NCBI RefSeq assembly: GCF_900116115.1
Contig: NZ_FOZP01000001.1
Location: 326,071 to 390,070, forward strand
DNA length: 64,000 nucleotides
Direction of reading: 5' to 3'
Source of the DNA: Lutibacter maritimus
Lineage (GTDB): Bacteria; Bacteroidota; Bacteroidia; Flavobacteriales; Flavobacteriaceae
Shown: in pieces, positions 1-64,000 of the stretch
How positions within the stretch are numbered: position 1 is the first letter of the stretch
Layout of the letters: each line of letters opens with the position of its first letter
Notes under the pieces: generated by a model
What the model was told of the DNA's origin: nothing
What the model saw: the letters and a program-made list of their open reading frames with translations, nothing else
Databases searched by the model: none
Translations under genes and position numbers: made by a program

Positions 1-1
1 A

Positions 2-715
2 ATAGATGGTAATAGAGGCATGTTTAAAGCAAATCAGTTGAGCGAAATTATTACAGGAAATAGGTCTGATATTCATGCACCTTTTTCAAGATTGGTTGCT
101 TTAGAAAATACAACAAATAAAGGAGGAGGAGCTTGTTGGGATTTTGAAGAAATTTTACGAATTAAAAAGGTTTGTACTGAAAATAATTTAGCGTTTCATT
201 TAGATGGGGCTCGGTTATTTAATGCCTTGGTTGCAAAAAATGAAACACCACAACAATATGGAGAAGTATTTGATACTATTTCAATTTGTTTATCTAAAGG
301 GCTTGGAGCTCCAGTGGGTTCTGTATTATTAGGTTCTAAAGTACATCTGGAAAAAGCATTAAGAATTCGTAAATTATTTGGAGGAGGAATGCGACAAGCA
401 GGTTATTTAGCTGCAGCAGGAATTTATGCGTTAGATAATCATATAGAAAGATTAGCCATTGACCATACAAGAGCAAAAATTATTGGTGTTGCGCTTCAAA
501 ATTGTGAGTTAATTAAGCATGTAGAACCAATTGAAACCAATATTATTATTTTTAATGTAATTGATGAAATTAATGAAAACGATTTTATTGATCGATTAAA
601 TAAAGCTGGAATATCATTAATATCTATGGGGCAAGGTAAATTAAGAATGGTAACACATATTGATTTTACCGAAGAGATGTTAGAAATGGTTGTAAATACT
701 ATTGAACATATATAA
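2..715 (+). CDS. ltaE: Low-specificity L-threonine aldolase, 5' end missing
   Basis: The reading frame is open from the first bases, so the real start lies before the window. The visible part (about 237 residues) matches the C-terminal two thirds of PLP-dependent threonine aldolases, which split threonine into glycine and acetaldehyde. Seen: the HLDGAR segment, whose Asp holds the PLP ring nitrogen, and SKGLGAPVGS, whose Lys (about nt 296-298) would form the Schiff base. The small C-terminal domain is intact. No operon partner is visible; msrA follows after 138 bases in which I see nothing. The family is clear; exact substrate preference (threonine or allo-threonine) is not. Confidence 0.88.
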   Translation: MDGNRGMFKANQLSEIITGNRSDIHAPFSRLVALENTTNKGGGACWDFEEILRIKKVCTENNLAFHLDGARLFNALVAKNETPQQYGEVFDTISICLSKGLGAPVGSVLLGSKVHLEKALRIRKLFGGGMRQAGYLAAAGIYALDNHIERLAIDHTRAKIIGVALQNCELIKHVEPIETNIIIFNVIDEINENDFIDRLNKAGISLISMGQGKLRMVTHIDFTEEMLEMVVNTIEHI

Positions 716-853
716 AAAGTATCATTATTTATTTGGTGTTGCTAGTGTTGAAAAAGATGAGACAGAAAGGTTAACTCAATTTCCAAGAAGATTGATTTAA
801 TCAGGAATGTAATTTTATTTAATTTATTCCGACTGAACTATAAATAATTCAAG

Positions 854-1483
854 ATGAAGAAAATTATATTAGTTCTAATTGTTTTAGGTTTGGGATTATC
901 TGAAACTAAAGCACAATCTACATTTACTAAAAAAAATCAAATGAATAAAAAAATAGAAACTGCAACATTAGCAAATGGTTGTTTTTGGTGTACAGAAGCA
1001 ATTTTTCAAAGATTAAAAGGAGTAGAGTCTGTTACTTCTGGTTTTTCTGGAGGAAACATTAAAAATCCTGCTTATAGAGAAGTAATTACAGGTAGAACGG
1101 GCCATGCTGAAGCTATTGAAATTAAATTTGATGCAACTATTATTTCTTTTCAAGAAATATTAGATGTTTTTTTTAGTACCCACGATCCTACAACTTTAAA
1201 CAGACAAGGCTATGATGTTGGTACTCAATACAGATCTGCAATTTTTTATCATTCAGAAGAGCAAAAAAATATTGCTGAAAATTTTATTAAGGAATTAACT
1301 AATGCAAAGGTTTTTGATGCTAAAATAGTAACAGAGGTTACGGAATTTACATCATTTTATAAGGCGGAAGATTATCATCAGAATTATTATAATAACAATA
1401 AAACGCAGGGGTATTGTGTAGCAGTAATCAATCCAAAATTGGAAAAATTTATAAAAAAATACAAGGCTAAATTAAAAGATTAA
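854..1483 (+). CDS. msrA: Peptide-methionine (S)-S-oxide reductase MsrA with signal peptide
   Basis: MsrA repairs methionine S-sulfoxide in oxidised proteins. The active-site motif GCFWC lies at residues 42-46, with the catalytic Cys at 43, followed by the conserved SGFSGG, GHAEA and QYRSAIF segments and a C-terminal YHQNYY. Unlike typical cytoplasmic MsrA, the first 21 residues look like a signal peptide (MKKIILVLIVLG...TKAQ), so the enzyme probably acts in the periplasm. An internal Met at residue 30 could give a cytoplasmic form. It appears to be a single-gene unit; no terminator is obvious downstream. Confidence 0.93.
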   Translation: MKKIILVLIVLGLGLSETKAQSTFTKKNQMNKKIETATLANGCFWCTEAIFQRLKGVESVTSGFSGGNIKNPAYREVITGRTGHAEAIEIKFDATIISFQEILDVFFSTHDPTTLNRQGYDVGTQYRSAIFYHSEEQKNIAENFIKELTNAKVFDAKIVTEVTEFTSFYKAEDYHQNYYNNNKTQGYCVAVINPKLEKFIKKYKAKLKD

Positions 1484-1528
1484 AAAATCTGGCATCCTTA
1501 TTGTATTCTATAAATTAAACAATTATTA

Positions 1529-1816
1529 ATGCAAAAAAAATATAAATTACTTATTTTTAGTGTGATTTTTGACCTTGTTGGAATGTTATCATTTGTTGTG
1601 CCATTTATTGGCGAAACATTTGATATTTTATGGGCGCCAGTTTCGGCTTTTCTAATTTATAAAATGTTTAAAGGTACTGAAGGTAAAGTAAGTAGTATTA
1701 TTTCATTTGTTGAAGAAGCTGGTATTTTTGGTACTGATTTTTTACCAACATTTACACTTACTTGGATTTATAAATTTATTTTAAAGAAAGACAATGATGA
1801 AATTAAACCTCTTTAA
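1529..1816 (+). CDS. Small hypothetical membrane protein
   Basis: A 95-residue protein with two or three hydrophobic stretches (about residues 8-28, 30-46 and 72-86) and a short acidic/basic tail. I cannot assign a family or function. It starts 45 bases after msrA in the same direction and may be co-transcribed with it. Its last 14 bases overlap the end of the convergent gene at 1803-2114. Confidence 0.6.
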   Translation: MQKKYKLLIFSVIFDLVGMLSFVVPFIGETFDILWAPVSAFLIYKMFKGTEGKVSSIISFVEEAGIFGTDFLPTFTLTWIYKFILKKDNDEIKPL

Positions 1817-2114
1817 AATAGCGTTTAAAACCTATTCTTAATAACATTTTTTTTGTGAAAAAATTCCAGAAAAATTTAAATTGTCCAAAGAAAAACCCAA
1901 CGATTGGAAGCGTTATTTGGTAAATAATAAATATTAATAGAATTCTAACAGGCCAAAACAACCAAGGATTTGTAGTTTCGTAATTTAAACCAATAAATTC
2001 TGTTAAAGGCTTAGCAATATATGTAGCAAAGGAACCATTTATTGAAAAAACCAATAGTATTAAAACTATTTGAAAATTAGTTTTTATGCCCCAGCGTTGT
2101 TTTAATTTTTTCAT
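1803..2114 (-). CDS. DUF6787-like small membrane protein
   Basis: A 103-residue protein beginning MKKLKQRWGI with about two strongly hydrophobic spans (residues 16-34 and 50-75) followed by a basic C-terminus. The N-terminal KxRWGIxTNFQ pattern and the size resemble the DUF6787 family, common in Flavobacteriia and sometimes wrongly labelled diacylglyceryl transferase. Function is unknown. The 3' end overlaps the convergent upstream gene by 14 bases. Family assignment is from memory of the pattern. Confidence 0.6.
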   Translation of the reverse strand: MKKLKQRWGIKTNFQIVLILLVFSINGSFATYIAKPLTEFIGLNYETTNPWLFWPVRILLIFIIYQITLPIVGFFFGQFKFFWNFFTKKMLLRIGFKRYFKEV

Positions 2115-2171
2115 TTAAATAATTTTCCGAGGCAAAAATACATTTATATTTTAAATAGAAAATTTTTCATT

Positions 2172-2203
2172 AAAAAAGGCCGAGTTTTTACTCGACCTTT
2201 AAA
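2172..2203 (-). terminator. Rho-independent terminator of the DUF937 gene
   Basis: A stem of AAAGG plus CGAGT pairing with ACTCG plus CCTTT around a four-base loop. Read on the minus strand it is followed by a T-run. It lies just downstream of the minus-strand DUF937 gene. Confidence 0.75.
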
Positions 2204-2221
2204 ATTTATTCAAATAAAAGT

Positions 2222-2842
2222 TTATTTACTAAATAAACCGCCTAATAAACTACCAATTCCACCTTTCTTTTTTCCTCCAGCAGCCATTCCAATTATATCG
2301 TCAATAACACTACCATCACCATCGGCATCTAGTATTTTTGTAATTAGGCTTTGCTCTTTTTCAGCTCCATTACCAAGTATATTTCCTAATAAATCACTAA
2401 TTTCATTACTATTGTTTACATTCTGAGCCCTTTTTTGTTTTCCTAAATAAGCCATTATAAATGGCGCTACCATTTGTAATAAATTCATTGCAGAACTAAC
2501 ATCTATACCACTTTTTTTACTAACTACATTCGCTACTGTTTGTTGTTTTCCTCCAAAAATATGTCCTAAAATTCCAGCACCATCAGATAAAACATCATTA
2601 TTTCCAAGCATTCCGTTTAAATTATCTAATAAACTTCCATCATGTTTCCCAGATAAAGCATTTAATAATCCATCTGCTCCTTGAGGTGTAGATACATTAT
2701 TTTTCATTGCACCTAAAATTAAAGGCATCGCCGTTGATAATGCTGAAGCTGTTTTAACTTTGTCTTCCCCAATTTGTGAACTTGCGTTGTTCACTAATGT
2801 TTTTCCTAAATCGCTGTTTAATAAATCTAATAGTCCTGCCAT
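2222..2842 (-). CDS. DUF937 domain-containing protein
   Basis: A 206-residue, low-complexity, Gly/Ala/Leu-rich protein without a signal peptide. The N-terminal MAGLLDLLNSDLGKTLV and the repeated helical LPLILGAMKNN / FGGKQQTVANVVSKKSG segments are typical of DUF937 (YidB-like) proteins. A DADGDGS stretch near residue 169 resembles a calcium-binding loop. The C-terminus is a Gly/Lys tail ending GGLLGGLFSK. The biochemical role of the family is not known. Monocistronic, with its own terminator. Confidence 0.78.
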   Translation of the reverse strand: MAGLLDLLNSDLGKTLVNNASSQIGEDKVKTASALSTAMPLILGAMKNNVSTPQGADGLLNALSGKHDGSLLDNLNGMLGNNDVLSDGAGILGHIFGGKQQTVANVVSKKSGIDVSSAMNLLQMVAPFIMAYLGKQKRAQNVNNSNEISDLLGNILGNGAEKEQSLITKILDADGDGSVIDDIIGMAAGGKKKGGIGSLLGGLFSK

Positions 2843-2984
2843 TTTTTTGTATATGAAATTAATAATTTGTTACTATGACACCATAATTTTTAAGAAGTCA
2901 CTGCAAAATAAAAAAAATAATTACTCGTTATGATGCTATTGCCGTAAACTTTTTAAAATATAATAAAATTTAACTTTTTAATTT

Positions 2985-3476
2985 ATGAAAAAAATATTTT
3001 TAGCAATAGCAATTATGTTTGCTACAGCAAATTTTTTAACAGCTCAAGAAATTTCTAACAATGCTTTAGGATTGCGTTTGGGTGATAATGATGGATTTGG
3101 AGGTGAAATATCTTATCAAAAGAAACTTTCCGATATTAATAGATTGGAAGTTGATTTAGGTTACAGAGACCATAAACATTATAATGCATTTAAACTTTCA
3201 GGTATTTATCAATGGGTTTGGAATATTGATAGTGGTTTCAATTGGTATGCTGGTTTTGGTGCAGGTGTAGGTTCTTGGAGCATTGATAATGGTTTTGATG
3301 CTAATTATAATGATGATGGAATTTTTTTAAATGCAGATGGAAACATTGGAATAGAATATAACTTTAACGCACCTTTTTTAATTTCATTAGATTTTAGGCC
3401 AGAAATTGGGCTTATAGGGGATTATGGTAAAGATACAGATTTAGATTTAGCCTTGTCTGTTAGATATCAGTTTTAG
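2985..3476 (+). CDS. Secreted outer-membrane beta-barrel-like protein
   Basis: 163 residues with a clear signal peptide (MKKIFLAIAIMFATANFLTAQ) and a mature part of alternating aromatic and polar residues rich in Gly, Asp and Tyr, ending in an aromatic residue (VRYQF). These are hallmarks of a small outer-membrane barrel of roughly eight strands. No enzyme motif is seen. It stands alone and is followed by a strong terminator. Fold class is an inference from composition and the C-terminal Phe. Confidence 0.72.
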   Translation: MKKIFLAIAIMFATANFLTAQEISNNALGLRLGDNDGFGGEISYQKKLSDINRLEVDLGYRDHKHYNAFKLSGIYQWVWNIDSGFNWYAGFGAGVGSWSIDNGFDANYNDDGIFLNADGNIGIEYNFNAPFLISLDFRPEIGLIGDYGKDTDLDLALSVRYQF

Positions 3477-3483
3477 AAAATTT

Positions 3484-3517
3484 TAAAAAAAAGCACTATT
3501 AAGTGCTTTTTTTTTGC
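3484..3517 (+). terminator. Rho-independent terminator
   Basis: AAGCACT pairs with AGTGCTT across a short loop, flanked by an A-run and a long T-run. It lies directly after the barrel-protein gene. Confidence 0.85.
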
Positions 3518-3576
3518 TTATAACATTTATAATCGCAGGGTATTTTTTATCTTTCCATAATATTTAAAATTATTAA

Positions 3577-4884
3577 ATGAAGAAAATAGCTTTGCATTGG
3601 CAAATTTTAATTGGGATGGCTTTAGGAGTCTTAATTGGATTATTGATGACTCAATTCGAACAAGGAAAAGATATTGTACAAGATTGGATTAAACCGTTTG
3701 GTACTATTTTTATAAATTCTTTAAAATTAATAGCTGTACCTTTAATTTTAGCATCATTAATAAAAGGTGTTTCAGATTTAAAAGATATTTCTAAACTATC
3801 TAAAATGGGAACTCGCACCATTGGTTTATATTTAATAACTACAGTAGTTGCAGTAACAATTGGTCTTTTATTAGTAAACATTATTCAGCCAGGAAATTCA
3901 ATTTCTGAAGATACCAGACAAGAATTGGTGAATAATTATAGTGGTGATGCAGCCAAATATTCCGAAGAAGCATTTAAACAAAAAGAGAGTGGACCATTAC
4001 AAGCTTTGGTTGATATTGTTCCTGATAATATTTTTGGAGCCGCATCTGAAAATAAAAATATGTTGCAAATTATATTTTTTGCCATCTTTTTTGGTATTGG
4101 TTTAATATTAATTCCAGAAAAAAAATCAAAACCTGTAAAAAAATTCTTTGATGGTTTCAATGAAGTAATTCTAAAAATGATTGATTTAATTATGCTGGCT
4201 GCACCTTACGGTGTGTTTGCATTGTTAGCAGCTTTAGTTGTAGAATCACCAAGTATAGATTTATTTAAGGCATTAATTTGGTATGCATTTACAGTTATTT
4301 TAGGTCTAATTTTAATGATAGGTTTTTATAATTTACTTGTTTGGTTAATTACTAAAAAAGATCCTTCTACATTTTTTAAAGGAATTTCTCCTGCGCAATT
4401 GTTAGCATTTTCAACAAGTAGTAGTGCCGCAACATTACCTGTTACTATGGAACGTGTAACAGAACATCTTGGAGTTGATGAAGAGGTAAGTAGTTTTGTA
4501 CTGCCAATTGGCGCTACCATAAATATGGACGGAACAAGTTTATATCAAGCTGTAGCAGCAGTTTTTATTGCACAAGCTTTTGGTATGGATTTGTCATTAG
4601 GCGTTCAATTAGGAATTATTGTTACTGCAACGTTGGCAAGTATTGGATCGGCAGCTGTTCCAGGTGCAGGAATGGTAATGTTGGTAATTGTATTAGGTCA
4701 GGCAGGAATACCTGAAGCTGGTTTGGCACTTATTTTTGCTATTGATAGACCTTTAGATATGTGCAGAACAACTGTAAATGTTACTGGTGATGCATCAGTT
4801 TCTATGTTAGTTGCAAAGTGGTTAGGAAAACTTCATGAGCCAAATATTAAGGAATGGGATGATGAGTATCATAAAAGAAAATAA
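3577..4884 (+). CDS. Dicarboxylate/amino acid:cation symporter (DAACS family)
   Basis: 435 residues, the usual length for GltP/DctA-type sodium- or proton-coupled carriers in the inner membrane. Seen: multiple hydrophobic segments; the serine-rich re-entrant loop STSSSAATLPV (about residues 279-289); the transport motif NMDGT (about 317-321) that takes part in cation binding; and a Gly/Pro-rich second hairpin GSAAVPGAGM. Substrate (glutamate, aspartate, succinate or similar) cannot be told. Its stop is 8 bases from the end of the convergent DCC-family gene. Confidence 0.9.
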   Translation: MKKIALHWQILIGMALGVLIGLLMTQFEQGKDIVQDWIKPFGTIFINSLKLIAVPLILASLIKGVSDLKDISKLSKMGTRTIGLYLITTVVAVTIGLLLVNIIQPGNSISEDTRQELVNNYSGDAAKYSEEAFKQKESGPLQALVDIVPDNIFGAASENKNMLQIIFFAIFFGIGLILIPEKKSKPVKKFFDGFNEVILKMIDLIMLAAPYGVFALLAALVVESPSIDLFKALIWYAFTVILGLILMIGFYNLLVWLITKKDPSTFFKGISPAQLLAFSTSSSAATLPVTMERVTEHLGVDEEVSSFVLPIGATINMDGTSLYQAVAAVFIAQAFGMDLSLGVQLGIIVTATLASIGSAAVPGAGMVMLVIVLGQAGIPEAGLALIFAIDRPLDMCRTTVNVTGDASVSMLVAKWLGKLHEPNIKEWDDEYHKRK

Positions 4885-4891
4885 TACAGTT

Positions 4892-5305
4892 TCAAGATTC
4901 TAAAAATCTACTTTTTAAGTCTATAGTGGGAATCATACAACTATCTTTCTTTCCATACCATTTATATCTGTTTTTAGCAATATAATTGTACAAGTAATCT
5001 CTTATAAATGTGGGTATTATAATAAAGATATATAACAAAAATAAACCATTGTTTAAGTGTTTAGAAATTCTTAAGGCAGCTGTAGATTTTTCGTATAACT
5101 TTCCATTATCTAATAAAACAATTGAATCTAAATTTATTTTTTTTGAATTATACTGTAACAAAATTTCTTTTGCAGCGTCTGATTGAAGTGAGGCAAATAA
5201 AAATTGCTTTTTTTTATCGTGTTTAATAATAAAGTTAACCGAGGAGTTACATAAATTACAAACACCATCAAAAAAAATAATTGATTTTCCTTCAAAATTG
5301 TTCAT
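4892..5305 (-). CDS. DCC family thiol-disulfide oxidoreductase-like protein (DUF393/YuxK)
   Basis: 137 residues. The diagnostic motif is FFDGVCNLCN at residues 11-20, giving DxxCxxC with Asp13, Cys16 and Cys19, followed by FxxASLQSDAAK, which is also typical of the family. Members are predicted thioredoxin-fold redox proteins, but no substrate is established. There is a hydrophobic segment around residues 88-105. It faces the symporter gene convergently and lies divergent from the ABC exporter genes. Confidence 0.85.
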   Translation of the reverse strand: MNNFEGKSIIFFDGVCNLCNSSVNFIIKHDKKKQFLFASLQSDAAKEILLQYNSKKINLDSIVLLDNGKLYEKSTAALRISKHLNNGLFLLYIFIIIPTFIRDYLYNYIAKNRYKWYGKKDSCMIPTIDLKSRFLES

Positions 5306-5406
5306 AGAGTAAAGTTACATGATTATTTAATATTTTATGGTTTTAACAAAAAATTAGTAACAACTCTCAATATCAATTTTTAAATTCGTTATAAAACAAC
5401 AACCAA

Positions 5407-6099
5407 ATGATCAAGATTGAAAAACTACACAAATCATATCCAATAGGAAAAGATTCTCTTCACGTATTAAAAGGATTAGATTTACATATTAAAGAAGGCG
5501 AATTTGTTGCAATTATGGGTTCTTCGGGTTCTGGGAAATCAACTTTATTAAACATTGTAGGTTTATTAGATGCGCACGATTCTGGAAATTATTATTTAAA
5601 CGGTCAGTTAATTGAAAATTTAGATGAACGGAAAGCAGCCATACTTAGAAATAAATTTTTAGGATTTGTATTTCAATCATTTAATTTAATAAATTATAAA
5701 AATGCCCTAGAAAATGTTGCACTTCCTTTATATTATTCAGGAATGGGAAGAAAAGAACGCAATGAAATTGCTATGCAATATTTAGAAAAAGTGGGATTGG
5801 CAGATTGGGCAACTCATTTGCCTAGTGAACTTTCTGGTGGGCAAAAACAACGTGTTGCTATTGCGCGGGCATTGGTAACAAAACCTAAAGTTGTTTTGGC
5901 TGATGAACCTACAGGAGCATTAGATTCTTCAACATCACATTCTGTAATGGAATTGTTAAAAGAAATTAATAGAGAAGGAATGACCGTTTTTGTTATTACA
6001 CACGAAGAAGATATTGCCGAAGAAACCGATAGAATTGTACGTTTAAAAGATGGTGTGATTATTAGCGATGAAAAAACTTTAAAAAAATCAAAAGTATAA
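5407..6099 (+). CDS. MacB/LolD-type ABC transporter ATP-binding protein
   Basis: 230 residues, a single nucleotide-binding domain. Walker A GSSGSGKST at residues 38-46, Q-loop in FVFQSFNLI, signature LSGGQKQRVAIARAL near 142-156, Walker B VVLADEPTG near 162-170 and the switch His in VITHEED. First gene of a four-gene unit with two FtsX-type permeases and a periplasmic adaptor, so this is the motor of a MacAB-like tripartite exporter. It is 3 bases from the next gene. The cargo (lipoprotein, peptide, drug) is unknown. Confidence 0.93.
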   Translation: MIKIEKLHKSYPIGKDSLHVLKGLDLHIKEGEFVAIMGSSGSGKSTLLNIVGLLDAHDSGNYYLNGQLIENLDERKAAILRNKFLGFVFQSFNLINYKNALENVALPLYYSGMGRKERNEIAMQYLEKVGLADWATHLPSELSGGQKQRVAIARALVTKPKVVLADEPTGALDSSTSHSVMELLKEINREGMTVFVITHEEDIAEETDRIVRLKDGVIISDEKTLKKSKV

Positions 6100-6102
6100 G
6101 CT

Positions 6103-7332
6103 ATGTTTGATTTAGATCGTTGGCAAGAAATTTTCCAAACTATTAGTAAAAATAAGCTAAGAACTATTCTTTCTGGTTTTACAATTGCATTTGCTATTTT
6201 GCTTTTTACATTATTGTTCGGTATTGGAAATGGCTTAAAACATACTTTTGAAAAACAGTTTGCGGGTGATTCCCAAAATTCTGTTTATATAAATTCAGGA
6301 ACTACTACCAAACCTTATAAAGGATTACAAAGCGGTAGACAAATTCAATTTAGAAATGAAGATGCTAAATTTATAAATGAAAAATTTCCAGATGAAATTC
6401 AATTTTTCAGCCCAAATATTCAACGTAGTATGCAGGCAATTTATAAAGGTGAGCAAAACAGATATACAGTAAGAGGCGTTTATCCAGATTATCAACCATT
6501 GGAATCAGCTGTAATTCAAGATGGTCGTTTTTTAAGTTATATAGATATCAAAAGAAGAGCAAAAGTTATTGCTATTGGAAGATTGGTGGAAGAAGATTTA
6601 TTTGGAGCAAAAAGTGCTATGGGTAAAAATATAAATCTTGATGGTATTTCATATAAAGTTGTAGGTGTTTTTAATGATCCTGGGGGAGATAATGACGAAC
6701 GTTACATTTATGCACCGTTTACTACCATACAAGGAATGTATAAACCTAATGATGAAGTAGATTATTTTGGACTTACATTCAACTCTAAACTTAGTGTAGA
6801 TGAAGCGTTGGCTTTCAGTAATTTACTTACCAAAGTTTTAAAAGAAAAGCACAATATAGATCCAAGAGATCAAGCGGCTATTAGAGTTCGTAATTATGCA
6901 GAAGGAACTAAAAATGTACAACAATTTATGACAGTTTTAAATGTAATTATTCTTTTTATTGGGATAGGAACTTTAATTGCAGGTATCATTGGTATAAGTA
7001 ATATTATGGTATATATAGTAAAAGAAAGAACTAAAGAATTAGGAATTAGAAAAGCTTTAGGAGCAACTCCTAGTTCAATAATAGGAATGATTTTAATGGA
7101 ATCAATTTTTATTACTGCTTTAGCTGGTTATACCGGATTAATGTTGGGAGTATTTGCTTTAAGAGCCTTGGGTGATAGTTTAGAGAAATATTTCATTCTT
7201 AATCCAAGTGTTGAAACCTATGTAGTTGTTGGCGCAACTATAGTACTAATTATTGCAGGAACCATTGCAGGCTATATTCCTGCTAAAAGAGCAGCAAGTA
7301 TTAAACCAATTGTAGCATTAAACGACGAATAA
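6103..7332 (+). CDS. ABC transporter permease, MacB_PCD + FtsX domains (first paralogue)
   Basis: 409 residues. One membrane span near residues 20-40, a large periplasmic MacB-type core domain (about 45-270), then three C-terminal spans forming the FtsX domain with the typical VKERTKELGIRKALGA segment near 304-320. It resembles its downstream neighbour in length and layout; the two probably form a heterodimer with the ATPase encoded upstream. Start and stop are within 3 bases of both neighbours, indicating co-transcription. Confidence 0.92.
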   Translation: MFDLDRWQEIFQTISKNKLRTILSGFTIAFAILLFTLLFGIGNGLKHTFEKQFAGDSQNSVYINSGTTTKPYKGLQSGRQIQFRNEDAKFINEKFPDEIQFFSPNIQRSMQAIYKGEQNRYTVRGVYPDYQPLESAVIQDGRFLSYIDIKRRAKVIAIGRLVEEDLFGAKSAMGKNINLDGISYKVVGVFNDPGGDNDERYIYAPFTTIQGMYKPNDEVDYFGLTFNSKLSVDEALAFSNLLTKVLKEKHNIDPRDQAAIRVRNYAEGTKNVQQFMTVLNVIILFIGIGTLIAGIIGISNIMVYIVKERTKELGIRKALGATPSSIIGMILMESIFITALAGYTGLMLGVFALRALGDSLEKYFILNPSVETYVVVGATIVLIIAGTIAGYIPAKRAASIKPIVALNDE

Positions 7333-7334
7333 TT

Positions 7335-8582
7335 ATGTTTAAATTTTTATTAGATACAGATACCTGGCAAGAAATTTATAGTAGCATTCGCAAAAATAAA
7401 ATGCGAACAGCAATAACTGTAGTAGGTGTAATGTGGGGTATATTTTTATTGGTTGTTTTATTAGGAGCTGCAAAAGGAGTTGAAAATAATTTTAATAGAT
7501 TATTTGGAGATTTTGCCACCAACAGTGTTTTTGTATGGGCACAACAAACTAGTAAACCATTTAAAGGTTTTCAGGAAGGTAAAGGGTTAACCCTTAAAAT
7601 GTCAGATTTAGAAAGCATAAGAAATGAGATTAAAGGGCTTGAATTTGTGGTACCGCGTCATCAAACACAAGCACTTACAGTTAATAAATTTAAAACCGGA
7701 AATTTTGGTGTTTTTGGAGATTATCCTGAGTTTGATAAAGTTCAAAAAAGAAATTTAGTATATGGACGATTTATTAATGATAATGACATAAAAGAAAAGA
7801 AGAAAGTTTGTGTAATTGAGGAAGAAATTTACAAACAACTTTTTGATAAAGATGAATATCCAATAGGACAATACATTAAAATAAATGACATCAATTATAA
7901 TGTTGTTGGAATGTATAAAGAAGGACAAATAGGAAGTGGTGGTCCGCAAGGAAATATTCATATTCCTTTTACCACATTTCAACAAGTATATAATAGAGGT
8001 GATAGCGTTGGGTGGATGATGATTACTGGGCAACCAGGCTTTGATATTACCCAAATTGAATCAGATGTAAAATTGTTGCTAAAAAACTTACACAATGTAC
8101 ATCCAAAGGATAATAGAGCATTTGGAAGTTTTAACTTAGGAAAAGAAATAGCAAAAGTAACTGGTTTTATAACAGGTATGCAGTTTTTAACTTGGTTTGT
8201 GGGTATTGCTACATTAATTGCAGGGGTATTTGCAATTGGAAATATACTATTAATTACCGTAAAAGAACGTACCAAAGAAATAGGAATTAGACGTGCACTT
8301 GGCGCGAAACCTTGGGAGATTAAACGTCAAATTATTATGGAATCTGTTTTTTTAACAACTATTGCTGGTGCCTTAGGAATTATTTTTGGAGGTTTTATAT
8401 TAATGATTATTGACGCAACCTTAGGAAAAGGAGATGAACCAGTATTAACAAATCCTACAGTAGATATTCCAGTGATATTAATTGCCGCATTAACATTAGT
8501 TGTTTTAGGTACATTAATTGGGCTAATTCCTGCCCAAACAGCAGTTAGTATAAGACCAATAGAAGCATTAAGAGAAGAGTAA
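7335..8582 (+). CDS. ABC transporter permease, MacB_PCD + FtsX domains (second paralogue)
   Basis: 415 residues with the same layout as the preceding permease: one N-terminal span, a periplasmic core domain, then the FtsX domain with VKERTKEIGIRRALGA. The N-terminus has the same pattern TWQEIYSSIRKNKMRTAIT. Two different half-permeases with a one-domain ATPase is a frequent Bacteroidota arrangement in place of a single fused MacB. The adaptor gene follows after 46 bases. Confidence 0.92.
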   Translation: MFKFLLDTDTWQEIYSSIRKNKMRTAITVVGVMWGIFLLVVLLGAAKGVENNFNRLFGDFATNSVFVWAQQTSKPFKGFQEGKGLTLKMSDLESIRNEIKGLEFVVPRHQTQALTVNKFKTGNFGVFGDYPEFDKVQKRNLVYGRFINDNDIKEKKKVCVIEEEIYKQLFDKDEYPIGQYIKINDINYNVVGMYKEGQIGSGGPQGNIHIPFTTFQQVYNRGDSVGWMMITGQPGFDITQIESDVKLLLKNLHNVHPKDNRAFGSFNLGKEIAKVTGFITGMQFLTWFVGIATLIAGVFAIGNILLITVKERTKEIGIRRALGAKPWEIKRQIIMESVFLTTIAGALGIIFGGFILMIIDATLGKGDEPVLTNPTVDIPVILIAALTLVVLGTLIGLIPAQTAVSIRPIEALREE

Positions 8583-8628
8583 ATTACAAAAAGAAAAAAA
8601 TAAACACATAAACTGAAAATCAATACCA

Positions 8629-9738
8629 ATGAAAAAAACTATAATTTTTGGATCAATAGCAGTAGCATTAATTGCTGTTTTACTATGGTTTGGAGCTAAA
8701 AACAGTAAATCGCCAATTCAATACGAAACAGAAAAACCATTTAAAACAAATATTGTTAAAAAAACAGTAGCAACAGGAAAAGTAGTTCCTTTAGAGGAAG
8801 CTGAAATTAAACCTAAAGTTTCAGGAATTATAGAAGAAATATTTGTTGAAGAAGGAGCTATTGTTAAGGTGGGAGACTTAATTGCTACTATTAGAGTTGT
8901 ACCAAATGTAGCTTCTTTAAACAGTGCGCAAGGTGCAGTTAAAACGGCTCAATTAAGATACGACAATACAAAAACTTTGTATGAAAGAAATAAATCTTTA
9001 TTTGAAAAAGGTGTGGTATCTAAACAAGAATTTGAAGCAACTGAATTAAATTTTAATAGCGCTAAGCAAGATTTAAATAATGCGCAAAATAATTTAGATA
9101 TTATTAAAAAAGGATCTGCTGCAGGAATGGGAAAAACAGCAAACACATATGTGAAAGCTGAAATTTCAGGAACAATTTTAGAAATACCAGTCCGTAAAGG
9201 AAATCAAGTTATAGAAAGTAATACGTTTAATGCAGGAACTACTATTGCAACTATTGCAGATATGACAAAAATGATTTTTGAAGGAAAAGTTGATGAAGCC
9301 GAAGTAGGTAAAATTAAAAATGGTACTGTTTTAGAAGTTTCATTAGGAGCTATTGAAAAGAAAAAATATCCTGCAAAACTTAATTTTATTGCTCCAAAAG
9401 GAACAGAAGAAAATGGCGCAGTACAATTTAAAATTAAAGGTGATGTAACTTTAGATGACGAGTTTTTTGTAAGAGCTGGTTATAGTGCAAATGCTGATAT
9501 TGTATTAGAAAAGAAAGATAGTGTTTTATCAATTAAAGAAGCATTACTTCAATTCGATAAAAAAACGGAAGCTCCATACGTAGAAATTAAGACAGGTGAT
9601 CAACAGTTTGAAAGAAAAGATGTAGAGTTAGGAATTTCTGATGGTATTAATGTTGAAATTTTATCAGGAGTAACAATAAATGATGAAATTAAAATATGGA
9701 ATAAAACATCAAAAAAAGATGAAGAAGAAGAAAATTAG
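8629..9738 (+). CDS. HlyD/MacA-like periplasmic adaptor protein
   Basis: 369 residues anchored by one N-terminal membrane helix (about 5-23). Then a half lipoyl domain (GKVVPLEEAEIKPKVSG), a coiled-coil hairpin (about 95-160, rich in Asn, Lys, Glu), the second lipoyl half and beta-barrel domains, ending in an acidic tail KKDEEEEN. As last gene of the ABC unit it would bridge the exporter to an outer-membrane channel. No TolC gene is adjacent, so the channel is probably shared. Confidence 0.9.
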   Translation: MKKTIIFGSIAVALIAVLLWFGAKNSKSPIQYETEKPFKTNIVKKTVATGKVVPLEEAEIKPKVSGIIEEIFVEEGAIVKVGDLIATIRVVPNVASLNSAQGAVKTAQLRYDNTKTLYERNKSLFEKGVVSKQEFEATELNFNSAKQDLNNAQNNLDIIKKGSAAGMGKTANTYVKAEISGTILEIPVRKGNQVIESNTFNAGTTIATIADMTKMIFEGKVDEAEVGKIKNGTVLEVSLGAIEKKKYPAKLNFIAPKGTEENGAVQFKIKGDVTLDDEFFVRAGYSANADIVLEKKDSVLSIKEALLQFDKKTEAPYVEIKTGDQQFERKDVELGISDGINVEILSGVTINDEIKIWNKTSKKDEEEEN

Positions 9739-9760
9739 TAAATAATTTTTATCAATAATT

Positions 9761-9797
9761 TAAGGCGTTTTAATTTATATTAAAGCGCTTTTTTTGT
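9761..9797 (+). terminator. Possible terminator after the ABC exporter genes
   Basis: An imperfect hairpin (AAG/CTT and TTTAA/TTAAA arms with an internal mismatch) followed by seven T. The stem is weak, so this is tentative. Confidence 0.4.
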
Positions 9798-9919
9798 ATA
9801 TTTATACAAGTACTTTAATAATAATTATTGTTTTACATTTTGTTTTATGATTTTTATCAGACATATATTATTTTAAAAGTATGAACTTTATATTATTAAA
9901 ATTTAAAAGTATATAGCGT

Positions 9920-10300
9920 ATGGAAAGTCAGATATTATTCTTAAGTGATTTAAACTTCAATTTAGAGGTGTGGAAAAGAGAATTAAAGTTTCAAGAAAGT
10001 GAAATGGATTATTTTGAAGAAAAATTAGAACATATAGCAATTCGTGATTTAGGAAAAGAAGTAATGGTTCGATTAGAACATTTTCAAAATAAAATAATTC
10101 GTGAACGTGAGGTTATGGGTCATTTAAGACATAGGATTAGAATGAAAAAGCGTGAGATTGCACATGCAAAAGTTGAAAATAAACCAGAAGTAGTATTTCA
10201 AGAAAAACAAATACTATTAAAAGATGAAATGAAAACCTTTGTTAAAATGCATTACGATTTAAAAGAAGATATGATGGATTTTTTCCTTAAATATTTATAA
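9920..10300 (+). CDS. Hypothetical coiled-coil protein
   Basis: 126 residues, strongly charged (Glu/Lys), predicted almost entirely helical with heptad-like Leu/Met/Ile spacing from about 20 to 110. There is no signal peptide, membrane span or catalytic motif. I do not recognise a named family. Preceded by a 180-base AT-rich gap and followed by a bidirectional terminator, so it is probably transcribed alone. Confidence 0.65.
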   Translation: MESQILFLSDLNFNLEVWKRELKFQESEMDYFEEKLEHIAIRDLGKEVMVRLEHFQNKIIREREVMGHLRHRIRMKKREIAHAKVENKPEVVFQEKQILLKDEMKTFVKMHYDLKEDMMDFFLKYL

Positions 10301-10301
10301 T

Positions 10302-10337
10302 AAAAAAAGAGTCGCAAATTTTGCGACTCTTTTTTTA
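10302..10337. terminator. Bidirectional terminator
   Basis: A near-perfect hairpin with arms AAAGAGTCGCAAA and TTTGCGACTCTTT, with A/T runs on both sides. It sits between two convergent genes and can serve both. Confidence 0.9.
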
Positions 10338-11222
10338 TTTAAATTGTTTTGAAATTATTTCAGCTTTTTTAGATTGCGAATAATCATAAAATCCTTCACC
10401 AGATTTTACTCCTAATTTTCCGGCTTGTACCATATTAATAAGCAATGGACAAGGAGCGTATTTTGGATTTTTAAATCCATCATATAGCACATTTAAAATA
10501 GATAAACATACATCTAACCCAATAAAGTCTGCTAATTGAAGTGGTCCCATTGGGTGTGCCATTCCTAATTTCATAACTGTATCAATTTCATAAACACCAG
10601 CAACTCCGTTGTACAAAGTTTCAATAGCTTCATTAAGCATTGGCATTAAAATGCGGTTAGCAACAAAACCAGGATAATCATTTACGGCTACAGGAACTTT
10701 TTGCAAGGCTTCTGAAAGTTTCATAATAGTTTCCGTCACTTCTTTTGAAGTATTATAACCATTTATAATTTCAACTAATTTCATAATTGGAACAGGATTC
10801 ATAAAATGCATTCCAATTACTTTTTCGGGTCTTTTTGTTACCGAAGCAATTTTAGTTATTGAAATAGATGAAGTATTAGATGCTAAAATTGTATTATCAG
10901 GAGCAAATTCATCCAATTGTTTAAAAATTTTCAGTTTTAATTCTATATTTTCTGTAGCAGCTTCAACAACTAAATCGCAATTTTTCACTCCTTCTTCAAT
11001 AGATGTGAAAGTTAAAATATTTTGTAAAGTACTATTTTTAGTCTCTACCGAAATTTTTTCTTTTTCAATTAATCTATCAAGGTTTTTAGTGATAGTTGCT
11101 AAACCTTTATTTAATGCTTCCTGAGAAATATCAATTAAACAAACTTTAAAATTTTGTTGTGCAAACACATGCGCAATACCGTTGCCCATAGTTCCTGCAC
11201 CAATAACAGCTATGTTTTTCAT
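10335..11222 (-). CDS. 3-hydroxybutyryl-CoA / 3-hydroxyacyl-CoA dehydrogenase
   Basis: 295 residues. N-terminal NAD-binding Rossmann fold with GAGTMG at residues 8-13, the SNTSS segment and MHFMNPVP with the catalytic His, then the C-terminal helical dimerisation domain (GFVANRILMPMLNEA). It oxidises or reduces (S)-3-hydroxyacyl-CoA, with a role in fatty-acid or butanoyl-CoA metabolism. Last of three minus-strand genes with PhzF and a Gfo/Idh oxidoreductase; the link between them is positional only. Confidence 0.92.
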   Translation of the reverse strand: MKNIAVIGAGTMGNGIAHVFAQQNFKVCLIDISQEALNKGLATITKNLDRLIEKEKISVETKNSTLQNILTFTSIEEGVKNCDLVVEAATENIELKLKIFKQLDEFAPDNTILASNTSSISITKIASVTKRPEKVIGMHFMNPVPIMKLVEIINGYNTSKEVTETIMKLSEALQKVPVAVNDYPGFVANRILMPMLNEAIETLYNGVAGVYEIDTVMKLGMAHPMGPLQLADFIGLDVCLSILNVLYDGFKNPKYAPCPLLINMVQAGKLGVKSGEGFYDYSQSKKAEIISKQFK

Positions 11223-11231
11223 TTTTTTAGT

Positions 11232-12008
11232 TTAAATAGTTATTTTTCCTTTTAAATAAGTTACTGCCTGGCCGCTCATTTCAACTCTGTTTTCTAAATT
11301 TTTACATTTTAAAAATCCTGTACGTTTAGATAATTGCTTAGCAATTAATATGTTTTTGTTTAATATGTTTGCCCAATAAGGTATTAACAATGTATGAGCT
11401 GATCCAGTTACAGGGTCTTCATTAATGCCAATTTTTGGTGCAAAAAAACGAGAAACAAAATCTAAAGAATCTCCTTTTGAAGTTACAATAACTCCAGAAA
11501 ACTCAAGTTCAGTTAATTTACTAAAGTTAGGTTGTAAATTCTGAACTATTTCTTCATTTTGAAGCAATGCTATTATTTTCCATTTTCCTTTAAAAGTTTT
11601 TAAAATTGGAACATTTAATGCTTGTTGAAGGATTATAGGCGTTTCAATTTCTTTTATTTCTTCTGATGAAAAATTTAAAATATACCAATCATTATTTTTT
11701 TCGACAGTTAAAATGTCACTTTTAGAACTGAATTCTATGCTGTTTTTTGTATAATTTAATTCTGTAAAAATTATATGCGCAGCAGCTAAAGTTGCGTGTC
11801 CACATAAATCAATTTCACAAGTAGGAGTGAACCATCTAATTTCAAATTGATGTTTGTTTTGAACAAAAAATACAGTTTCAGATAAATTGTTTTCTTCTGC
11901 AATAGTTTGCATTACATCTTCTGAAATCCAGTTTTTTAAAGGACAAACTGCAGCAGGATTTCCTTTAAATAGTTCATTTGTAAAAGCATCAACCTGGTAA
12001 ATATTCAT
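11232..12008 (-). CDS. PhzF family isomerase/epimerase-like protein
   Basis: 258 residues with the two-fold diaminopimelate-epimerase-like architecture. Seen: DAFTNELFKGNPAAVC near the N-terminus, NNLSETVFF (the Glu is the usual acid/base), DLCGHATLAAAH, and in the second half the matching GINEDPVTGSAHTLL. The reaction of most family members, including this one, is not known; phenazine synthesis is not implied. It lies 1 base downstream of the Gfo/Idh gene. Confidence 0.88.
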   Translation of the reverse strand: MNIYQVDAFTNELFKGNPAAVCPLKNWISEDVMQTIAEENNLSETVFFVQNKHQFEIRWFTPTCEIDLCGHATLAAAHIIFTELNYTKNSIEFSSKSDILTVEKNNDWYILNFSSEEIKEIETPIILQQALNVPILKTFKGKWKIIALLQNEEIVQNLQPNFSKLTELEFSGVIVTSKGDSLDFVSRFFAPKIGINEDPVTGSAHTLLIPYWANILNKNILIAKQLSKRTGFLKCKNLENRVEMSGQAVTYLKGKITI

Positions 12009-12009
12009 G

Positions 12010-12969
12010 TTAAAAATCGTTAATTATCATATGTGCAACTTTTAAAGCTTCTGTTCCTTGCTCTAAAGTTACAATTGGTGTTGTATTGTTGTTAATAGCA
12101 TCGGCAAAAGTTTCCAACTCATCTAAAATAGCATTATTTCCTTCAATTGTTGGGTTTTCAAAATAAATTTGTTTTTTTATACCTTCCGCATTTTGTAAAA
12201 TCATATCAAAATCACCAGGAATTTTTGGTGCATCTTTCATTTTTACAACTTCAGTAGCTTTTTCAAAAAAATCTACTGCAATGTATGCGTCCTTTTGAAA
12301 AAAACGCGATTTACGCATATTTTTTAATGAAATTCTGCTTGCGGTTAAGTTAGCAACACAGCCGTTTTCAAATTTAATACGTGCATTAGCAATATCTGGA
12401 GTATCACTAATTACAGATACGCCGCTTGCATGTACACTTACAACTTTTGATTTTACTACGCTTAAAATAATATCAATATCATGAATCATTAAATCTAACA
12501 CTACAGGAACATCTGTACCACGCGGATTGAATTCGGCTAACCGATGTGTTTCAATAAACATTGGGTTATGTATAGAATCTTTTACAGCTGTAAAAGCTGG
12601 ATTAAAACGCTCTACGTGACCAACTTGACCTTTTACGTTGTGTTTTTTTGTTAGTTCAATTAAAGTTTCTGCTTCTTCAATTGTTTTTGTAATTGGTTTT
12701 TCAATAAAAATATGTTTCCCTTTTTCAATGGCTTCTTTGGCACAATCAAAATGAGAAAGCGTTGGTGTAACAATATCTACCACATCAACTGCTTCAATTA
12801 ATTCTTGTATAGTATCAAAAGATTTATAGCCAAATTCTTCTGCAACTTTTTTTGCATTTTCTTTAATTGGATCGTAAAAACCTACTAATTCATATTTATT
12901 TGATTGATTTAATAATCGTAAATGTATTTTTCCAAGATGGCCAGCACCTAAAACTCCTGCTTTTAGCAT
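12010..12969 (-). CDS. Gfo/Idh/MocA family NAD(P)-dependent oxidoreductase
   Basis: 319 residues. Nucleotide-binding motif GAGHLGKIH at the N-terminus, the family signature IFIEKPITKT with the catalytic Lys of EKP near residue 95, and the C-terminal alpha/beta domain. The substrate (sugar, inositol or similar) is not predictable. First gene of the three-gene minus-strand set; a TACTTTTG element about 30 bases upstream of its start fits a Bacteroidota -7 box. Confidence 0.88.
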   Translation of the reverse strand: MLKAGVLGAGHLGKIHLRLLNQSNKYELVGFYDPIKENAKKVAEEFGYKSFDTIQELIEAVDVVDIVTPTLSHFDCAKEAIEKGKHIFIEKPITKTIEEAETLIELTKKHNVKGQVGHVERFNPAFTAVKDSIHNPMFIETHRLAEFNPRGTDVPVVLDLMIHDIDIILSVVKSKVVSVHASGVSVISDTPDIANARIKFENGCVANLTASRISLKNMRKSRFFQKDAYIAVDFFEKATEVVKMKDAPKIPGDFDMILQNAEGIKKQIYFENPTIEGNNAILDELETFADAINNNTTPIVTLEQGTEALKVAHMIINDF

Positions 12970-13055
12970 AATAAGTATGTTTATTTTAATGTTAACAAAA
13001 GTAAGAATCTTTGCTCATTTATTCCTATTTTTAGCCTTTCAAATTTTAATTATTA

Positions 13056-13697
13056 GTGAAAGATACCCACAAACATCAAGGACTTAGAAATCAGTTAGTA
13101 AAAATAATTTCTGAAAAAGGAATTACAGATAAAAATGTTTTAAATGCAATAGCTGCAGTACCGAGACACTTATTTATGGATTCTGGTTTTGTAGATTTTG
13201 CGTATCAAGACAAAGCATTTCCTATAGCTGCAGACCAAACAATTTCACAACCTTATACAGTTGCTTTTCAAACACAATTATTAGCCATAAAACCAAATCA
13301 AAAAATATTAGAAATTGGAACAGGTTCGGGTTATCAAACAGCAGTTTTAATAGAAATAGGAGCCAAAGTTTATACGATTGAAAGACAGCTAGAATTGTTT
13401 AAAAAAACAAAGTTTTTTTTGCCGAAATTGCATTATAAACCTAAAAAAATGGTTTTTGGTGATGGTTATAAAGGTTTACCAGAAGAAGCTCCGTTTGATG
13501 GAATTATAGTTACTGCAGGCGCACCAATAGTGCCAAATGCTTTATTAGCACAATTAAAAATAGGAGGTAAGTTGGTGATTCCTATTGGAGATGAGGTTCA
13601 AATTATGACTCTATTTGTTAGAAACAGTGAAAAAGATTTTGAGAAGCACGAACTAGGCGAATTTAGGTTTGTACCTATGCTAAAAGAAAAGAATTAA
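13056..13697 (+). CDS. pcm: Protein-L-isoaspartate O-methyltransferase
   Basis: 213 residues. Methylates L-isoaspartyl residues in damaged proteins using S-adenosylmethionine. Seen: the substrate-loop segment ISQPYTVAFQ and the SAM-binding motif LEIGTGSGYQT, then a C-terminal FRFVPM. The start codon is GTG at 13056, chosen because the N-terminal segment HQGLRNQLVKIISEKGI is conserved and no ATG is near. Divergent from the Gfo/Idh gene. Confidence 0.93.
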   Translation: MKDTHKHQGLRNQLVKIISEKGITDKNVLNAIAAVPRHLFMDSGFVDFAYQDKAFPIAADQTISQPYTVAFQTQLLAIKPNQKILEIGTGSGYQTAVLIEIGAKVYTIERQLELFKKTKFFLPKLHYKPKKMVFGDGYKGLPEEAPFDGIIVTAGAPIVPNALLAQLKIGGKLVIPIGDEVQIMTLFVRNSEKDFEKHELGEFRFVPMLKEKN

Positions 13698-13728
13698 AAA
13701 AACGCCCTTTTAAAAGGGCGTTTTTTTG
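13696..13728. terminator. Bidirectional terminator
   Basis: Arms AAAACGCCCTTTT and AAAAGGGCGTTTT form an almost perfect hairpin with T-runs on both strands, between convergent pcm and the DUF2147 gene. Confidence 0.9.
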
Positions 13729-13729
13729 T

Positions 13730-14164
13730 TTAGTCGTTAAGTCTTGTCCAATATTGAGTTCTTCCTATTAAGGCAAAACCAATATAACCTCTTACTTTTA
13801 ATTTATTATTTTCTTCTAAAGTAATATAACATTTGTATTCTTTTCCAGTTTTTGGATCTAATATTTTAGCATCGTTCCATTCATCACCATCTTTAGATAA
13901 ACCATCAATAATTACCATTCCTTTTACGGGTTTGTTTTTTTTGTCACCTTTACATAAATCACAAACTTTGTCTTCTTTTCCTTTTTCTAAAACTTGCAAA
14001 ACTTTTGCATAAGCTTTTCCATTAACATTGTATATTTCAACAATAGATTTTTCTTTTCCAGTTTCGTCATCAATGGTTTTCCATTTTCCAAAAATAGATT
14101 GTGCATTACTTGAGAATGTAATAAACAAGCCCAGGACTACTAATAATAAAACGTTTTTTTTCAT
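13730..14164 (-). CDS. DUF2147 secreted protein
   Basis: 144 residues with a signal peptide (MKKNVLLLVVLGLFITFSSNAQ). The mature start SIFGKWKTIDDETGKEKSIVEIY and the ending GRTQYWTRL are characteristic of DUF2147, a lipocalin-like periplasmic family of unknown function. A CDLCKG pair of cysteines could form a disulfide. It follows kdsC by 17 bases and is probably in the same transcript. Confidence 0.85.
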   Translation of the reverse strand: MKKNVLLLVVLGLFITFSSNAQSIFGKWKTIDDETGKEKSIVEIYNVNGKAYAKVLQVLEKGKEDKVCDLCKGDKKNKPVKGMVIIDGLSKDGDEWNDAKILDPKTGKEYKCYITLEENNKLKVRGYIGFALIGRTQYWTRLND

Positions 14165-14181
14165 AATTATATATTTATTTG

Positions 14182-14709
14182 TTAATCGTATTTTGCATCA
14201 AATTGTCCATTCCACTTGCCTTGAACTTTTAAAACTTGTTCAATCACATCTCTAACACATCCAAAACCGCCTTTAAAATGTGAAATGTATAATGAAATTT
14301 CTTGAATTTCAGGAACTGCATCTTTTGGGCAACAAGCTAAACCAACTTCTTTCATTACTGGAAAATCTGGAATATCATCACCCATATATAAAATTTCATT
14401 TGGACTAATATTTTTAATTTCTAAATATTCTTTAAATTGAAACATTTTGTTATGTGCTCCTAAGTAAATATCATTAATTCCTAAACCTTCTAGTCTTTTT
14501 CTTACACCTTCATTGGCACCTCCAGATATAATGCAAATATTGTACCCTAAATCAATAGCTGTTTTTAAAGCGTAACCATCTTTAATATTCATGGCTCTTG
14601 TAAGTTCTCCGGTTGTTGAAATGTGTACAATTCCATTGGTTAAAACACCGTCAACATCAAATATAAATGTTGAAATTTGTGGCATAATTTCTTTATAACT
14701 TTTTGACAT
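14182..14709 (-). CDS. kdsC: 3-deoxy-D-manno-octulosonate 8-phosphate phosphatase (KdsC-type HAD)
   Basis: 175 residues, the normal length for tetrameric KdsC. HAD motif I is FDVDGVLTNG (Asp nucleophile and acid/base Asp), motif II lies in CIISGG and motif IV in YMGDDIPDFPVM. It hydrolyses KDO-8-P to KDO for LPS core synthesis. kdsB, the CMP-KDO synthetase gene of the same pathway, lies 20 kb away in this window. Its start overlaps the upstream DUF2520 gene by 17 bases. Confidence 0.9.
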   Translation of the reverse strand: MSKSYKEIMPQISTFIFDVDGVLTNGIVHISTTGELTRAMNIKDGYALKTAIDLGYNICIISGGANEGVRKRLEGLGINDIYLGAHNKMFQFKEYLEIKNISPNEILYMGDDIPDFPVMKEVGLACCPKDAVPEIQEISLYISHFKGGFGCVRDVIEQVLKVQGKWNGQFDAKYD

Positions 14710-15454
14710 AAGTTTCTTGTATAGATTTTGTTAACAATGTGTAAATATCTAACTGTGTAGATGTTAGCATTGCTTTATGTGTATTTATTGTTTTAGTGTC
14801 TTGTCTTTTTGCAGGTCCTGTTTGTGCTTTAAAGGGCGAAATTTTATCTATTTTTTGAACAGTCTCTAAAATAATTGGGTGTAATATTTCAAATGGGACA
14901 TTTTTTTCATTACAAATTTGCTCGGCATTATAATATAAATGATTCACAAAATTATTTACAAAAACTGCAGCTAAATGTACAACTTTTCTTTGTTCAGAAT
15001 TAATTAAATAAATATTGTTTGAAAATTCTGATGCAAATTTTTTCAAGAGTGTAAGACTTTTATCAGCAGATGCTTCAATACAAATTGGGATATTATTAAA
15101 ATTTACATTTTTATCTATTGAAAATGTTTGCGGAAAATAAATAACTCCTTTTTCCGAATTAGATTTTAAATTATCTATACTTGTTGCTCCTGAAGTATGA
15201 AGTACTAATTTAGTTGGAGAATTTAAATGTGATGATATTTCTTGAATTGCATTATCTGAAACACATAAAATATATATATCGGCCTGTTTTAAATGATTTA
15301 AGTTATTGGTTATTTCAACTTTATCTTTTAAATATTCAATTTTATGAATATTTCTATTATAAACTTGAATTAATTTAATAGTAGTACTGTTTAACATTTT
15401 TTGTGTTAAATGATAGCCCAAATTACCAGCACCAAGTACTACAACTTTAATCAT
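14693..15454 (-). CDS. Rossmann-like / DUF2520 protein
   Basis: 253 residues. An N-terminal NAD(P)-binding fold (VVLGAGNLGYHLT) and a C-terminal helical DUF2520 domain (HLAAVFVNNFVNHLYYNAEQIC, a conserved His-Leu-Ala-Ala-Val-Phe core). It resembles ketopantoate-reductase/pyrroline-carboxylate-reductase-like dehydrogenases, but no reaction is established. Overlap with kdsC indicates translational coupling. Confidence 0.85.
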   Translation of the reverse strand: MIKVVVLGAGNLGYHLTQKMLNSTTIKLIQVYNRNIHKIEYLKDKVEITNNLNHLKQADIYILCVSDNAIQEISSHLNSPTKLVLHTSGATSIDNLKSNSEKGVIYFPQTFSIDKNVNFNNIPICIEASADKSLTLLKKFASEFSNNIYLINSEQRKVVHLAAVFVNNFVNHLYYNAEQICNEKNVPFEILHPIILETVQKIDKISPFKAQTGPAKRQDTKTINTHKAMLTSTQLDIYTLLTKSIQETYVKKL

Positions 15455-15475
15455 TATGCGAATATAAACATAAAA

Positions 15476-15506
15476 AAAATTCCGCCTTTTAAAAAGACGG
15501 AATTTT
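15476..15506 (-). terminator. Terminator downstream of ppdK
   Basis: AATTCCG-CTTTT pairs with AAAAG-CGGAATT around a very short loop. A run of T follows on the minus strand. It fits the end of the minus-strand ppdK gene. Confidence 0.85.
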
Positions 15507-15532
15507 TAATTTATAGTATTTAACAATATTTT

Positions 15533-18262
15533 TTATCCTTGTTTTTTAATAGCAGCTTGTGCAGATGCGATACGTGCAATAGGCACTCTATAAGGAGAAC
15601 AACTAACATAGTTTAAACCAGTATTAAAGCAGAATTCTACTGAATTTGGTTCACCACCGTGTTCACCACAAATACCAACTTTTAAATTAGGTTTTACACT
15701 TCTACCTTTTTCTGTACCCATTTGAACTAATTGTCCAACACCTTCTTGATCTAATACTTCAAAAGGATCAACTTTTAAAATACCTTTTTCAATATAAATT
15801 GGTAAGAATTTTCCAGCATCATCTCTTGAATAACCAAATGCCATTTGAGTTAAATCATTGGTTCCAAATGAGAAGAAATCAGCTTTTTCAGCAATTAAGT
15901 TAGCAGTTAAAGCAGCTCTAGGAATTTCAATCATAGTTCCAACTAAAAATTCAATACTATCATTTCTTTCTTCAAAAACCTTTTGAGCTGTTGCTCTTAT
16001 TATTCCTTCTTGACTTTCAAACTCAGCGATTGTTCCAATTAACGGAACCATAATTTCTGGTTTTGCTTCAATTCCTCTTGCTTTTAAATTTAATGCAGCT
16101 TCAATAATTGCTCTTGCTTGCATTTCTGTTATTTCAGGATAAGTGATACCTAATCTACATCCTCTGTGACCTAACATTGGGTTAAATTCTTCTAACTCAA
16201 CAATTTTACTTTTAACAGCCTCTAATGAAATGTGCATTTCTTCAGCTAATTCTTTTTGTTGCGCTAAAGCATGAGGTACAAACTCATGTAAAGGTGGATC
16301 TAGTAAACGAACAGTAACAGGTAAGCCTGCCATTGCTTCAAAGATTCCTTCAAAATCATCACGTTGCATTGGTAATAATTGATCTAATGCTTGTTTTCTA
16401 CCTTTTACTGTGTCCGATAAAATCATTTCACGCATTGCTTTAATACGATCAACTTCAAAGAACATATGTTCTGTTCTTGTTAAACCAATACCTTGAGCAC
16501 CAAAACTACGAGCTATTTTTGCATCTTTAGGAGAATCAGCATTTGTTCTAACTGCCATTGTTGCATATTTATCTGATAATTCCATAATTTCAGCAAATTC
16601 CCCGCTTAATTCTGGTTCAATAGTTGCAACTTTTCCTTCAATAATATTTCCAGTAGAACCATTTAAAGAAATCCAATCACCTTCTTGATATTCGTGACCA
16701 TCAACGGTTAAAGTTCTGTTTTTGTAATTAATTTTTAACGCACCAGCACCTGAAACACAACATTTTCCCATTCCACGTGCAACAACAGCTGCGTGAGATG
16801 TCATACCACCACGAGCAGTTAAAATACCTTTAGCAATATTCATTCCTTCTAAATCTTCAGGAGAAGTTTCAATACGAACTAAAATACTACTTTTATATTT
16901 TGCAGCTTCGTCAGCAAAGAAAACTATTTGACCAGTTGCAGCACCTGGAGAAGCTGGTAATCCTTGAGCAATTACGTTTGCTTTTTTTAATGCTTTTGGA
17001 TCAAATACTGGGTGTAATAACTCGTCTAATTTATTTGGTTCAACACGTAAAAGAGCTTCTTTTTCAGTAATTAAGCCTTCTTTTAACATTTCCATTGCAA
17101 TTTTAACCATTGCAGCTCCTGTGCGTTTACCATTTCTAGTTTGTAAAATCCAAAGTTTACCGTCTTGCATAGTAAACTCCATATCTTGCATATCTTTATA
17201 ATGCTTTTCTAATTTTTCTTGATAATCATTTAATTCATTATAAATAGTAGGCATTAATTCTTCTAGTGAAGGATAATTTGCTAACCTATCATCTTCTTCA
17301 ACTTTAGCTAATTCTGCCCAACGGATAGATCCAATTTTAGTAATTTGTTGAGGAGTTCTAGTTCCTGCTACAACATCTTCACCTTGCGCATTAATTAAAT
17401 ATTCACCATTAAAAAGATTTTCTCCTGTACCAGCATCACGTGTAAAACAAACTCCAGTACCAGAATTATCACCCATATTTCCATACACCATTGCCTGAAC
17501 GTTTACTGCAGTTCCCCAATCTGATGGATATCCGTGCATATTTCTGTAGTAAACAGCTCTATCTCCATTCCAGCTATTAAAAACAGCTACAACAGCTCCC
17601 CATAACTGATCGTAAGGGTTTGTTGGGAAATCATGACCAGTACGTTTTTTTACTGCATCTTTAAAATCGTATACTAAGTCTTTTAAGTCTTGAACTGTAA
17701 ATTGTGTATCTAATTCAATATTTCGCTTATGTTTTAAGGCTTCCATGATTTCTTCAAAAGGATCAATATCTTCTTTTGATTCTGGTTTCATACCTAAAAC
17801 AACATCACCATACATTTGGATAAAACGACGGTAAGAATCCCAAGCAAAACGCTCATTTCCTGTTCTGTTGGCTAAACCTATAACAACTTCATCATTTAAA
17901 CCTAAGTTTAAAACTGTATCCATCATGCCTGGCATTGAAACTCTTGCTCCAGAACGTACAGAAACTAATAATGGGTTTTCTTTGTCACCAAATTTAGCTC
18001 CCATTATATTTTCAATATTTTCGATTGCTTTTTCAACTTCAGGAGTAATCATATTCACTACAGCTTCTTGACCTAAAAGGTTATATTCTGTACATACTTC
18101 AGTAGTGATTGTGAATCCAGGAGGAACAGGAATACCAATTAAACTCATTTCGGCTAAGTTAGCGCCTTTACCACCTAATAGGTTTTTCATTTTACTATTT
18201 CCGTCTGCAGTTTTATTTCCAAACTTGTAAACTCTAGTTTTGACTTCTTGACTCGTCTCCAT
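15533..18262 (-). CDS. ppdK: Pyruvate, phosphate dikinase
   Basis: 909 residues, full length. Interconverts pyruvate, ATP and phosphate with PEP, AMP and pyrophosphate; a key gluconeogenic or glycolytic switch in Bacteroidota. Seen in order: the nucleotide-binding domain (GGKGANLAEMSLIGIPVPPG near the start), the swivelling phosphohistidine domain with GGMTSHAAVVARGMG (catalytic His about residue 488), and the C-terminal PEP-binding TIM barrel ending in CGEHGGEP. A single-gene unit with its own terminator. Confidence 0.96.
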   Translation of the reverse strand: METSQEVKTRVYKFGNKTADGNSKMKNLLGGKGANLAEMSLIGIPVPPGFTITTEVCTEYNLLGQEAVVNMITPEVEKAIENIENIMGAKFGDKENPLLVSVRSGARVSMPGMMDTVLNLGLNDEVVIGLANRTGNERFAWDSYRRFIQMYGDVVLGMKPESKEDIDPFEEIMEALKHKRNIELDTQFTVQDLKDLVYDFKDAVKKRTGHDFPTNPYDQLWGAVVAVFNSWNGDRAVYYRNMHGYPSDWGTAVNVQAMVYGNMGDNSGTGVCFTRDAGTGENLFNGEYLINAQGEDVVAGTRTPQQITKIGSIRWAELAKVEEDDRLANYPSLEELMPTIYNELNDYQEKLEKHYKDMQDMEFTMQDGKLWILQTRNGKRTGAAMVKIAMEMLKEGLITEKEALLRVEPNKLDELLHPVFDPKALKKANVIAQGLPASPGAATGQIVFFADEAAKYKSSILVRIETSPEDLEGMNIAKGILTARGGMTSHAAVVARGMGKCCVSGAGALKINYKNRTLTVDGHEYQEGDWISLNGSTGNIIEGKVATIEPELSGEFAEIMELSDKYATMAVRTNADSPKDAKIARSFGAQGIGLTRTEHMFFEVDRIKAMREMILSDTVKGRKQALDQLLPMQRDDFEGIFEAMAGLPVTVRLLDPPLHEFVPHALAQQKELAEEMHISLEAVKSKIVELEEFNPMLGHRGCRLGITYPEITEMQARAIIEAALNLKARGIEAKPEIMVPLIGTIAEFESQEGIIRATAQKVFEERNDSIEFLVGTMIEIPRAALTANLIAEKADFFSFGTNDLTQMAFGYSRDDAGKFLPIYIEKGILKVDPFEVLDQEGVGQLVQMGTEKGRSVKPNLKVGICGEHGGEPNSVEFCFNTGLNYVSCSPYRVPIARIASAQAAIKKQG

Positions 18263-18403
18263 CTTTAAATTTTATATTTATGTTAATCTTTAGTTTTAAT
18301 GTTTACAAATTTAATAAGAGTCGCTGTAGATTATTATGATTTATGTCATTCAATTTTATCAAATTAATGCAATGTAATTATTGTTACGAGCCCAATAATT
18401 CAA

Positions 18404-18433
18404 TAAAAAAGGGAGGTTATTAAACCTCCCTTA
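18404..18433 (-). terminator. Terminator of the RND efflux operon
   Basis: AAGGGAGGTT pairs with AACCTCCCTT, with a T-run on the minus strand. It lies just after the minus-strand tolC-like gene. Confidence 0.88.
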
Positions 18434-18454
18434 AATAAATTTATTTTTATAGAA

Positions 18455-19774
18455 TTAAAATTCAATATTTAGAAGGTCACCAGAAAGTTGTAGAATTATT
18501 AATTCGGCGTTTTTTGCATCGTATTTAGCCTGATTTAAACTAGATTGAGCGTTTAAAAGGTTTATTTGAGCTTGTCTAAATTCAATTGTAGTAATTTGTC
18601 CTAATTTAAATTGTTCTTCTGTTCTTGAAAAGTTTCTAAAGTTGGTTTCCACATTTTTTTCTTCGGCTTGTAAAATAAACAATGCATTATTGTAAACTTC
18701 AAGTGCGTTTGCAATGGAACGTTCTATACTATTGTTAATTTGTTCTTTTTGAATTTGCAGGTTATCTGCAATTATTTTAGAGTTTTGTATACGAGTTTTT
18801 GTTGTTCCTCCATCAAAAATATTCCAATTTAAACTGATTCCGGCTGATAATCCTTTTGAAAGTTGTTCTGCGTAATTGAAAGTAGCGTCGTTGTCAGATT
18901 TGCTAAAACCATACGAGCTATTTAAGTTAAGGGTAGGCAATAAATCTGATTTATTAATTTTAAGATCAAATTCATTTAAAACAATACTTTTATTTAGTTT
19001 TTGAATTTCAATATTTTTCAATTTTGCTTTTTCTAAAATCGCATTGTATTCAAAAAACAAATTAAAAGAAACGTTTGTGTTTACATTAAAATTGGTAGTA
19101 ACATTTCTTCCTAACAATAAGTTTAAATCACGTTTTGCATTTGCTAATAAACGGTTGATATTGATATATCTGATACTATCATTATTTACATCAACTTCAG
19201 CATTTAATAATTGCAATTTTGTGCTTTGTCCATATTCAAAAGCGTAATTGGCACGTTTTAATCGTTGTTTTGAAATAGATAATGTTTCAAAAATATTTTT
19301 AGTATCTTCAGTTAAACGGGCAACTTCATAATACATAGTGAAAACTTGTAATAATGAATTTTCTATGATTGCTTTTGTTTCTAATTCTGATAAATTATAA
19401 GTTTCTTTTAGTTTTTTATAGTTATAAGTTCTTCCAAACCCATCAAATATTGTATAATTTAAACCAATAGAACCATTATAGTTTTTTGATTCTGCATTTG
19501 TAGTTTTTGAAATGATATTATTTTGCGATGTATTTTCAGTACTGTTATTTGAATAGTTAATACCAGAGGAAGCGGTAACTTTAGGTAAGTAACCGCTGTT
19601 AAAAATACTGGCGTTATTTTCTGCTATTTTAATATTATTTTTAGCAATTAAAATTCCATAATTATTTTCTAAAGCTAATGAAACTGCCTCTTTTTTACTA
19701 AGTTGTTCTTGCGAAAAACTTAATATACCCATCAATAAAAATAAAAAGTATAAATTGTTTTTAATATGTTTCAT
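18455..19774 (-). CDS. TolC family outer-membrane efflux channel
   Basis: I place the start at 19774, giving 439 residues and a proper signal peptide (MKHIKNNLYFLFLLMGILSFSQ); an upstream in-frame Met would only add 12 polar residues inside the previous gene. The protein shows the duplicated long-helix TolC layout (residues about 25-215 and 240-430, with similar segments such as ...NILNAQSSLNQAKY). It overlaps the RND pump gene by 14 bases. It provides the outer-membrane duct of this tripartite pump. Confidence 0.9.
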   Translation of the reverse strand: MKHIKNNLYFLFLLMGILSFSQEQLSKKEAVSLALENNYGILIAKNNIKIAENNASIFNSGYLPKVTASSGINYSNNSTENTSQNNIISKTTNAESKNYNGSIGLNYTIFDGFGRTYNYKKLKETYNLSELETKAIIENSLLQVFTMYYEVARLTEDTKNIFETLSISKQRLKRANYAFEYGQSTKLQLLNAEVDVNNDSIRYININRLLANAKRDLNLLLGRNVTTNFNVNTNVSFNLFFEYNAILEKAKLKNIEIQKLNKSIVLNEFDLKINKSDLLPTLNLNSSYGFSKSDNDATFNYAEQLSKGLSAGISLNWNIFDGGTTKTRIQNSKIIADNLQIQKEQINNSIERSIANALEVYNNALFILQAEEKNVETNFRNFSRTEEQFKLGQITTIEFRQAQINLLNAQSSLNQAKYDAKNAELIILQLSGDLLNIEF

Positions 19775-22700
19775 GTTCTTCACTTTTTTGTTCAATGATT
19801 GCTCTTTCAACTTCTTCTTTTGTTACTTTTTTACCTGTACGCATCCATTTAATAAAAACTTTTATAGAGTTTGAAACAGATAGAAGTAATGGCAACATAA
19901 CTAGTGTTAAAACAGTAGCTATTGCCATACCATACGAAATTGAAATTGCCATTGGTTTTAAAAATTGTGCTTGTCTACTTTTTTCTAATAATAAAGGCGC
20001 TAAACCAGCAACGGTTGTTAAGGTAGTTAATAAAATAGCTCTAAATCTAGATATTCCAGCTTGTAAAAGAGCTTCATCATATTTCATACCTTCTTTTAAA
20101 TAAGTATTGAATTTTTCAATAAGTACTAATCCGTCATTTACCATAATACCTATTAAAGCTATAATTCCTAACCAAGATAAAATGTTTACAGGAAAATCAT
20201 GTAACCAATGTCCCCAAACTACTCCAATTAAGCTAAATGGAATTAATAAAATTAACAGTAAAGGTTGTTCATAAGATCTAAATGTAAACGCAATTACCAT
20301 ATAAATTAATGCTAAAATTGTGAATCCAACGCTAAAAGCAGAATTTTTAGTTTTATTAGCTTCTCTATTTTGCCCTTCATAAACGGCACTTACTGTTGGA
20401 TATTTTGATGAAATTTCAGGCATTATAGTTGTTTTAATCTCATCTAAAATATCGGAAGCACTTTCATCAGGTGATTTTAGATCTGCTGAAATCTGAATTT
20501 CACGTTTGCTATTTAAATGATTAATTAAAACATCTCCACGTTCAATTTCATAGGTTGCAATTTCTGAAAATGGTACGTTTTGATTGGACGGCGTTGCAAT
20601 CCACATATCATCTAAATTTTTTAAAGAAGATCTGTCATCTTTTTTATAACGCACCCAAACTTTTATTTCATCTTGTCCACGCTGAAAACGCTGTGTTTGT
20701 AATCCGAAAAATCCTGAACGGACCTGGCTCATTACATTTTGTAAATTTAAACCAAGTAAATAAGCATTGTCTTTTAATTTTATTCTAACTTCTTTTATTC
20801 CTGCAGGATCATTATCAGTAATATCTTTTAGTAAAGGATTATCATTTAAAATTGTTTTTAATTCATCTTTTGCTGCTTTAAGTTCATCAATATTATTACC
20901 TAGTAATGAAACAGCAATAGGGCTACCTCCAAAGTTTCCTCCAGAACCAAAAGTTAAACTTTCTACACCATGAACTTTACCAACTTTATCTCTAATTGCA
21001 TTTGTAATTTCAGGTGATGAAAAATCTCTAGCTTCTCCAGGTAATAAATTTATTGTTAAACTTCCATTTGCCGAACCTGGACCAATTCTTTTTATAATAT
21101 TTTGAATAATTGGCTCGCCACTTATTTGTTTGCCTGTAAATTCATCGTTAACATCCCAAGCAGTTTTTTCAATTTCAGAAATAATAGAATCGGTAATTTT
21201 TTCATTAGTTCCTTGCAACATTTTTAAATCAATTGAAACCCTGTCACTTGCAACGGAAGGGAAAAAAGATGTTTTTACGATGCCTCCACCAAGTCCACCA
21301 AAACTAAAAATTAAAAGAGCAATAGGAATGGCAAAACCTAATAATTTATTTTTTAGAAAAAATCTTAAATAGGGTGCGTATAAATTATCTCTAACAAAAA
21401 AGAGTCCAACTTCTGCCGCTTGATTAATGTTAAAGAAAAAGGTGTTTAGTTGATTTCTTTTTTTATCTTTTCGTTCTAAAGCTTTTGAATGTGCAATATG
21501 TGCCGGTAAAATAATTAATGCTTCAATTAATGAAACGCTTAATGTTAGAATTACAATTAAGGCAACTTCGCCAAAAAATTCTCCAATTCTACCATCTAAA
21601 AAGAAAAAAGTTGAAAAGGCAATTAACGTAGTTAAAATGGCTGAAACTACAGGTGGAATTACTTCTAAAGTTCCGTCTATAGCAGCTTGAATTGGTGATT
21701 TTCCTTTCTCGTAATGGTGATAAATATTTTCACCAATAACTATACCGTCATCAACTAAAATACCAATAACAATAATCATCCCAAATAATGATAAAACATT
21801 TATTGTTACTCCTAAATTTGCTGCAAAAATAAACATTCCAAAAAAGGCAATTGGAATACCTGTTGCTACCCAAAAAGCTAATCTTATATTTAAAAATAAT
21901 GCTAAAAAGAACAGTACTAATAAAACACCCATTACAGCATTTTTAAGTAGTAATTCTGATCGTTGTTTTAGTGTAATGGAGTTATCACTAGAAATGTCTA
22001 TTTTAACTTCGCTTTGTTGTTGATTGAATTTTTCAATGTATTTTTTTACACTTTCAGCAGTTGAGAGTAAATCTTCACTATTTGTGTTACTTACTGTTAT
22101 ATCAATAGATTTTTTACCGTTAAAATAGAGTCTGTCAGGATTTTCTGACCAAGTATCACTTACATCAGCAATATCGCTTAAACGAATAATGTTTCCATTT
22201 TCATTGGCTCTTACAACTAAATTTAAAAGTTCGTTTCCATAGTAATTTTTATTTCTTACTCTAATTAAATAATCTTCAGCATCTGTTTTAATATTCCCAC
22301 CCGATATTAATAAATTAGATTTGCTAACAGCATTTGCAACTTCAGTAAAAGATAAATTGTAAGCTAACAAATCATTTTCACGAACGGCTATTTCAATTTC
22401 TTGATCAGGAAAACCTGAAAGGCGAACTTGTGAAATACCATCTACACTTCTTAAATCGTTTTCAACATTTCTGGCATATTGTTTTAATGTTGCTAATGAA
22501 ATATTATCGCCATAAATAATAAAACTTATGGTTGGCCGAATGTTTTCAATTTTAGCAATTATTGGAGGTTCCATTCCCGACGGAAAGGAGGGGACTCTGT
22601 CTACAGCATTTTTTACATCAGCTAAAACAACATCAATATTTTTTCCTTTAATAATTTCAACATTTATGGTAGCAGAGTTTTCTCTTGAAACCGAAGTAAC

Positions 22701-22940
22701 TCTATCTACACCTACAATTCCTTTTAAATTATCTTCAATTTTTAAAACAATACCTTCTTCCATTTCTTGTGGAGAAGCGCCCGGATAATTTAAATTAATT
22801 GAAATATTTCTTGATTCTGTAAGTGGAAAAAAGGAAGATTTCATGGATAAAGCTCCTGCTAAACCAAAACCAATAAATGCAAAAATAAATACATTAACCG
22901 CAACTGGAAACTTTATAAAATAAGTAATTACTTTTCTCAT
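19761..22940 (-). CDS. Efflux RND transporter permease (HAE-type)
   Basis: 1059 residues with twelve predicted membrane spans and two large periplasmic loops, as in AcrB/MexB-type proton-driven pumps. The proton-relay segment GILVDDGIVIGENIYHH with its Asp pair is in TM4, and IGIMVNDGLVLIEKFN is its counterpart in the second half. It lies between adaptor and TolC genes; the start overlaps the adaptor stop by one base. Substrate not predictable; MarR control suggests response to an aromatic or drug-like ligand. Confidence 0.94.
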   Translation of the reverse strand: MRKVITYFIKFPVAVNVFIFAFIGFGLAGALSMKSSFFPLTESRNISINLNYPGASPQEMEEGIVLKIEDNLKGIVGVDRVTSVSRENSATINVEIIKGKNIDVVLADVKNAVDRVPSFPSGMEPPIIAKIENIRPTISFIIYGDNISLATLKQYARNVENDLRSVDGISQVRLSGFPDQEIEIAVRENDLLAYNLSFTEVANAVSKSNLLISGGNIKTDAEDYLIRVRNKNYYGNELLNLVVRANENGNIIRLSDIADVSDTWSENPDRLYFNGKKSIDITVSNTNSEDLLSTAESVKKYIEKFNQQQSEVKIDISSDNSITLKQRSELLLKNAVMGVLLVLFFLALFLNIRLAFWVATGIPIAFFGMFIFAANLGVTINVLSLFGMIIVIGILVDDGIVIGENIYHHYEKGKSPIQAAIDGTLEVIPPVVSAILTTLIAFSTFFFLDGRIGEFFGEVALIVILTLSVSLIEALIILPAHIAHSKALERKDKKRNQLNTFFFNINQAAEVGLFFVRDNLYAPYLRFFLKNKLLGFAIPIALLIFSFGGLGGGIVKTSFFPSVASDRVSIDLKMLQGTNEKITDSIISEIEKTAWDVNDEFTGKQISGEPIIQNIIKRIGPGSANGSLTINLLPGEARDFSSPEITNAIRDKVGKVHGVESLTFGSGGNFGGSPIAVSLLGNNIDELKAAKDELKTILNDNPLLKDITDNDPAGIKEVRIKLKDNAYLLGLNLQNVMSQVRSGFFGLQTQRFQRGQDEIKVWVRYKKDDRSSLKNLDDMWIATPSNQNVPFSEIATYEIERGDVLINHLNSKREIQISADLKSPDESASDILDEIKTTIMPEISSKYPTVSAVYEGQNREANKTKNSAFSVGFTILALIYMVIAFTFRSYEQPLLLILLIPFSLIGVVWGHWLHDFPVNILSWLGIIALIGIMVNDGLVLIEKFNTYLKEGMKYDEALLQAGISRFRAILLTTLTTVAGLAPLLLEKSRQAQFLKPMAISISYGMAIATVLTLVMLPLLLSVSNSIKVFIKWMRTGKKVTKEEVERAIIEQKSEEHETY

Positions 22941-24061
22941 TATTGCGGTTTATTAGCGTTGAATATTTTTACGAGCATTCCTGCATGAGCTCCAGGAATT
23001 GGTTTAGAAATTACTTTAGTACCATTTTCTAACCCCTTAACAACTACAGTGTTTTTATTTTCAAAAATAAGGTTTACATCAACTAAATCTAAAACAGAAT
23101 CTTTAACAATATATAATTTAGAATTGTCTATCAATAAATTTCTAGCAACTTCAAAGGCATTTTCTTCTGGAGTAGTTTGCAGGGCAACTTCAATATATTG
23201 TCCTTCTTTTAAATCTTTGGCTCTCACTTCAATAAAGGCTTTAATGGTTTGTGTTGCCGTATCTACTTTTCCATTAATTCTCACAACTCTTCCTGTCCAA
23301 TTATTCGTTTTTTCTAAGTTATAGAGTGTAACTTCTTTGCCAACTTGTAATAAATTTTTAAATTCAGATTTTATGGAAACGCTTACTTCATAAACAGAAG
23401 GATCTATAAATTCACCCAATTTTTGACCACTTCTAATTAATGTGCCTGGATTTACCATTGATTCTGTAATAATTCCATTAAAAGGTGCTTTTAAACTGTA
23501 TTTACTTAATTTAACTTCTAAATTTTTAACATTGTAATATGTTGTGTAAATCCCTCGACCAGAAATAAAGAATTTTTCTTTTTCTGAAATTGGCTCTGGT
23601 AATTTTTGAATTGATTTATTTATATCAAAATTTTGAAGGTAATTTTGCCAAGCATTGTAGTTATTTGGAAAATCTAACTTTAAATCCGGCATTAATGCTG
23701 TAATTACATTGTATAAGTTACTTTTTTGTGCTTGTAAATTAGCGTAAAACTCATCGCTATTTATTTTTATAATTGTTTCACCTTTATAAAAGGTGGTTCC
23801 AGGTTTAAAATCTTTGTTAGTACTAACCAACACACCTTGTACTTCAGCATACAATTCAATTTTATTTTTGGCTACTAAATTTCCATTGGCATTTATGATT
23901 ATTGGAACGGTTGTATTTTTAACTTCATCAACAAAAACAGTTTTAACTATTTTTTCTGCTTTTGGTGCTGGTTTTTGTTTGTTATCAATTAAATATTTTG
24001 CGAGTAAAAAAGCTGCAATTAAAAGGAGAATAGCAAATACTATAGATATATTTTTTCTCAT
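22940..24061 (-). CDS. RND efflux periplasmic adaptor (MFP)
   Basis: 373 residues. N-terminal membrane anchor (about 5-23); a lipoyl half (NGNLVAKNKIELYAEVQGVL); a short central region in which the usual long coiled coil is replaced by an Asn/Pro-rich insert around 115-160; the second lipoyl half (YSLKAPFNGIITESMVNPG); then barrel and membrane-proximal domains. It links the pump encoded next to it with the TolC-like protein. One-base overlap with the pump gene. Confidence 0.9.
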   Translation of the reverse strand: MRKNISIVFAILLLIAAFLLAKYLIDNKQKPAPKAEKIVKTVFVDEVKNTTVPIIINANGNLVAKNKIELYAEVQGVLVSTNKDFKPGTTFYKGETIIKINSDEFYANLQAQKSNLYNVITALMPDLKLDFPNNYNAWQNYLQNFDINKSIQKLPEPISEKEKFFISGRGIYTTYYNVKNLEVKLSKYSLKAPFNGIITESMVNPGTLIRSGQKLGEFIDPSVYEVSVSIKSEFKNLLQVGKEVTLYNLEKTNNWTGRVVRINGKVDTATQTIKAFIEVRAKDLKEGQYIEVALQTTPEENAFEVARNLLIDNSKLYIVKDSVLDLVDVNLIFENKNTVVVKGLENGTKVISKPIPGAHAGMLVKIFNANKPQ

Positions 24062-24063
24062 AG

Positions 24064-24525
24064 TTATATTGTTTGTTTTTGTATATTTTGTTGAATTTTT
24101 AAGAGCGTTTCAATTAAAGTATTTATTTCGGTTTGTGTAAGTCCGCTTTGAATTTTTTGTATGCTGTTAAGCATTAATGGTTTCATTTTAAGAAATAATT
24201 CTTTTCCTTTTTCGGTAATGCAAATTAAATTTATTCGGGCATCATTTTCAGATTGATTTCTTACAACTAAATGTTTTTTTTCCATTACGCTTATAAGCCG
24301 AGTTAGGGAAGCTTTATTTCTGTTGGTAATAAATGCCAATTCATTCTGAATTATTTCATTTTGTTTTTCATACAAAATTTTTAAAATAATCCATTGTTGC
24401 TTAGTTACTTGAATGTTTTCTTTTAAAAAAATATCGGCAATATACCCATCAATCATTTTATAAGTAATGCTTATCCAAGGAGCAAATGTTTTATTAAAGT
24501 CAGAATTTTCTGTGCTAATTTCCAT
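24064..24525 (-). CDS. MarR family transcriptional regulator
   Basis: 153 residues from the ATG at 24525. Upstream in-frame ATGs lie inside or beside the operator palindrome and are unlikely starts. Winged helix-turn-helix: the recognition region is ELAFITNRNKASLTRLISVMEKKHLVVR, with a wing at NDARINLICITEKGKELF. Flanking helices form the dimer. First gene of the marR-adaptor-RND-tolC unit, so it probably represses this operon and itself through the palindrome at 24557-24572. Confidence 0.9.
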   Translation of the reverse strand: MEISTENSDFNKTFAPWISITYKMIDGYIADIFLKENIQVTKQQWIILKILYEKQNEIIQNELAFITNRNKASLTRLISVMEKKHLVVRNQSENDARINLICITEKGKELFLKMKPLMLNSIQKIQSGLTQTEINTLIETLLKIQQNIQKQTI

Positions 24526-24556
24526 GAAAAAATACAAATATAGTAGAAATTGATAA

Positions 24557-24572
24557 AGTTGCATATGCAACT
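24557..24572. promoter_or_regulatory. Candidate MarR operator
   Basis: A perfect 16-base palindrome, AGTTGCATATGCAACT, 32 bases upstream of the marR start. The TTGC...GCAA form is the shape bound by MarR-family dimers. Its position supports autoregulation of the efflux operon. Binding is inferred. Confidence 0.7.
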
Positions 24573-24592
24573 ATGTTAAATAGTGTTAATAA

Positions 24593-24624
24593 AAAAATCA
24601 CTCTAAAATTAGAGTGATTTTTAT
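24593..24624 (-). terminator. Terminator of the LRR gene
   Basis: AAATCACTCT pairs with AGAGTGATTT around a short loop, with T-runs on both strands. It lies after the minus-strand LRR gene and insulates it from the marR operon. Confidence 0.85.
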
Positions 24625-24654
24625 CTGTTAACTATTATTATTGTGGGGGTTGAT

Positions 24655-25494
24655 TTATTGTGAAATTGATACTGGGTTAGCTAAAACCTCAATTGCTTTT
24701 GGATTATTATTGAAATCTAAAATCGTTAAAAGGGGTAGGGATTTAATAGACTCACTAACAGTTCCACTTAATCTATTATCATTAAGTAATAATACTTCTA
24801 ACTTAATTAAGTTGCTTAATTCAGTTGGTATAGCACCTTCAAATAAATTATTTGCCAATGCTAATTCTTTTAAATTAACTAATTTTCCAAGTTGTGCTGG
24901 TAATTTTCCGTACATAGAATTGTCAAAAAAGCTAAGTGTATTTAAGTTTGTAAGGTTAGAAATTCTTTCAGAAATAACTCCAGATAGTTTATTGCTACTA
25001 ATTTGTAATACTTCTAAATTTGTTAAATTATAAATAGAATTTGGTAAAACACCACTTATTAAATTATTAAATAATACTAATTCTTTTAAGCTTGCTAAAT
25101 CACCAATGTTTGATGGAATTACGCCTTCAATTTGATTCATAAATAATTGAATACTTTCTAACGATTTAATTAATGTAATTTCTGACGGAATTGTACCGTT
25201 AATTTTATTGAAACCTAAATTTAAAACTTTTAAACTTGTTAAATTTTTAATAGAAGAAGGAATTGTACCATTTAAGTTATTCATACTTAAATTCAATTCA
25301 ACAACCTTATTATTTTTAACGGTAACACCAAACCAAGTTGATGCATCTTCATTAATATTCCAAGAAGAATTCCATTCGTTACCATTCGTTGATTTATATA
25401 AATCAATTAAAGCATTTCTTTCCAAATCAGAAATTTGAGCGCTAACAAGAGGGGCTGATAAAATAAACGCTACTAAAACTATTAATTTTTTCAT
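24655..25494 (-). CDS. Secreted leucine-rich-repeat protein
   Basis: 279 residues with a signal peptide (MKKLIVLVAFILSAPLVSAQ). An N-terminal cap (LERNALIDLYKSTNGNEW) like that of plant-type LRR receptors precedes about eight 24-residue repeats of the form LxxLxLxxNxLxGxIPxxIxxL, from about residue 62 to 265. The repeats make a binding surface; the ligand is unknown. There is no sorting domain at the C-terminus. Monocistronic; two direct repeats upstream (25575-25609) may control it. Confidence 0.85.
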   Translation of the reverse strand: MKKLIVLVAFILSAPLVSAQISDLERNALIDLYKSTNGNEWNSSWNINEDASTWFGVTVKNNKVVELNLSMNNLNGTIPSSIKNLTSLKVLNLGFNKINGTIPSEITLIKSLESIQLFMNQIEGVIPSNIGDLASLKELVLFNNLISGVLPNSIYNLTNLEVLQISSNKLSGVISERISNLTNLNTLSFFDNSMYGKLPAQLGKLVNLKELALANNLFEGAIPTELSNLIKLEVLLLNDNRLSGTVSESIKSLPLLTILDFNNNPKAIEVLANPVSISQ

Positions 25495-25574
25495 TGTCTT
25501 TGGGATTTAGTTAAAACTATTCCTTGAAATTATAAATCAAAAGTATATAATTAAATTTAATTAAACAAATAAAA

Positions 25575-25609
25575 TTACCATTTATTTACAAAAACTTACC
25601 ATTTATTTA
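25575..25609. promoter_or_regulatory. Pair of direct repeats with 21-base period
   Basis: TTACCATTTATTTA occurs at 25575-25588 and again at 25596-25609, exactly 21 bases apart. Short direct repeats two helical turns apart, containing TACCATT, resemble sites of LytTR response regulators. They lie between divergent LRR and bshB1 genes and could act on either. No binding evidence exists here. Confidence 0.45.
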
Positions 25610-25719
25610 TTTTTTATGCTTTTTATTGTTTTTTTATGTATTTTAAAAAGTAGACGTATTAATAAAATATTACCTATAAAAAATGTGTTATATTTGTTTA
25701 AAAGAATAGATAAAATAAT

Positions 25720-26436
25720 ATGAAATTAGACATATTAGCCATAGGAGCGCACCCAGATGATGTTGAACTAGGATGTTCGGCAACAATTGCAAAAGAAATA
25801 TCTTTAGGTAAAAAAGTAGGTATTTTAGATTTAACAAGAGGCGAATTAGGAACACGAGGTTCTGCTGAAATAAGAGATGTAGAATCTAAAAAAGCAGCTG
25901 AAATTTTAGGAATTACCGTGAGAGAAAATTTAGGCTTTGACGATGGTTTTTTTGAAAACAATAAAAAACATCAATTAGAAATTATTAAAATAATAAGAAA
26001 ATACCAACCTGATATTGTTTTGTGTAACGCTTTTGATGATCGACATATTGATCATCCAAAAGGAAGTAAATTAGTTTCAGATGCGTGCTTTTTATCTGGC
26101 TTAATTAAAATTGAAACTGAATTAAATGATAAAAAACAAAACGTTTGGCGACCAAAACAAGTATACCATTATATACAATGGAAAAATGTAACTCCTGATT
26201 TTGTGGTTGATGTTACCGGTTTTATAGATATTAAAATGAATGCAGTGAAAGCATATAGCTCACAATTTTATGATCCTAACAGTAAAGAACCAACTTCACC
26301 TATTTCAAGCAAAAACTTTTTAGATAGTGTGTATTATAGAGCCCAAGATTTAGGTAGAATAGTGGGGGTTGAGTTTGCAGAAGGCTTTAATACAGAGCGT
26401 TACGTGGCAGTTAAAAATTTAGATAATTTATTTTAA
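25720..26436 (+). CDS. bshB1: Bacillithiol biosynthesis deacetylase BshB1
   Basis: 238 residues. A zinc-dependent PIG-L/LmbE-type deacetylase that removes the acetyl group from GlcNAc-malate in bacillithiol synthesis. Zinc ligands are in AHPDD (residues 10-14) and in DRHIDHPKGS near 107-116. The segment GKKVGILDLTRGELGTRGSAE is typical of BshB1 rather than of other LmbE proteins. A TATATTTG -7-like element lies at 25689-25696. Bacillithiol is the expected low-molecular thiol in this phylum. Confidence 0.92.
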   Translation: MKLDILAIGAHPDDVELGCSATIAKEISLGKKVGILDLTRGELGTRGSAEIRDVESKKAAEILGITVRENLGFDDGFFENNKKHQLEIIKIIRKYQPDIVLCNAFDDRHIDHPKGSKLVSDACFLSGLIKIETELNDKKQNVWRPKQVYHYIQWKNVTPDFVVDVTGFIDIKMNAVKAYSSQFYDPNSKEPTSPISSKNFLDSVYYRAQDLGRIVGVEFAEGFNTERYVAVKNLDNLF

Positions 26437-26442
26437 AAAATA

Positions 26443-26473
26443 TTTGTAAAAAATAAGAAATGTATTACATTTG
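26443..26473 (+). promoter_or_regulatory. Bacteroidota-type promoter of tRNA-His
   Basis: TTTG at 26443-26446 and TACATTTG at 26466-26473, separated by 19 bases, match the Bacteroidota primary sigma consensus TTTG-N19-TAnnTTTG. The tRNA begins 16 bases after the -7 box. Confidence 0.75.
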
Positions 26474-26488
26474 CATCCTCATTAAATG

Positions 26489-26562
<74 letters not shown>

Positions 26563-26568
26563 CAAAAT

Positions 26569-26598
26569 TAAAGGTCTGTTTTTACAGACCTTTTTTTG
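26569..26598 (+). terminator. Terminator of tRNA-His
   Basis: AAAGGTCTGT pairs with ACAGACCTTT around a T loop, followed by a T-run, directly after the tRNA. Confidence 0.9.
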
Positions 26599-26684
26599 TA
26601 TAACAATGTTTTATTTAAGAATATTTTAATCGCTTTTAGATTTAAATTTTATAGTTTTACCACAATTAATAAAAATTCTAAAAA

Positions 26685-27353
26685 ATGAAAAACTTACTGT
26701 ATATTTTTACTTTTATAATAACAGTGTCAGCAATTGCTCAAACTGCTAATAATCTAGAGTTAGAAAAACAAAAATTAAAACAAGCCCTTATTTATAGCGA
26801 TAAAACTGTAGCAGCAAATTCAATGTTTTCAATAATTGCATTAGAAGGTCCAACAAGTACCTATAAAGATAGTTTGGCTTATTTATATTTTAATGAAAGA
26901 AATTTTGTTTCGTGTTTTTTAGTAACCAATGATTTATTAAAAAATAACCCAGAAAATGTTGATATTTTAGAAATGAATGCAATTTCATTAGAATCAATAG
27001 GGGCAATAGAAAAAGCTATTGAAAAATATAAACTTCTTCTTTTAAAATCTAACAATAACTACCACGCCTATAAAATTGCAGGATTGCAATTAGCCATGAG
27101 TAAGTTTGATGAAGCGTTAGTTTCTATAAAAAAAGCGGATCAAATGTTGGATAATGCGGAAATAACTGTAAACTTTCAAGTAAATAAAAATTACAATCAA
27201 AATGTACCACTTAAACCTGCAATTGCTTACATACAAGGTTTAATTGAACTAAATTTAGATAAAAAAGCTGAAGCTAAATTAAGTTTTGAAAGAGCTTTAA
27301 AGTTATTTCCTGAATTTTCACTTGCTAAAAGTAAATTGTTAACTATAGAATAA
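26685..27353 (+). CDS. Secreted TPR-repeat protein
   Basis: 222 residues with a signal peptide (MKNLLYIFTFIITVSAIAQ). Tetratricopeptide-like helix pairs span about residues 45-215, for example AISLESIGAIEKAIEKYKLLL and KKAEAKLSFERALKLFPEF. It is probably a periplasmic scaffold; its partner is unknown. It stands alone between tRNA-His and a convergent gene. Confidence 0.78.
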   Translation: MKNLLYIFTFIITVSAIAQTANNLELEKQKLKQALIYSDKTVAANSMFSIIALEGPTSTYKDSLAYLYFNERNFVSCFLVTNDLLKNNPENVDILEMNAISLESIGAIEKAIEKYKLLLLKSNNNYHAYKIAGLQLAMSKFDEALVSIKKADQMLDNAEITVNFQVNKNYNQNVPLKPAIAYIQGLIELNLDKKAEAKLSFERALKLFPEFSLAKSKLLTIE

Positions 27354-27371
27354 AACAACGTTTGTAAAATT

Positions 27372-27812
27372 TTAAAAATCAGGAATATCAGCTAAAAATT
27401 GATAATTTTCGTTTTTAAAGTCCATTGTGCAATAAAAATGCTCTAAACCATTGGTTACAATTAAAAAGTGCGATTGTAATTTTAAATTATAACGTGCAAT
27501 TTGATCAAAAGTGTCTTGGTTTATTTTTATAGACGGCGATTTACATTCTACAATAATATAAGGTTCGCCGTTGGTATTAAAAACTAAAATATCAGTTCTT
27601 TTAGTTAAACCATTAATTGTTAGCTTTTTTTCAATAGCAATAAGTGAAATAGGATAGTTCTTTTCTTCAATTAAATAATGCACAAAATGTTGTCGAACCC
27701 ATTCTTCTGGTGTAAGAACAACATATTTTTTTCGAAGAATATCAAAAATAAAAAGCTTATTTTCGTTACTTTTGATTCTGAATTTATAAGTAGGTAAATT
27801 CAATGTCTGCAT
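27372..27812 (-). CDS. HsdR N-terminal-like nuclease-fold protein
   Basis: 146 residues, matching only the N-terminal domain of type I restriction HsdR (HSDR_N_2-like). Seen: RKKYVVLTPEEWVRQHFVHYLI, then KRTDILVFNTNGEPYIIVECK, which gives a PD-(D/E)XK-like core (Asp in TDILVF, ECK). There is no helicase part and no hsdM or hsdS nearby. Such stand-alone proteins are often found beside holA in Flavobacteriia. Function unknown; a housekeeping role is as likely as defence. Divergent from holA, 29 bases apart. Confidence 0.8.
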   Translation of the reverse strand: MQTLNLPTYKFRIKSNENKLFIFDILRKKYVVLTPEEWVRQHFVHYLIEEKNYPISLIAIEKKLTINGLTKRTDILVFNTNGEPYIIVECKSPSIKINQDTFDQIARYNLKLQSHFLIVTNGLEHFYCTMDFKNENYQFLADIPDF

Positions 27813-27841
27813 ACAGCAAAAATGCTAAATTATTTTCATAA

Positions 27842-28846
27842 ATGAGTGATGTTGCCAAAATAGTTTCTGATATAAAAGCAGGAAATGTAAAACCAATTTA
27901 TTTTTTAATGGGTGATGAGCCTTATTATATTGATAAAATTTCAGATTTTATTGATGAAACCATTTTAAGTGAAGATGAAAAAGGATTTAATCAAATGGTT
28001 TTGTATGGTAGAGATATCACTATTGAAGATATAATAGATAATGCAAAGCGCTACCCAATGATGGCTGAAAAACAAGTTGTCATTATAAAAGAAGCACAAG
28101 ATTTATCTCGTACTATTGAAAACTTAGCAGCATATGCTGATCATCCGCAACCTTCAACTGTTTTAGTACTTTGTTATAAATATAAAACTATTGATAAAAG
28201 AAAAAAGCTGTATAAAGCAATTAAAAAAAATGGATTGATATTTGAAAGTAAAAAATTATACGAAAATCAAATAGCCGATTGGATTAGAAGAGTTTTAGCT
28301 GGTAAAAAATACCAAATTGAAGGAAAAGCAACTTTAATGTTGGTAGAGTTTTTAGGCAATGATTTAAGTAAAATTAGCAATGAACTGAATAAATTAATGG
28401 TTGTTTTACCAGTTGGCTCAACCATTACTCCAACAATTGTTGAAGAAAATATAGGTATTAGTAAAGACTTCAATAACTTTGAATTGCGCAAAGCTGTGGG
28501 CGAAAGAAATGTGTTGAATGCAAATAGAATTATCAATCATTTTGCACAAAATCAAAAAGCCAATCCGTTGATTATGACAATTTCTTTATTAAATAGTTTT
28601 TTTACTCAATTGCTTATTTATCATAGTTTAAAAGATAAATCTAACAATAGTGTAGCAAGAGCATTGGGTGTAAATCCTTTTTTTGTGCCAGATTATATAA
28701 CAGCAGGAAAAAATTATCCAATGCGTAAAGTTTCACAAGTAATTGCGTTATTACGTGATGCAGATGTAAAAAGCAAAGGTGTTGGAGCTAATGCTTTACC
28801 TGCAGGAGATATTTTAAAAGAATTATTGTTTAAAATTATACATTAA
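27842..28846 (+). CDS. holA: DNA polymerase III subunit delta
   Basis: 334 residues. The clamp-loader delta subunit opens the sliding clamp. The N-terminal segment KPIYFLMGDEPYYIDKI and the AEKQVVIIKEAQDL stretch are typical, with the three-domain AAA+-like layout lacking an active Walker A. The C-terminal collar domain ends LKELLFKII. Short gap to the divergent HsdR-N-like gene; no terminator obvious. Confidence 0.92.
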   Translation: MSDVAKIVSDIKAGNVKPIYFLMGDEPYYIDKISDFIDETILSEDEKGFNQMVLYGRDITIEDIIDNAKRYPMMAEKQVVIIKEAQDLSRTIENLAAYADHPQPSTVLVLCYKYKTIDKRKKLYKAIKKNGLIFESKKLYENQIADWIRRVLAGKKYQIEGKATLMLVEFLGNDLSKISNELNKLMVVLPVGSTITPTIVEENIGISKDFNNFELRKAVGERNVLNANRIINHFAQNQKANPLIMTISLLNSFFTQLLIYHSLKDKSNNSVARALGVNPFFVPDYITAGKNYPMRKVSQVIALLRDADVKSKGVGANALPAGDILKELLFKIIH

Positions 28847-28879
28847 CTTGTTGATAAAAGTAACATTAAACACCCATCG

Positions 28880-29899
28880 TTATTTATCTACAACAACTCT
28901 TTTTTCTCTGTTGGCAATTTCCCAAGCAGTATAAAAAATTAATTGTGTTCTTTTTTGTAATAATTCATAATTTATTTTATCAGGCGTATCAGATGGTTTA
29001 TGGTAATCTTGATGCGTTCCATTAAAATAAAAGATAATTGGAATATTATTTTTTGCAAAATTGTAATGATCTGATCTGTAGTAAAATCTATTCGGATCAT
29101 TTTCGTCATTATAGGTGTAATCTAATTTTAATTTTATGAATTTTTCGTTCATCTCTTCAGACAATTGATGAAGTTCAGTACTTAATTTATCCGACCCAAT
29201 TAAGTAAACAAAATTAGGATTATTTTCATGAGCATCATCCACACGGCCAATCATATCAATATTTAAGTTTGCTACTGTATTTGCCAATGGAAAAATTGGA
29301 AAATTGATATAATATTTTGAACCTAACAATCCTTTTTCTTCACCAGTAACATGTAAAAATAAAATTGATCTTTTTGGTCCGTTACCATTCTCTGATGCTT
29401 TTTTAAATGCTTCAGCAATTTCCATTACAGCAACTGTTCCAGAGCCATCATCATCAGCGCCATTGTATATTTCGCCATTTTTAATACCGAGATGATCATA
29501 ATGTGCAGAAATTACAACTATTTCTTCAGGTTTTTCTGAGCCTTCAATAAAAGCCAATACATTTTCTGAAGGATTTAAATTAGGTCTTAAATGTTCTTTT
29601 GGGATTTCCTGAAAATAATCATCATCACCTAAAGGCGCCGCAATATTTCTATCCTTATAAAATGTTTTTATATATTCTGCTGCTTTTTTTTGTCCAGGTT
29701 CACCGGTTTCTCTTCCTTCAAATTCATCAGAAGCAATGATGTATAAAAGTGTTTTTAAATCTGATACAGATATTGTGTTGGCAAAATTTTGTGCTGTTTC
29801 ACCAGTAGTTATAATGGGTTCACTGTTTTCGGATATGTGGTTATTACTACCGCAGCTTAAAAAAATAAGCCCTAAAATTAATAGTATTGTTTTTTTCAT
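28880..29899 (-). CDS. M28 family metallopeptidase lipoprotein
   Basis: I start at 29899 (339 residues), which places a lipoprotein signal MKKTILLILGLIFLSC at the N-terminus. The upstream in-frame Met would spoil it. Zinc ligands of M28 peptidases are visible: SAHYDHLG, GADDDGSGT, EEKGLLGS, NIDMIGR and RSDHYNF. Probably a periplasmic or surface aminopeptidase. It follows the ABC ATPase gene on the same strand after about 30 bases and may belong to that transcript. Confidence 0.9.
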   Translation of the reverse strand: MKKTILLILGLIFLSCGSNNHISENSEPIITTGETAQNFANTISVSDLKTLLYIIASDEFEGRETGEPGQKKAAEYIKTFYKDRNIAAPLGDDDYFQEIPKEHLRPNLNPSENVLAFIEGSEKPEEIVVISAHYDHLGIKNGEIYNGADDDGSGTVAVMEIAEAFKKASENGNGPKRSILFLHVTGEEKGLLGSKYYINFPIFPLANTVANLNIDMIGRVDDAHENNPNFVYLIGSDKLSTELHQLSEEMNEKFIKLKLDYTYNDENDPNRFYYRSDHYNFAKNNIPIIFYFNGTHQDYHKPSDTPDKINYELLQKRTQLIFYTAWEIANREKRVVVDK

Positions 29900-29931
29900 T
29901 TTCTGTAGGATGTTTTTCAAATATATTAAAA

Positions 29932-30729
29932 CTATTTTGAATTTGAGATGGTAAATTGTTTGAGAGTTTTGTTGAAATAAATTAATTCAGAATCAAACAA
30001 GTTATCTAATTCATTATTTTCAATAAGTTGACTAGTTTCTCCACTTACAAATTTTGAGGCAGACATTAACCATAATTCATCAGCTAATTGTAGTGCTAAA
30101 TTTGTTTCGTGAGTAGAAATAATAATGGTTTTATTAAATTCAGAAGCCAGGTTTTTTAATAGTGAAAAAGTTCTAATTGTATGGTGCAAATCTAAATGGG
30201 CAGTTGGCTCATCTAAAACTATAATAGGTGTATTTTGTGTAAGTGCGCGTGCAATTAAAACACGCTGTAATTGCCCGTCGCTTAACTCATAACATTTAGT
30301 ATTCATTAAATGCTTGGTGTTTGTTTTTTCAAATGCAGCATAAATAATTTCCATGTCTTCATTGGTTAAATAACCAATCCAATTTGTAAAAGGTTGCCGC
30401 CCTAGTGCAACTAATTCAAAAACAGTTAAACTGCTATCTGGCAATCTTTCGGTAAGTACTAAACTAAGTGTTTTAGCTAATTCGTTATTTGTAATGGATT
30501 TTAAGTTTTTTTCATCAATAAAAATATCACCATTTAATTGTGGCTGTACTTTAGTTAAAGTTCTTAATAATGTAGATTTTCCAATACCATTTTTACCTAA
30601 CAAGCACACCATATTTCCAGATTTTAAGCTAATATTTAAATTAGATGCAATGGTTGAAGTATGTTTTTTTGAACGATAACCAATGCTTAAATTTGAAACT
30701 TTTAAAATGTATTTTTCTTGTTGCGTCAT
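29932..30729 (-). CDS. FecE/BtuD-like ABC transporter ATP-binding protein
   Basis: 265 residues. Walker A GKNGIGKSTL near 44-53, signature LSDGQLQRVLIARAL (Gly-to-Asp variant LSDGQ, common in this subfamily), Walker B IIVLDEPTAHLD and switch His in ISTHET. Start overlaps the stop of the FecCD permease by one base. Together they form an importer for an iron chelate or cobalamin. No substrate-binding protein or TonB receptor is adjacent. Confidence 0.92.
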   Translation of the reverse strand: MTQQEKYILKVSNLSIGYRSKKHTSTIASNLNISLKSGNMVCLLGKNGIGKSTLLRTLTKVQPQLNGDIFIDEKNLKSITNNELAKTLSLVLTERLPDSSLTVFELVALGRQPFTNWIGYLTNEDMEIIYAAFEKTNTKHLMNTKCYELSDGQLQRVLIARALTQNTPIIVLDEPTAHLDLHHTIRTFSLLKNLASEFNKTIIISTHETNLALQLADELWLMSASKFVSGETSQLIENNELDNLFDSELIYFNKTLKQFTISNSK

Positions 30730-31763
30730 TAATAATAAATCTTACGTTTTCTAACCAGTAACCAAATAATAATTGGTGCGCCAAATAATGATGTTATAGC
30801 ATTTATTGGCAATGTATATTCGCTATTAGGCATTTGTGCAATACTATCGCAAATAAGCATAATAATAGCACCACTAATGGCAACAGCTGGTAATAACGTT
30901 TTATGGTTTGATGTGCTAAACAATAATTTTGTTAAATGTGGAACAGCTAAACCAATAAAAGCAATGGGGCCTGAAAAAGCCGTTATAACTCCAGTTAATA
31001 AACTAGTTGCTATTAATGTAAAATTACGTGTTTGTTTTACATTTACGCCCATACTTTTGGCATAGTTTTCACCTAAAAGTAAACTGTTTAAAGGTTTTAT
31101 AATAAAAACTACAAACGAAATTCCTATAATAAAAACGATTAAAAGTGCTGTGATTTCTTTCCAACTTAAATTACCCAAGCTGCCGAAACTCCAAAACATA
31201 TATTGTTGTAATTGATTTGCACTACTAAAATAGGCTAAAACACTAATCACTGCAGAAGTTAAACTACCAAACATTAAACCAATAATTAAAATTGACATGG
31301 TGTTTCTAACTTTAGCAGCAGCAATCATTACAGCTGATAGTACTAAAAATGCGCCAATACTAGCAGCTAAAGCTTGTCCCCAGCTTGTAAATGCATAACT
31401 TAAAATATTTGCGCCTAAAAATGAACCTCCTAAAATTAAAATAGCAACTCCTAAACTTGCTCCAGAACTTATTCCTAAAACAAAAGGTCCGGCTAAAGGA
31501 TTTCTAAATAAGGTTTGCATTAATAATCCGCTAATTGAAAGTCCGGAACCTACAATAATTGCAGTAATTGCTTTTGGTAATCGGTAATTCAAAATAATAG
31601 ATTTCCACGATTCTTTTTCAATATTCCCATCTATAAAAGCCAGAAATATTTGTTTTAATGGAATGTACACTGAACCTAAACTTATATTAATTATAAATAT
31701 TAGAAAAAGCGTTATTATTAAAATAATAAATGTGTTTTTGTATGATTTTGTTGGACTTACCAA
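30729..31763 (-). CDS. FecCD/BtuC-type ABC transporter permease
   Basis: 344 residues with about ten membrane spans. Motifs of the family: [43 protein letters not shown] and [15 protein letters not shown]. Imports a siderophore-iron complex or corrinoid with the adjacent ATPase. Its start overlaps rdgB by 7 bases, placing the transporter in a transcript with rlmH and rdgB. Exact substrate unknown. Confidence 0.92.
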
Positions 31764-32344
31764 TCTTTTTTGTTTAAAAATGTTACTAATTTTTCAATGG
31801 CTTTTCCTCTGTGACTGATGGTGCTTTTTTCATTTATATTCATTTCAGCAAAGGATTTTGTATAACCATTAGGCATAAAAATTGGATCGTATCCAAAACC
31901 ACTAGAACCTTGTTTTTTTGTTAAAATTTGTCCTTCACAAAGGCCTTCAAAGATAAACTGTTTTTGGTTAATATTCAATGCAATTGCAGTTCTAAATTGT
32001 GCTTTTCTGTTAGAATTAGTTCCCAGCTCGTTTAATAATTTTTGCATATTTGCTTCTGCATTATTTTCTTTTCCAGCATAACGTGCCGAAAAAACACCAG
32101 GTGCATTATTTAAAGCATTTACCTCCAGTCCAGTATCATCAGCAAAACAATCGTATCCAAATTTTTCTGTAATATAATTTGCTTTTAAAATGGCATTTCC
32201 TTCTAACGTATTTGCGGTTTCTGGAATATCATCAAAACAATGAATATCAGCCAAACTAATAATTTCAAAATTAGTTAACATTGCCTGAACTTCTTTTAAT
32301 TTATTGGCATTGTTAGTGGCAAAAACTAGTTTTAATTTATTCAT
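31757..32344 (-). CDS. rdgB: Non-canonical purine NTP pyrophosphatase (RdgB/HAM1)
   Basis: 195 residues from the ATG at 32344. Removes ITP, dITP and XTP from the nucleotide pool. Seen: [13 protein letters not shown] at the N-terminus (phosphate-binding), [12 protein letters not shown] (metal-binding Asp pair), GFGYDPIF and the C-terminal SHRGKA. An earlier in-frame Met lies inside rlmH and is less likely. Overlaps the rlmH end by 8 bases. Confidence 0.93.
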
Positions 32345-32810
32345 GATGGTAAGGTTCATTTTTTAAAATGGTAAATGCTCGGTAAATTTGCTCTACAATA
32401 AATAAGCGAATCATTTGATGAGAAAAGGTCATTTTTGATAAAGAAATTTTTCCTTTTGCTGTTTTGTAAACAGCTTCAGAAAAACCATAAGGTCCGCCAA
32501 TCACCAACACCAATTGTTTAATTCCAGCATTCATTTTCTTTTGAAGATAGTCTGAAAAATCTACAGATCTAAATGCTGTTCCTTTTTCATCCAGTAAAAT
32601 TAACACATCTGTTGGTGCTAATTTTTTTAAGATTAATTCGCCTTCTTTTTCTTTTTGTTCCTGTTCGCTTAAGTTTTTAACTTTTTTTAAATCAGGAATA
32701 ATATCAATTTCAAACTGAATATAATGCTTTAATCTATTTTGATACGTTTCAATTAAAGTCTGTAAATTTTTATCGTCGGTTTTACCGATTGCCAGTAATT
32801 TAATTTTCAT
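32337..32810 (-). CDS. rlmH: 23S rRNA (pseudouridine-1915-N3)-methyltransferase RlmH
   Basis: 157 residues, typical length. A knotted SPOUT-class methyltransferase. Seen: [13 protein letters not shown] at the start, [11 protein letters not shown], the SAM-binding knot segment [12 protein letters not shown] and the conserved C-terminus [22 protein letters not shown]. First gene of the rlmH-rdgB-ABC transcript; divergent from nadC. Confidence 0.95.
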
Positions 32811-32885
32811 AAGGCAAATATAAAAAGAATTAAAGTTGAAACTTTTGAAAATAAAAAAGTTATTTTTGTTTGAAAATTACGCACA

Positions 32886-33746
32886 ATGATTACAAAAAAA
32901 CAATTTGAAAATGAACTTGATTTAATAATTTCTAATGCCATAAGAGAAGATGTTGGGGAAGGAGATCATAGCTCTTTAGCTTGTATACCTATAGATGCAA
33001 AAGGGAAAGCAAAATTGCTGGTGAAAGAAGACGGAATTATTGCCGGAGTAGAAATGGCAAAACGTATTTTTAACTATGTTGATAAAGATCTAAAAGTAGA
33101 AACCTTAATAAATGATGGAGCTGAAGTATCATACGGCGATATTGTTTTTTATGTAGAAGGAAGCTCACAATCCATTTTAAAATCGGAACGATTGGTATTA
33201 AATGTAATGCAACGAATGAGTGCTATTGCAAAAAAAACCAAAGAATTTGCCAAACTTTTAGAAGGCACAAAAACCAAAGTATTAGATACCAGAAAAACTA
33301 CACCAGGAATTAGAGCGCTAGAAAAATGGGCTGTTGTTATAGGAGGCGGAGAAAATCATAGGTTTGCATTATATGATATGATTATGCTTAAAGACAATCA
33401 TATAGATTTTTGTGGTGGTGTTGCCAAAGCCATTTTAAAAACGCAACAGTATTTAAAAGATCATAATTTAGACTTAAAAATTATTGTGGAAGCTAGAAGT
33501 ATTGATGAAATTAAAGAAATTTTAGCCGTTGGAGGAGTTCACAGAATTTTAATAGACAATTTTGATTATGATGGAACTCGTGAAGCAGTTCAAATAATTG
33601 GAAATCAATGTCAAACAGAATCATCCGGTGGAATTAATTTAGAAACAGCCAGAAAATATGCAGAATGTGGTGTAGATTATATTTCTTCAGGAGCCTTAAC
33701 CCATTCCGTTTATAACATGGATTTAAGTTTAAAAGCTGTGGAATGA
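32886..33746 (+). CDS. nadC: Nicotinate-nucleotide pyrophosphorylase (carboxylating)
   Basis: 286 residues. Converts quinolinate and PRPP into nicotinate mononucleotide in NAD synthesis. Seen: DVGEGDHSS near the N-terminus, MQRMSAIAKKT, LDTRKTTPGIRALEKWAV, KDNHIDFCGG and the C-terminal ISSGALTHS. A TTG at 32836-32838 and TATTTTTG at 32861-32868 form a possible promoter. First gene of a tightly packed five-gene unit; the next start overlaps its stop by 4 bases. Confidence 0.95.
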   Translation: MITKKQFENELDLIISNAIREDVGEGDHSSLACIPIDAKGKAKLLVKEDGIIAGVEMAKRIFNYVDKDLKVETLINDGAEVSYGDIVFYVEGSSQSILKSERLVLNVMQRMSAIAKKTKEFAKLLEGTKTKVLDTRKTTPGIRALEKWAVVIGGGENHRFALYDMIMLKDNHIDFCGGVAKAILKTQQYLKDHNLDLKIIVEARSIDEIKEILAVGGVHRILIDNFDYDGTREAVQIIGNQCQTESSGGINLETARKYAECGVDYISSGALTHSVYNMDLSLKAVE

Positions 33747-34669
33747 CAAAAATCGTTGAAGATAACCTTAAAAAAATTCCAATTGTAAAATGGATTGTAA
33801 AACTTGGGAAAAGTGTTATAATTCCAGGGTTATCGGGTATGTCTTTATATGATGTTATTGAATTGTATTTTATTGGAATTATTAAAGGTGCTTTAACAGC
33901 TAGAGCTGGAGGAATTTCTTTCAGTTTTTTTATGGCATTGTTTCCTTTTTTGTTATTTATCTTAACACTAATTCCCTATGTTCCAATAGATAATTTTCAA
34001 AGCGATTTTTTATTCACAATTCAAAAAATATTACCACCAAATACTGCCCATTCGGTTGATGTAGTTATAAATGACATTATAAATAATAGGTATGGCAATT
34101 TATTATCATTTGGTTTTATAGCTTCCATTTTTTTAATGGCAAATGGTGTAAATGCTATTTTAGGAGGTTTTGAATATTCATATCACGTAACAGAAATGCG
34201 TAACATCATTCGTCAATACTTTGTTTCAATGGGAATGGCAATTTTATTATCATTAACACTCATATTCTCCGTAGCGGTTTTAGTTTATTTTGAAATTGGA
34301 ATTGCTAATTTAAAAAGTAAAGGTTGGTTGGAAAATGATTTATTTTGGATAGAAAAAGGACAGTTTTTATTTTTTGTAATGTTAATTTTTGTGGTAGTAT
34401 CCTTTTTATATAAATATGGAACAAAAGAAGTAAAACACATTTCTTTTTTTAATGCAGGAGCTATTTTAACTACTTTATTAACCTTATTAATGTTTAAGTT
34501 ATTCGGAATTTATGTATTAAAATTTGCAACCTATAATCAGTTATATGGTTCTATAGGAACTTTATTAGTTTTAATGCTTTTTGTATGGCTTAACTCCATC
34601 ATTTTATTGCTTGGTTTTGAATTAAATGCCAGTATAAATAGTTTAAGACGATTTCATATAAAACAATAA
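33743..34669 (+). CDS. YihY/BrkB family membrane protein
   Basis: 308 residues with about six membrane spans. The family pattern [23 protein letters not shown] near residue 50 and the later [19 protein letters not shown] are visible. Sometimes called ribonuclease BN, but that assignment is wrong for this family; function is not known. Overlaps nadC by 4 bases; kdsB starts 4 bases later. Confidence 0.88.
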
Positions 34670-34673
34670 AAAA

Positions 34674-35408
34674 ATGAAAATAATTGCAATGATTCCTGCC
34701 AGATATGAAGCTAGCAGATTTCCAGGAAAACTAATGAAAGATTTGGCTGGAAAAACAGTTATTTTAAGAACGTATGAAGCCACAAAACAATCCAATTTAT
34801 TTGATGAAGTTTTTGTAGTTACCGATAGCGATATTATTTTTAATGAAATAATTTCAAACGGAGGAAAAGCCATAAAAAGTAAAAAACAGCACGAAAGTGG
34901 TAGTGATAGAATTGCCGAAGCTATTGAAAATTTAGCGGTAGATATTGTGGTAAATGTGCAAGGCGATGAGCCTTTTACTAAAACCGAGCCACTTTCAAAA
35001 CTATTACAAGTTTTTAAAAATGATGAAAAACAACTAATTGATATTGCTTCATTAAAATTTAAAATGGAAGATGCAGAAGAGATCAATAATCCGAACAACG
35101 TAAAAGTTGTAACGGATGAAAATGATTTTGCGCTATATTTTTCACGTTCACCAATTCCATATCCAAGAGATGCTTCAAAAGCAAAATATTTTAAACATAT
35201 TGGTATTTATGCCTTTAGAAAAGAAGCATTGTTAAAATTTACAAAATTACCTATCAATGAATTAGAAGCGGCTGAGAAATTAGAAAATTTACGTTTTTTA
35301 GCGCACGGATTAAGAGTAAAAATGTTAGAAACCAATGAGATAGCTATAGGAATTGATACGCCGGAAGATTTAGAAAAAGCCAATGCTATTTTTAAAATGA
35401 AAAAATAA
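34674..35408 (+). CDS. kdsB: 3-deoxy-manno-octulosonate cytidylyltransferase (CMP-KDO synthetase)
   Basis: 244 residues. Activates KDO with CTP for transfer to lipid A. Seen: [20 protein letters not shown] (nucleotide-binding loop), [21 protein letters not shown], then [11 protein letters not shown] and [12 protein letters not shown]. The kdsC gene of the same pathway is at 14 kb on the other strand. It shares one base with the next gene (ATG over TAATG). Confidence 0.95.
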
Positions 35409-35986
35409 TGAGCATTTCTCCAGAAACAATTTTTAGTATTTTAATAGGAATAGGTTTAGCAGCATCCGTTGGTTTCAGAATATTTGTGCCACTTTTTGCA
35501 TTAAGTATAGCTTCTTATTACAATATAATTCCGTTAAATGAAAGTTGGCTATGGGTTGGTAGTTCAAATGCTTTGCTATTATTGGGTATTGCCACAATTG
35601 TTGAAATTTTAGCATATTTTATTCCTTGGTTTGATAATTTGTTAGATACCATAGCAATTCCATTGGCCGCAATTGCAGGAACAGCAGTTATGGTAGCAAC
35701 CGTAAGCGATTTAAGTCCCGTAATTACTTGGGCATTGGCAATTATTGCTGGAGGAGGAACTGCAACTGCAATAAAAGGTTCAACCAGTACCTCACGATTG
35801 GCATCAACAGCAACAACAGGAGGTATTGCAAATCCTGTAATTTCAACAATAGAAACGGGTTCGTCAATTGCAATGTCGGTATTTTCAATTTTTATTCCGG
35901 TAGTAGCAATTATATGTGTAGCCATTATTTTTTGGCTCATTTTTAAAGTATTTAAGTTATTCAAATCATCAAAACCTAAGCAATGA
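35408..35986 (+). CDS. DUF4126 membrane protein
   Basis: 192 residues, strongly hydrophobic, with about five membrane spans. The GIGLAASVGFRIFVPLFALSIAS start and the Ala/Gly/Thr-rich GGGTATAIKGSTSTSRLASTA region are typical of DUF4126. Function unknown. Overlaps kdsB by one base and the following gene by four, so it belongs to the nadC-kdsB unit. Confidence 0.82.
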   Translation: MSISPETIFSILIGIGLAASVGFRIFVPLFALSIASYYNIIPLNESWLWVGSSNALLLLGIATIVEILAYFIPWFDNLLDTIAIPLAAIAGTAVMVATVSDLSPVITWALAIIAGGGTATAIKGSTSTSRLASTATTGGIANPVISTIETGSSIAMSVFSIFIPVVAIICVAIIFWLIFKVFKLFKSSKPKQ

Positions 35987-36459
35987 GTTATATCAACAGA
36001 CAACCAAAGGATTTTATTAAATCGTTACAAATTATTCATTTTGCATTGCTAGCAGCAGTGTTAGTGTTTGCCTCATATGTTGCATTTAATGCAAAAGATC
36101 GTTTGTTTTTTTCGTATCAAGAGGGTAAAGCATTTTTATATTTAGCTATAATTATAGCTTTTGCTGGAAATTTAACAAGTAAATTTATATATGCAAAATT
36201 GATAAATCAAATTCCAAAAGATGCAGATTTGTCACTAAAAGCCATTAAGTATAGTACAGCACATATTTTTAGAATGGCAATGTTACAGTTTCCTGCTTTT
36301 ATGTGTGTATTTTTTGTTTGGCAATCTAACAATAGCTTTTATTTTATATTGGTAGGTATTTTGGTTTTAATGATGTTAGCCATTTATCCAACTAAAAATA
36401 AATTTGTAAATGATGTGCCTTTAACAAACAAAGAAAAATCTCTATTAGAAAAGCTTTAA
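35983..36459 (+). CDS. Hypothetical four-span membrane protein
   Basis: 158 residues with four predicted membrane helices (about 16-36, 50-68, 94-112 and 118-136) and a polar N-terminus. No named family is recognised with confidence; similar proteins are usual upstream of hisS in Flavobacteriia. Last gene of the nadC unit, overlapping the previous by 4 bases. Confidence 0.7.
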   Translation: MSYINRQPKDFIKSLQIIHFALLAAVLVFASYVAFNAKDRLFFSYQEGKAFLYLAIIIAFAGNLTSKFIYAKLINQIPKDADLSLKAIKYSTAHIFRMAMLQFPAFMCVFFVWQSNNSFYFILVGILVLMMLAIYPTKNKFVNDVPLTNKEKSLLEKL

Positions 36460-36502
36460 ATAGTTTTTTAAATTTCGGATATTTGCACCTTAATTTTTAT
36501 AA

Positions 36503-37873
36503 ATGGCACAAAAACCAAGCATACCAAAAGGAACACGTGATTTTTCACCTACAGAAGTTGCAAAGCGTAACTATATATTTTCAACGATACGAAATGTTTT
36601 TGAAACGTATGGATTTCAGCCAATTGAAACACCAAGTTTTGAAAATTCAGAAACATTAATGGGAAAATATGGTGATGAAGGTGACCGATTAATTTTTAAA
36701 ATTTTAAACTCTGGTGATTATTTAAATAAAGTTGATGAAACATTGTTAGCATCAAAAGATAGTTTAAAAGTAACAGCATCAATATCTGAAAAAGCATTGC
36801 GTTACGATTTAACTGTGCCTTTTGCACGTTATGTAGTGCAACATCAAAATGAAATTGAGTTTCCTTTTAAACGTTATCAAATGCAACCAGTTTGGCGTGC
36901 TGATAGACCACAAAAAGGGCGTTTTAGAGAGTTTTACCAATGTGATGCCGATGTGGTTGGAAGTAAAGGTTTGTGGCAAGAAATAGAATTTGTTCAATTA
37001 TATGATGCTGTTTTTAGTAAGTTAAAGTTAACAGGAACGACTATCAAACTAAATAATAGAAAAATATTAGCAGGAATTGCCGAAATTATTGGTGAGGCCG
37101 ATAAATTAATTGATTTTACAGTTGCCTTAGATAAGTTAGATAAGATTGGTGCAGAGGGAGTTACAAAGGAAATGTTAGCGAAAGGAATTTCAGAATCTGC
37201 CATTGAAAAAGTGCAACCGTTGTTTCATTTTAATGGTACAAATCAAGAAAAATTAAATCAGTTACAAGTGTTGTTAGCTGATTCTGTGGAAGGAACGAAT
37301 GGAGTAAACGACTTACGTTTTGTAATTGATACTATTGAAATTTTAGGATTACAAAGTGCTCATTTAACTATTGATGTTACTTTGGCAAGAGGTTTAAATT
37401 ATTATACAGGAGCAATTTACGAAGTTTCAGCGCCAAAAGGAGTTCAAATGGGCTCGATAGGCGGCGGCGGAAGATATGATGATTTAACGGGGATTTTTGG
37501 ATTGAAAGATATGAGCGGTGTTGGAATATCTTTTGGTTTAGATAGAATTTATTTAGTATTGGAAGAACTAAATTTATTTGATACTGTTGAGTTACCAAAA
37601 CCAAAAGTGTTGTTTGTTAATTTTGGCGATAAAGAAGCTGCTTTTTGTATGAAAGCCTTAGTAAAATTAAGAGAAAACAACGTAAAATCGGAATTATACC
37701 CAGATAGTTCAAAAATGAAGAAACAAATGAATTATGCAAACAAAAGAGAAATTCCGTTTGTGGTAATTGTTGGTTCTTCTGAAATAGAAAAAAATAAATA
37801 TACTGTAAAAATCATGCAAACTGGTGAACAACAAGAATGTAGTTTAGAAGAATTACTTAAAATCACCCAATAA
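36503..37873 (+). CDS. hisS: Histidine--tRNA ligase
   Basis: 456 residues. Class II synthetase: motif 1 region [17 protein letters not shown], motif 2 [13 protein letters not shown], the histidine-binding [13 protein letters not shown] and [14 protein letters not shown], motif 3 [10 protein letters not shown], and a C-terminal anticodon-binding domain from about residue 360. Starts 43 bases after the preceding membrane-protein gene, with a near-consensus -7 element (ATATTTGC) between. Confidence 0.96.
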
Positions 37874-37889
37874 CTTTAAAACAAAGTTG

Positions 37890-37897
37890 TAAATTTG
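37890..37897 (+). promoter_or_regulatory. Possible -7 box of folE
   Basis: TAAATTTG, a perfect TAnnTTTG, lies 19 bases before the folE start. No clear TTTG is present about 20 bases upstream, so only the -7 part is supported. Confidence 0.4.
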
Positions 37898-37915
37898 CAG
37901 ACTAATAACTAAAAA

Positions 37916-38611
37916 ATGTTTGAAAGTAAAAACATAATGACAAATAAAATCGATGAAAGAGGAGATGATCACGTTGGATCTTCTGCTAAAACACCTTTAA
38001 GAGCCGATGCTTTTGAAATTTCAGATGAAGAAAAAAGAAATCGAATCGAATCGAGTGTAAGAGATATTTTAGAGACTTTAGGAATGGATTTGCAAGATGA
38101 TAGCTTAAAAGGAACTCCAAGAAGAGTTGCTAAAGCTTTTGTAAATGAATTATTTTCTGGTTTAAATCCAGCTAATAAACCAAAATTATCAACTTTTGAT
38201 AATAATTATAAATATGGTGAAATGCTAGTTGAAAAAAACATTACAGTTTATTCAACCTGCGAACATCATTTATTACCTATTGTTGGAAGAGCGCACGTAG
38301 CTTATATTTCTAACGGAAATGTAATAGGTTTATCTAAAATGAATAGAATTGTAGATTACTTTGCAAAACGCCCTCAAGTTCAGGAACGTTTAACTATGCA
38401 AGTAGTTCAAGCTTTACAAGAAGCTTTAGGAACGGATGATGTGGCTTGTGTTATAGATGCAAAACATTTATGTGTAAATTCTAGAGGTGTACGCGATATT
38501 GAAAGTAGTACTGTAACTTCAGAATTTGGAGGAAAATTTAAAGATAAAGATATTCGTAGAGAATTTTTAGATTATATAAAAATGGATACGAATTTTAACG
38601 AAATCCAGTAA
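37916..38611 (+). CDS. folE: GTP cyclohydrolase I
   Basis: 231 residues. Converts GTP to dihydroneopterin triphosphate for folate. Zinc-binding and catalytic segments: YSTCEHHLLPIVGRAHVAY, SRIVD-like MNRIVDYFAKRPQVQERLT and AKHLCVNSRGVRD. Compared with E. coli FolE there is an N-terminal extension of about 30 polar residues; an ATG at 37937 is an alternative start. A terminator follows. Confidence 0.95.
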   Translation: MFESKNIMTNKIDERGDDHVGSSAKTPLRADAFEISDEEKRNRIESSVRDILETLGMDLQDDSLKGTPRRVAKAFVNELFSGLNPANKPKLSTFDNNYKYGEMLVEKNITVYSTCEHHLLPIVGRAHVAYISNGNVIGLSKMNRIVDYFAKRPQVQERLTMQVVQALQEALGTDDVACVIDAKHLCVNSRGVRDIESSTVTSEFGGKFKDKDIRREFLDYIKMDTNFNEIQ

Positions 38612-38627
38612 TAATTTACTAGTTTAT

Positions 38628-38661
38628 ATAAAAAAAGCAGCTTTTAAAGCTGCTTTTTTTA
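38628..38661. terminator. Bidirectional terminator
   Basis: AAAAAGCAGCTTT pairs with AAAGCTGCTTTTT around a minimal loop. It lies between convergent folE and the DUF6249 gene. Confidence 0.88.
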
Positions 38662-38676
38662 TGTATAGATGTAAAA

Positions 38677-39033
38677 TTATTCTTTTTCAATTAATTTTTT
38701 AGATAAAGTAAATCCAGTAAATAATCCAATACCTGCCATTAAAAATATAGATCCTGTATAAGCTACATCTTCATTTAAAATAGTGTACGCTTCAAGTATT
38801 GAACCTAAAAATATTCCAATTCCAATACCAATTAATAAAACAGCTAAGTTTAATATTAAAACTTTCCAAATTGGCACTGATGGAATTTTTTGTGCAGCTT
38901 TTGCGCTAAAAAATATACTTGCATCTGCACCCTTTTCAATTAAAGCAAGGCGTTCTTTATTTCTGGTGGAATAGTGTAAATAAAAAATTCCGAAAATAAT
39001 TACAAATAATGATATGAATACTAATTCTGGCAT
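38677..39033 (-). CDS. DUF6249 membrane protein
   Basis: 118 residues. An N-terminal membrane helix (3-20), then the conserved YSTRNKERLALIEKGADAS segment, then two more helices (about 56-78 and 90-108). DUF6249 proteins are frequent neighbours of ECF sigma genes in Bacteroidota; no function is established. Here the gene is divergent from the sigma gene and has an ECF-type promoter of its own (39071-39101), so it is probably a member of that regulon. Confidence 0.82.
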   Translation of the reverse strand: MPELVFISLFVIIFGIFYLHYSTRNKERLALIEKGADASIFFSAKAAQKIPSVPIWKVLILNLAVLLIGIGIGIFLGSILEAYTILNEDVAYTGSIFLMAGIGLFTGFTLSKKLIEKE

Positions 39034-39070
39034 AATAATAAATTTTTAAGTTTCTAATGTGTTTCATTTG

Positions 39071-39101
39071 GTATGACGACAATTGTTTTAACTCGGTTAC
39101 A
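39071..39101 (-). promoter_or_regulatory. ECF-type promoter toward the DUF6249 gene
   Basis: On the minus strand TGTAACC (39095-39101) is followed after exactly 16 bases by CGTCATAC (39071-39078). It mirrors the promoter in front of the sigma factor gene: same boxes, same spacing. Confidence 0.7.
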
Positions 39102-39133
39102 AAAAATAATTATTAATTTTTTTTGCATTAAAT

Positions 39134-39164
39134 TGTAACCACTTTTTAATTAGCATCGTCATAC
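39134..39164 (+). promoter_or_regulatory. ECF-type promoter of the sigma factor gene
   Basis: TGTAACC (39134-39140), 16 bases, CGTCATAC (39157-39164). The TGTAAC and CGTC boxes are the usual form of ECF sigma targets. The coding start is at 39172, so the leader is very short. Autoregulation is inferred. Confidence 0.72.
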
Positions 39165-39171
39165 AAACAAA

Positions 39172-39744
39172 ATGACCGGTAAACCAGACGAATATTATAT
39201 TAAAGAAACGTTGAATGGAAACGTAAATGCTTATGCTTTTTTAGTTAAAAGGTATAATTATATGGTTTTTACGTTGGCAGTCAGGATTATTAAAAACAGA
39301 GAAGATGCAGAAGAAATTGCTCAAGATGTTTTTATAAAAGGTTATAGAAATTTAGCTAATTTTAAAGGAGATTCAAAATTTTCCACATGGATTTACAAAA
39401 TTGCCTATTATGCAAGTTTAGATAAATTGAAAAGCAATAAACGCCAAGTAAATGCTGAAAATATTGATGTAATAAAGGGTGCTTATTTAGAAGATTCTCA
39501 CAATTCAGATAGTGAGTTACACGATAACGAGCGAAAAAACATTATCAATCAAGCGCTGTTAAAGTTATCGGAAGAAGATAAAGTGATAGTTACGCTGTAT
39601 TATTTTGAAGAATTACCAGTTAAAGAAATTGTAATTGTGGTAGGTTTATCTGAAGATAATGTAAAGGTAAAACTATTTAGAGCTCGAAAAAAGTTAGCAG
39701 AATTATTAAAAAATGTGATAGAAATAAATACCATAGATTTATGA
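39172..39744 (+). CDS. ECF RNA polymerase sigma factor
   Basis: 190 residues. Sigma region 2 spans about residues 14-85 (YAFLVKRYNYMVFTLAVRI...EDAEEIAQDVFIKGYRNL...FSTWIYKIAYYASLDKLK) and region 4 about 125-180 (LPVKEIVIVVGLSEDNVKVKLFRARKKL). Its own promoter carries an ECF-type motif, repeated divergently. The next gene overlaps by four bases and is probably its membrane regulator. Confidence 0.93.
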   Translation: MTGKPDEYYIKETLNGNVNAYAFLVKRYNYMVFTLAVRIIKNREDAEEIAQDVFIKGYRNLANFKGDSKFSTWIYKIAYYASLDKLKSNKRQVNAENIDVIKGAYLEDSHNSDSELHDNERKNIINQALLKLSEEDKVIVTLYYFEELPVKEIVIVVGLSEDNVKVKLFRARKKLAELLKNVIEINTIDL

Positions 39745-40151
39745 TGAAGACAGATAAAGAAATAGACGAATTTGCAAAATATATAGTAAAAGAAGCGAGT
39801 GTTGAAAAACCATCTGAAGAATTTGTAAACAAGGTAATGGATGCAATTTATTTAGAGAATACAACAGCGTTAAATACTTCTTTTAAACCATTAATTTCAA
39901 ATACATCATGGTTTGTAATTGTATTAATTTTTGCTAGTGTTATTGGTTATTTATTAAATATTGAAACAAAATTACCTGCTATGTTTAACTTTATTGATGT
40001 TTCATTTTTTAAAAATATACCATCAATAGAAATATTTTCAAAAATTCATTTTTCAAATACATTTACTTTAAGTTTTATTGTATTTTCAATATTCGTAATT
40101 TTTCAATTAATTGTAATTAAAAATTATTTTAACAAACAGCATCATTTTTAA
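39741..40151 (+). CDS. Putative membrane anti-sigma factor-like protein
   Basis: 136 residues. A soluble acidic N-terminus (KTDKEIDEFAKYIVKEASVEKPSEEFVNKVMDAI), then two membrane helices (about 53-70 and 106-126). The start ATG overlaps the stop of the sigma gene, indicating coupled translation. Position and layout suggest control of the sigma factor, but no zinc-finger anti-sigma motif is present. Function is inferred from context only. Confidence 0.65.
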   Translation: MMKTDKEIDEFAKYIVKEASVEKPSEEFVNKVMDAIYLENTTALNTSFKPLISNTSWFVIVLIFASVIGYLLNIETKLPAMFNFIDVSFFKNIPSIEIFSKIHFSNTFTLSFIVFSIFVIFQLIVIKNYFNKQHHF

Positions 40152-40186
40152 ATTTTTTTAAAAATTTTAATTGTTAATTTTGCGCA

Positions 40187-41032
40187 ATGATATTTAAAAA
40201 AATTAATCGCATTATTTGTATATCGTTAGCTGTTGCTTTTGTTAATTTGGTAAATTGTCAAGAAACTGAAAAAGTAGAAGTTAAAGAAAATACTTGGAAT
40301 CTTTTTAAAAAAGATGGTACTTTAATATTACAAAGTGTTAAGCATGCTTACACACAACCACTTAAATGGGAAAAGGATGATTGGTTAACGGCAGGAGGAA
40401 TTGTTGCAGGAACTGCATTTATGTATATTTATGATGAGCAAACTAGTGAGTATTTTGTAAATCAAAATAAAAATGCCCCACAAATGTTAAAAGAAATTGG
40501 TTGGTATTATGGTAGTCCTCAAAACTTTTTTATGATTTCTGCAGGGATATATGGATACGGATTATTTGCTAAAAATGAAGCGTTTAGGCACACAGGTGTT
40601 TTAATTATTTCTTCAGCTGTGGCAACTGGGTTAATACAAACGATAAGTAAAAATGCTTTTGGTAGAGCTAGACCATCACAAGATGTTGGAAGTAGAAAAT
40701 TCAAATTTATGAGTAAAGAATCTGGCTATCATTCCTTTCCTTCGGGTCATTCAATTTTATCTTTTACAGCATCACATGCAATTGCAAAACAATTTAAAAA
40801 TATATGGGTAAAAGGGGGGATTTATACTGTTGGGTTAATTGCACCAGTTTCAAGATTATGGGCAGGAGCTCATTGGTTAACGGATGTAACCTTAGGAATG
40901 GTATTAGGGGTTGTAATTGTTGATGGGATTGATAATTTTTTGCAACAAAAGCAAAATAGTAGTAAAGAAAAACTTATAAATTGGAATGTAAATATTGGTG
41001 TTGGCAATATAGGTTTAATAGGTACTTTTTAA
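40187..41032 (+). CDS. PAP2 family phosphatase
   Basis: 281 residues with an N-terminal hydrophobic signal. The three catalytic motifs of type 2 phosphatidic acid phosphatases are present: KNAFGRARPSQ (K-x6-RP), PSGHS and SRLWAGAHWLTDV (SR-x5-H-x3-D). Likely acts at the membrane on lipid or undecaprenyl phosphates. Meets the convergent DUF2752 gene one base after its stop. Confidence 0.9.
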   Translation: MIFKKINRIICISLAVAFVNLVNCQETEKVEVKENTWNLFKKDGTLILQSVKHAYTQPLKWEKDDWLTAGGIVAGTAFMYIYDEQTSEYFVNQNKNAPQMLKEIGWYYGSPQNFFMISAGIYGYGLFAKNEAFRHTGVLIISSAVATGLIQTISKNAFGRARPSQDVGSRKFKFMSKESGYHSFPSGHSILSFTASHAIAKQFKNIWVKGGIYTVGLIAPVSRLWAGAHWLTDVTLGMVLGVVIVDGIDNFLQQKQNSSKEKLINWNVNIGVGNIGLIGTF

Positions 41033-41033
41033 T

Positions 41034-41453
41034 TTAGTGTGGCGCTAATAAATGAAAAGGGGCAAAGGGTAAATTGCGCAACACCCAAAATAGTAGTACA
41101 ATAATTAAAATTATTAAAGGTGTTTTGGGGTGGTAAATGTAATTGTAAATTCTTTTTTTTAAAACTGCATTAATTGCAATAATTAAAAAATGATAAACAA
41201 TAATACAAAGGCCTAAAATATACAATACATTTTGTTTAACAACTCCAATAAAATTTAAATTCAATAAATAATGTGTTGCGCGCTGACTTCCACAACCAGG
41301 ACAATAAATACCAGTAGTAACGTACAAGGGACATTTTGGTAAAAAATTTACATTGGTTGGGTTTATGGTAGAATAGATAAAAAGTAATCCCATTCCAAAA
41401 AATAGCATTACAAAATACTTGAATTTATTTTTTTTTAATTTATTAAAAATCAC
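41034..41453 (-). CDS. DUF2752 membrane protein
   Basis: 139 residues with three membrane spans (about 12-30, 76-94 and 110-126). The family motif CPLYVTTGIYCPGCGSQRATHYL, with CPGCG, lies at 42-64. Function unknown. It overlaps the start region of the upstream CD225-type gene by 11 bases; the two are regular partners in this phylum. Confidence 0.85.
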   Translation of the reverse strand: MIFNKLKKNKFKYFVMLFFGMGLLFIYSTINPTNVNFLPKCPLYVTTGIYCPGCGSQRATHYLLNLNFIGVVKQNVLYILGLCIIVYHFLIIAINAVLKKRIYNYIYHPKTPLIILIIVLLFWVLRNLPFAPFHLLAPH

Positions 41454-41715
41454 CAGATTCTAATATTGTGAAGCCACCTATAGCTACTATAAAAATAACA
41501 GTTGAAATAGCTACAATTAAACCAGAAACAATTGCTGCAATCATCCAATTTTTTGCGTTTTTAGAGGCTTTAGCAGCGCCTTCGTAATTTCCTTCAGCAA
41601 ATTTAGAATTTACTTGTGCAGCATAAATAATACTAATAATACCAAATGGTTGACAGCAAAAAATAGTAGCTAAAATTGCTTCAATTAAGTAATTTTTGGG
41701 TTGAAATTGTTCCAT
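41443..41715 (-). CDS. CD225/dispanin family membrane protein
   Basis: 90 residues. Two membrane segments (about 10-30 and 52-78). The family pattern LIEAILATIFCCQPFGIISIIYAAQVNSKFAEGNYEGA matches bacterial relatives of IFITM proteins. The cysteine pair FCCQPFG is conserved in the family. Function in bacteria is unknown. Translationally coupled to the DUF2752 gene. Confidence 0.85.
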   Translation of the reverse strand: MEQFQPKNYLIEAILATIFCCQPFGIISIIYAAQVNSKFAEGNYEGAAKASKNAKNWMIAAIVSGLIVAISTVIFIVAIGGFTILESGDF

Positions 41716-41765
41716 ATAAATAAATAATGCAAAATAATTATATTATAAATCTAAGATACAATTAT

Positions 41766-42398
41766 TTAAAGCATATTTTTTATATTTTTAAAAATAAAAT
41801 GTATTTCACCCGCAATTTGTTGGTTGATTTCTAAGTATTTTTCTGACTGATATAATATGTTGTCAAATGTTTTTGGATCATTAAAAGGTAAGTGAAAACG
41901 TTCTATAGCATCTGTAATAAAAGGACAATTTTCCGCTGCATTTGAACAAGTTGTAATAGCAATAAAAGGTTTTTTATTGTACTCATCATCATATAATTTA
42001 GAAAAACCTACAATTGGGTTTATACCATTTTTGTAATTAATAGCATACACCGGATTTTGATGAGAGAACTCAATAATTTGAAATGTAAATCCAACTTCTT
42101 GTAATGTTTTTACAGTATTTCTATAAAAAGCCGTTGCTGCAGTGCCTCCAGAAAAACTATTAATATCAGAAAACTTATAATAATTGTTAGCATAACTACT
42201 CCAAACCTGTGCTAATTGACTTCTTCGGCTGTTATGTGTACAAATATAATTTATGTTCACTTTTTTGTTTGCCGTTAATTGTTTAGCAATATAAATAGCA
42301 ATTGATTTTAATAGTTGCTTCCTATTTTCATCAATTGTTAAGTTTTCTAAAGCACTTTTAAAAAAATGTTCGGTATTTATAGATTCAGTTCGCAGCAT
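41766..42398 (-). CDS. Low-molecular-weight phosphatase / arsenate reductase-like protein
   Basis: 210 residues from the ATG at 42398; the longer in-frame version adds a dubious basic leader. The P-loop is ICTHNSRRSQLAQ, with the Cys-x5-Arg type arrangement near residue 50, as in LMW tyrosine phosphatases and ArsC. Additional conserved Cys residues (TTCSNAAENCPF near 150) resemble the resolving cysteines of thioredoxin-linked arsenate reductases. No ars regulator or ArsB is nearby, so the substrate is open. Confidence 0.8.
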   Translation of the reverse strand: MLRTESINTEHFFKSALENLTIDENRKQLLKSIAIYIAKQLTANKKVNINYICTHNSRRSQLAQVWSSYANNYYKFSDINSFSGGTAATAFYRNTVKTLQEVGFTFQIIEFSHQNPVYAINYKNGINPIVGFSKLYDDEYNKKPFIAITTCSNAAENCPFITDAIERFHLPFNDPKTFDNILYQSEKYLEINQQIAGEIHFIFKNIKNML

Positions 42399-42500
42399 CT
42401 TTATATTTTTGCGTAAAAATAATTTTAATAGAAATAACGCATATTTCGTCAAAATTACTAAAAAGTTAAGAAATTTGTTTTCAATTAAAAATAATTAAAA

Positions 42501-43067
42501 ATGCAAAGAGAATTTAAAATAGGTGATACAGTTGCAGTTTTAGATGATGTAATTAAAGGTAAAGTAGTAGGTATTGCTCATGGAAAAATTAGTGTAGAAA
42601 GCACCGAAGGTTTTGCTTTTGAGTTTTTTCCGAACGAATTAGTGGTTGTTAAAGAAAATCAGGCAGATTTATCTAAATATTCCGATATTTTTAATGAAGG
42701 CTTAACAGAAAAATTAAACTACCAAGAGAAAAAGAAAAATACTCCGAAATTTAAGAGTACTATGAAGCCCGAAGATTTACCGCCTATGGAAGTAGATTTG
42801 CACATTCATCAACTTACAAAATCTACCGTAGGTATGGATAATTATGATATGTTGAATCTACAAATTGAAACGGCAAAACACAAAATAGAATTTGCCATAA
42901 AAAACAGATTACCAAAAATTGTTTTTATTCACGGCGTTGGTGAAGGTGTGTTAAAAAGTGAATTAGAATTTTTATTTAAACAATACAATATTACTTCATA
43001 CGCAGCTTCTTATAAAAAATATGGTTTAGGCGCAACAGAAGTATATATTTATCAAAACCCGAAGTAA
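42501..43067 (+). CDS. Smr-domain protein
   Basis: 188 residues. An N-terminal SH3-like/KOW-like part (FKIGDTVAVLDDVIKGKVVGI) precedes a linker and a C-terminal Smr domain (MEVDLHIHQL...IVFIHGVGEGVLKSEL...ATEVYIY). Smr domains are nucleases related to the MutS2 tail. This DUF2027-plus-Smr layout without the MutS part is common in Bacteroidota. The role in DNA or RNA turnover is not known. Ends one base before a convergent lipoprotein gene. Confidence 0.85.
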   Translation: MQREFKIGDTVAVLDDVIKGKVVGIAHGKISVESTEGFAFEFFPNELVVVKENQADLSKYSDIFNEGLTEKLNYQEKKKNTPKFKSTMKPEDLPPMEVDLHIHQLTKSTVGMDNYDMLNLQIETAKHKIEFAIKNRLPKIVFIHGVGEGVLKSELEFLFKQYNITSYAASYKKYGLGATEVYIYQNPK

Positions 43068-43568
43068 TTATATTTTAACTGTAACTGTACCAAACGGAAA
43101 AGTTTCAAAAAATACTCTTTCAGTACCATCAAAAAATAATAATTGGTTTAAAGAAATTTCATGCTTGTAACCAGTAATTGTTGTACCAGATAAAACTTCG
43201 GTTGTTTTAATGGTAACAGTTCCGCTAGTAGCAATTAATTCTTTAGATACTTTTGGTTCTAATGGAGGAATATTTTGACAAAAATAATCTGTACCAATTG
43301 CAGAGGCTACAATTCTGTAGGTAGCTTTAATAGAGGTTGCGGCAGCAGTGCTTCCAAGAGTGATAGTTTTTTCGCCAACAGTAGTTCCTAAGTGAGTTTT
43401 TACTAAAGAAAGTGCTAATAACTCAGTTTTACTACTATTAGTAACGTATAAAACATATTCGCCACAACTAGTAACTGTGTCTGTAAAATTAAATGAAGGA
43501 ACATCAAAATCACCATCGCTACAAGAACTTAGTGAAAAAATTAATAAAAGAGTCAGTATTTTTTTCAT
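43068..43568 (-). CDS. Hypothetical lipoprotein
   Basis: 166 residues. The lipoprotein signal is MKKILTLLLIFSLSSC. The mature part is beta-rich with a Cys near residue 35 and another in YFCQNIPPLEP, which may form a disulfide. No catalytic motif or named family recognised; similar proteins occur across Flavobacteriia. Probably exposed on the outer or inner membrane. Confidence 0.72.
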   Translation of the reverse strand: MKKILTLLLIFSLSSCSDGDFDVPSFNFTDTVTSCGEYVLYVTNSSKTELLALSLVKTHLGTTVGEKTITLGSTAAATSIKATYRIVASAIGTDYFCQNIPPLEPKVSKELIATSGTVTIKTTEVLSGTTITGYKHEISLNQLLFFDGTERVFFETFPFGTVTVKI

Positions 43569-43618
43569 TTTAAAATTTTATGAAGCAAAAATAAATGTTT
43601 TCAACTATTAAGCACTAA

Positions 43619-43646
43619 TTGAAACCATTTATTTTAGTTATTTTTG
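43619..43646 (+). promoter_or_regulatory. Promoter of the cysteine desulfurase gene
   Basis: TTG at 43619-43621, 17 bases, then TATTTTTG at 43639-43646. The GTG start is at 43651, only 4 bases after the -7 box, so transcription probably begins at or within a few bases of the start codon. Confidence 0.55.
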
Positions 43647-43650
43647 CTAA

Positions 43651-44787
43651 GTGAAACAAGTATATTTAGATAACGCAGCAACAACGCCACTATTGCCTGA
43701 AGTAATTACTACAATTACTGAGGCTATGCAGAATATTTATGGCAACCCTTCTTCTATTCATCAAATTGGTAGAAAAGCAAAATCTTTAGTTGAAACAGCT
43801 AGAAAAAACATAGCTAAACATTTTAATGTATCGGCATCAGAAATTGTATTTACTGCAGGTGGAAGTGAAGCAGATAATTTAATTTTAAGAAATGCAGTCA
43901 TCAATTTAGGAGTAACTACCATTATTTCTTCAAAAATTGAACACCACGCCGTTTTACATACTATTGACAATTTAATTAAAGAGTTTGGTATTACTGTAAA
44001 ATGGGTTGATTTAACCAATAATGGTGAAATAAATGAAACGCATTTGGAAGCATTGTTACAGCAAGATGATTCTAAAAAATTGGTGAGTTTAATGTATATA
44101 AACAACGAAATTGGTAATATTTTAAATATTGAAAAAGTAGGAAGTTTATGTACCAAATATAAAGCGCTTTTTCATTCTGATGCTGTTCAGGCAGTTGGTC
44201 ATTTTAAATTTGATATTCAAAAAACACCAATCGATTTCTTTGTTGCAAGCGCACATAAATTTCACGGACCAAAAGGGGTGGGTTTTGCTTATATAAAAAA
44301 AGGAATTGGCATTTACCCAATAGTACACGGTGGTGAGCAAGAAAGAGGCGCAAGAGCTGGAACAGAAAATGTGCACAGCATTTTAGGAATGGATAAAGCC
44401 TTGCATATTGCCTATGCAAATTTAAACCAAGAAGCTGCTGAAATTCAAACTTTAAAAAATTATTTTATTCAACAGTTAAAAGATAATTTTGAAGGTATAA
44501 AATTTAATGGAACATCAGATAATGAGCAACTTAGTAGTTATATTATTTTAAATGTTCAGTTTCCAAAAGAATATGGAATGTTACTTTTTAATTTAGATTT
44601 AAAAGGGATTGCAGTTTCAGGAGGAAGTGCTTGTCAGAGTGGAAGCAGTAAAGGTTCACACGTTTTAAATACAATTTTATCAGAAAAAGAAGCAAAAAAT
44701 ACATCCATTCGCTTTTCTTTTAGTAAGTTAAATACTACTGAAGAAATTGATTTTGTAATAGATAATTTAAAAACACTGATTCGCTAA
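43651..44787 (+). CDS. Cysteine desulfurase (NifS/IscS family)
   Basis: 378 residues. PLP-dependent; releases sulfur from cysteine for Fe-S clusters or tRNA thiolation. Seen: VYLDNAATTPL at the start, HHAVL, SAHKFHGPKGVG with the PLP Lys, and SGGSACQSGSSKGS with the catalytic Cys (about residue 329). The start codon is GTG; it is fixed by the conserved VYLDNAATT at residues 4-12. No iscU or suf genes are adjacent. Confidence 0.92.
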   Translation: MKQVYLDNAATTPLLPEVITTITEAMQNIYGNPSSIHQIGRKAKSLVETARKNIAKHFNVSASEIVFTAGGSEADNLILRNAVINLGVTTIISSKIEHHAVLHTIDNLIKEFGITVKWVDLTNNGEINETHLEALLQQDDSKKLVSLMYINNEIGNILNIEKVGSLCTKYKALFHSDAVQAVGHFKFDIQKTPIDFFVASAHKFHGPKGVGFAYIKKGIGIYPIVHGGEQERGARAGTENVHSILGMDKALHIAYANLNQEAAEIQTLKNYFIQQLKDNFEGIKFNGTSDNEQLSSYIILNVQFPKEYGMLLFNLDLKGIAVSGGSACQSGSSKGSHVLNTILSEKEAKNTSIRFSFSKLNTTEEIDFVIDNLKTLIR

Positions 44788-44846
44788 CACGTAATTATCC
44801 ATTAAAGTTTGTTAAAATAAATTACGGAAAACGTAGAAACAACTGT

Positions 44847-45848
44847 TTAAATAACATTTACTTCTATTTCTAATTCAATAGCAAAATTTTGTAAAATGGT
44901 TTGCTGTATATGTTGGGCAAGTTCATGAATTTCTTTGCCAGTAGCGTTTCCATAGTTTACCAAAACCAAAGCCTGATTTTTGTGTATACCAGCATCTCCA
45001 AAACGTTTTCCTTTAAAACCACTTTGTTCAATCAACCATCCAGCAGGAATTTTTATCTCATTTTCTGAAACTATATAATGTGGCATTTCAGGATACTTTT
45101 CTTGAAGTTTTTTAAAAGATTCCGTATCAATTACTGGGTTTTTAAAAAAACTACCGCTATTTCCTATTTCTTTTGGGTCAGGTAATTTACTTTGTCTAAT
45201 AGCAATTACGGCATCAGATATATCTTTAAGTGTTGGATGTTGGTTGTTTTCTAAAGCAGATTTAATAGCGCCGTATGAAATATTTAACTGATGATTTTGT
45301 TTGGTAAGCTTAAAAGTAACTTTAGTAATAATATATTTTCCTTTCAAGTTATTTTTAAATACAGAATTTCTATACCCAAAATTACAATCGCTATTATTAA
45401 ATATATGGGTTTTTCCGGTAGCTATTTCTAAAGCCTCTAATTGGTAAAAAGTATCTTTAATTTCAACACCATACGCACCAATATTTTGTATAGGACAACT
45501 ACCAACATACCCTGGAATTAACGATAAATTCTCTAAACCTCCATAGTTTTTTGAAATGCACCACAAAACAAATTCGTGCCAATTTTCACCAGCTTCTGCA
45601 GTAACCAACACGTAATTTTCATCTATATCACTTGTAGTAATTCCTTTTAAATTTAAGTGTACAACAAGTTTTTCAATATTTTTAGTTAATAGCATATTGC
45701 TACCGCCACTTAACAAAAAAAGCTCTTTTTTTAACGATAAAATGCTTTTTACATCATTGAAAGAATTCGCAGTTACAAATTGCTTTGCAATGGCATCAAT
45801 TCCAAAAGTATTGTACGGTTTTAAAGATATATTTTCTAAAATAGTCAA
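44847..45848 (-). CDS. murB: UDP-N-acetylmuramate dehydrogenase
   Basis: 333 residues. The FAD enzyme that makes UDP-MurNAc for peptidoglycan. Seen: LLSGGSNMLLT and GYVGSCPIQNIGAYGVEI in the FAD-binding part, YRNSVFK with the substrate Tyr-Arg, and GNSGSFFKNPVI with the catalytic Ser. Starts four bases downstream of the aminotransferase gene on the same strand. Confidence 0.94.
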   Translation of the reverse strand: MTILENISLKPYNTFGIDAIAKQFVTANSFNDVKSILSLKKELFLLSGGSNMLLTKNIEKLVVHLNLKGITTSDIDENYVLVTAEAGENWHEFVLWCISKNYGGLENLSLIPGYVGSCPIQNIGAYGVEIKDTFYQLEALEIATGKTHIFNNSDCNFGYRNSVFKNNLKGKYIITKVTFKLTKQNHQLNISYGAIKSALENNQHPTLKDISDAVIAIRQSKLPDPKEIGNSGSFFKNPVIDTESFKKLQEKYPEMPHYIVSENEIKIPAGWLIEQSGFKGKRFGDAGIHKNQALVLVNYGNATGKEIHELAQHIQQTILQNFAIELEIEVNVI

Positions 45849-45852
45849 TGCG

Positions 45853-47043
45853 CTAAGCGTTATATTTAATTAATGCAGCTTTTAAAATTTCAACCGATCT
45901 TATAAGGTCTTCTTTTTTTAACACATAGGCAATTCTAACCTGTTTTGTGCCAATTCCTTTGGTAGAATAAAATCCTGCGGCAGGAGCAACCATAACAGTT
46001 TGGTTGTTTAAATTAAAATCTTCTAAAAGCCATTGTGCAAATTTATCAGCATTATCAACAGGTAATTCAACAACACAATAAAATGCTCCTCTCGGATTTG
46101 CCACTTTTACACCTTCAATTTTAGAAAGCTCTTCAATAAGAATATCTCTTCTTTTTTTATACTCAACGGTTACTTCATTAAAATATGATTGTGGTGTTTC
46201 TAATGCCGCTTCACTTGCAATTTGTGCAAATGTTGGTGGACTTAAACGTGCTTGCGCAAATTTTAAAGCAGTACTTATTACTTCTTTATTTTTTGAAACG
46301 ATACAACCAATTCTTGCGCCGCACATACTATATCTTTTTGACACAGAGTCTATTATTATAGCATGGTTATCAAGCCCAAAATTATTTAATACCGATTGAT
46401 GTTGAACATTGTCGTACACAAACTCTCTATATACTTCATCAGCAATTAAAAATAAATCGTGTTTTTTAACAATTTCAGCCAGTTTTTCAATTTCTTCTCT
46501 AGAATATAAATAACCCGTTGGATTGTTTGGATTACAGATTAAAATTGCCTTAGTTTTTGGTGTAATCAATTTTTCAAACTCACTAATAGGAGGCAATGCA
46601 AAATTATTTTCAATTTTAGAAATTACGGGTACAATTGAAACACTTGAAGCGGTTGAAAAACCATTATAATTTGCATAAAATGGTTCAGGTATAATAATTT
46701 CATCTCCCGGATCTGTAATACTTCCTATAGCAAAAAGCAACGCTTCAGAACCTCCAGTTGTTACAATAATATCTGTTGCTGATACATGTATGTTATATTT
46801 TTCGTAATAATTGGCAATTTTTTGGCGATAGGTTTCTGAACCTTCAGATCTGCTATATTCCAACACTTTTATAGTATTGTTTTTAATAGCATTTAAAGCA
46901 ACTTCAGGAGTTTTAATATCAGGTTGTCCAATATTTAAATGAAAAACTTCAATTCCTTTCTTTTTTGCGTTTTCTGCATAAGGCACCAATTTTCTAATTG
47001 GTGATTCAGGCATATTTTTTCCTTTAAGAGATATTGTAGGCAT
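45853..47043 (-). CDS. Class I/II pyridoxal-phosphate aminotransferase
   Basis: 396 residues of the AspC/AlaA-like fold. Seen: HLNIGQPDIKTP, the NPNNPTGYLYS segment, DEVYREFVYD and SVSKRYSMCGARIG with the PLP Lys. The amino-acid substrate is not determinable; aspartate or aromatic transaminases both fit. In a two-gene unit with murB. Confidence 0.9.
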   Translation of the reverse strand: MPTISLKGKNMPESPIRKLVPYAENAKKKGIEVFHLNIGQPDIKTPEVALNAIKNNTIKVLEYSRSEGSETYRQKIANYYEKYNIHVSATDIIVTTGGSEALLFAIGSITDPGDEIIIPEPFYANYNGFSTASSVSIVPVISKIENNFALPPISEFEKLITPKTKAILICNPNNPTGYLYSREEIEKLAEIVKKHDLFLIADEVYREFVYDNVQHQSVLNNFGLDNHAIIIDSVSKRYSMCGARIGCIVSKNKEVISTALKFAQARLSPPTFAQIASEAALETPQSYFNEVTVEYKKRRDILIEELSKIEGVKVANPRGAFYCVVELPVDNADKFAQWLLEDFNLNNQTVMVAPAAGFYSTKGIGTKQVRIAYVLKKEDLIRSVEILKAALIKYNA

Positions 47044-47196
47044 TATTCAATTTTTATTAAAAATGATGTAACAAAATTGCGAAATTAAATTTAAAAAGTG
47101 TAACTTTTTATCGATTTTTTAAAGGTTAAATTTTTCACAAAAGTTGTGCTGTAGACGTATGATTTTGTAAATTAACAATAATTAAATTTATATAAA

Positions 47197-48543
47197 TTGA
47201 TAAAGAGGTATTTACATTTTTTTTTAGTGTTGTTATTTTTTTGTAGTGCCGAAAATTCGTTTTCGCAAGGCAACTATAAATTTTTAAACAATACCAAAAA
47301 GCAAACGATTAAATTTCAATTGTTAAGCAACTTAATTGTTTTTCCGGTGGAAATTAATGGAAAGGAATTAAATTTTATTTTAGATTCTGGTGTTGGAAAA
47401 ACTATTTTATTTAATATCAACCACAACGATTCTATTCCGCTATTTAATACCCATAAAATAAAGTTGCAGGGGCTTGGTGAAGACGATGCTGTGGAAGCCG
47501 TTTTATCTGAAAACAATGTATTTAAACTCAAGAATATTGTTGGTGAAAATCAAAGTTTATATGTAATTTTTGATGATAGTTTTGATTTGTCATCAAAAAT
47601 GGGACTGACCATTCATGGCATTATTGGGTATGATATTTTAAAAGATTTTGTTGTAACTGTTAATTATAACTTAAAAAGCTTAACATTTATAGCCGCGGAA
47701 AGTTATAAACCTAAAAATTGTAGAAAATGCGAATTGTTACCTATTGAATTTAATTCGTATAAACCATATATCAATGTAGGGGTTAAATTAGAAGCCAATC
47801 CAAACAAAACAATTCCAGTAAAATTACTTATAGACTCTGGCGGAAGTGATGCTATGTGGCTATTTGAAAATAGTGCGCCTGAAATAGTAGCGCCCACCAA
47901 GTATTTTGAAGATTTTTTAGGCGAAGGTTTAAGTGGTGCTGTACACGGTAAAAGATCTATAATTGAAGCATTAGTAATTGGAAAATTTGAATTTAAAAAA
48001 CCAACAGTTTCATTTCCAGATTCTTTATCGGTAGCTCATGCGCTTAAATTTGAAGAAAGAAATGGTAGTATTGGTGCTTCCGTTTTAAAACGTTTTGTTG
48101 TTACCTTTAACTATCCAAATAATGAAATTCTATTTAAAAAAGGAAGTGGTTTTAATGATGCATTTAGGTATAATATGAGCGGTATAGAGCTGGTTCATAA
48201 TGGAAAAATTTTGGTAAAAGAAAATGCGGGTAATTCAATAAAATTTGGAGATAAGACACAGTCAGATAATAAAATTATAACACTAATTGATTACAGTTAT
48301 AAATACACTTTTAAACCATCATATAAAATATATAAAATTACTGAAGGTTCTCCAGCACATAAAGCAGGCTTAAAAAAAGATGATATTTTAGTAAAAATAA
48401 ATGGTAAGTATACCTACGGAATGAAGTTTGATGAGGTTGTAGATTACTTTTATCAAAAAGAAGGTATGAAAATTAACCTAGTTATTGAACGAAATCATCA
48501 AGATTATAACTTTAGTTTTAGATTAGAAAATGCTATAAACTAA
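47197..48543 (+). CDS. Retropepsin-like aspartyl protease with C-terminal PDZ domain
   Basis: 448 residues. The start is TTG at 47197, chosen because it gives a complete signal peptide (MIKRYLHFFLVLLFF...FSQ). Two aspartyl-protease halves each carry an Asp-Ser-Gly triad (FILDSGVGKTI near 62-72 and LLIDSGGSDAM near 208-218). A PDZ domain follows at about 385-448 (GSPAHKAGLKKDDILVKING). Probably a periplasmic protease; target unknown. Single gene with a terminator. Confidence 0.85.
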   Translation: MIKRYLHFFLVLLFFCSAENSFSQGNYKFLNNTKKQTIKFQLLSNLIVFPVEINGKELNFILDSGVGKTILFNINHNDSIPLFNTHKIKLQGLGEDDAVEAVLSENNVFKLKNIVGENQSLYVIFDDSFDLSSKMGLTIHGIIGYDILKDFVVTVNYNLKSLTFIAAESYKPKNCRKCELLPIEFNSYKPYINVGVKLEANPNKTIPVKLLIDSGGSDAMWLFENSAPEIVAPTKYFEDFLGEGLSGAVHGKRSIIEALVIGKFEFKKPTVSFPDSLSVAHALKFEERNGSIGASVLKRFVVTFNYPNNEILFKKGSGFNDAFRYNMSGIELVHNGKILVKENAGNSIKFGDKTQSDNKIITLIDYSYKYTFKPSYKIYKITEGSPAHKAGLKKDDILVKINGKYTYGMKFDEVVDYFYQKEGMKINLVIERNHQDYNFSFRLENAIN

Positions 48544-48575
48544 AAAAGGCTGTATAAACAGCCTTTTATTTTGTA
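48543..48575. terminator. Bidirectional terminator
   Basis: AAAAGGCTGT pairs with ACAGCCTTTT around a four-base loop between convergent genes. Confidence 0.82.
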
Positions 48576-48583
48576 TTCTTTAA

Positions 48584-49027
48584 TTATTTTGAAGAAACTG
48601 AAGATTTTTGTTTTACCACTTCAGATTCTGGTTTTAATACAATTCCTTTAATTCTCAACATCTTAGCTGGCTCTGATGCATTTGAATATACGGTAATAGC
48701 TTTTGAAAATCCACCTGGAGTATGTGTATTGTATTTAACCTCAATTTCACCTGTTGCACCTGGCATAATAGGTCCTTCTGGTTTTTTAGGTACAGTACAT
48801 CCACATGTAGACTGAATTCTTTCAATTACTAATGGTGATTTTCCCACGTTTTTAAATTTAAAAACACGTAAACCATCAGCATTTTGTTGAATAGTTCCAT
48901 AATCAATTACATCAGTTTCAAATTCAAATACCGCAGCATTTGAATCAGTTGTAGCTGTCGTTTTTTCCTGTGCATTTATTGAAAGTGATACAAGTCCAAT
49001 AAACAATAATAGTGCTATTTTTTTCAT
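48584..49027 (-). CDS. DUF1573 secreted protein
   Basis: 147 residues with a signal peptide (MKKIALLLFIGLVSLSINAQ) and one Ig-like DUF1573 domain: VIDYGTIQQNADGLRVFKFKN, then CGCTVPKKPEGPIMPGATGEIEVKYNT. The STCGCT cysteine pair is diagnostic. Function unknown; expected in the periplasm. Single gene. Confidence 0.9.
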   Translation of the reverse strand: MKKIALLLFIGLVSLSINAQEKTTATTDSNAAVFEFETDVIDYGTIQQNADGLRVFKFKNVGKSPLVIERIQSTCGCTVPKKPEGPIMPGATGEIEVKYNTHTPGGFSKAITVYSNASEPAKMLRIKGIVLKPESEVVKQKSSVSSK

Positions 49028-49083
49028 TTTTTTAATCGTTTTAATATTGTAAAGTTAGTTATTTTTTTAAGCTTTCAAAATAT

Positions 49084-49113
49084 TTTGTGTTATCTCTTAT
49101 AATTGTACATTTG
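49084..49113 (+). promoter_or_regulatory. Bacteroidota-type promoter of valS
   Basis: TTTG at 49084-49087, 18 bases, TACATTTG at 49106-49113. It overlaps an earlier in-frame Met codon (49103), which shows that this Met cannot be the start of valS. Confidence 0.72.
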
Positions 49114-49141
49114 CAAAATCTATTACAAATATCAGACCAAA

Positions 49142-51772
49142 ATGAGTTTAGCTACAAAATATAGCCCACAAGACATAGAAAATAAATGGTATAATTACTG
49201 GATGGAAAATAATTATTTTCATTCTACACCAAATGAAAAAGAGCCGTACACCATTGTAATTCCACCGCCAAACGTTACTGGTGTGTTACATATGGGGCAT
49301 ATGTTAAACAATACCATTCAAGATGTATTAATTAGACGTGCACGTTTAAAAGGTTTTAATGCATGTTGGGTTCCGGGTACTGATCACGCTTCTATTGCAA
49401 CAGAAGCTAAGGTGGTAGATAAGTTAAAGCAACAAGGTATAAATAAAGCCGATTTAACACGTGATGAGTTTTTAAAACATGCGTGGGAATGGACAGATAA
49501 GCACGGCGGTATTATTTTAGAACAATTAAAAAAATTAGGTGCTTCGTGCGATTGGCAACGTACAAAATTCACGATGGATGCAGATTTAAGTGAAGCCGTT
49601 ACCAAAGTTTTTATCGATTTATATAATAAAGGATTAATTTACCGTGGATACCGCATGGTAAACTGGGATCCTTCTGCTAAAACAACGTTGTCTGATGAAG
49701 AAGTTATTTATGAAGAACGTCAAGGAAATTTATATTACTTAAATTATAAAATTGAAGGAAGTAATGATGTGCTAACCATTGCTACCACACGTCCTGAAAC
49801 CATTTTAGGAGATTCAGCCATTTGCATCAATCCAAATGATGCCCGTTTTACACATTTAAAAGGTAAAAAAGCCATTGTACCAATTTGTAATAGAGTAATT
49901 CCTATTATTGAAGATGAGTATGTAGATATTGAGTTTGGTACAGGTTGTTTAAAAGTTACGCCTGCACACGACCAGAACGATAAAATATTGGGTGAAAAAC
50001 ATCAATTAGAAGTGATTGATATTTTTAATGATGATGCTTCTTTAAATTCTTTTGGATTGCATTACGAAGGAAAAGATCGTTTTGTAGTTCGTAAAGAAAT
50101 TACCAAAGAATTAGAAGCATTGGGTTGTTTGGTAAAAATTGAACAACATTTACATAAAGTAGGTACTTCTGAAAGAACCAAAGAAGTTATTGAACCTAAA
50201 ATATCAGCACAATGGTTTTTAAAAATGGAAACTATTGTAGAGCCTGCTTTAAAAGCAGTGTTAGAAGATTCAGCAATTAAATTTTTTCCAAAACATTATA
50301 ACAATACCTACCGTCATTGGTTAGAAAATATTCGCGATTGGAACATATCACGTCAATTGTGGTGGGGACATCAAATTCCTGCTTATTTTTATGGCGATGG
50401 TGAACATGATTTTGTAGTTGCAGAAACTATTGAAGAAGCTGTAGAATTAGCAAAGCAAAAAACCAACAACCAACAACTAACAACTAGTGATTTAACACAA
50501 GATCCTGATGCGTTAGATACATGGTTTTCATCGTGGTTATGGCCAATATCAGTTTTTGACGGAATACGTTTTCCTGACAATGAAGAAATTAATTACTATT
50601 ATCCAACCAACGATTTAGTAACCGGACCTGATATTATTTTCTTTTGGGTTGCCAGAATGATTTTTGCAGGATACGAGTTTAGAAATGAAAAACCGTTTTC
50701 AAACGTGTATTTTACAGGAATTGTACGTGATAAGCAACGTAGAAAAATGTCGAAATCATTAGGAAATTCACCTGATCCAATTGAATTAATGGAACAATAC
50801 GGTGCCGATGGTGTACGTGTTGGTATGTTATTGTGTTCAGCTGCTGGAAACGATTTGTTATTTGATGAAGAGTTATGTGCACAAGGACGTAATTTCTCTA
50901 ACAAAATATGGAACGCTTACCGATTGGTAAAAGGTTGGGAAGTATCAGAAACTATTGAGCAACCAGCTTCATCAGCCATTGCTATAGAGTGGTACAATGC
51001 AAAATTTCAACAAGTATTAGCAGAATTAGATAGCTCGTTTGAACAATACCGTTTAAGTGAAGCCTTAATGAATATTTATAAATTAATTTGGGACGATTTT
51101 TCTTCTTGGTTTTTAGAAATGGTAAAACCAGAATACCAACAACCTATTGATGCTAAAACGTACAAGGAAGTTATTGGGTTTTTAGAAGATAATTTAAAAA
51201 TATTACATCCGTTTATGCCATTTTTAACAGAAGAAATTTGGCAAGACATTGCACCTAGAACTCCTGAACAAGCGTTAATAATTGCGGAATATCCAAAAGT
51301 AAAATCATTTAATAAGGCTTTAATTAGTGAGTTTAACGTAGCTGCGGATGTTATTTCAGGAATTAGAACCATCAGAAAAGATAAAAACATTTCTTTTAAA
51401 GAAACGATAGCGTTTTCAGTATTGAATAACGATAAAGTAAGTACTAATTTTGATACGGTTATTCAAAAAATGGGTAACTTATCGGCAATTAATTATGTAA
51501 CTTCAACGGTAGAAGGTGCGTTGAGTTTTAGAGTAAAATCCAACGAATATTTTATTCCAATGGTGGGCGCTATTGATGTAGCAGCAGAAAAAGCAAAACT
51601 AGAAGAAGAATTAAAATACACACAAGGTTTCTTAAAATCGGTGCAAGGAAAATTAAGTAATGAGCGTTTTGTAAATAATGCGCCAGAACAAGTAATTAAA
51701 ATAGAACGCCAAAAAGAAGCAGATGCATTGGCAAAAATTGAAACCATAAAAGCAAGTTTAAATAGTTTATAA
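49142..51772 (+). CDS. valS: Valine--tRNA ligase
   Basis: 876 residues from the ATG at 49142 ([18 protein letters not shown]). Class I synthetase: HIGH-type motif HMGHM in [15 protein letters not shown], editing domain in the middle ([10 protein letters not shown]), KMSKS in [13 protein letters not shown] near residue 537, anticodon domain and the C-terminal coiled-coil arm (last 70 residues), which is typical of bacterial ValRS. A short Asn/Gln/Thr-rich insert ([13 protein letters not shown], near residue 440) looks like a loop extension. Confidence 0.96.
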
Positions 51773-51780
51773 TTTAAATT

Positions 51781-52977
51781 ATGAGCACACTTAAAAATTT
51801 TATTATTGGTACTTTTATTATATTAATAGGGTGTAATACTGCTACTAAAAACATTGACCAGTATGTACAATACAATAAAAACATACAATTAAAGTATGCG
51901 CCAGATAGGAGAGTGGCGCTATATACTGTAGCTATTGAAATGAAAAACGATACGTTATTTTTAAGTGGTGAAACAAACAATGCAGAAGCTGTAAATGAAT
52001 TGATTACAAAATTAAAACATGATAAAGTAGTTTTTAAAAACAATGTTGACATATTGCCCAATGCTACAATAGCTACTTTAAAGTATGCCATTGTAAATAA
52101 TTCTATAGCCAATATTAGAAGTAATCCTAATCATGCGGCAGAATTAGCTACACAAGCTATTTTAGGAACCGAATTAAAAGTGTTTAAATATGATGATTAT
52201 TTTTATTTAGTACAAACACCAGATGGTTATATTTCTTGGGTAGATGCAGGTGGTATTACGTTAATGGATGCAACTACTTTTTTAGCGTGGCAACAAGCTA
52301 AAAAAGTAATTTATACTCAAATTGTTGGTAATGTATACGAAGATGAAGCGTGTACTACTATTATGTCTGATATTGTAATTGGTGCACAGCTAAAATTAAT
52401 TAACCAGCAAAAAAGCAGGTATCAGGTTCAATTTCCAGATGGTAGAATTGGCTATATAAAAAATAATGAAGCCAGTTTATATGATGATTGGATAGCAAAT
52501 GTAACCCCATCAAAAGAATTGATAGAAACGTATGCGCGATCTTTTTTAGGTTCACCGTATTTATGGGGAGGAACTTCATCAAAAGGAATGGATTGTAGCG
52601 GATTTGTAAAAACGGTTTATTTAATGAATGGTTTTGTAATTCCTAGAGATGCATCGCAACAAATTTATGCTGGCAAAGTAGTAGATGAAAATTTAACTTT
52701 TGAAGGTTTAGAAAAAGGAGATTTACTTTTTTTTGGAGCCAAAGCTGATGGAGATAAAAAACAGCGTGTAACACACGTAGGAATTTGGTTAGACAATGGT
52801 AAAAAAGAATACATTCATGCATCAGAACGTGTAAGAATTAATTCAGCCGATGTTAATTCACCGGTTTACAATGAGTATTTGGTGACACATTATTTAGGAA
52901 GTAAACGTTATTTAGGTGTAAATGATACATTGATTACTAATTTAAAATTGACTACTTTAGCAACTATTGAACCGTAA
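51781..52977 (+). CDS. NlpC/P60 (C40) peptidase lipoprotein with SH3 domains
   Basis: 398 residues. Lipobox LIGC puts the lipidated Cys at residue 18. Two bacterial SH3-type domains (about 110-170 and 180-235) bind the wall. The C40 peptidase follows (about 245-385): GTSSKGMDCSGFVKT with the catalytic Cys, THVGIWL with the His, and KEYIHASERVR. It probably cuts peptidoglycan stem peptides. Nine bases after valS, so possibly co-transcribed. Confidence 0.92.
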   Translation: MSTLKNFIIGTFIILIGCNTATKNIDQYVQYNKNIQLKYAPDRRVALYTVAIEMKNDTLFLSGETNNAEAVNELITKLKHDKVVFKNNVDILPNATIATLKYAIVNNSIANIRSNPNHAAELATQAILGTELKVFKYDDYFYLVQTPDGYISWVDAGGITLMDATTFLAWQQAKKVIYTQIVGNVYEDEACTTIMSDIVIGAQLKLINQQKSRYQVQFPDGRIGYIKNNEASLYDDWIANVTPSKELIETYARSFLGSPYLWGGTSSKGMDCSGFVKTVYLMNGFVIPRDASQQIYAGKVVDENLTFEGLEKGDLLFFGAKADGDKKQRVTHVGIWLDNGKKEYIHASERVRINSADVNSPVYNEYLVTHYLGSKRYLGVNDTLITNLKLTTLATIEP

Positions 52978-52999
52978 CACCCAATTAAAAACATAAAAC

Positions 53000-53068
53000 A
53001 ATACATTTACTGTGGTTGGTGAATGTATTTAGAAAAGGGATGCTAATTTATTGGCATCCCTTTTTGTT
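53000..53068 (+). ncRNA. Candidate two-hairpin small RNA, copy 1
   Basis: AATACATTTAC pairs with GTGAATGTATT around an 8-base loop; a terminator hairpin follows (AAAAGGGATGC pairing GCATCCCTTTT, then T-rich). A second copy with different sequence but the same two hairpins lies 160 bases downstream. It starts 23 bases after the NlpC gene, so it could also be a complex terminator of that gene. RNA status is inferred. Confidence 0.5.
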
Positions 53069-53168
53069 GTTTAAAAATCATATAATTTTGTTAAAAAAAG
53101 GATCAATTATGGAAAGCCGTAAGTTAAATATAGTATAAAGCGTTATTTTTATTTCATATTTACAAATA

Positions 53169-53240
53169 CTGTGCATTTACTTTGGGGTTGTGAATGTACT
53201 ACAGAAAAGGGGGCGTTCAGCAATGAGCACCCCTTTTTGT
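53169..53240 (+). ncRNA. Candidate two-hairpin small RNA, copy 2
   Basis: GTGCATTTAC pairs with GTGAATGTAC; then AAAAGGGG and CCCCTTTT close a terminator hairpin with an inner GTTCA/TGAGC stem and a GCAA loop. Shared with copy 1: CATTTAC, GGTTG, GTGAATGTA and AGAAAAGGG. Base changes relative to copy 1 largely keep the pairing. Confidence 0.5.
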
Positions 53241-53652
53241 TTTAGCACCCAAATTTTGTGATGGTACTTCTATATAAATACTGCTCACAAATTGATACAA
53301 AGTTGCTGGGTTTTGTAAGTAAAGTTGCTTTACTTTAAAAAAAAAGTTGTACAATTTATTGTAAAAAAATGTACAACTATCTTAAAAATGTTGTACAATT
53401 AATTTATAAAAGTAGTACTTTATAAATAAAGGACTTATTATTTGAGCGAATTTTATAATAACTTATGCTACTATAAAGATACTATATTTTGTAGTAATAA
53501 ACCTTATTTTGTTGTTTTTTTATTAACAGATACTTTACTAATTTTAACAAAAAGATACTATTTAATTTAAAAATTGCGAATAAATGAACGTATTATACGG
53601 TTATCCGTAAAATTTTAATTTGATAATTGTTATTTTTATATGGATATAACAA
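53241..53652. other. AT-rich stretch without genes
   Basis: No reading frame of credible length on either strand. Contents: three TTGTACAA-type motifs (53347-53398), three short AGATACT words (near 53477, 53528 and 53552), and a small TACGGTTATCCGTA hairpin (53596-53609). The right part may be a degenerate recombination site or the attachment site of the cassette array. Confidence 0.5.
53347..53398. promoter_or_regulatory. Three phased GTACAA motifs
   Basis: TTGTACAA at 53347-53354, TGTACAA at 53370-53376 and TTGTACAA at 53391-53398. The starts are 23 and 21 bases apart, about two helical turns. The words are palindromic. They could be operator sites, but no regulated gene is evident downstream for 800 bases. 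Confidence 0.4.
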
Positions 53653-53664
53653 GTTAGCAACAAT
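53526..53664 (+). repeat. R0: candidate degenerate first attachment site (attI-like or attC-like)
   Basis: The right end, TATAACAA then GTTAGCAACAAT (53653-53664), has the shape of the right arm of the repeats farther down. Its core GTTAGCAACA complements the left core of R1 (ATGTGGCTAAC, 9 of 11 positions). A small hairpin lies in the middle. The left arm is not convincing. It marks the left border of the array. Confidence 0.35.
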
Positions 53665-54056
53665 AGGTCAAGACGAATTAAGTAGTTCATTATGAACGAA
53701 TTGTTTAACAAATTATAAATACGTTCTTTAAATTTAATCGGATAGATTTGATCCTTTTTTGGGAACTAAACGCTAGATAGTTTTAGTTTTTTAAGAAACT
53801 GAAATCTACATTGATAAATGAGTCGTTTAAAGAAAATTTTCGGTTGCGTTCTGCCTCGTTCTAATCCAAAAAAGGCGCAAATGAAAATCTTAAACTACCA
53901 ACCTAAATGCAAGATAGTTGGTTTTGTATTTTAAATGTGATTCGATTTATCAAAATTGAAATGTTTGTTTAAAAACGTATCGCTGGCATTCTGTCTCGGT
54001 TGGTTTTGGTGAAAATAAATAAGGTACGTTTTTGCCCAAAGTTTGGTGTTGCCCTA
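53654..54056 (+). other. Body of cassette 0: no long gene, two degenerate tandem repeats
   Basis: No frame above 40 codons on the plus strand. Two related stretches, about 53764-53877 and 53893-54011, share GATAGTT, (A)TTGA-AAATG, GTTTAAA and a GCGTTCTGCCTCG / GCATTCTGTCTCG block. One small frame at 53818-53934 would give a basic 38-residue peptide (MSRLKKIFGC...). It is either a structured RNA unit, a decayed cassette or a small-protein gene. Confidence 0.45.
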
Positions 54057-54193
54057 ATGTGGCTAACATTGTATAACCAAAATTGCTTATTTCACTAAAT
54101 TAGAACAATTCTTAATTCTTAAAATGTTATATTTAACATCGAAAAATTGTAAAAACCAAACGCAACTTTGGTTCATACTAAACCGTTGCCAGC
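54057..54193 (+). repeat. R1: attC-like repeat closing cassette 0
   Basis: 137 bases. The left core ATGTGGCTAAC and arm TATAACCAAA pair with the right arm TTTGGTTCATA and core GTTGCCAGC. The centre has nested hairpins (ACAATT/AATTGT around ATGTTA/TAACAT). Sequence is divergent from R3-R9 but has the same plan and length. Confidence 0.8.
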
Positions 54194-54211
54194 AATTAGA
54201 TTACAAGAAAA

Positions 54212-54760
54212 ATGACAAATAAAATAGGACTTTTTACTGCTTTGATTTCATTTTTGATTGGAACAATTTTGTTAATTATTTTTTATTTGACAAATTCATA
54301 TTCCATGACATTATTCGGAATGATTTTTATTGCTATTGCAGGAATTATTAATTTAGGCGTTTTGGTAAAAGTTCTGATTAATTTAATAAACGAAAAAGAG
54401 AATAGAAAAAAACATATTCTAACATCTGGAATAATGATTTTAAATATTCCTATCGCGGTTTTCTATTTTTTTATTGTTATGTTTTTAATGAGTACTATGA
54501 GAATTTCATTGATTAATGAAACTGGAGCTAAATTGACTGATTTAAAAATAATTGGAGGAGAAACTAAAATAATAAATGAGCTTGGAGTTGGAGAAAGACA
54601 AACTGAGTGGATTCCAATAAAATCTGAAAATCCCATTATTCTTGAATATAGAATTGACGGAGAAACTAAGCATGAAACGATTTATTCTTATCCAGTTACA
54701 GGAGAAAGAATTAATCATAGAATAGGAAATAATTCAAATAGAATTGAGAATACATATTAA
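54212..54760 (+). CDS. Cassette A: hypothetical three-span membrane protein
   Basis: 182 residues. Three membrane helices (about 8-28, 33-56 and 72-96) and a soluble C-terminal domain (100-182), predicted beta-rich, with ISLINETGAKLTDLKIIGGETKIINEL. I do not recognise a named family. Starts 18 bases after the core of R1 and ends 7 bases before the left core of R2, so the gene fills its cassette almost completely, as is usual in integrons. Confidence 0.68.
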   Translation: MTNKIGLFTALISFLIGTILLIIFYLTNSYSMTLFGMIFIAIAGIINLGVLVKVLINLINEKENRKKHILTSGIMILNIPIAVFYFFIVMFLMSTMRISLINETGAKLTDLKIIGGETKIINELGVGERQTEWIPIKSENPIILEYRIDGETKHETIYSYPVTGERINHRIGNNSNRIENTY

Positions 54761-54767
54761 AATAAAA

Positions 54768-54904
54768 GCTGGCAACACTGCATATACTTTATTGCTTGGT
54801 CATAGCCTACTTACGAAAATCCTCGCGGATTTTCTATTCGGTAATTATTTACTAAATTAGGTGCTTAAACCACGCAACAAAGCATATTCAAACACGTTGG
54901 CAGT
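54768..54904 (+). repeat. R2: attC-like repeat closing cassette A
   Basis: 137 bases. The left core GCTGGCAAC is the exact complement of GTTGCCAGC at the start of the same cassette. Arm CATATACTTTATTGC faces CAACAAAGCATATTC. Central hairpin GAAAATCC-TCGC-GGATTTTC. The right core GTTGGCAGT starts cassette B. Confidence 0.87.
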
Positions 54905-54922
54905 AAGCTAAAAATAGAAATT

Positions 54923-55531
54923 GTGACAAAAAAAGAATATCAAGAAGAAATATTAGAATTAAAGAGTGAAGATGATAAGAAAATTTTCACTCAGAAACAC
55001 TACTTTCACGGACTACCTTTAGTTTTTGAGAATAGAGAAAATGAGTATTACTATTTCCGAAAAAAAATTGCTGATAATTTTAAAATTGATTTTTATGAGG
55101 TTCTAATTGTTGGTTCTTCTAAATTTGGTTTCAGCCCATATAAATTAACAGACTTTTCATTAAATTCAGATATTGATGTTGTAATTTTCAATGAAAAATT
55201 ATTTGATATTTATTTCGAGTTAATAAGTGAATATCAATACAAAATTAAAAAACAAATTATAAGGCTAAGTTCGGCACAATCCAAAGAATATTTAAAATTT
55301 ATAAAATATTTTATACGAGGATGGATGAGACCCGATTTACTACCACAAAATACGACTGAATTTAAGGAGATTAGACAAAATTGGGATGATTTTTTCTTAA
55401 GTATCTCCTATTCTAAATCACAAGTTGGAAATTATAAAGTAAAGGCTGGTTTGTTTAAAAATCAATCATTTGCAGAAAAATACTATCGCTTTTCAATTGA
55501 AGAAATTACCTATAAATTAAAAAATATTTAA
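54923..55531 (+). CDS. Cassette B, gene 1: nucleotidyltransferase-fold protein
   Basis: 202 residues; start codon GTG. The segment VGSSKFGFSPYKLTDF...SDIDVVIF (residues about 63-90) matches the nucleotidyltransferase pattern hGS...DhD, with the Asp pair expected to bind metal. Found in DNA polymerase beta-like enzymes, CD-NTases and antitoxin-like proteins. The gene ends 1 base before the DUF262 gene and shares its cassette, so the two products probably act together. What it modifies is unknown. Confidence 0.72.
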   Translation: MTKKEYQEEILELKSEDDKKIFTQKHYFHGLPLVFENRENEYYYFRKKIADNFKIDFYEVLIVGSSKFGFSPYKLTDFSLNSDIDVVIFNEKLFDIYFELISEYQYKIKKQIIRLSSAQSKEYLKFIKYFIRGWMRPDLLPQNTTEFKEIRQNWDDFFLSISYSKSQVGNYKVKAGLFKNQSFAEKYYRFSIEEITYKLKNI

Positions 55532-55532
55532 A

Positions 55533-56528
55533 ATGTCAAAACAAATTCCTGCACAACCAGATAAAAAAACTATATCAGATCTTATAGGTAAAATTCAAAG
55601 AAACGAGCTAATCCTTCAACCCGAATTTCAAAGAGGTTTTGTTTGGACTCCATCTCATATGGAAAACTTTATTAAAACCATTCTTGATGGCTATCCGTTT
55701 CCGGAAATATATATTTCTCAAAAAGGAATTGACCTAACTACATTATCAACACAAAATGTTGTTGTTGATGGACAACAAAGATTAACGACTATTAAGAGAT
55801 ATATTGATGGTGATTGGGATTTTGAAAAAAGAATTCCTAAATATAAAGAACTATCTGAAAATGAACAGAGAGAATTTTTAAATTATGACGTTACAATACG
55901 TGATTTAAAAGATGTCTCTGCTGATACTATCATAGAAATCTTTAAAAGAATAAATTCAACAAATTTCACATTAACAGCTATTGAAATTAATAACGCTTTA
56001 TATAATGGCGAGTTCATAACTTGTGCAAAAGAAATTTTAAGTATTATAAATGATAATGAATTAAAAGTTCCAATATTTAGTGAAAGTGAATTAACCAGAA
56101 TGGCTGATTTGCATTTTATACTTTTAGTAATGGCAACTTTAGAAGAAGGTGGCTACTTCACCCAAGATAAAGAAGTTGAAAAATATATTTCAAAATATAA
56201 TAATGAATTTCCCAATTTTGAGAATGCAAAAACAATAATATCAGAAACAATAATAGATATTTTGACTAGTGATTTAGAATTAGATTCTATTTGGTTCAGA
56301 AAATCTAATTTTTTTACGCTTGTTTGTGAAATCTCATTATCAAATAAGAAGATAGTTGATATTCTTGAAAATTTGAATATAGCTGAATCAAATATTATAC
56401 AAAATAAAACCGGTGATAAAAGCACAAATGAATTTGCAAAATATTATGCAAGTATGTATGCTGGAACTAATAGTAGACAATCAAGAGTTATCAGAAGTGA
56501 ATTTTTAAAGAAGAATGTATTGATATAA
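55533..56528 (+). CDS. Cassette B, gene 2: DUF262 domain protein
   Basis: 331 residues. The N-terminal DUF262 (GmrSD N-terminal, ParB/sulfiredoxin-like fold) is clear: ISDLIGKIQRNELILQPEFQRGFVW at 10-34, DGYPFPEIYIS, then VVVDGQQRLTTIKRY (79-93) and FKRINSTNFTLTAIEI. The C-terminal half is helical and lacks the DUF1524 HNH nuclease of full GmrSD. DUF262 proteins occur in anti-phage systems; paired here with a nucleotidyltransferase-fold protein. A defence role is inferred. Confidence 0.85.
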   Translation: MSKQIPAQPDKKTISDLIGKIQRNELILQPEFQRGFVWTPSHMENFIKTILDGYPFPEIYISQKGIDLTTLSTQNVVVDGQQRLTTIKRYIDGDWDFEKRIPKYKELSENEQREFLNYDVTIRDLKDVSADTIIEIFKRINSTNFTLTAIEINNALYNGEFITCAKEILSIINDNELKVPIFSESELTRMADLHFILLVMATLEEGGYFTQDKEVEKYISKYNNEFPNFENAKTIISETIIDILTSDLELDSIWFRKSNFFTLVCEISLSNKKIVDILENLNIAESNIIQNKTGDKSTNEFAKYYASMYAGTNSRQSRVIRSEFLKKNVLI

Positions 56529-56533
56529 CGCCA

Positions 56534-56670
56534 ACTGCCAACACCGCGCATAATTTATGCTTACTTTTAAACTAACTATGAACCAAATAACAACCAACGC
56601 ACAATTTGCTACCACCGGAAAATCTCCGATTTCCCAGTTGTACAAATCATATAAAATCACGTTGTAGCAC
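56534..56670 (+). repeat. R3: attC-like repeat closing cassette B
   Basis: 137 bases. The left core ACTGCCAAC exactly complements GTTGGCAGT at the start of cassette B. Left arm CATAATTTATGC; central hairpin GGAAAATC-TCC-GATTTCCC; right arm CATATAAAATCAC and right core GTTGTAGCAC, which starts cassette C. Confidence 0.9.
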
Positions 56671-56686
56671 ATTTAAAAAAATAGAA

Positions 56687-57544
56687 ATGAAAGAAAAAAT
56701 ATTATTAGTTATTATTATATTAACAATGTTAAATATAAATGATATAGTTGGTCAAGAGGTATTTCAAAACTTAAACAATCTACCAAATACAATTGAAGTA
56801 AAAGCTCCTGAATTTAATACAGAAAAAAAATACTATTTCAAATTTGATTCATTTCAAAACGTTCTTCTAATTCAAGATTTAAGGAAATCAAAAAAAGATA
56901 AAGTTCATTATTATCAGTTTTTGTATGAAATCCCTCTTAATAAATTGAATTCTAAAAGTTTTAAAATTTCTAAAGACATAGATAACAACAATGAACTAGA
57001 AATAATTATTAGAACATCCACCAAAGAAATTATGAATTATATGATACAAGATGGTGAAATTAGTTCAATATCAGCTTCAAGTGCTATCTCCTTAGGTAAT
57101 TGGACGTATTCCGATAGTTTATTCAAAGAAATAAGTAATTTAATTAGACCTATTTCAAGTTATCTTTCAAAAGAAAGTTCTTCTTTTGATGTAAAAAAAT
57201 CGTACAAATCAACATTCAAATTCATTGCTGAAAATGTGACTAGCATAAATGCAACTATGGATGATGATTTAAGCATTGGAAATGGGTATTATTATGAACA
57301 GATTCCCAGAAAGCTAAAATCTAAAATTGTTAAAGACATTAAAACTTCTTTAGAACAACAAAACATCAATTATCAATATCCAATACCTGTTATTATTCAC
57401 ATTAGCAAAGATGGAATTTTAGAATCAGTATTTGTAGGTAATCAGCCTTTTGATAAATACTGCCAAATTGATTTGAGGAAATTAAATTCAGTAAAAATTG
57501 AAAATTTAAAAAGACCAATAAAATATTTATTTTTAATAGAATAA
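56687..57544 (+). CDS. Cassette C: secreted protein of unknown family
   Basis: 285 residues from the ATG at 56687; earlier in-frame starts lie inside R3. Signal peptide MKEKILLVIIILTMLNINDIVGQ. The mature protein has many Lys, Asn and Ser residues and mixed predicted strands and helices. The last third (about 225-285) contains PIPVIIHISKDGILESVFVGNQPFDKYCQIDL. No catalytic motif is recognised. The gene stops 5 bases before R4. Confidence 0.66.
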   Translation: MKEKILLVIIILTMLNINDIVGQEVFQNLNNLPNTIEVKAPEFNTEKKYYFKFDSFQNVLLIQDLRKSKKDKVHYYQFLYEIPLNKLNSKSFKISKDIDNNNELEIIIRTSTKEIMNYMIQDGEISSISASSAISLGNWTYSDSLFKEISNLIRPISSYLSKESSSFDVKKSYKSTFKFIAENVTSINATMDDDLSIGNGYYYEQIPRKLKSKIVKDIKTSLEQQNINYQYPIPVIIHISKDGILESVFVGNQPFDKYCQIDLRKLNSVKIENLKRPIKYLFLIE

Positions 57545-57548
57545 AAAC

Positions 57549-57684
57549 GTGCTACAGCACCTCATATAATTTATGCTTACATTTGAACTAGTACAAACCG
57601 ACAAACATTCAATAAACGATTTGCTACCACCGAAAAATCTCCGATTTTTAGGCGCACAAATCATATAAAAACACGTTGCAATTA
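57549..57684 (+). repeat. R4: attC-like repeat closing cassette C
   Basis: About 135 bases. The left core GTGCTACAGC complements GTTGTAGCAC at the start of cassette C at 9 of 10 positions. Arms CATATAATTTATGC and ACAAATCATATAAAA; central GAAAAATC-TCC-GATTTTT hairpin. The left half also contains TACATTTG, a -7-like word. The right core GTTGCAAT starts cassette D. Confidence 0.9.
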
Positions 57685-57699
57685 TTTAAAAAAATTACT

Positions 57700-58602
57700 A
57701 TGAAAAAAATTACTTTCACTATTATTACATTACTCTTTGTGTCTTTTGCTTTTTCACAAGAAGAAGAAGACTATCAACAAAAAATTGACTCTATAGAAAA
57801 ATCATTTAATTATGAATATGGAACAATATCCTTAAAAAATAATATAGGTAAAATAATTATCCCAAATGGTTTCAAATACCTTAATATTGAGCAATCAGAA
57901 AGAGTCCTTACTGATTTATGGGGAAATCCAAAATATACAGATATGACTCTTGGATTGATTCTTCCTGAAAACCAAGGAATAATGGATGATAATGGATACG
58001 TTTTTAATATTCAATATGATGAAATTGGTTATGTTGAGGATGATGATGCTAATAAAATTGACTATGATGAATTGTTAACTCAAATTCAAGATGATTCAAA
58101 GGAAGAAAATAAGGAACGTATTAAGGAAGGTTATGAACCAATAAATATTATTGGCTGGGCATCAAAACCTTATTATGATAAAAGTAAAAAAATTTTACAT
58201 TGGGCTAAAGAAATAAAATTTGGTGATCAAGAAATTAATACATTAAATTACAATATCAGAATTTTAGGAAGAAAAGGAGTTCTTGTTTTAAATGCCATAG
58301 CTACAATACCCGATTTAACATACGTTCAAAATGATATCCCGAAAGTATTAGATATTGTACAATTCTCGGAAGGAAATAAGTATGCTGATTTTGACTCATC
58401 TATTGATGATGTTGCTGCTTGGACAATTGGAGGTTTAGTTGCTGGAAAAGTATTAACAAAAGTTGGGTTCTTTGCCTTAATCTTAAAATTTTGGAAAATT
58501 ATTCTTATTGCAGTGGCTGCATTTTTTAAACCACTCATGAATTTATTTAGAAAAAAGAATCATGAAATTACAAGCAGTAATCAAAAAGAATTGAGTGAAT
58601 AA
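57700..58602 (+). CDS. Cassette D: DUF2167 membrane protein
   Basis: 300 residues from the ATG at 57700; an earlier in-frame TTG is part of the R4 core. Signal peptide MKKITFTIITLLFVSFAFSQ, then the DUF2167 domain: GTISLKNNIGKIIIPNGFKYL, LGLILPENQGIM and GWASKPYYDKSKKILHWAKE. The C-terminus carries one or two membrane segments (about 245-285) and a basic tail. Function of DUF2167 unknown. Note that this is a usually chromosomal family found here within a cassette. Confidence 0.85.
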   Translation: MKKITFTIITLLFVSFAFSQEEEDYQQKIDSIEKSFNYEYGTISLKNNIGKIIIPNGFKYLNIEQSERVLTDLWGNPKYTDMTLGLILPENQGIMDDNGYVFNIQYDEIGYVEDDDANKIDYDELLTQIQDDSKEENKERIKEGYEPINIIGWASKPYYDKSKKILHWAKEIKFGDQEINTLNYNIRILGRKGVLVLNAIATIPDLTYVQNDIPKVLDIVQFSEGNKYADFDSSIDDVAAWTIGGLVAGKVLTKVGFFALILKFWKIILIAVAAFFKPLMNLFRKKNHEITSSNQKELSE

Positions 58603-58612
58603 TTTATAAACT

Positions 58613-58747
58613 ATTGCCAACACCTCAAATAATTTATGCTTAAATTTGAACTAGTACAAACGACAAACATTCAACAAACAATTTGCTACGGCAGAAAAAT
58701 CTCCGATTTTCCAGTCGTACAAATCATATAAAATCACGTTACAAATA
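58613..58747 (+). repeat. R5: attC-like repeat closing cassette D
   Basis: 135 bases. The left core ATTGCCAAC matches the complement of GTTGCAAT, the start of cassette D, with one extra base. Same arms as R4 and R9 and the same GAAAAATC-TCC-GATTTTC centre. Contains TAAATTTG. The right core GTTACAAATA starts cassette E. Confidence 0.9.
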
Positions 58748-58754
58748 ATACTCT

Positions 58755-59318
58755 ATGAAAAAAATATTTACACTAATTGCGCTTCTATCATTTTTGCTAT
58801 CTTATGGACAATTCAGAGAAGGAATAATTTACGACAAAACTGGAAAAGAAAAAAAAGGATTAATTAAAGTTAAAAAGTTTGATGGAATAATTTTCAAATT
58901 AGATGAAAATTCGAAAGAAATTTACTATGACGAAAAGCATATTATCGGATATGACATTAAGAAAGAGAATGACATTGAAAAATACAGATACAAGATAGTC
59001 GAAAACGCATCTTTTTTAAGACCTATGAAAATGGAGATTTCAGGGAAAATTAGTTTATTTAGTGTTAACAATTCTGGTACCCATATGATTCCTATGGGAC
59101 CTAGTGGAGTGATGACCCCAATGGGTTCATTTACTAAGATAGTCTATTTTATTGAAAAAGATAATAGACTTATTAGAACTGGTACTAGATTAGATAAAAA
59201 AACACTCGAATTATTTCAAGACTGCTATACATTAATTGAAAAATTGGATAAAAATGAGATTAAAAAACGAGAGGTTGAAAAAATAGTGAATTTTTATAAT
59301 TCAAACTGTAATAATTAA
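58755..59318 (+). CDS. Cassette E: secreted hypothetical protein
   Basis: 187 residues with a signal peptide (MKKIFTLIALLSFLLSYGQ). The pattern REGIIYDKTGKEKKGLIKVKKFDGIIFKLD...YDEKHIIGYDI recalls a group of Flavobacteriia proteins with a small beta domain; no function is known. A His/Met/Pro/Gly-rich loop (HMIPMGPSGVMTPMG) lies near residues 114-128. Starts 8 bases after the R5 core. Confidence 0.68.
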   Translation: MKKIFTLIALLSFLLSYGQFREGIIYDKTGKEKKGLIKVKKFDGIIFKLDENSKEIYYDEKHIIGYDIKKENDIEKYRYKIVENASFLRPMKMEISGKISLFSVNNSGTHMIPMGPSGVMTPMGSFTKIVYFIEKDNRLIRTGTRLDKKTLELFQDCYTLIEKLDKNEIKKREVEKIVNFYNSNCNN

Positions 59319-59332
59319 ATTTTAAAAAGTAC

Positions 59333-59470
59333 TATTTGTAACACCTCAAATAATTTATGCTTAAATTTAAACTAAAATAACTTACAAACACTCAGCTAAC
59401 GATTTGCTACAACTTGAAAAATCAAAAATTTTTCAAGTTGTAGCAAATTTTATAGAAACTTATTGTTTGT
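59333..59470 (+). repeat. R6: attC-like repeat closing cassette E, with an extended central hairpin
   Basis: About 138 bases. The left core TATTTGTAAC exactly complements GTTACAAATA at the start of cassette E. The centre is replaced by a perfect 21-bp inverted repeat (59402-59422 with 59428-59448, 5-base loop). The right arm is altered and its core reads ATTGTTTG in place of GTTG. Confidence 0.8.
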
Positions 59471-59486
59471 ATTTAAAACAAAAAAT

Positions 59487-60119
59487 ATGAAAAGAATAAC
59501 ATTGCTATTATCATGCTTATTAATAATTTCTTTATCTCAAGCTCAACAAAAAGCAGTTACAGAAACTGGAGAAGAAGTAATTTTATTTGATGATGGAACA
59601 TGGGAATATAAGAATGGTGAGCATATAGAAGAAACTGAAATACCAACCAATTCAAAAAAGTTTGAGAAGGATGAGAATTCAACGTTTTTACTAAAAAGTA
59701 CTAAATTTAATGTTGGTTTTTGGTTAAATCCAAAGATATGGTCATTTAAAAAATCAACTGATAATCCTGATTCAGAATATGAACTTCAACTGAAAGGTGG
59801 AGATTTATATGGAATTATAATATCTGAAAAAGTTCACATCCCACTTGAAACAATGAAATCAATTGCATTAGAAAACGGTAAATCAGTTGCTCCAGATCTA
59901 AAAATTGTAAAGGAAGAATATAGAACTGTTAACGGATTCAAAGTACTTCTTCTTCAAATGAATGGAACTATGCAAGGAATTAAAGTTTCCTACTATAGTT
60001 ATTATTTTTCAAACACAAATGGAACCGTTCAATTCGTAACATATACTTCACAAAATTTAATTGATAGTTATAGTTCGGAAATTGAAAAATTATTGAATGG
60101 CTTCGTTGAACTTAATTAA
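59487..60119 (+). CDS. Cassette F: secreted hypothetical protein
   Basis: 210 residues from the ATG at 59487. Signal peptide MKRITLLLSCLLIISLSQAQ. The mature N-terminus AVTETGEEVILFDDGTWEYKN is a motif seen in many secreted Bacteroidota proteins of unknown role. The rest (about 80-205) looks like a compact alpha/beta domain. No catalytic residues recognised. It ends directly at R7. Confidence 0.7.
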   Translation: MKRITLLLSCLLIISLSQAQQKAVTETGEEVILFDDGTWEYKNGEHIEETEIPTNSKKFEKDENSTFLLKSTKFNVGFWLNPKIWSFKKSTDNPDSEYELQLKGGDLYGIIISEKVHIPLETMKSIALENGKSVAPDLKIVKEEYRTVNGFKVLLLQMNGTMQGIKVSYYSYYFSNTNGTVQFVTYTSQNLIDSYSSEIEKLLNGFVELN

Positions 60120-60242
60120 ACAACACAACTCATAAAATTTATACTTAAAATTGAATTAGAATAACTAACAAACATTCAATAAACACCTAAAAAATCTTTG
60201 ATTTTCAAGCAACTCAAATCTTATAAAAACACCTTGTATGCA
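60118..60242 (+). repeat. R7: attC-like repeat closing cassette F
   Basis: About 125 bases, somewhat shorter. The left core AAACAAC overlaps the stop codon of the cassette F gene; it complements TTGTTT at the cassette start. Arms CATAAAATTTATAC and CAAATCTTATAAAAACAC; centre AAAAATC-TTT-GATTTTC. The right core is CTTGTATGCA, with C in place of the first G. Confidence 0.78.
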
Positions 60243-60260
60243 ATTACAAAAAAATTACTT

Positions 60261-60923
60261 ATGAAAAAAACAATAGCATTATTAATAGTAACAATTTTAA
60301 GTTTTTCCAATACGTTATTTAGTCAAAACAATGAAAGAAATTTCAACCAAATTCTTCAAACATATTACATTGAAAAAGATAATATGCTACTTGAACATTC
60401 TATTGATTTTTTCAACAACATTAATCCTGACAATAAAAATTTAAAACATATTATTATTGGATTTTTTGGAGGATTATTTATCGATTCACCTGAAATAAAA
60501 AATGATTTTAAAAATAATATTGAAAAATTTCAAAATGAGAACATTAAAAACATGTTCACTTCACTTACTAATGAAAATATTAAAACCTTTATGAGTAAAT
60601 ATCCAATTTCTCCATCTTTTAACGATATGAATTGGGCTGCTTTCTTCTCAACAGGTAAAACTGAATATCTTGATTTGATATTTAACAATTGTTCAGAGGC
60701 GGAAAACAGAACAGATTTTAATCTCTTTTTGACAGGAGCTTCAGCTAAATGGTCATTATGCTCAAATTCAAAACAGCACGAGAAAGTTAAAGAATACCTT
60801 GAGTCTAATACAACAAATAGAGAAATGGCTCAGGAAATTTTGAATAGCGACGTTTCTGAATTAAAAAGTAATATTGTTACTATAATAAAAGAACAACGAG
60901 AAAAAGGAATTTGGAATGATTAA
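60261..60923 (+). CDS. Cassette G: secreted hypothetical protein
   Basis: 220 residues from the ATG at 60261; earlier in-frame codons belong to R7. Signal peptide MKKTIALLIVTILSFSNTLFSQ. The mature part is helical, with repeated Phe/Asn/Ile-rich segments that could be HEAT- or TPR-like. One fragment, FFGGLFIDSPEIKNDF, near residue 70. No family recognised. The stop codon touches the left core of R8. Confidence 0.66.
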   Translation: MKKTIALLIVTILSFSNTLFSQNNERNFNQILQTYYIEKDNMLLEHSIDFFNNINPDNKNLKHIIIGFFGGLFIDSPEIKNDFKNNIEKFQNENIKNMFTSLTNENIKTFMSKYPISPSFNDMNWAAFFSTGKTEYLDLIFNNCSEAENRTDFNLFLTGASAKWSLCSNSKQHEKVKEYLESNTTNREMAQEILNSDVSELKSNIVTIIKEQREKGIWND

Positions 60924-61051
60924 CTGCATATTACACCTTATAAAATTTAAACTAGCACATACAATAAACATCCAACAAACGATTTGCAACGTCCGAAAAA
61001 TCTCCAATTTTCCAGTCGAAAAAATCATGTAAAAACTCGTCGTAGCCTAAA
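60924..61051 (+). repeat. R8: attC-like repeat closing cassette G
   Basis: 128 bases. The left core CTGCATATTAC shares TGCATA with the complement of TTGTATGCA at the cassette start (7 of 10). Arms CTTATAAAATTTAAAC and AAATCATGTAAAAACTC. The centre GAAAAATCTCCAATTTTC has one broken pair. The right core GTCGTAGCCTAAA starts cassette H. Confidence 0.8.
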
Positions 61052-61054
61052 ATT

Positions 61055-61699
61055 ATGAAAAAGATAGTATTGCTAAACTTTTTACTGATTCAGATTACTC
61101 TTTTTTCTCAAGAAAAATTGATAGGAAACTATTGTACAATTCCAATAGGCGAATCTGATGTAACCTGTATTAATTTTAAAGAAAATAATCGATTTGTATT
61201 TATTTTATCTGGATGTCTAGGAACCTATAAATATGGAATTGGTAATTATGAAATTAAGAGCTCTGATTTGATTTTATCATTTGACAATAATGACAAAGAA
61301 TTTAGAAGTGAAATTGAGATTTCAGAGATTAAAAACACTACGAAAGACTCAATAATTCATAAATTCAAATTTGTTGACCAATACGGAATTAAAATGATGG
61401 GAGTTAATCTCCATAAAGAATCTGGAGAATTTGAATTCAACGAGAATATTTCGAATCCAAATGGAATTATAACTTTTAAATATATGAAAAATCAAGTGAA
61501 TGAAAATTATGAGGTTGAATTTTTTGGTTATGAGAATTTTAAGTTTCGAATTGAAAATGACAAGAGTTATGAAATATTGATAAAATTGGCTTTATCCAAA
61601 TCAACTTGGATTTTCGGAGAAAAAAGAACTTATCAATTTGAGAGAATTGATAAAGAGTTGATAAAAATTCAAGGAGAAAAATATAAACTGAATAAATAA
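61055..61699 (+). CDS. Cassette H: secreted hypothetical protein
   Basis: 214 residues with a signal peptide (MKKIVLLNFLLIQITLFSQ). The mature part begins EKLIGNYCTIPIGESDVTCINFKENNRFVF and looks like a beta-barrel of lipocalin type (GNYEIKSSDLILSF). Two or three Cys residues in the first 50 may pair. Function unknown. The start lies 3 bases after the R8 core, the closest spacing in the array. Confidence 0.68.
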   Translation: MKKIVLLNFLLIQITLFSQEKLIGNYCTIPIGESDVTCINFKENNRFVFILSGCLGTYKYGIGNYEIKSSDLILSFDNNDKEFRSEIEISEIKNTTKDSIIHKFKFVDQYGIKMMGVNLHKESGEFEFNENISNPNGIITFKYMKNQVNENYEVEFFGYENFKFRIENDKSYEILIKLALSKSTWIFGEKRTYQFERIDKELIKIQGEKYKLNK

Positions 61700-61700
61700 C

Positions 61701-61835
61701 TTTAGGCAACAACTCATATAATTTATGCTTAAATTTAAACTAATATAAACAACAAACATTCAATAAACGATTTATTACGTCCGAAAAATCTCCGATTTTC
61801 CAGTCACACAAACCTTATAAAAGCCCATTGTAAGC
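61701..61835 (+). repeat. R9: attC-like repeat closing cassette H
   Basis: 135 bases. The left core TTTAGGCAACAAC complements GTCGTAGCCTAAA, the start of cassette H, at 11 of 13 positions. Arms CATATAATTTATGC and AACCTTATAAAAGCC; centre GAAAAATC-TCC-GATTTTC. The right core ATTGTAAGC starts the last unit. Confidence 0.87.
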
Positions 61836-61874
61836 TTTGCAGAAATCAAGATTCTAATTAAAATACTTAATAAC

Positions 61875-62297
61875 ATGGAAACAAGATTATTAGGAGAAAA
61901 AGAAGTGTATCCAAATAAAGAAGTTTTAGAAAAAGTTTTAGGAGAAAGTTATTTGGCGTTTAATGCGTTAATAGAAACTCTCTCAAATGAAAAATATGCT
62001 CTTGTACCGGAATGGAGATTTTATAAAGACGGACAATCTTGGTTATGCAAAGTTTCCAATAAAAAAAAGACTGTGTGTTGGATTTCAGCTTGGAATAAAT
62101 TCTTTAAAGTAGGATTCTATTTTACCGAAAAAACACGTTTAGGAATTAATGAATTGGATATTGAAAATAGAATTAAAGAAGATTTTAGTAAAAGTGAAAA
62201 TATTGGCAAACTAATTCCTTTAATAATTAACGTGTCAAGAATTGAACAAATTAATGATGTGCTTAAAATAATTGAATACAAAAAGAAATTAAAATAA
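61875..62297 (+). CDS. Cassette I, gene 1: DUF3788 protein
   Basis: 140 residues, cytoplasmic. Family pattern: LGESYLAFNALIETL near 25-39, then PEWRFYKDGQSWLCKVSNKKKTVCWISAWNKFFKVGFYFTEK (about 46-87). DUF3788 proteins are of unknown function and related in style to other small cassette-borne proteins. Two bases before the DUF2200 gene, with which it probably forms one unit. Confidence 0.86.
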   Translation: METRLLGEKEVYPNKEVLEKVLGESYLAFNALIETLSNEKYALVPEWRFYKDGQSWLCKVSNKKKTVCWISAWNKFFKVGFYFTEKTRLGINELDIENRIKEDFSKSENIGKLIPLIINVSRIEQINDVLKIIEYKKKLK

Positions 62298-62298
62298 T

Positions 62299-62661
62299 AT
62301 GAAAACAACACTAGCACATGATGAACGAATTGCAAACATGGTATTTGCCTCAGTATATCCTCATTATATTAATAAAGTTGAAAAGAAAGGCAGAACAAAG
62401 GATGACTTACATAAAGTTATAACATGGTTAACAGGTTTTGATGATTGTAAACTTCAAGAACTTATCGACGAAAAAGTAACTTTTAAAACATTCTTTGCTG
62501 TTGCAAAATTGAATCCAAATGCTCATTTAATAAAAGGAGTTATTTGTGGTTATAAGATAGAAGAAATTGAAACGCCATTGACAAAAAAAGTAAGATATTT
62601 AGATAAATTGGTAGATGAGTTGGCAAAAGGGAAAGCAATGGAAAAAATATTAAGAAAATAA
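62299..62661 (+). CDS. Cassette I, gene 2: DUF2200 protein
   Basis: 120 residues. Characteristic features: RIANMVFASVYPHYINKVEKKGRTKDDLHKVITWLTGFD at 10-48, then the FFAVAKLNPNAHLIKGVICGYKIEEIETPLTKKVRYLDKLVDELAKGK stretch. A cytoplasmic family of unknown function. No attC-like repeat follows, so it is either the last cassette with a lost site or the array ends here. Confidence 0.9.
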   Translation: MKTTLAHDERIANMVFASVYPHYINKVEKKGRTKDDLHKVITWLTGFDDCKLQELIDEKVTFKTFFAVAKLNPNAHLIKGVICGYKIEEIETPLTKKVRYLDKLVDELAKGKAMEKILRK

Positions 62662-62776
62662 CAAGTAAATCTTAATTAAAACCAATATTTCTTTACAAAT
62701 TTAAAATGCTTCTAAACATAAATTATGGTATTTTTGGTTGTGTAAAAATTGCATTTTAAAAGTAAATAGTACAGTT

Positions 62777-63460
62777 ATGAAAAAGCTAATTATGTTCGCA
62801 ATCCTTTTTTTGTTTCTAAAACAAGGATTTTCTCAAAATCAAAATTTTGAACAACCAGATTATAAAAAAATAGCAATCGCAATTAAAGATTCCAATTCTA
62901 ATTTGTTTTATGATAAATTAATGCAAAGATACCAGGCATCTGATACTACCATGACGCTCAATGAACGGAGACATTTGTATTTTGGGTATGTAAATAATGA
63001 AAAGTATGCGCCTTACGGAAACTCAAATTTTAAAGATAGTTTATCCATAGTACTCAATAAAAAAAATATTGAAATGAGTGATTTTGATTTATTAAATAAA
63101 TTTTCTGATGCTATTTTAAAAGAATATCCTTTTGATCTTAGAACCATGAATATAAAATTATATGCTTTAGAAAAAATGTTTAAAATTACAGAATTTCAAA
63201 ATTGCTTAACAAAAGCCACCATGGTTTTAGATGCCATATTAAGTACTGGAGATGGACTGAGCAAGGAAACAGCATTTTATGTAATTAATCCAAGTCATGA
63301 ATATGATATTTTAGATGTTATTGGATTTCAATATGGAGATGATCAACGTTTAATTGATCATTATGATTATTTAAAATTAGCTGAAAATGATAGTAACATT
63401 GAAGGATTGTATTTTGATGTTTCACCTTGTTTAAACGCTTTAAATAATATGTTTAAATAA
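62777..63460 (+). CDS. DUF4919 secreted protein
   Basis: 227 residues from the ATG at 62777. Signal peptide MKKLIMFAILFLFLKQGFSQ. Segments YDKLMQRYQASDTTMTLNERRHLYFGYV and AFYVINPSHEYDILDVIGFQ are typical of DUF4919. Family function unknown. No cassette repeat lies before or after it, so I treat it as ordinary chromosome rather than cargo. The 115 bases in front hold no clear promoter. Confidence 0.84.
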   Translation: MKKLIMFAILFLFLKQGFSQNQNFEQPDYKKIAIAIKDSNSNLFYDKLMQRYQASDTTMTLNERRHLYFGYVNNEKYAPYGNSNFKDSLSIVLNKKNIEMSDFDLLNKFSDAILKEYPFDLRTMNIKLYALEKMFKITEFQNCLTKATMVLDAILSTGDGLSKETAFYVINPSHEYDILDVIGFQYGDDQRLIDHYDYLKLAENDSNIEGLYFDVSPCLNALNNMFK

Positions 63461-63493
63461 ATTTATAAAATCACCCCTAAAAAGCACTTTGTT

Positions 63494-64000
63494 ATGAAAC
63501 TAAAATTAATTTTAATTGCAATTTTAACAATTGTAAGTGTAAATTGTATTTCACAAACTTCTTATGAATCAGGTTATTACATTACTACTAATAATGAAAA
63601 AGTACCATGTTTGATTTTAAATAATGATTGGTTAAATAATCCAACAGCGATTAGTGTAAAATTAACTGAAAATGAAGAACCTAAAACAGTAAGTATTGAA
63701 ACTATTAAAGAGTTTGAAATTATAGGTAAAAATAAATATCAAAAACATACTGTAAACATCGATAGGTCAAGTAATTTTTTAAATTCATTGGATAGTAATA
63801 GAAATCCAATTTTTAAAGAAGAACAACTATTTTTAAAAGTTTTAATTGAAGGAAAAGCCAATTTATATGTTTACAATGCTAATAATATTGAAAAATTCTT
63901 TTTTAGTGTTAACAATGCAAAAATAGAGCAACTTATTTATAAAAGTTACCTATCTGATGAAAATCAAGTTTTAAAAAATAACAATTTCAGACAACAAATT
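63494..64000 (+). CDS. Secreted hypothetical protein, 3' end missing
   Basis: 169 codons are visible, and the frame is open to the end of the window. It begins MKLKLILIAILTIVSVNCISQ, a signal peptide. The segments YYITTNNEKVPCLI, VNIDRSSNFLNSL, NPIFKEEQLFLKVLIEGKANLYVY and IEQLIYKSYL recur in a large family of Flavobacteriia proteins of unknown function, sometimes mislabelled tRNA modification GTPase; no GTPase motif is present. It follows the DUF4919 gene by 33 bases. Confidence 0.8.
   Translation, partial: MKLKLILIAILTIVSVNCISQTSYESGYYITTNNEKVPCLILNNDWLNNPTAISVKLTENEEPKTVSIETIKEFEIIGKNKYQKHTVNIDRSSNFLNSLDSNRNPIFKEEQLFLKVLIEGKANLYVYNANNIEKFFFSVNNAKIEQLIYKSYLSDENQVLKNNNFRQQI

Follow-up and report, generated by a model that had tools for sequence, protein, structure and literature searches.

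The recombination site of an integron gene cassette (attC) is, in the working definition of the field, the one seen in the circular form of the cassette, and the cassette itself begins at the first T of one R' and ends at the G of the following one (PMC2674596). Self-pairing of attC over 9–11 nt has already been published, the canonical site is recombined as its bottom strand, and the known integron cut is G^TT (PMC2727003). Integron definitions and software require the IntI-specific insert around patch III (PMC9668308, PMC9024848), IntegronFinder identifies integrases by means of this insert (PMC9024848), and the insert has been described as essential for integron recombination (PMC8138268). 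For the Bacteroidetes proper, earlier only In0 elements had been recorded, to which IntegronFinder 2.0 then added one complete integron, that of Salinibacter ruber (PMC9024848).

The locus that we compare with these systems lies in a stretch of 64,000 nucleotides of the Lutibacter maritimus genome (NZ_FOZP01000001.1, positions 326,071 to 390,070; hereafter the window) and consists of successive units, each ending in a repeat, on the + strand. An earlier note on this DNA had claimed for positions 53653–61713 that a unit opens with a core complementary, in reverse, to the left core of its own terminal repeat. The cores that it quoted are present, and the start core is the reverse complement of the unit's own left core in six of the nine window units. 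An attI-like site, GGATATAACAAG (53643..53653), which no integrase gene adjoins, stands directly 5' of unit 0 (53653..54185); this unit lacks an ORF, and its start core, GTTAGCAACAA, is complementary at 9 of 11 positions to the left core at 54057–54067 (pair 53653/54067) of the repeat that ends at 54185. Pairing is complete (9/9) both in unit 1 (54185..54896), which has start core GTTGCCAGC, a left core at 54768–54776 (54185/54776) and an ORF at 54212–54760 with no Pfam match, and in unit 2 (54896..56661), which has start core GTTGGCAGT, a left core at 56534–56542 (54896/56542) and ORFs at 54923–55531 and 55533–56528. Unit 3 (56661..57675; start core GTTGTAGCAC, left core 57549–57558, ORF 56687–57544) pairs at 9 of 10 positions (56661/57558), unit 5 (58738..59462; start core GTTACAAATA, left core 59333–59342, ORF 58755–59318) at 10 of 10, or 12 of 13 when extended (58738/59342), and unit 8 (61039..61827; start core GTCGTAGCCTAAA, left core 61701–61713, ORF 61055–61699) at 11 of 13 (61039/61713). 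The remaining three units, absent from the earlier note, pair weakly or with a shift: unit 4 (57675..58738; start core GTTGCAATTA, ORF 57703–58602 with DUF2167) has a weak left core at 58613–58621 offset by one base (57675/58621), unit 6 (59462..60233; start core ATTGTTTG with A at the G position, ORF 59487–60119) a weak left core reaching to 60124 (59462/60124), and unit 7 (60233..61039; start core CTTGTATGCA, ORF 60261–60923) a partial one at 60925–60934 (60233/60934). The last unit (61827..62661), with start core ATTGTAAGC and ORFs at 61875–62297 (DUF3788) and 62299–62661, is recognizable by its start only; a search for a left core matching ATTGTAAGC found none.

The genes of the window are mostly without a Pfam match, the exceptions being one DUF2167, one DUF3788, and one GmrSD/NsnA-like gene, and an Rfam scan of the window returned one tRNA and nothing else. 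The GmrSD_N / NsnA-like gene is the one at 55533–56528 in unit 2, with 54923–55531 as its partner ORF, and is likely anti-phage defence cargo. In a set of 183 clean units, with a median length of 760 bp, the longest ORF runs in the array direction in 145 and in reverse in 6, and 32 are without an ORF of 50 aa.

We count 33 good copies of the repeat family in the genome itself, on contigs C20, C5, C6 (29 kb, mostly array), C18, C14, C13, and C17 and at a second place on C19, and the repeats of one array are 60–95% alike. Across 24 neighbouring copies in this genome, the variable positions match at 4.0 of 7 within units versus 2.67 within repeats, and a sum as high as the observed one did not arise in any of 100,000 permutations. 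This permutation test is diluted by undetected sites of other families lying in between, and we therefore used a blind approach, in which a position matrix trained on the flanks, with the six variable core bases ignored, was applied to 29 loci, of which relatives contributed 20. The matrix called 338 sites, and the six variable core bases match completely in 154 of 249 units shorter than 1200 bp versus 10 of 338 repeats. As controls, we took the opposite strand of these loci and 112 kb of DNA outside arrays from the same genome; together they gave 8 pairs, of which none matches at 6/6. The comparison over many arrays that the earlier note had proposed thus shows within-unit matches far exceeding within-repeat matches, and the same blindly called sites bear out its statement that the two cores inside one physical repeat generally disagree. 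Core pairing within units is confirmed as real and general. What the earlier note missed is core position 11, complementary in only 8% of cases: in 148 of the 183 clean units, an A at the unit start faces a left-core C there, a pair that mismatches on the top strand and wobbles as T–G on the bottom one. The pairing rule itself is not new, since integron cassettes are known to follow it (PMC2674596, PMC2727003); core pairing alone is textbook, and its value is that it identifies arrays as cassettes without any attC model.

Repeats folded as they stand in the array give a weak signal or none, since it takes the circle to bring the two halves of the paired site together: an outer stem is formed by 99% of the sites of the 183 clean units when circle-joined, versus 10% of the identical sites in array form. 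The sites, mostly ~120 nt long, are laid out as an outer core stem, an unpaired spacer of ~3 versus 6 nt, and a long inner stem, with a consensus over the clean units of AAC-A(C/A)C-GNNTATAATTAATTGC for the left arm and, read back, AAC-GGTTTT-GNNTATGATTAGTTGC for the right arm. The core consensus is GTTR-N5-MAK, in which GTT and the R at position 4 are kept; GTTRRRY fits only 21 of 183 cores (11%). The inner L stem has the consensus GNNTATrATTArTTGC, with wobbles mostly on the bottom strand, and the fixed disagreements between the arms, at core position 11 and at two A/G inner-stem positions, read A–C on top and T–G on the bottom. Some sites have one extra base in the right arm, and no fixed extrahelical base of the L stem, the kind that directs strand choice in IntI-type integrons, was established. 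Predicted folding favours the bottom strand in 178 of the 183 sites, and G–T pairs number 882 of 9174 on the bottom versus 126 of 8187 on top. The bottom-minus-top energy averages -3.9 kcal/mol versus -1.0 (sd 1.6) in base-composition shuffles, 73% of which lean the same way, though less strongly, so that the strand bias is due in part to base composition.

The earlier note had further proposed that each unit was once a circle with a paired site and was inserted by a cut just inside the right core, and this proposal gains support from the within-unit pairing, the stem that forms almost only in the circle, the core adjacent to attI, and the recurrence of units. Near-identical units at different places have both breaks at GTT in 5 of 27 pairs, versus 0.33 expected. 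The window unit 53653–54184 recurs in contig C6 at 98.9% identity with a GTT break on both sides, and its left neighbour is attI in the window and another repeat in C6. One 353-nt unit stands at attI and at two inner places in L108, a 731-nt unit is present twice in L110, and a 176-nt unit without an ORF is present three times on a Chryseobacterium plasmid (L143). An exact cut at G^TT is consistent with these junctions; since G precedes TT in nearly all units, C^G, G^T, and T^T cuts are indistinguishable from junctions alone.

On contig C20, an array of the same kind follows a gene for a 395-aa tyrosine recombinase and an attI-like ATATAACNNGTT site, the order being the integrase stop, 174 nt, GGATATAACAAG-TT (L009:11418-11430), and the array. 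The attI-like sequence of C20 stands identically at 53643 in the window, where no integrase accompanies it. The window region 53580–53653 comprises this attI-like site and an upstream TTATCC box, and the only close integrase gene is that on C20; the window holds a second, orphan attI with its own short array, presumably served in trans. The earlier note named no recombinase, the gene being on another contig. Among 42 integrase loci, ATATAACN1-4GTT occurs within 300 nt after the integrase stop in 33 (median distance 36 nt) and was never found in the same length upstream of the integrase; no recognizable attI was found in the other 9, and the closest named orthologue, from Lutibacter (L091), has none in the 300 nt after its stop. 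Members from other classes (38–41% identity) have a similar ATAAAC-NA-GTT after the stop. In 12 of 20 loci, the core next to attI finds its exact 9-nt complement in a left core further along, and the first cassette therefore belongs to attI.

Several genomes have in common a GTTTATCCGGA box ~45 nt before attI (L009:11383-11430 and the attI regions of L066, L067, and L073), and in some loci a TAnnTTTG sequence of the Bacteroidetes -7 type lies just before attI; either could possibly be a cassette promoter or an accessory site. A 1.55-kb segment occurs three times in one array (L105:6469-8040, 10154-11707, and 17964-19538), its copies 98–99.7% alike. The segment ends at GATACA and not at a core, and is perhaps a transposon living in the sites.

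The candidate recombinase (L009:10066-11253, contig C20, 395 aa) is the only close gene of its kind in the genome. In an alignment, it lacks the ~44 residues before the HxxRH motif in which IntI differs from Xer, and we refer to it and its orthologues as patch-less. Its TIGR02249 score is 197 bits against a cut-off of 265, with profile positions 180–238 unmatched, and its best NCBIfam score, 215.6 bits to NF040815 (XerA), falls just below the cut-off of 220. The catalytic residues are kept, with R233, HTLRH, GH, and Y357 invariant. Our tree of 71 proteins recovers an IntI clade (100/100) and places 36 patch-less flavobacterial enzymes in a separate clade (100/99); four more distant patch-less sequences sit on long branches and their placement is unsure. 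The patch-less enzyme has a conserved N-terminal domain of ~95 aa (L009:10066-10350), and as a weak lead we mention that it may resemble HARP, the fork-binding domain of SMARCAL1. The similarity is slight, with PF07443 matched in 4 of 24 members (best E 9.5e-5) and an E of 0.41 against the SMARCAL1 HARP structure 4o66; a single-sequence AlphaFold model of the domain was poor (pLDDT 57), and Foldseek gave nothing reliable.

Orthologues of the integrase (E <=1e-60) are present in 166 of 397 genomes of the family and 119 of its 237 genera, and in 31 of 38 genomes of the genus; Lutibacter is also the source of L091, the closest relative with a name. Across the phylum, 54 of 395 sampled genomes have an orthologue, the genomes of these surveys standing one per species. 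True IntI occurs in 105 of 395 genomes sampled over the phylum, and no IntI above the cut-off was found in the genome itself or among the listed genomes of its own family. Four genomes of one other family (G489, G543, G666, and G684) have true IntI and the patch-less enzyme together and are good material for a side-by-side comparison. The Chryseobacterium plasmid NZ_CP041688.1 (L143:7134-9405) carries integrase, attI, and units. In IMG/VR, 43 relatives of the catalytic domain were found, none with the N-terminal domain, and we therefore see no sign of phages carrying the system. A TnpF/recombinase gene 5' of tet(X3) on Acinetobacter plasmids (L145:5064-7085; likewise L142:5064-7085 on plasmid pHH1107) is a truncated homologue of the patch-less integrase at 46% identity, and a core-like sequence, GTTATGTGCCAT, lies between the two genes. 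We do not claim tet(X3) as a cassette of the patch-less system, as no matching left core lies 3' of the gene, and mention it as a lead only.

We consider it highly probable that the window array is a gene-cassette array functioning in the manner of an integron, by way of a patch-less recombinase, a folded bottom strand, and attI. The sequence shows that each unit brings its own ~120-nt recombination site at its 3' end, a site that is whole only in the circular unit because the right core is then the unit's own start, and that units, most of them with one gene in the array direction, have entered both at attI and in between units, the breaks falling at the core's G-TT. Excision, circle formation, strand use, and the part played by the enzyme we infer from sequence and gene neighbourhood. 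The substrate, in an assignment that the folding supports well, would be the folded bottom strand (outer R stem, T–G wobble, unpaired spacer, and inner L stem) joined to double-stranded attI. The enzymes predicted to serve these arrays are the C20 tyrosine recombinase and its orthologues, encoded directly 5' of an attI-like site and array. What counts against this explanation is that the insert is held to be essential (PMC8138268), yet the C20 enzyme is without it; further points against it are the 9 of 42 loci with no recognizable attI and the L091 orthologue with none after its stop, the three window units that pair poorly, and the share of the strand bias owed to base composition. We regard as evenly balanced the broader proposition that an insert-less clade of tyrosine recombinases recombines folded single-stranded attC-like sites in Bacteroidota, recognizing them in another way, perhaps through the N-terminal domain; if it does so, integron function would predate the insert or have arisen twice.

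A Xer-like enzyme could instead recombine double-stranded palindromic sites via circles, in which case the pairing would reflect two inverted binding sites with no single-strand folding. The enzyme does resemble XerA/Xer and lacks the insert linked to single-strand recognition, and attI looks like a plain Xer-type site (AAC-NN-GTT), but an inverted-binding-site model predicts no strand bias, whereas the wobbles and spacer lengths fixedly favour one strand, and we judge this reading unlikely. It is quite improbable, in our view, that a true IntI, present or former, built the arrays as those of an ordinary integron with the C20 recombinase an unrelated neighbour: attI follows the patch-less enzyme and not IntI in 33 of 42 loci, and does so in other classes as well, only 21 of 183 cores fit GTTRRRY, and IntI is above the cut-off neither in the genome itself nor in any listed genome of the family, even though the architecture is attC-like (AAC...GTT, bottom-strand folding, the circle rule) and true IntI exists elsewhere in the phylum sample (105/395 genomes). 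The earlier note had argued that a plain tandem or terminator repeat would not give the pattern, and we agree. If homologous recombination or gene conversion had spread tandem or REP/terminator-like repeats, this would suit the 60–95% likeness of repeats within an array, but such repeats would not make unit ends complementary while the cores of one repeat disagree, do not account for breaks at GTT, and leave the link to attI and integrase unexplained; we give this origin almost no credence.

An integron-like platform with a non-IntI recombinase in Flavobacteriaceae and further Bacteroidota appears to be new as far as the open papers that we searched go; we found no report of the patch-less platform in the open-licence literature searched, which is no proof of absence. 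It seems that a widespread flavobacterial gene-capture system has been overlooked because the enzyme linked to it lacks the domain that defines integron integrases. The platform is present in ~40% of the flavobacterial genomes sampled; it also occurs in further classes of the phylum and on plasmids of Chryseobacterium, and, if it works as inferred, would constitute a large unseen route of gene capture. It would also open to testing the way in which tyrosine recombinases came to use folded single strands as substrates, and with it the need for the I2 insert, a standing question (PMC4792948).

Set beside IntI chromosomal integrons (class 1 and sedentary; TIGR02249), the system has in common an attI followed by an array of one-gene cassettes, among them cassettes without an ORF, a 3' site per cassette that becomes whole only on circularization, AAC...GTT ends, core pairing of ~9–11 nt, an unpaired central spacer, and a favoured bottom strand, the last being a prediction here. 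It differs in that the recombinase is without the insert, forms a separate clade, and has the extra N-terminal domain of ~95 aa; in that attI lies just after the integrase stop, with array and integrase in the same direction; and in its core, GTTR-N5-MAK, of which 11% fit GTTRRRY, and its ~120-nt sites with an inner consensus of their own. Integrons with the integrase in array orientation, such as those of Treponema, likewise have attI 3' of the integrase and the array in the same direction, and have a true IntI; the patch-less system shares this layout with Treponema-type integrons, but without a true IntI. With XerA, XerC, and XerD (NF040815, TIGR02224/02225), the enzyme shares the catalytic domain; unlike them, it is linked to attI and cassette arrays and not to dif, and the separate Xer-like proteins of the genome (L057 and L058) lie far from it in the tree. 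On sequence grounds, we would class the system as integron-like and, by the integrase criterion, not as an IntI integron.
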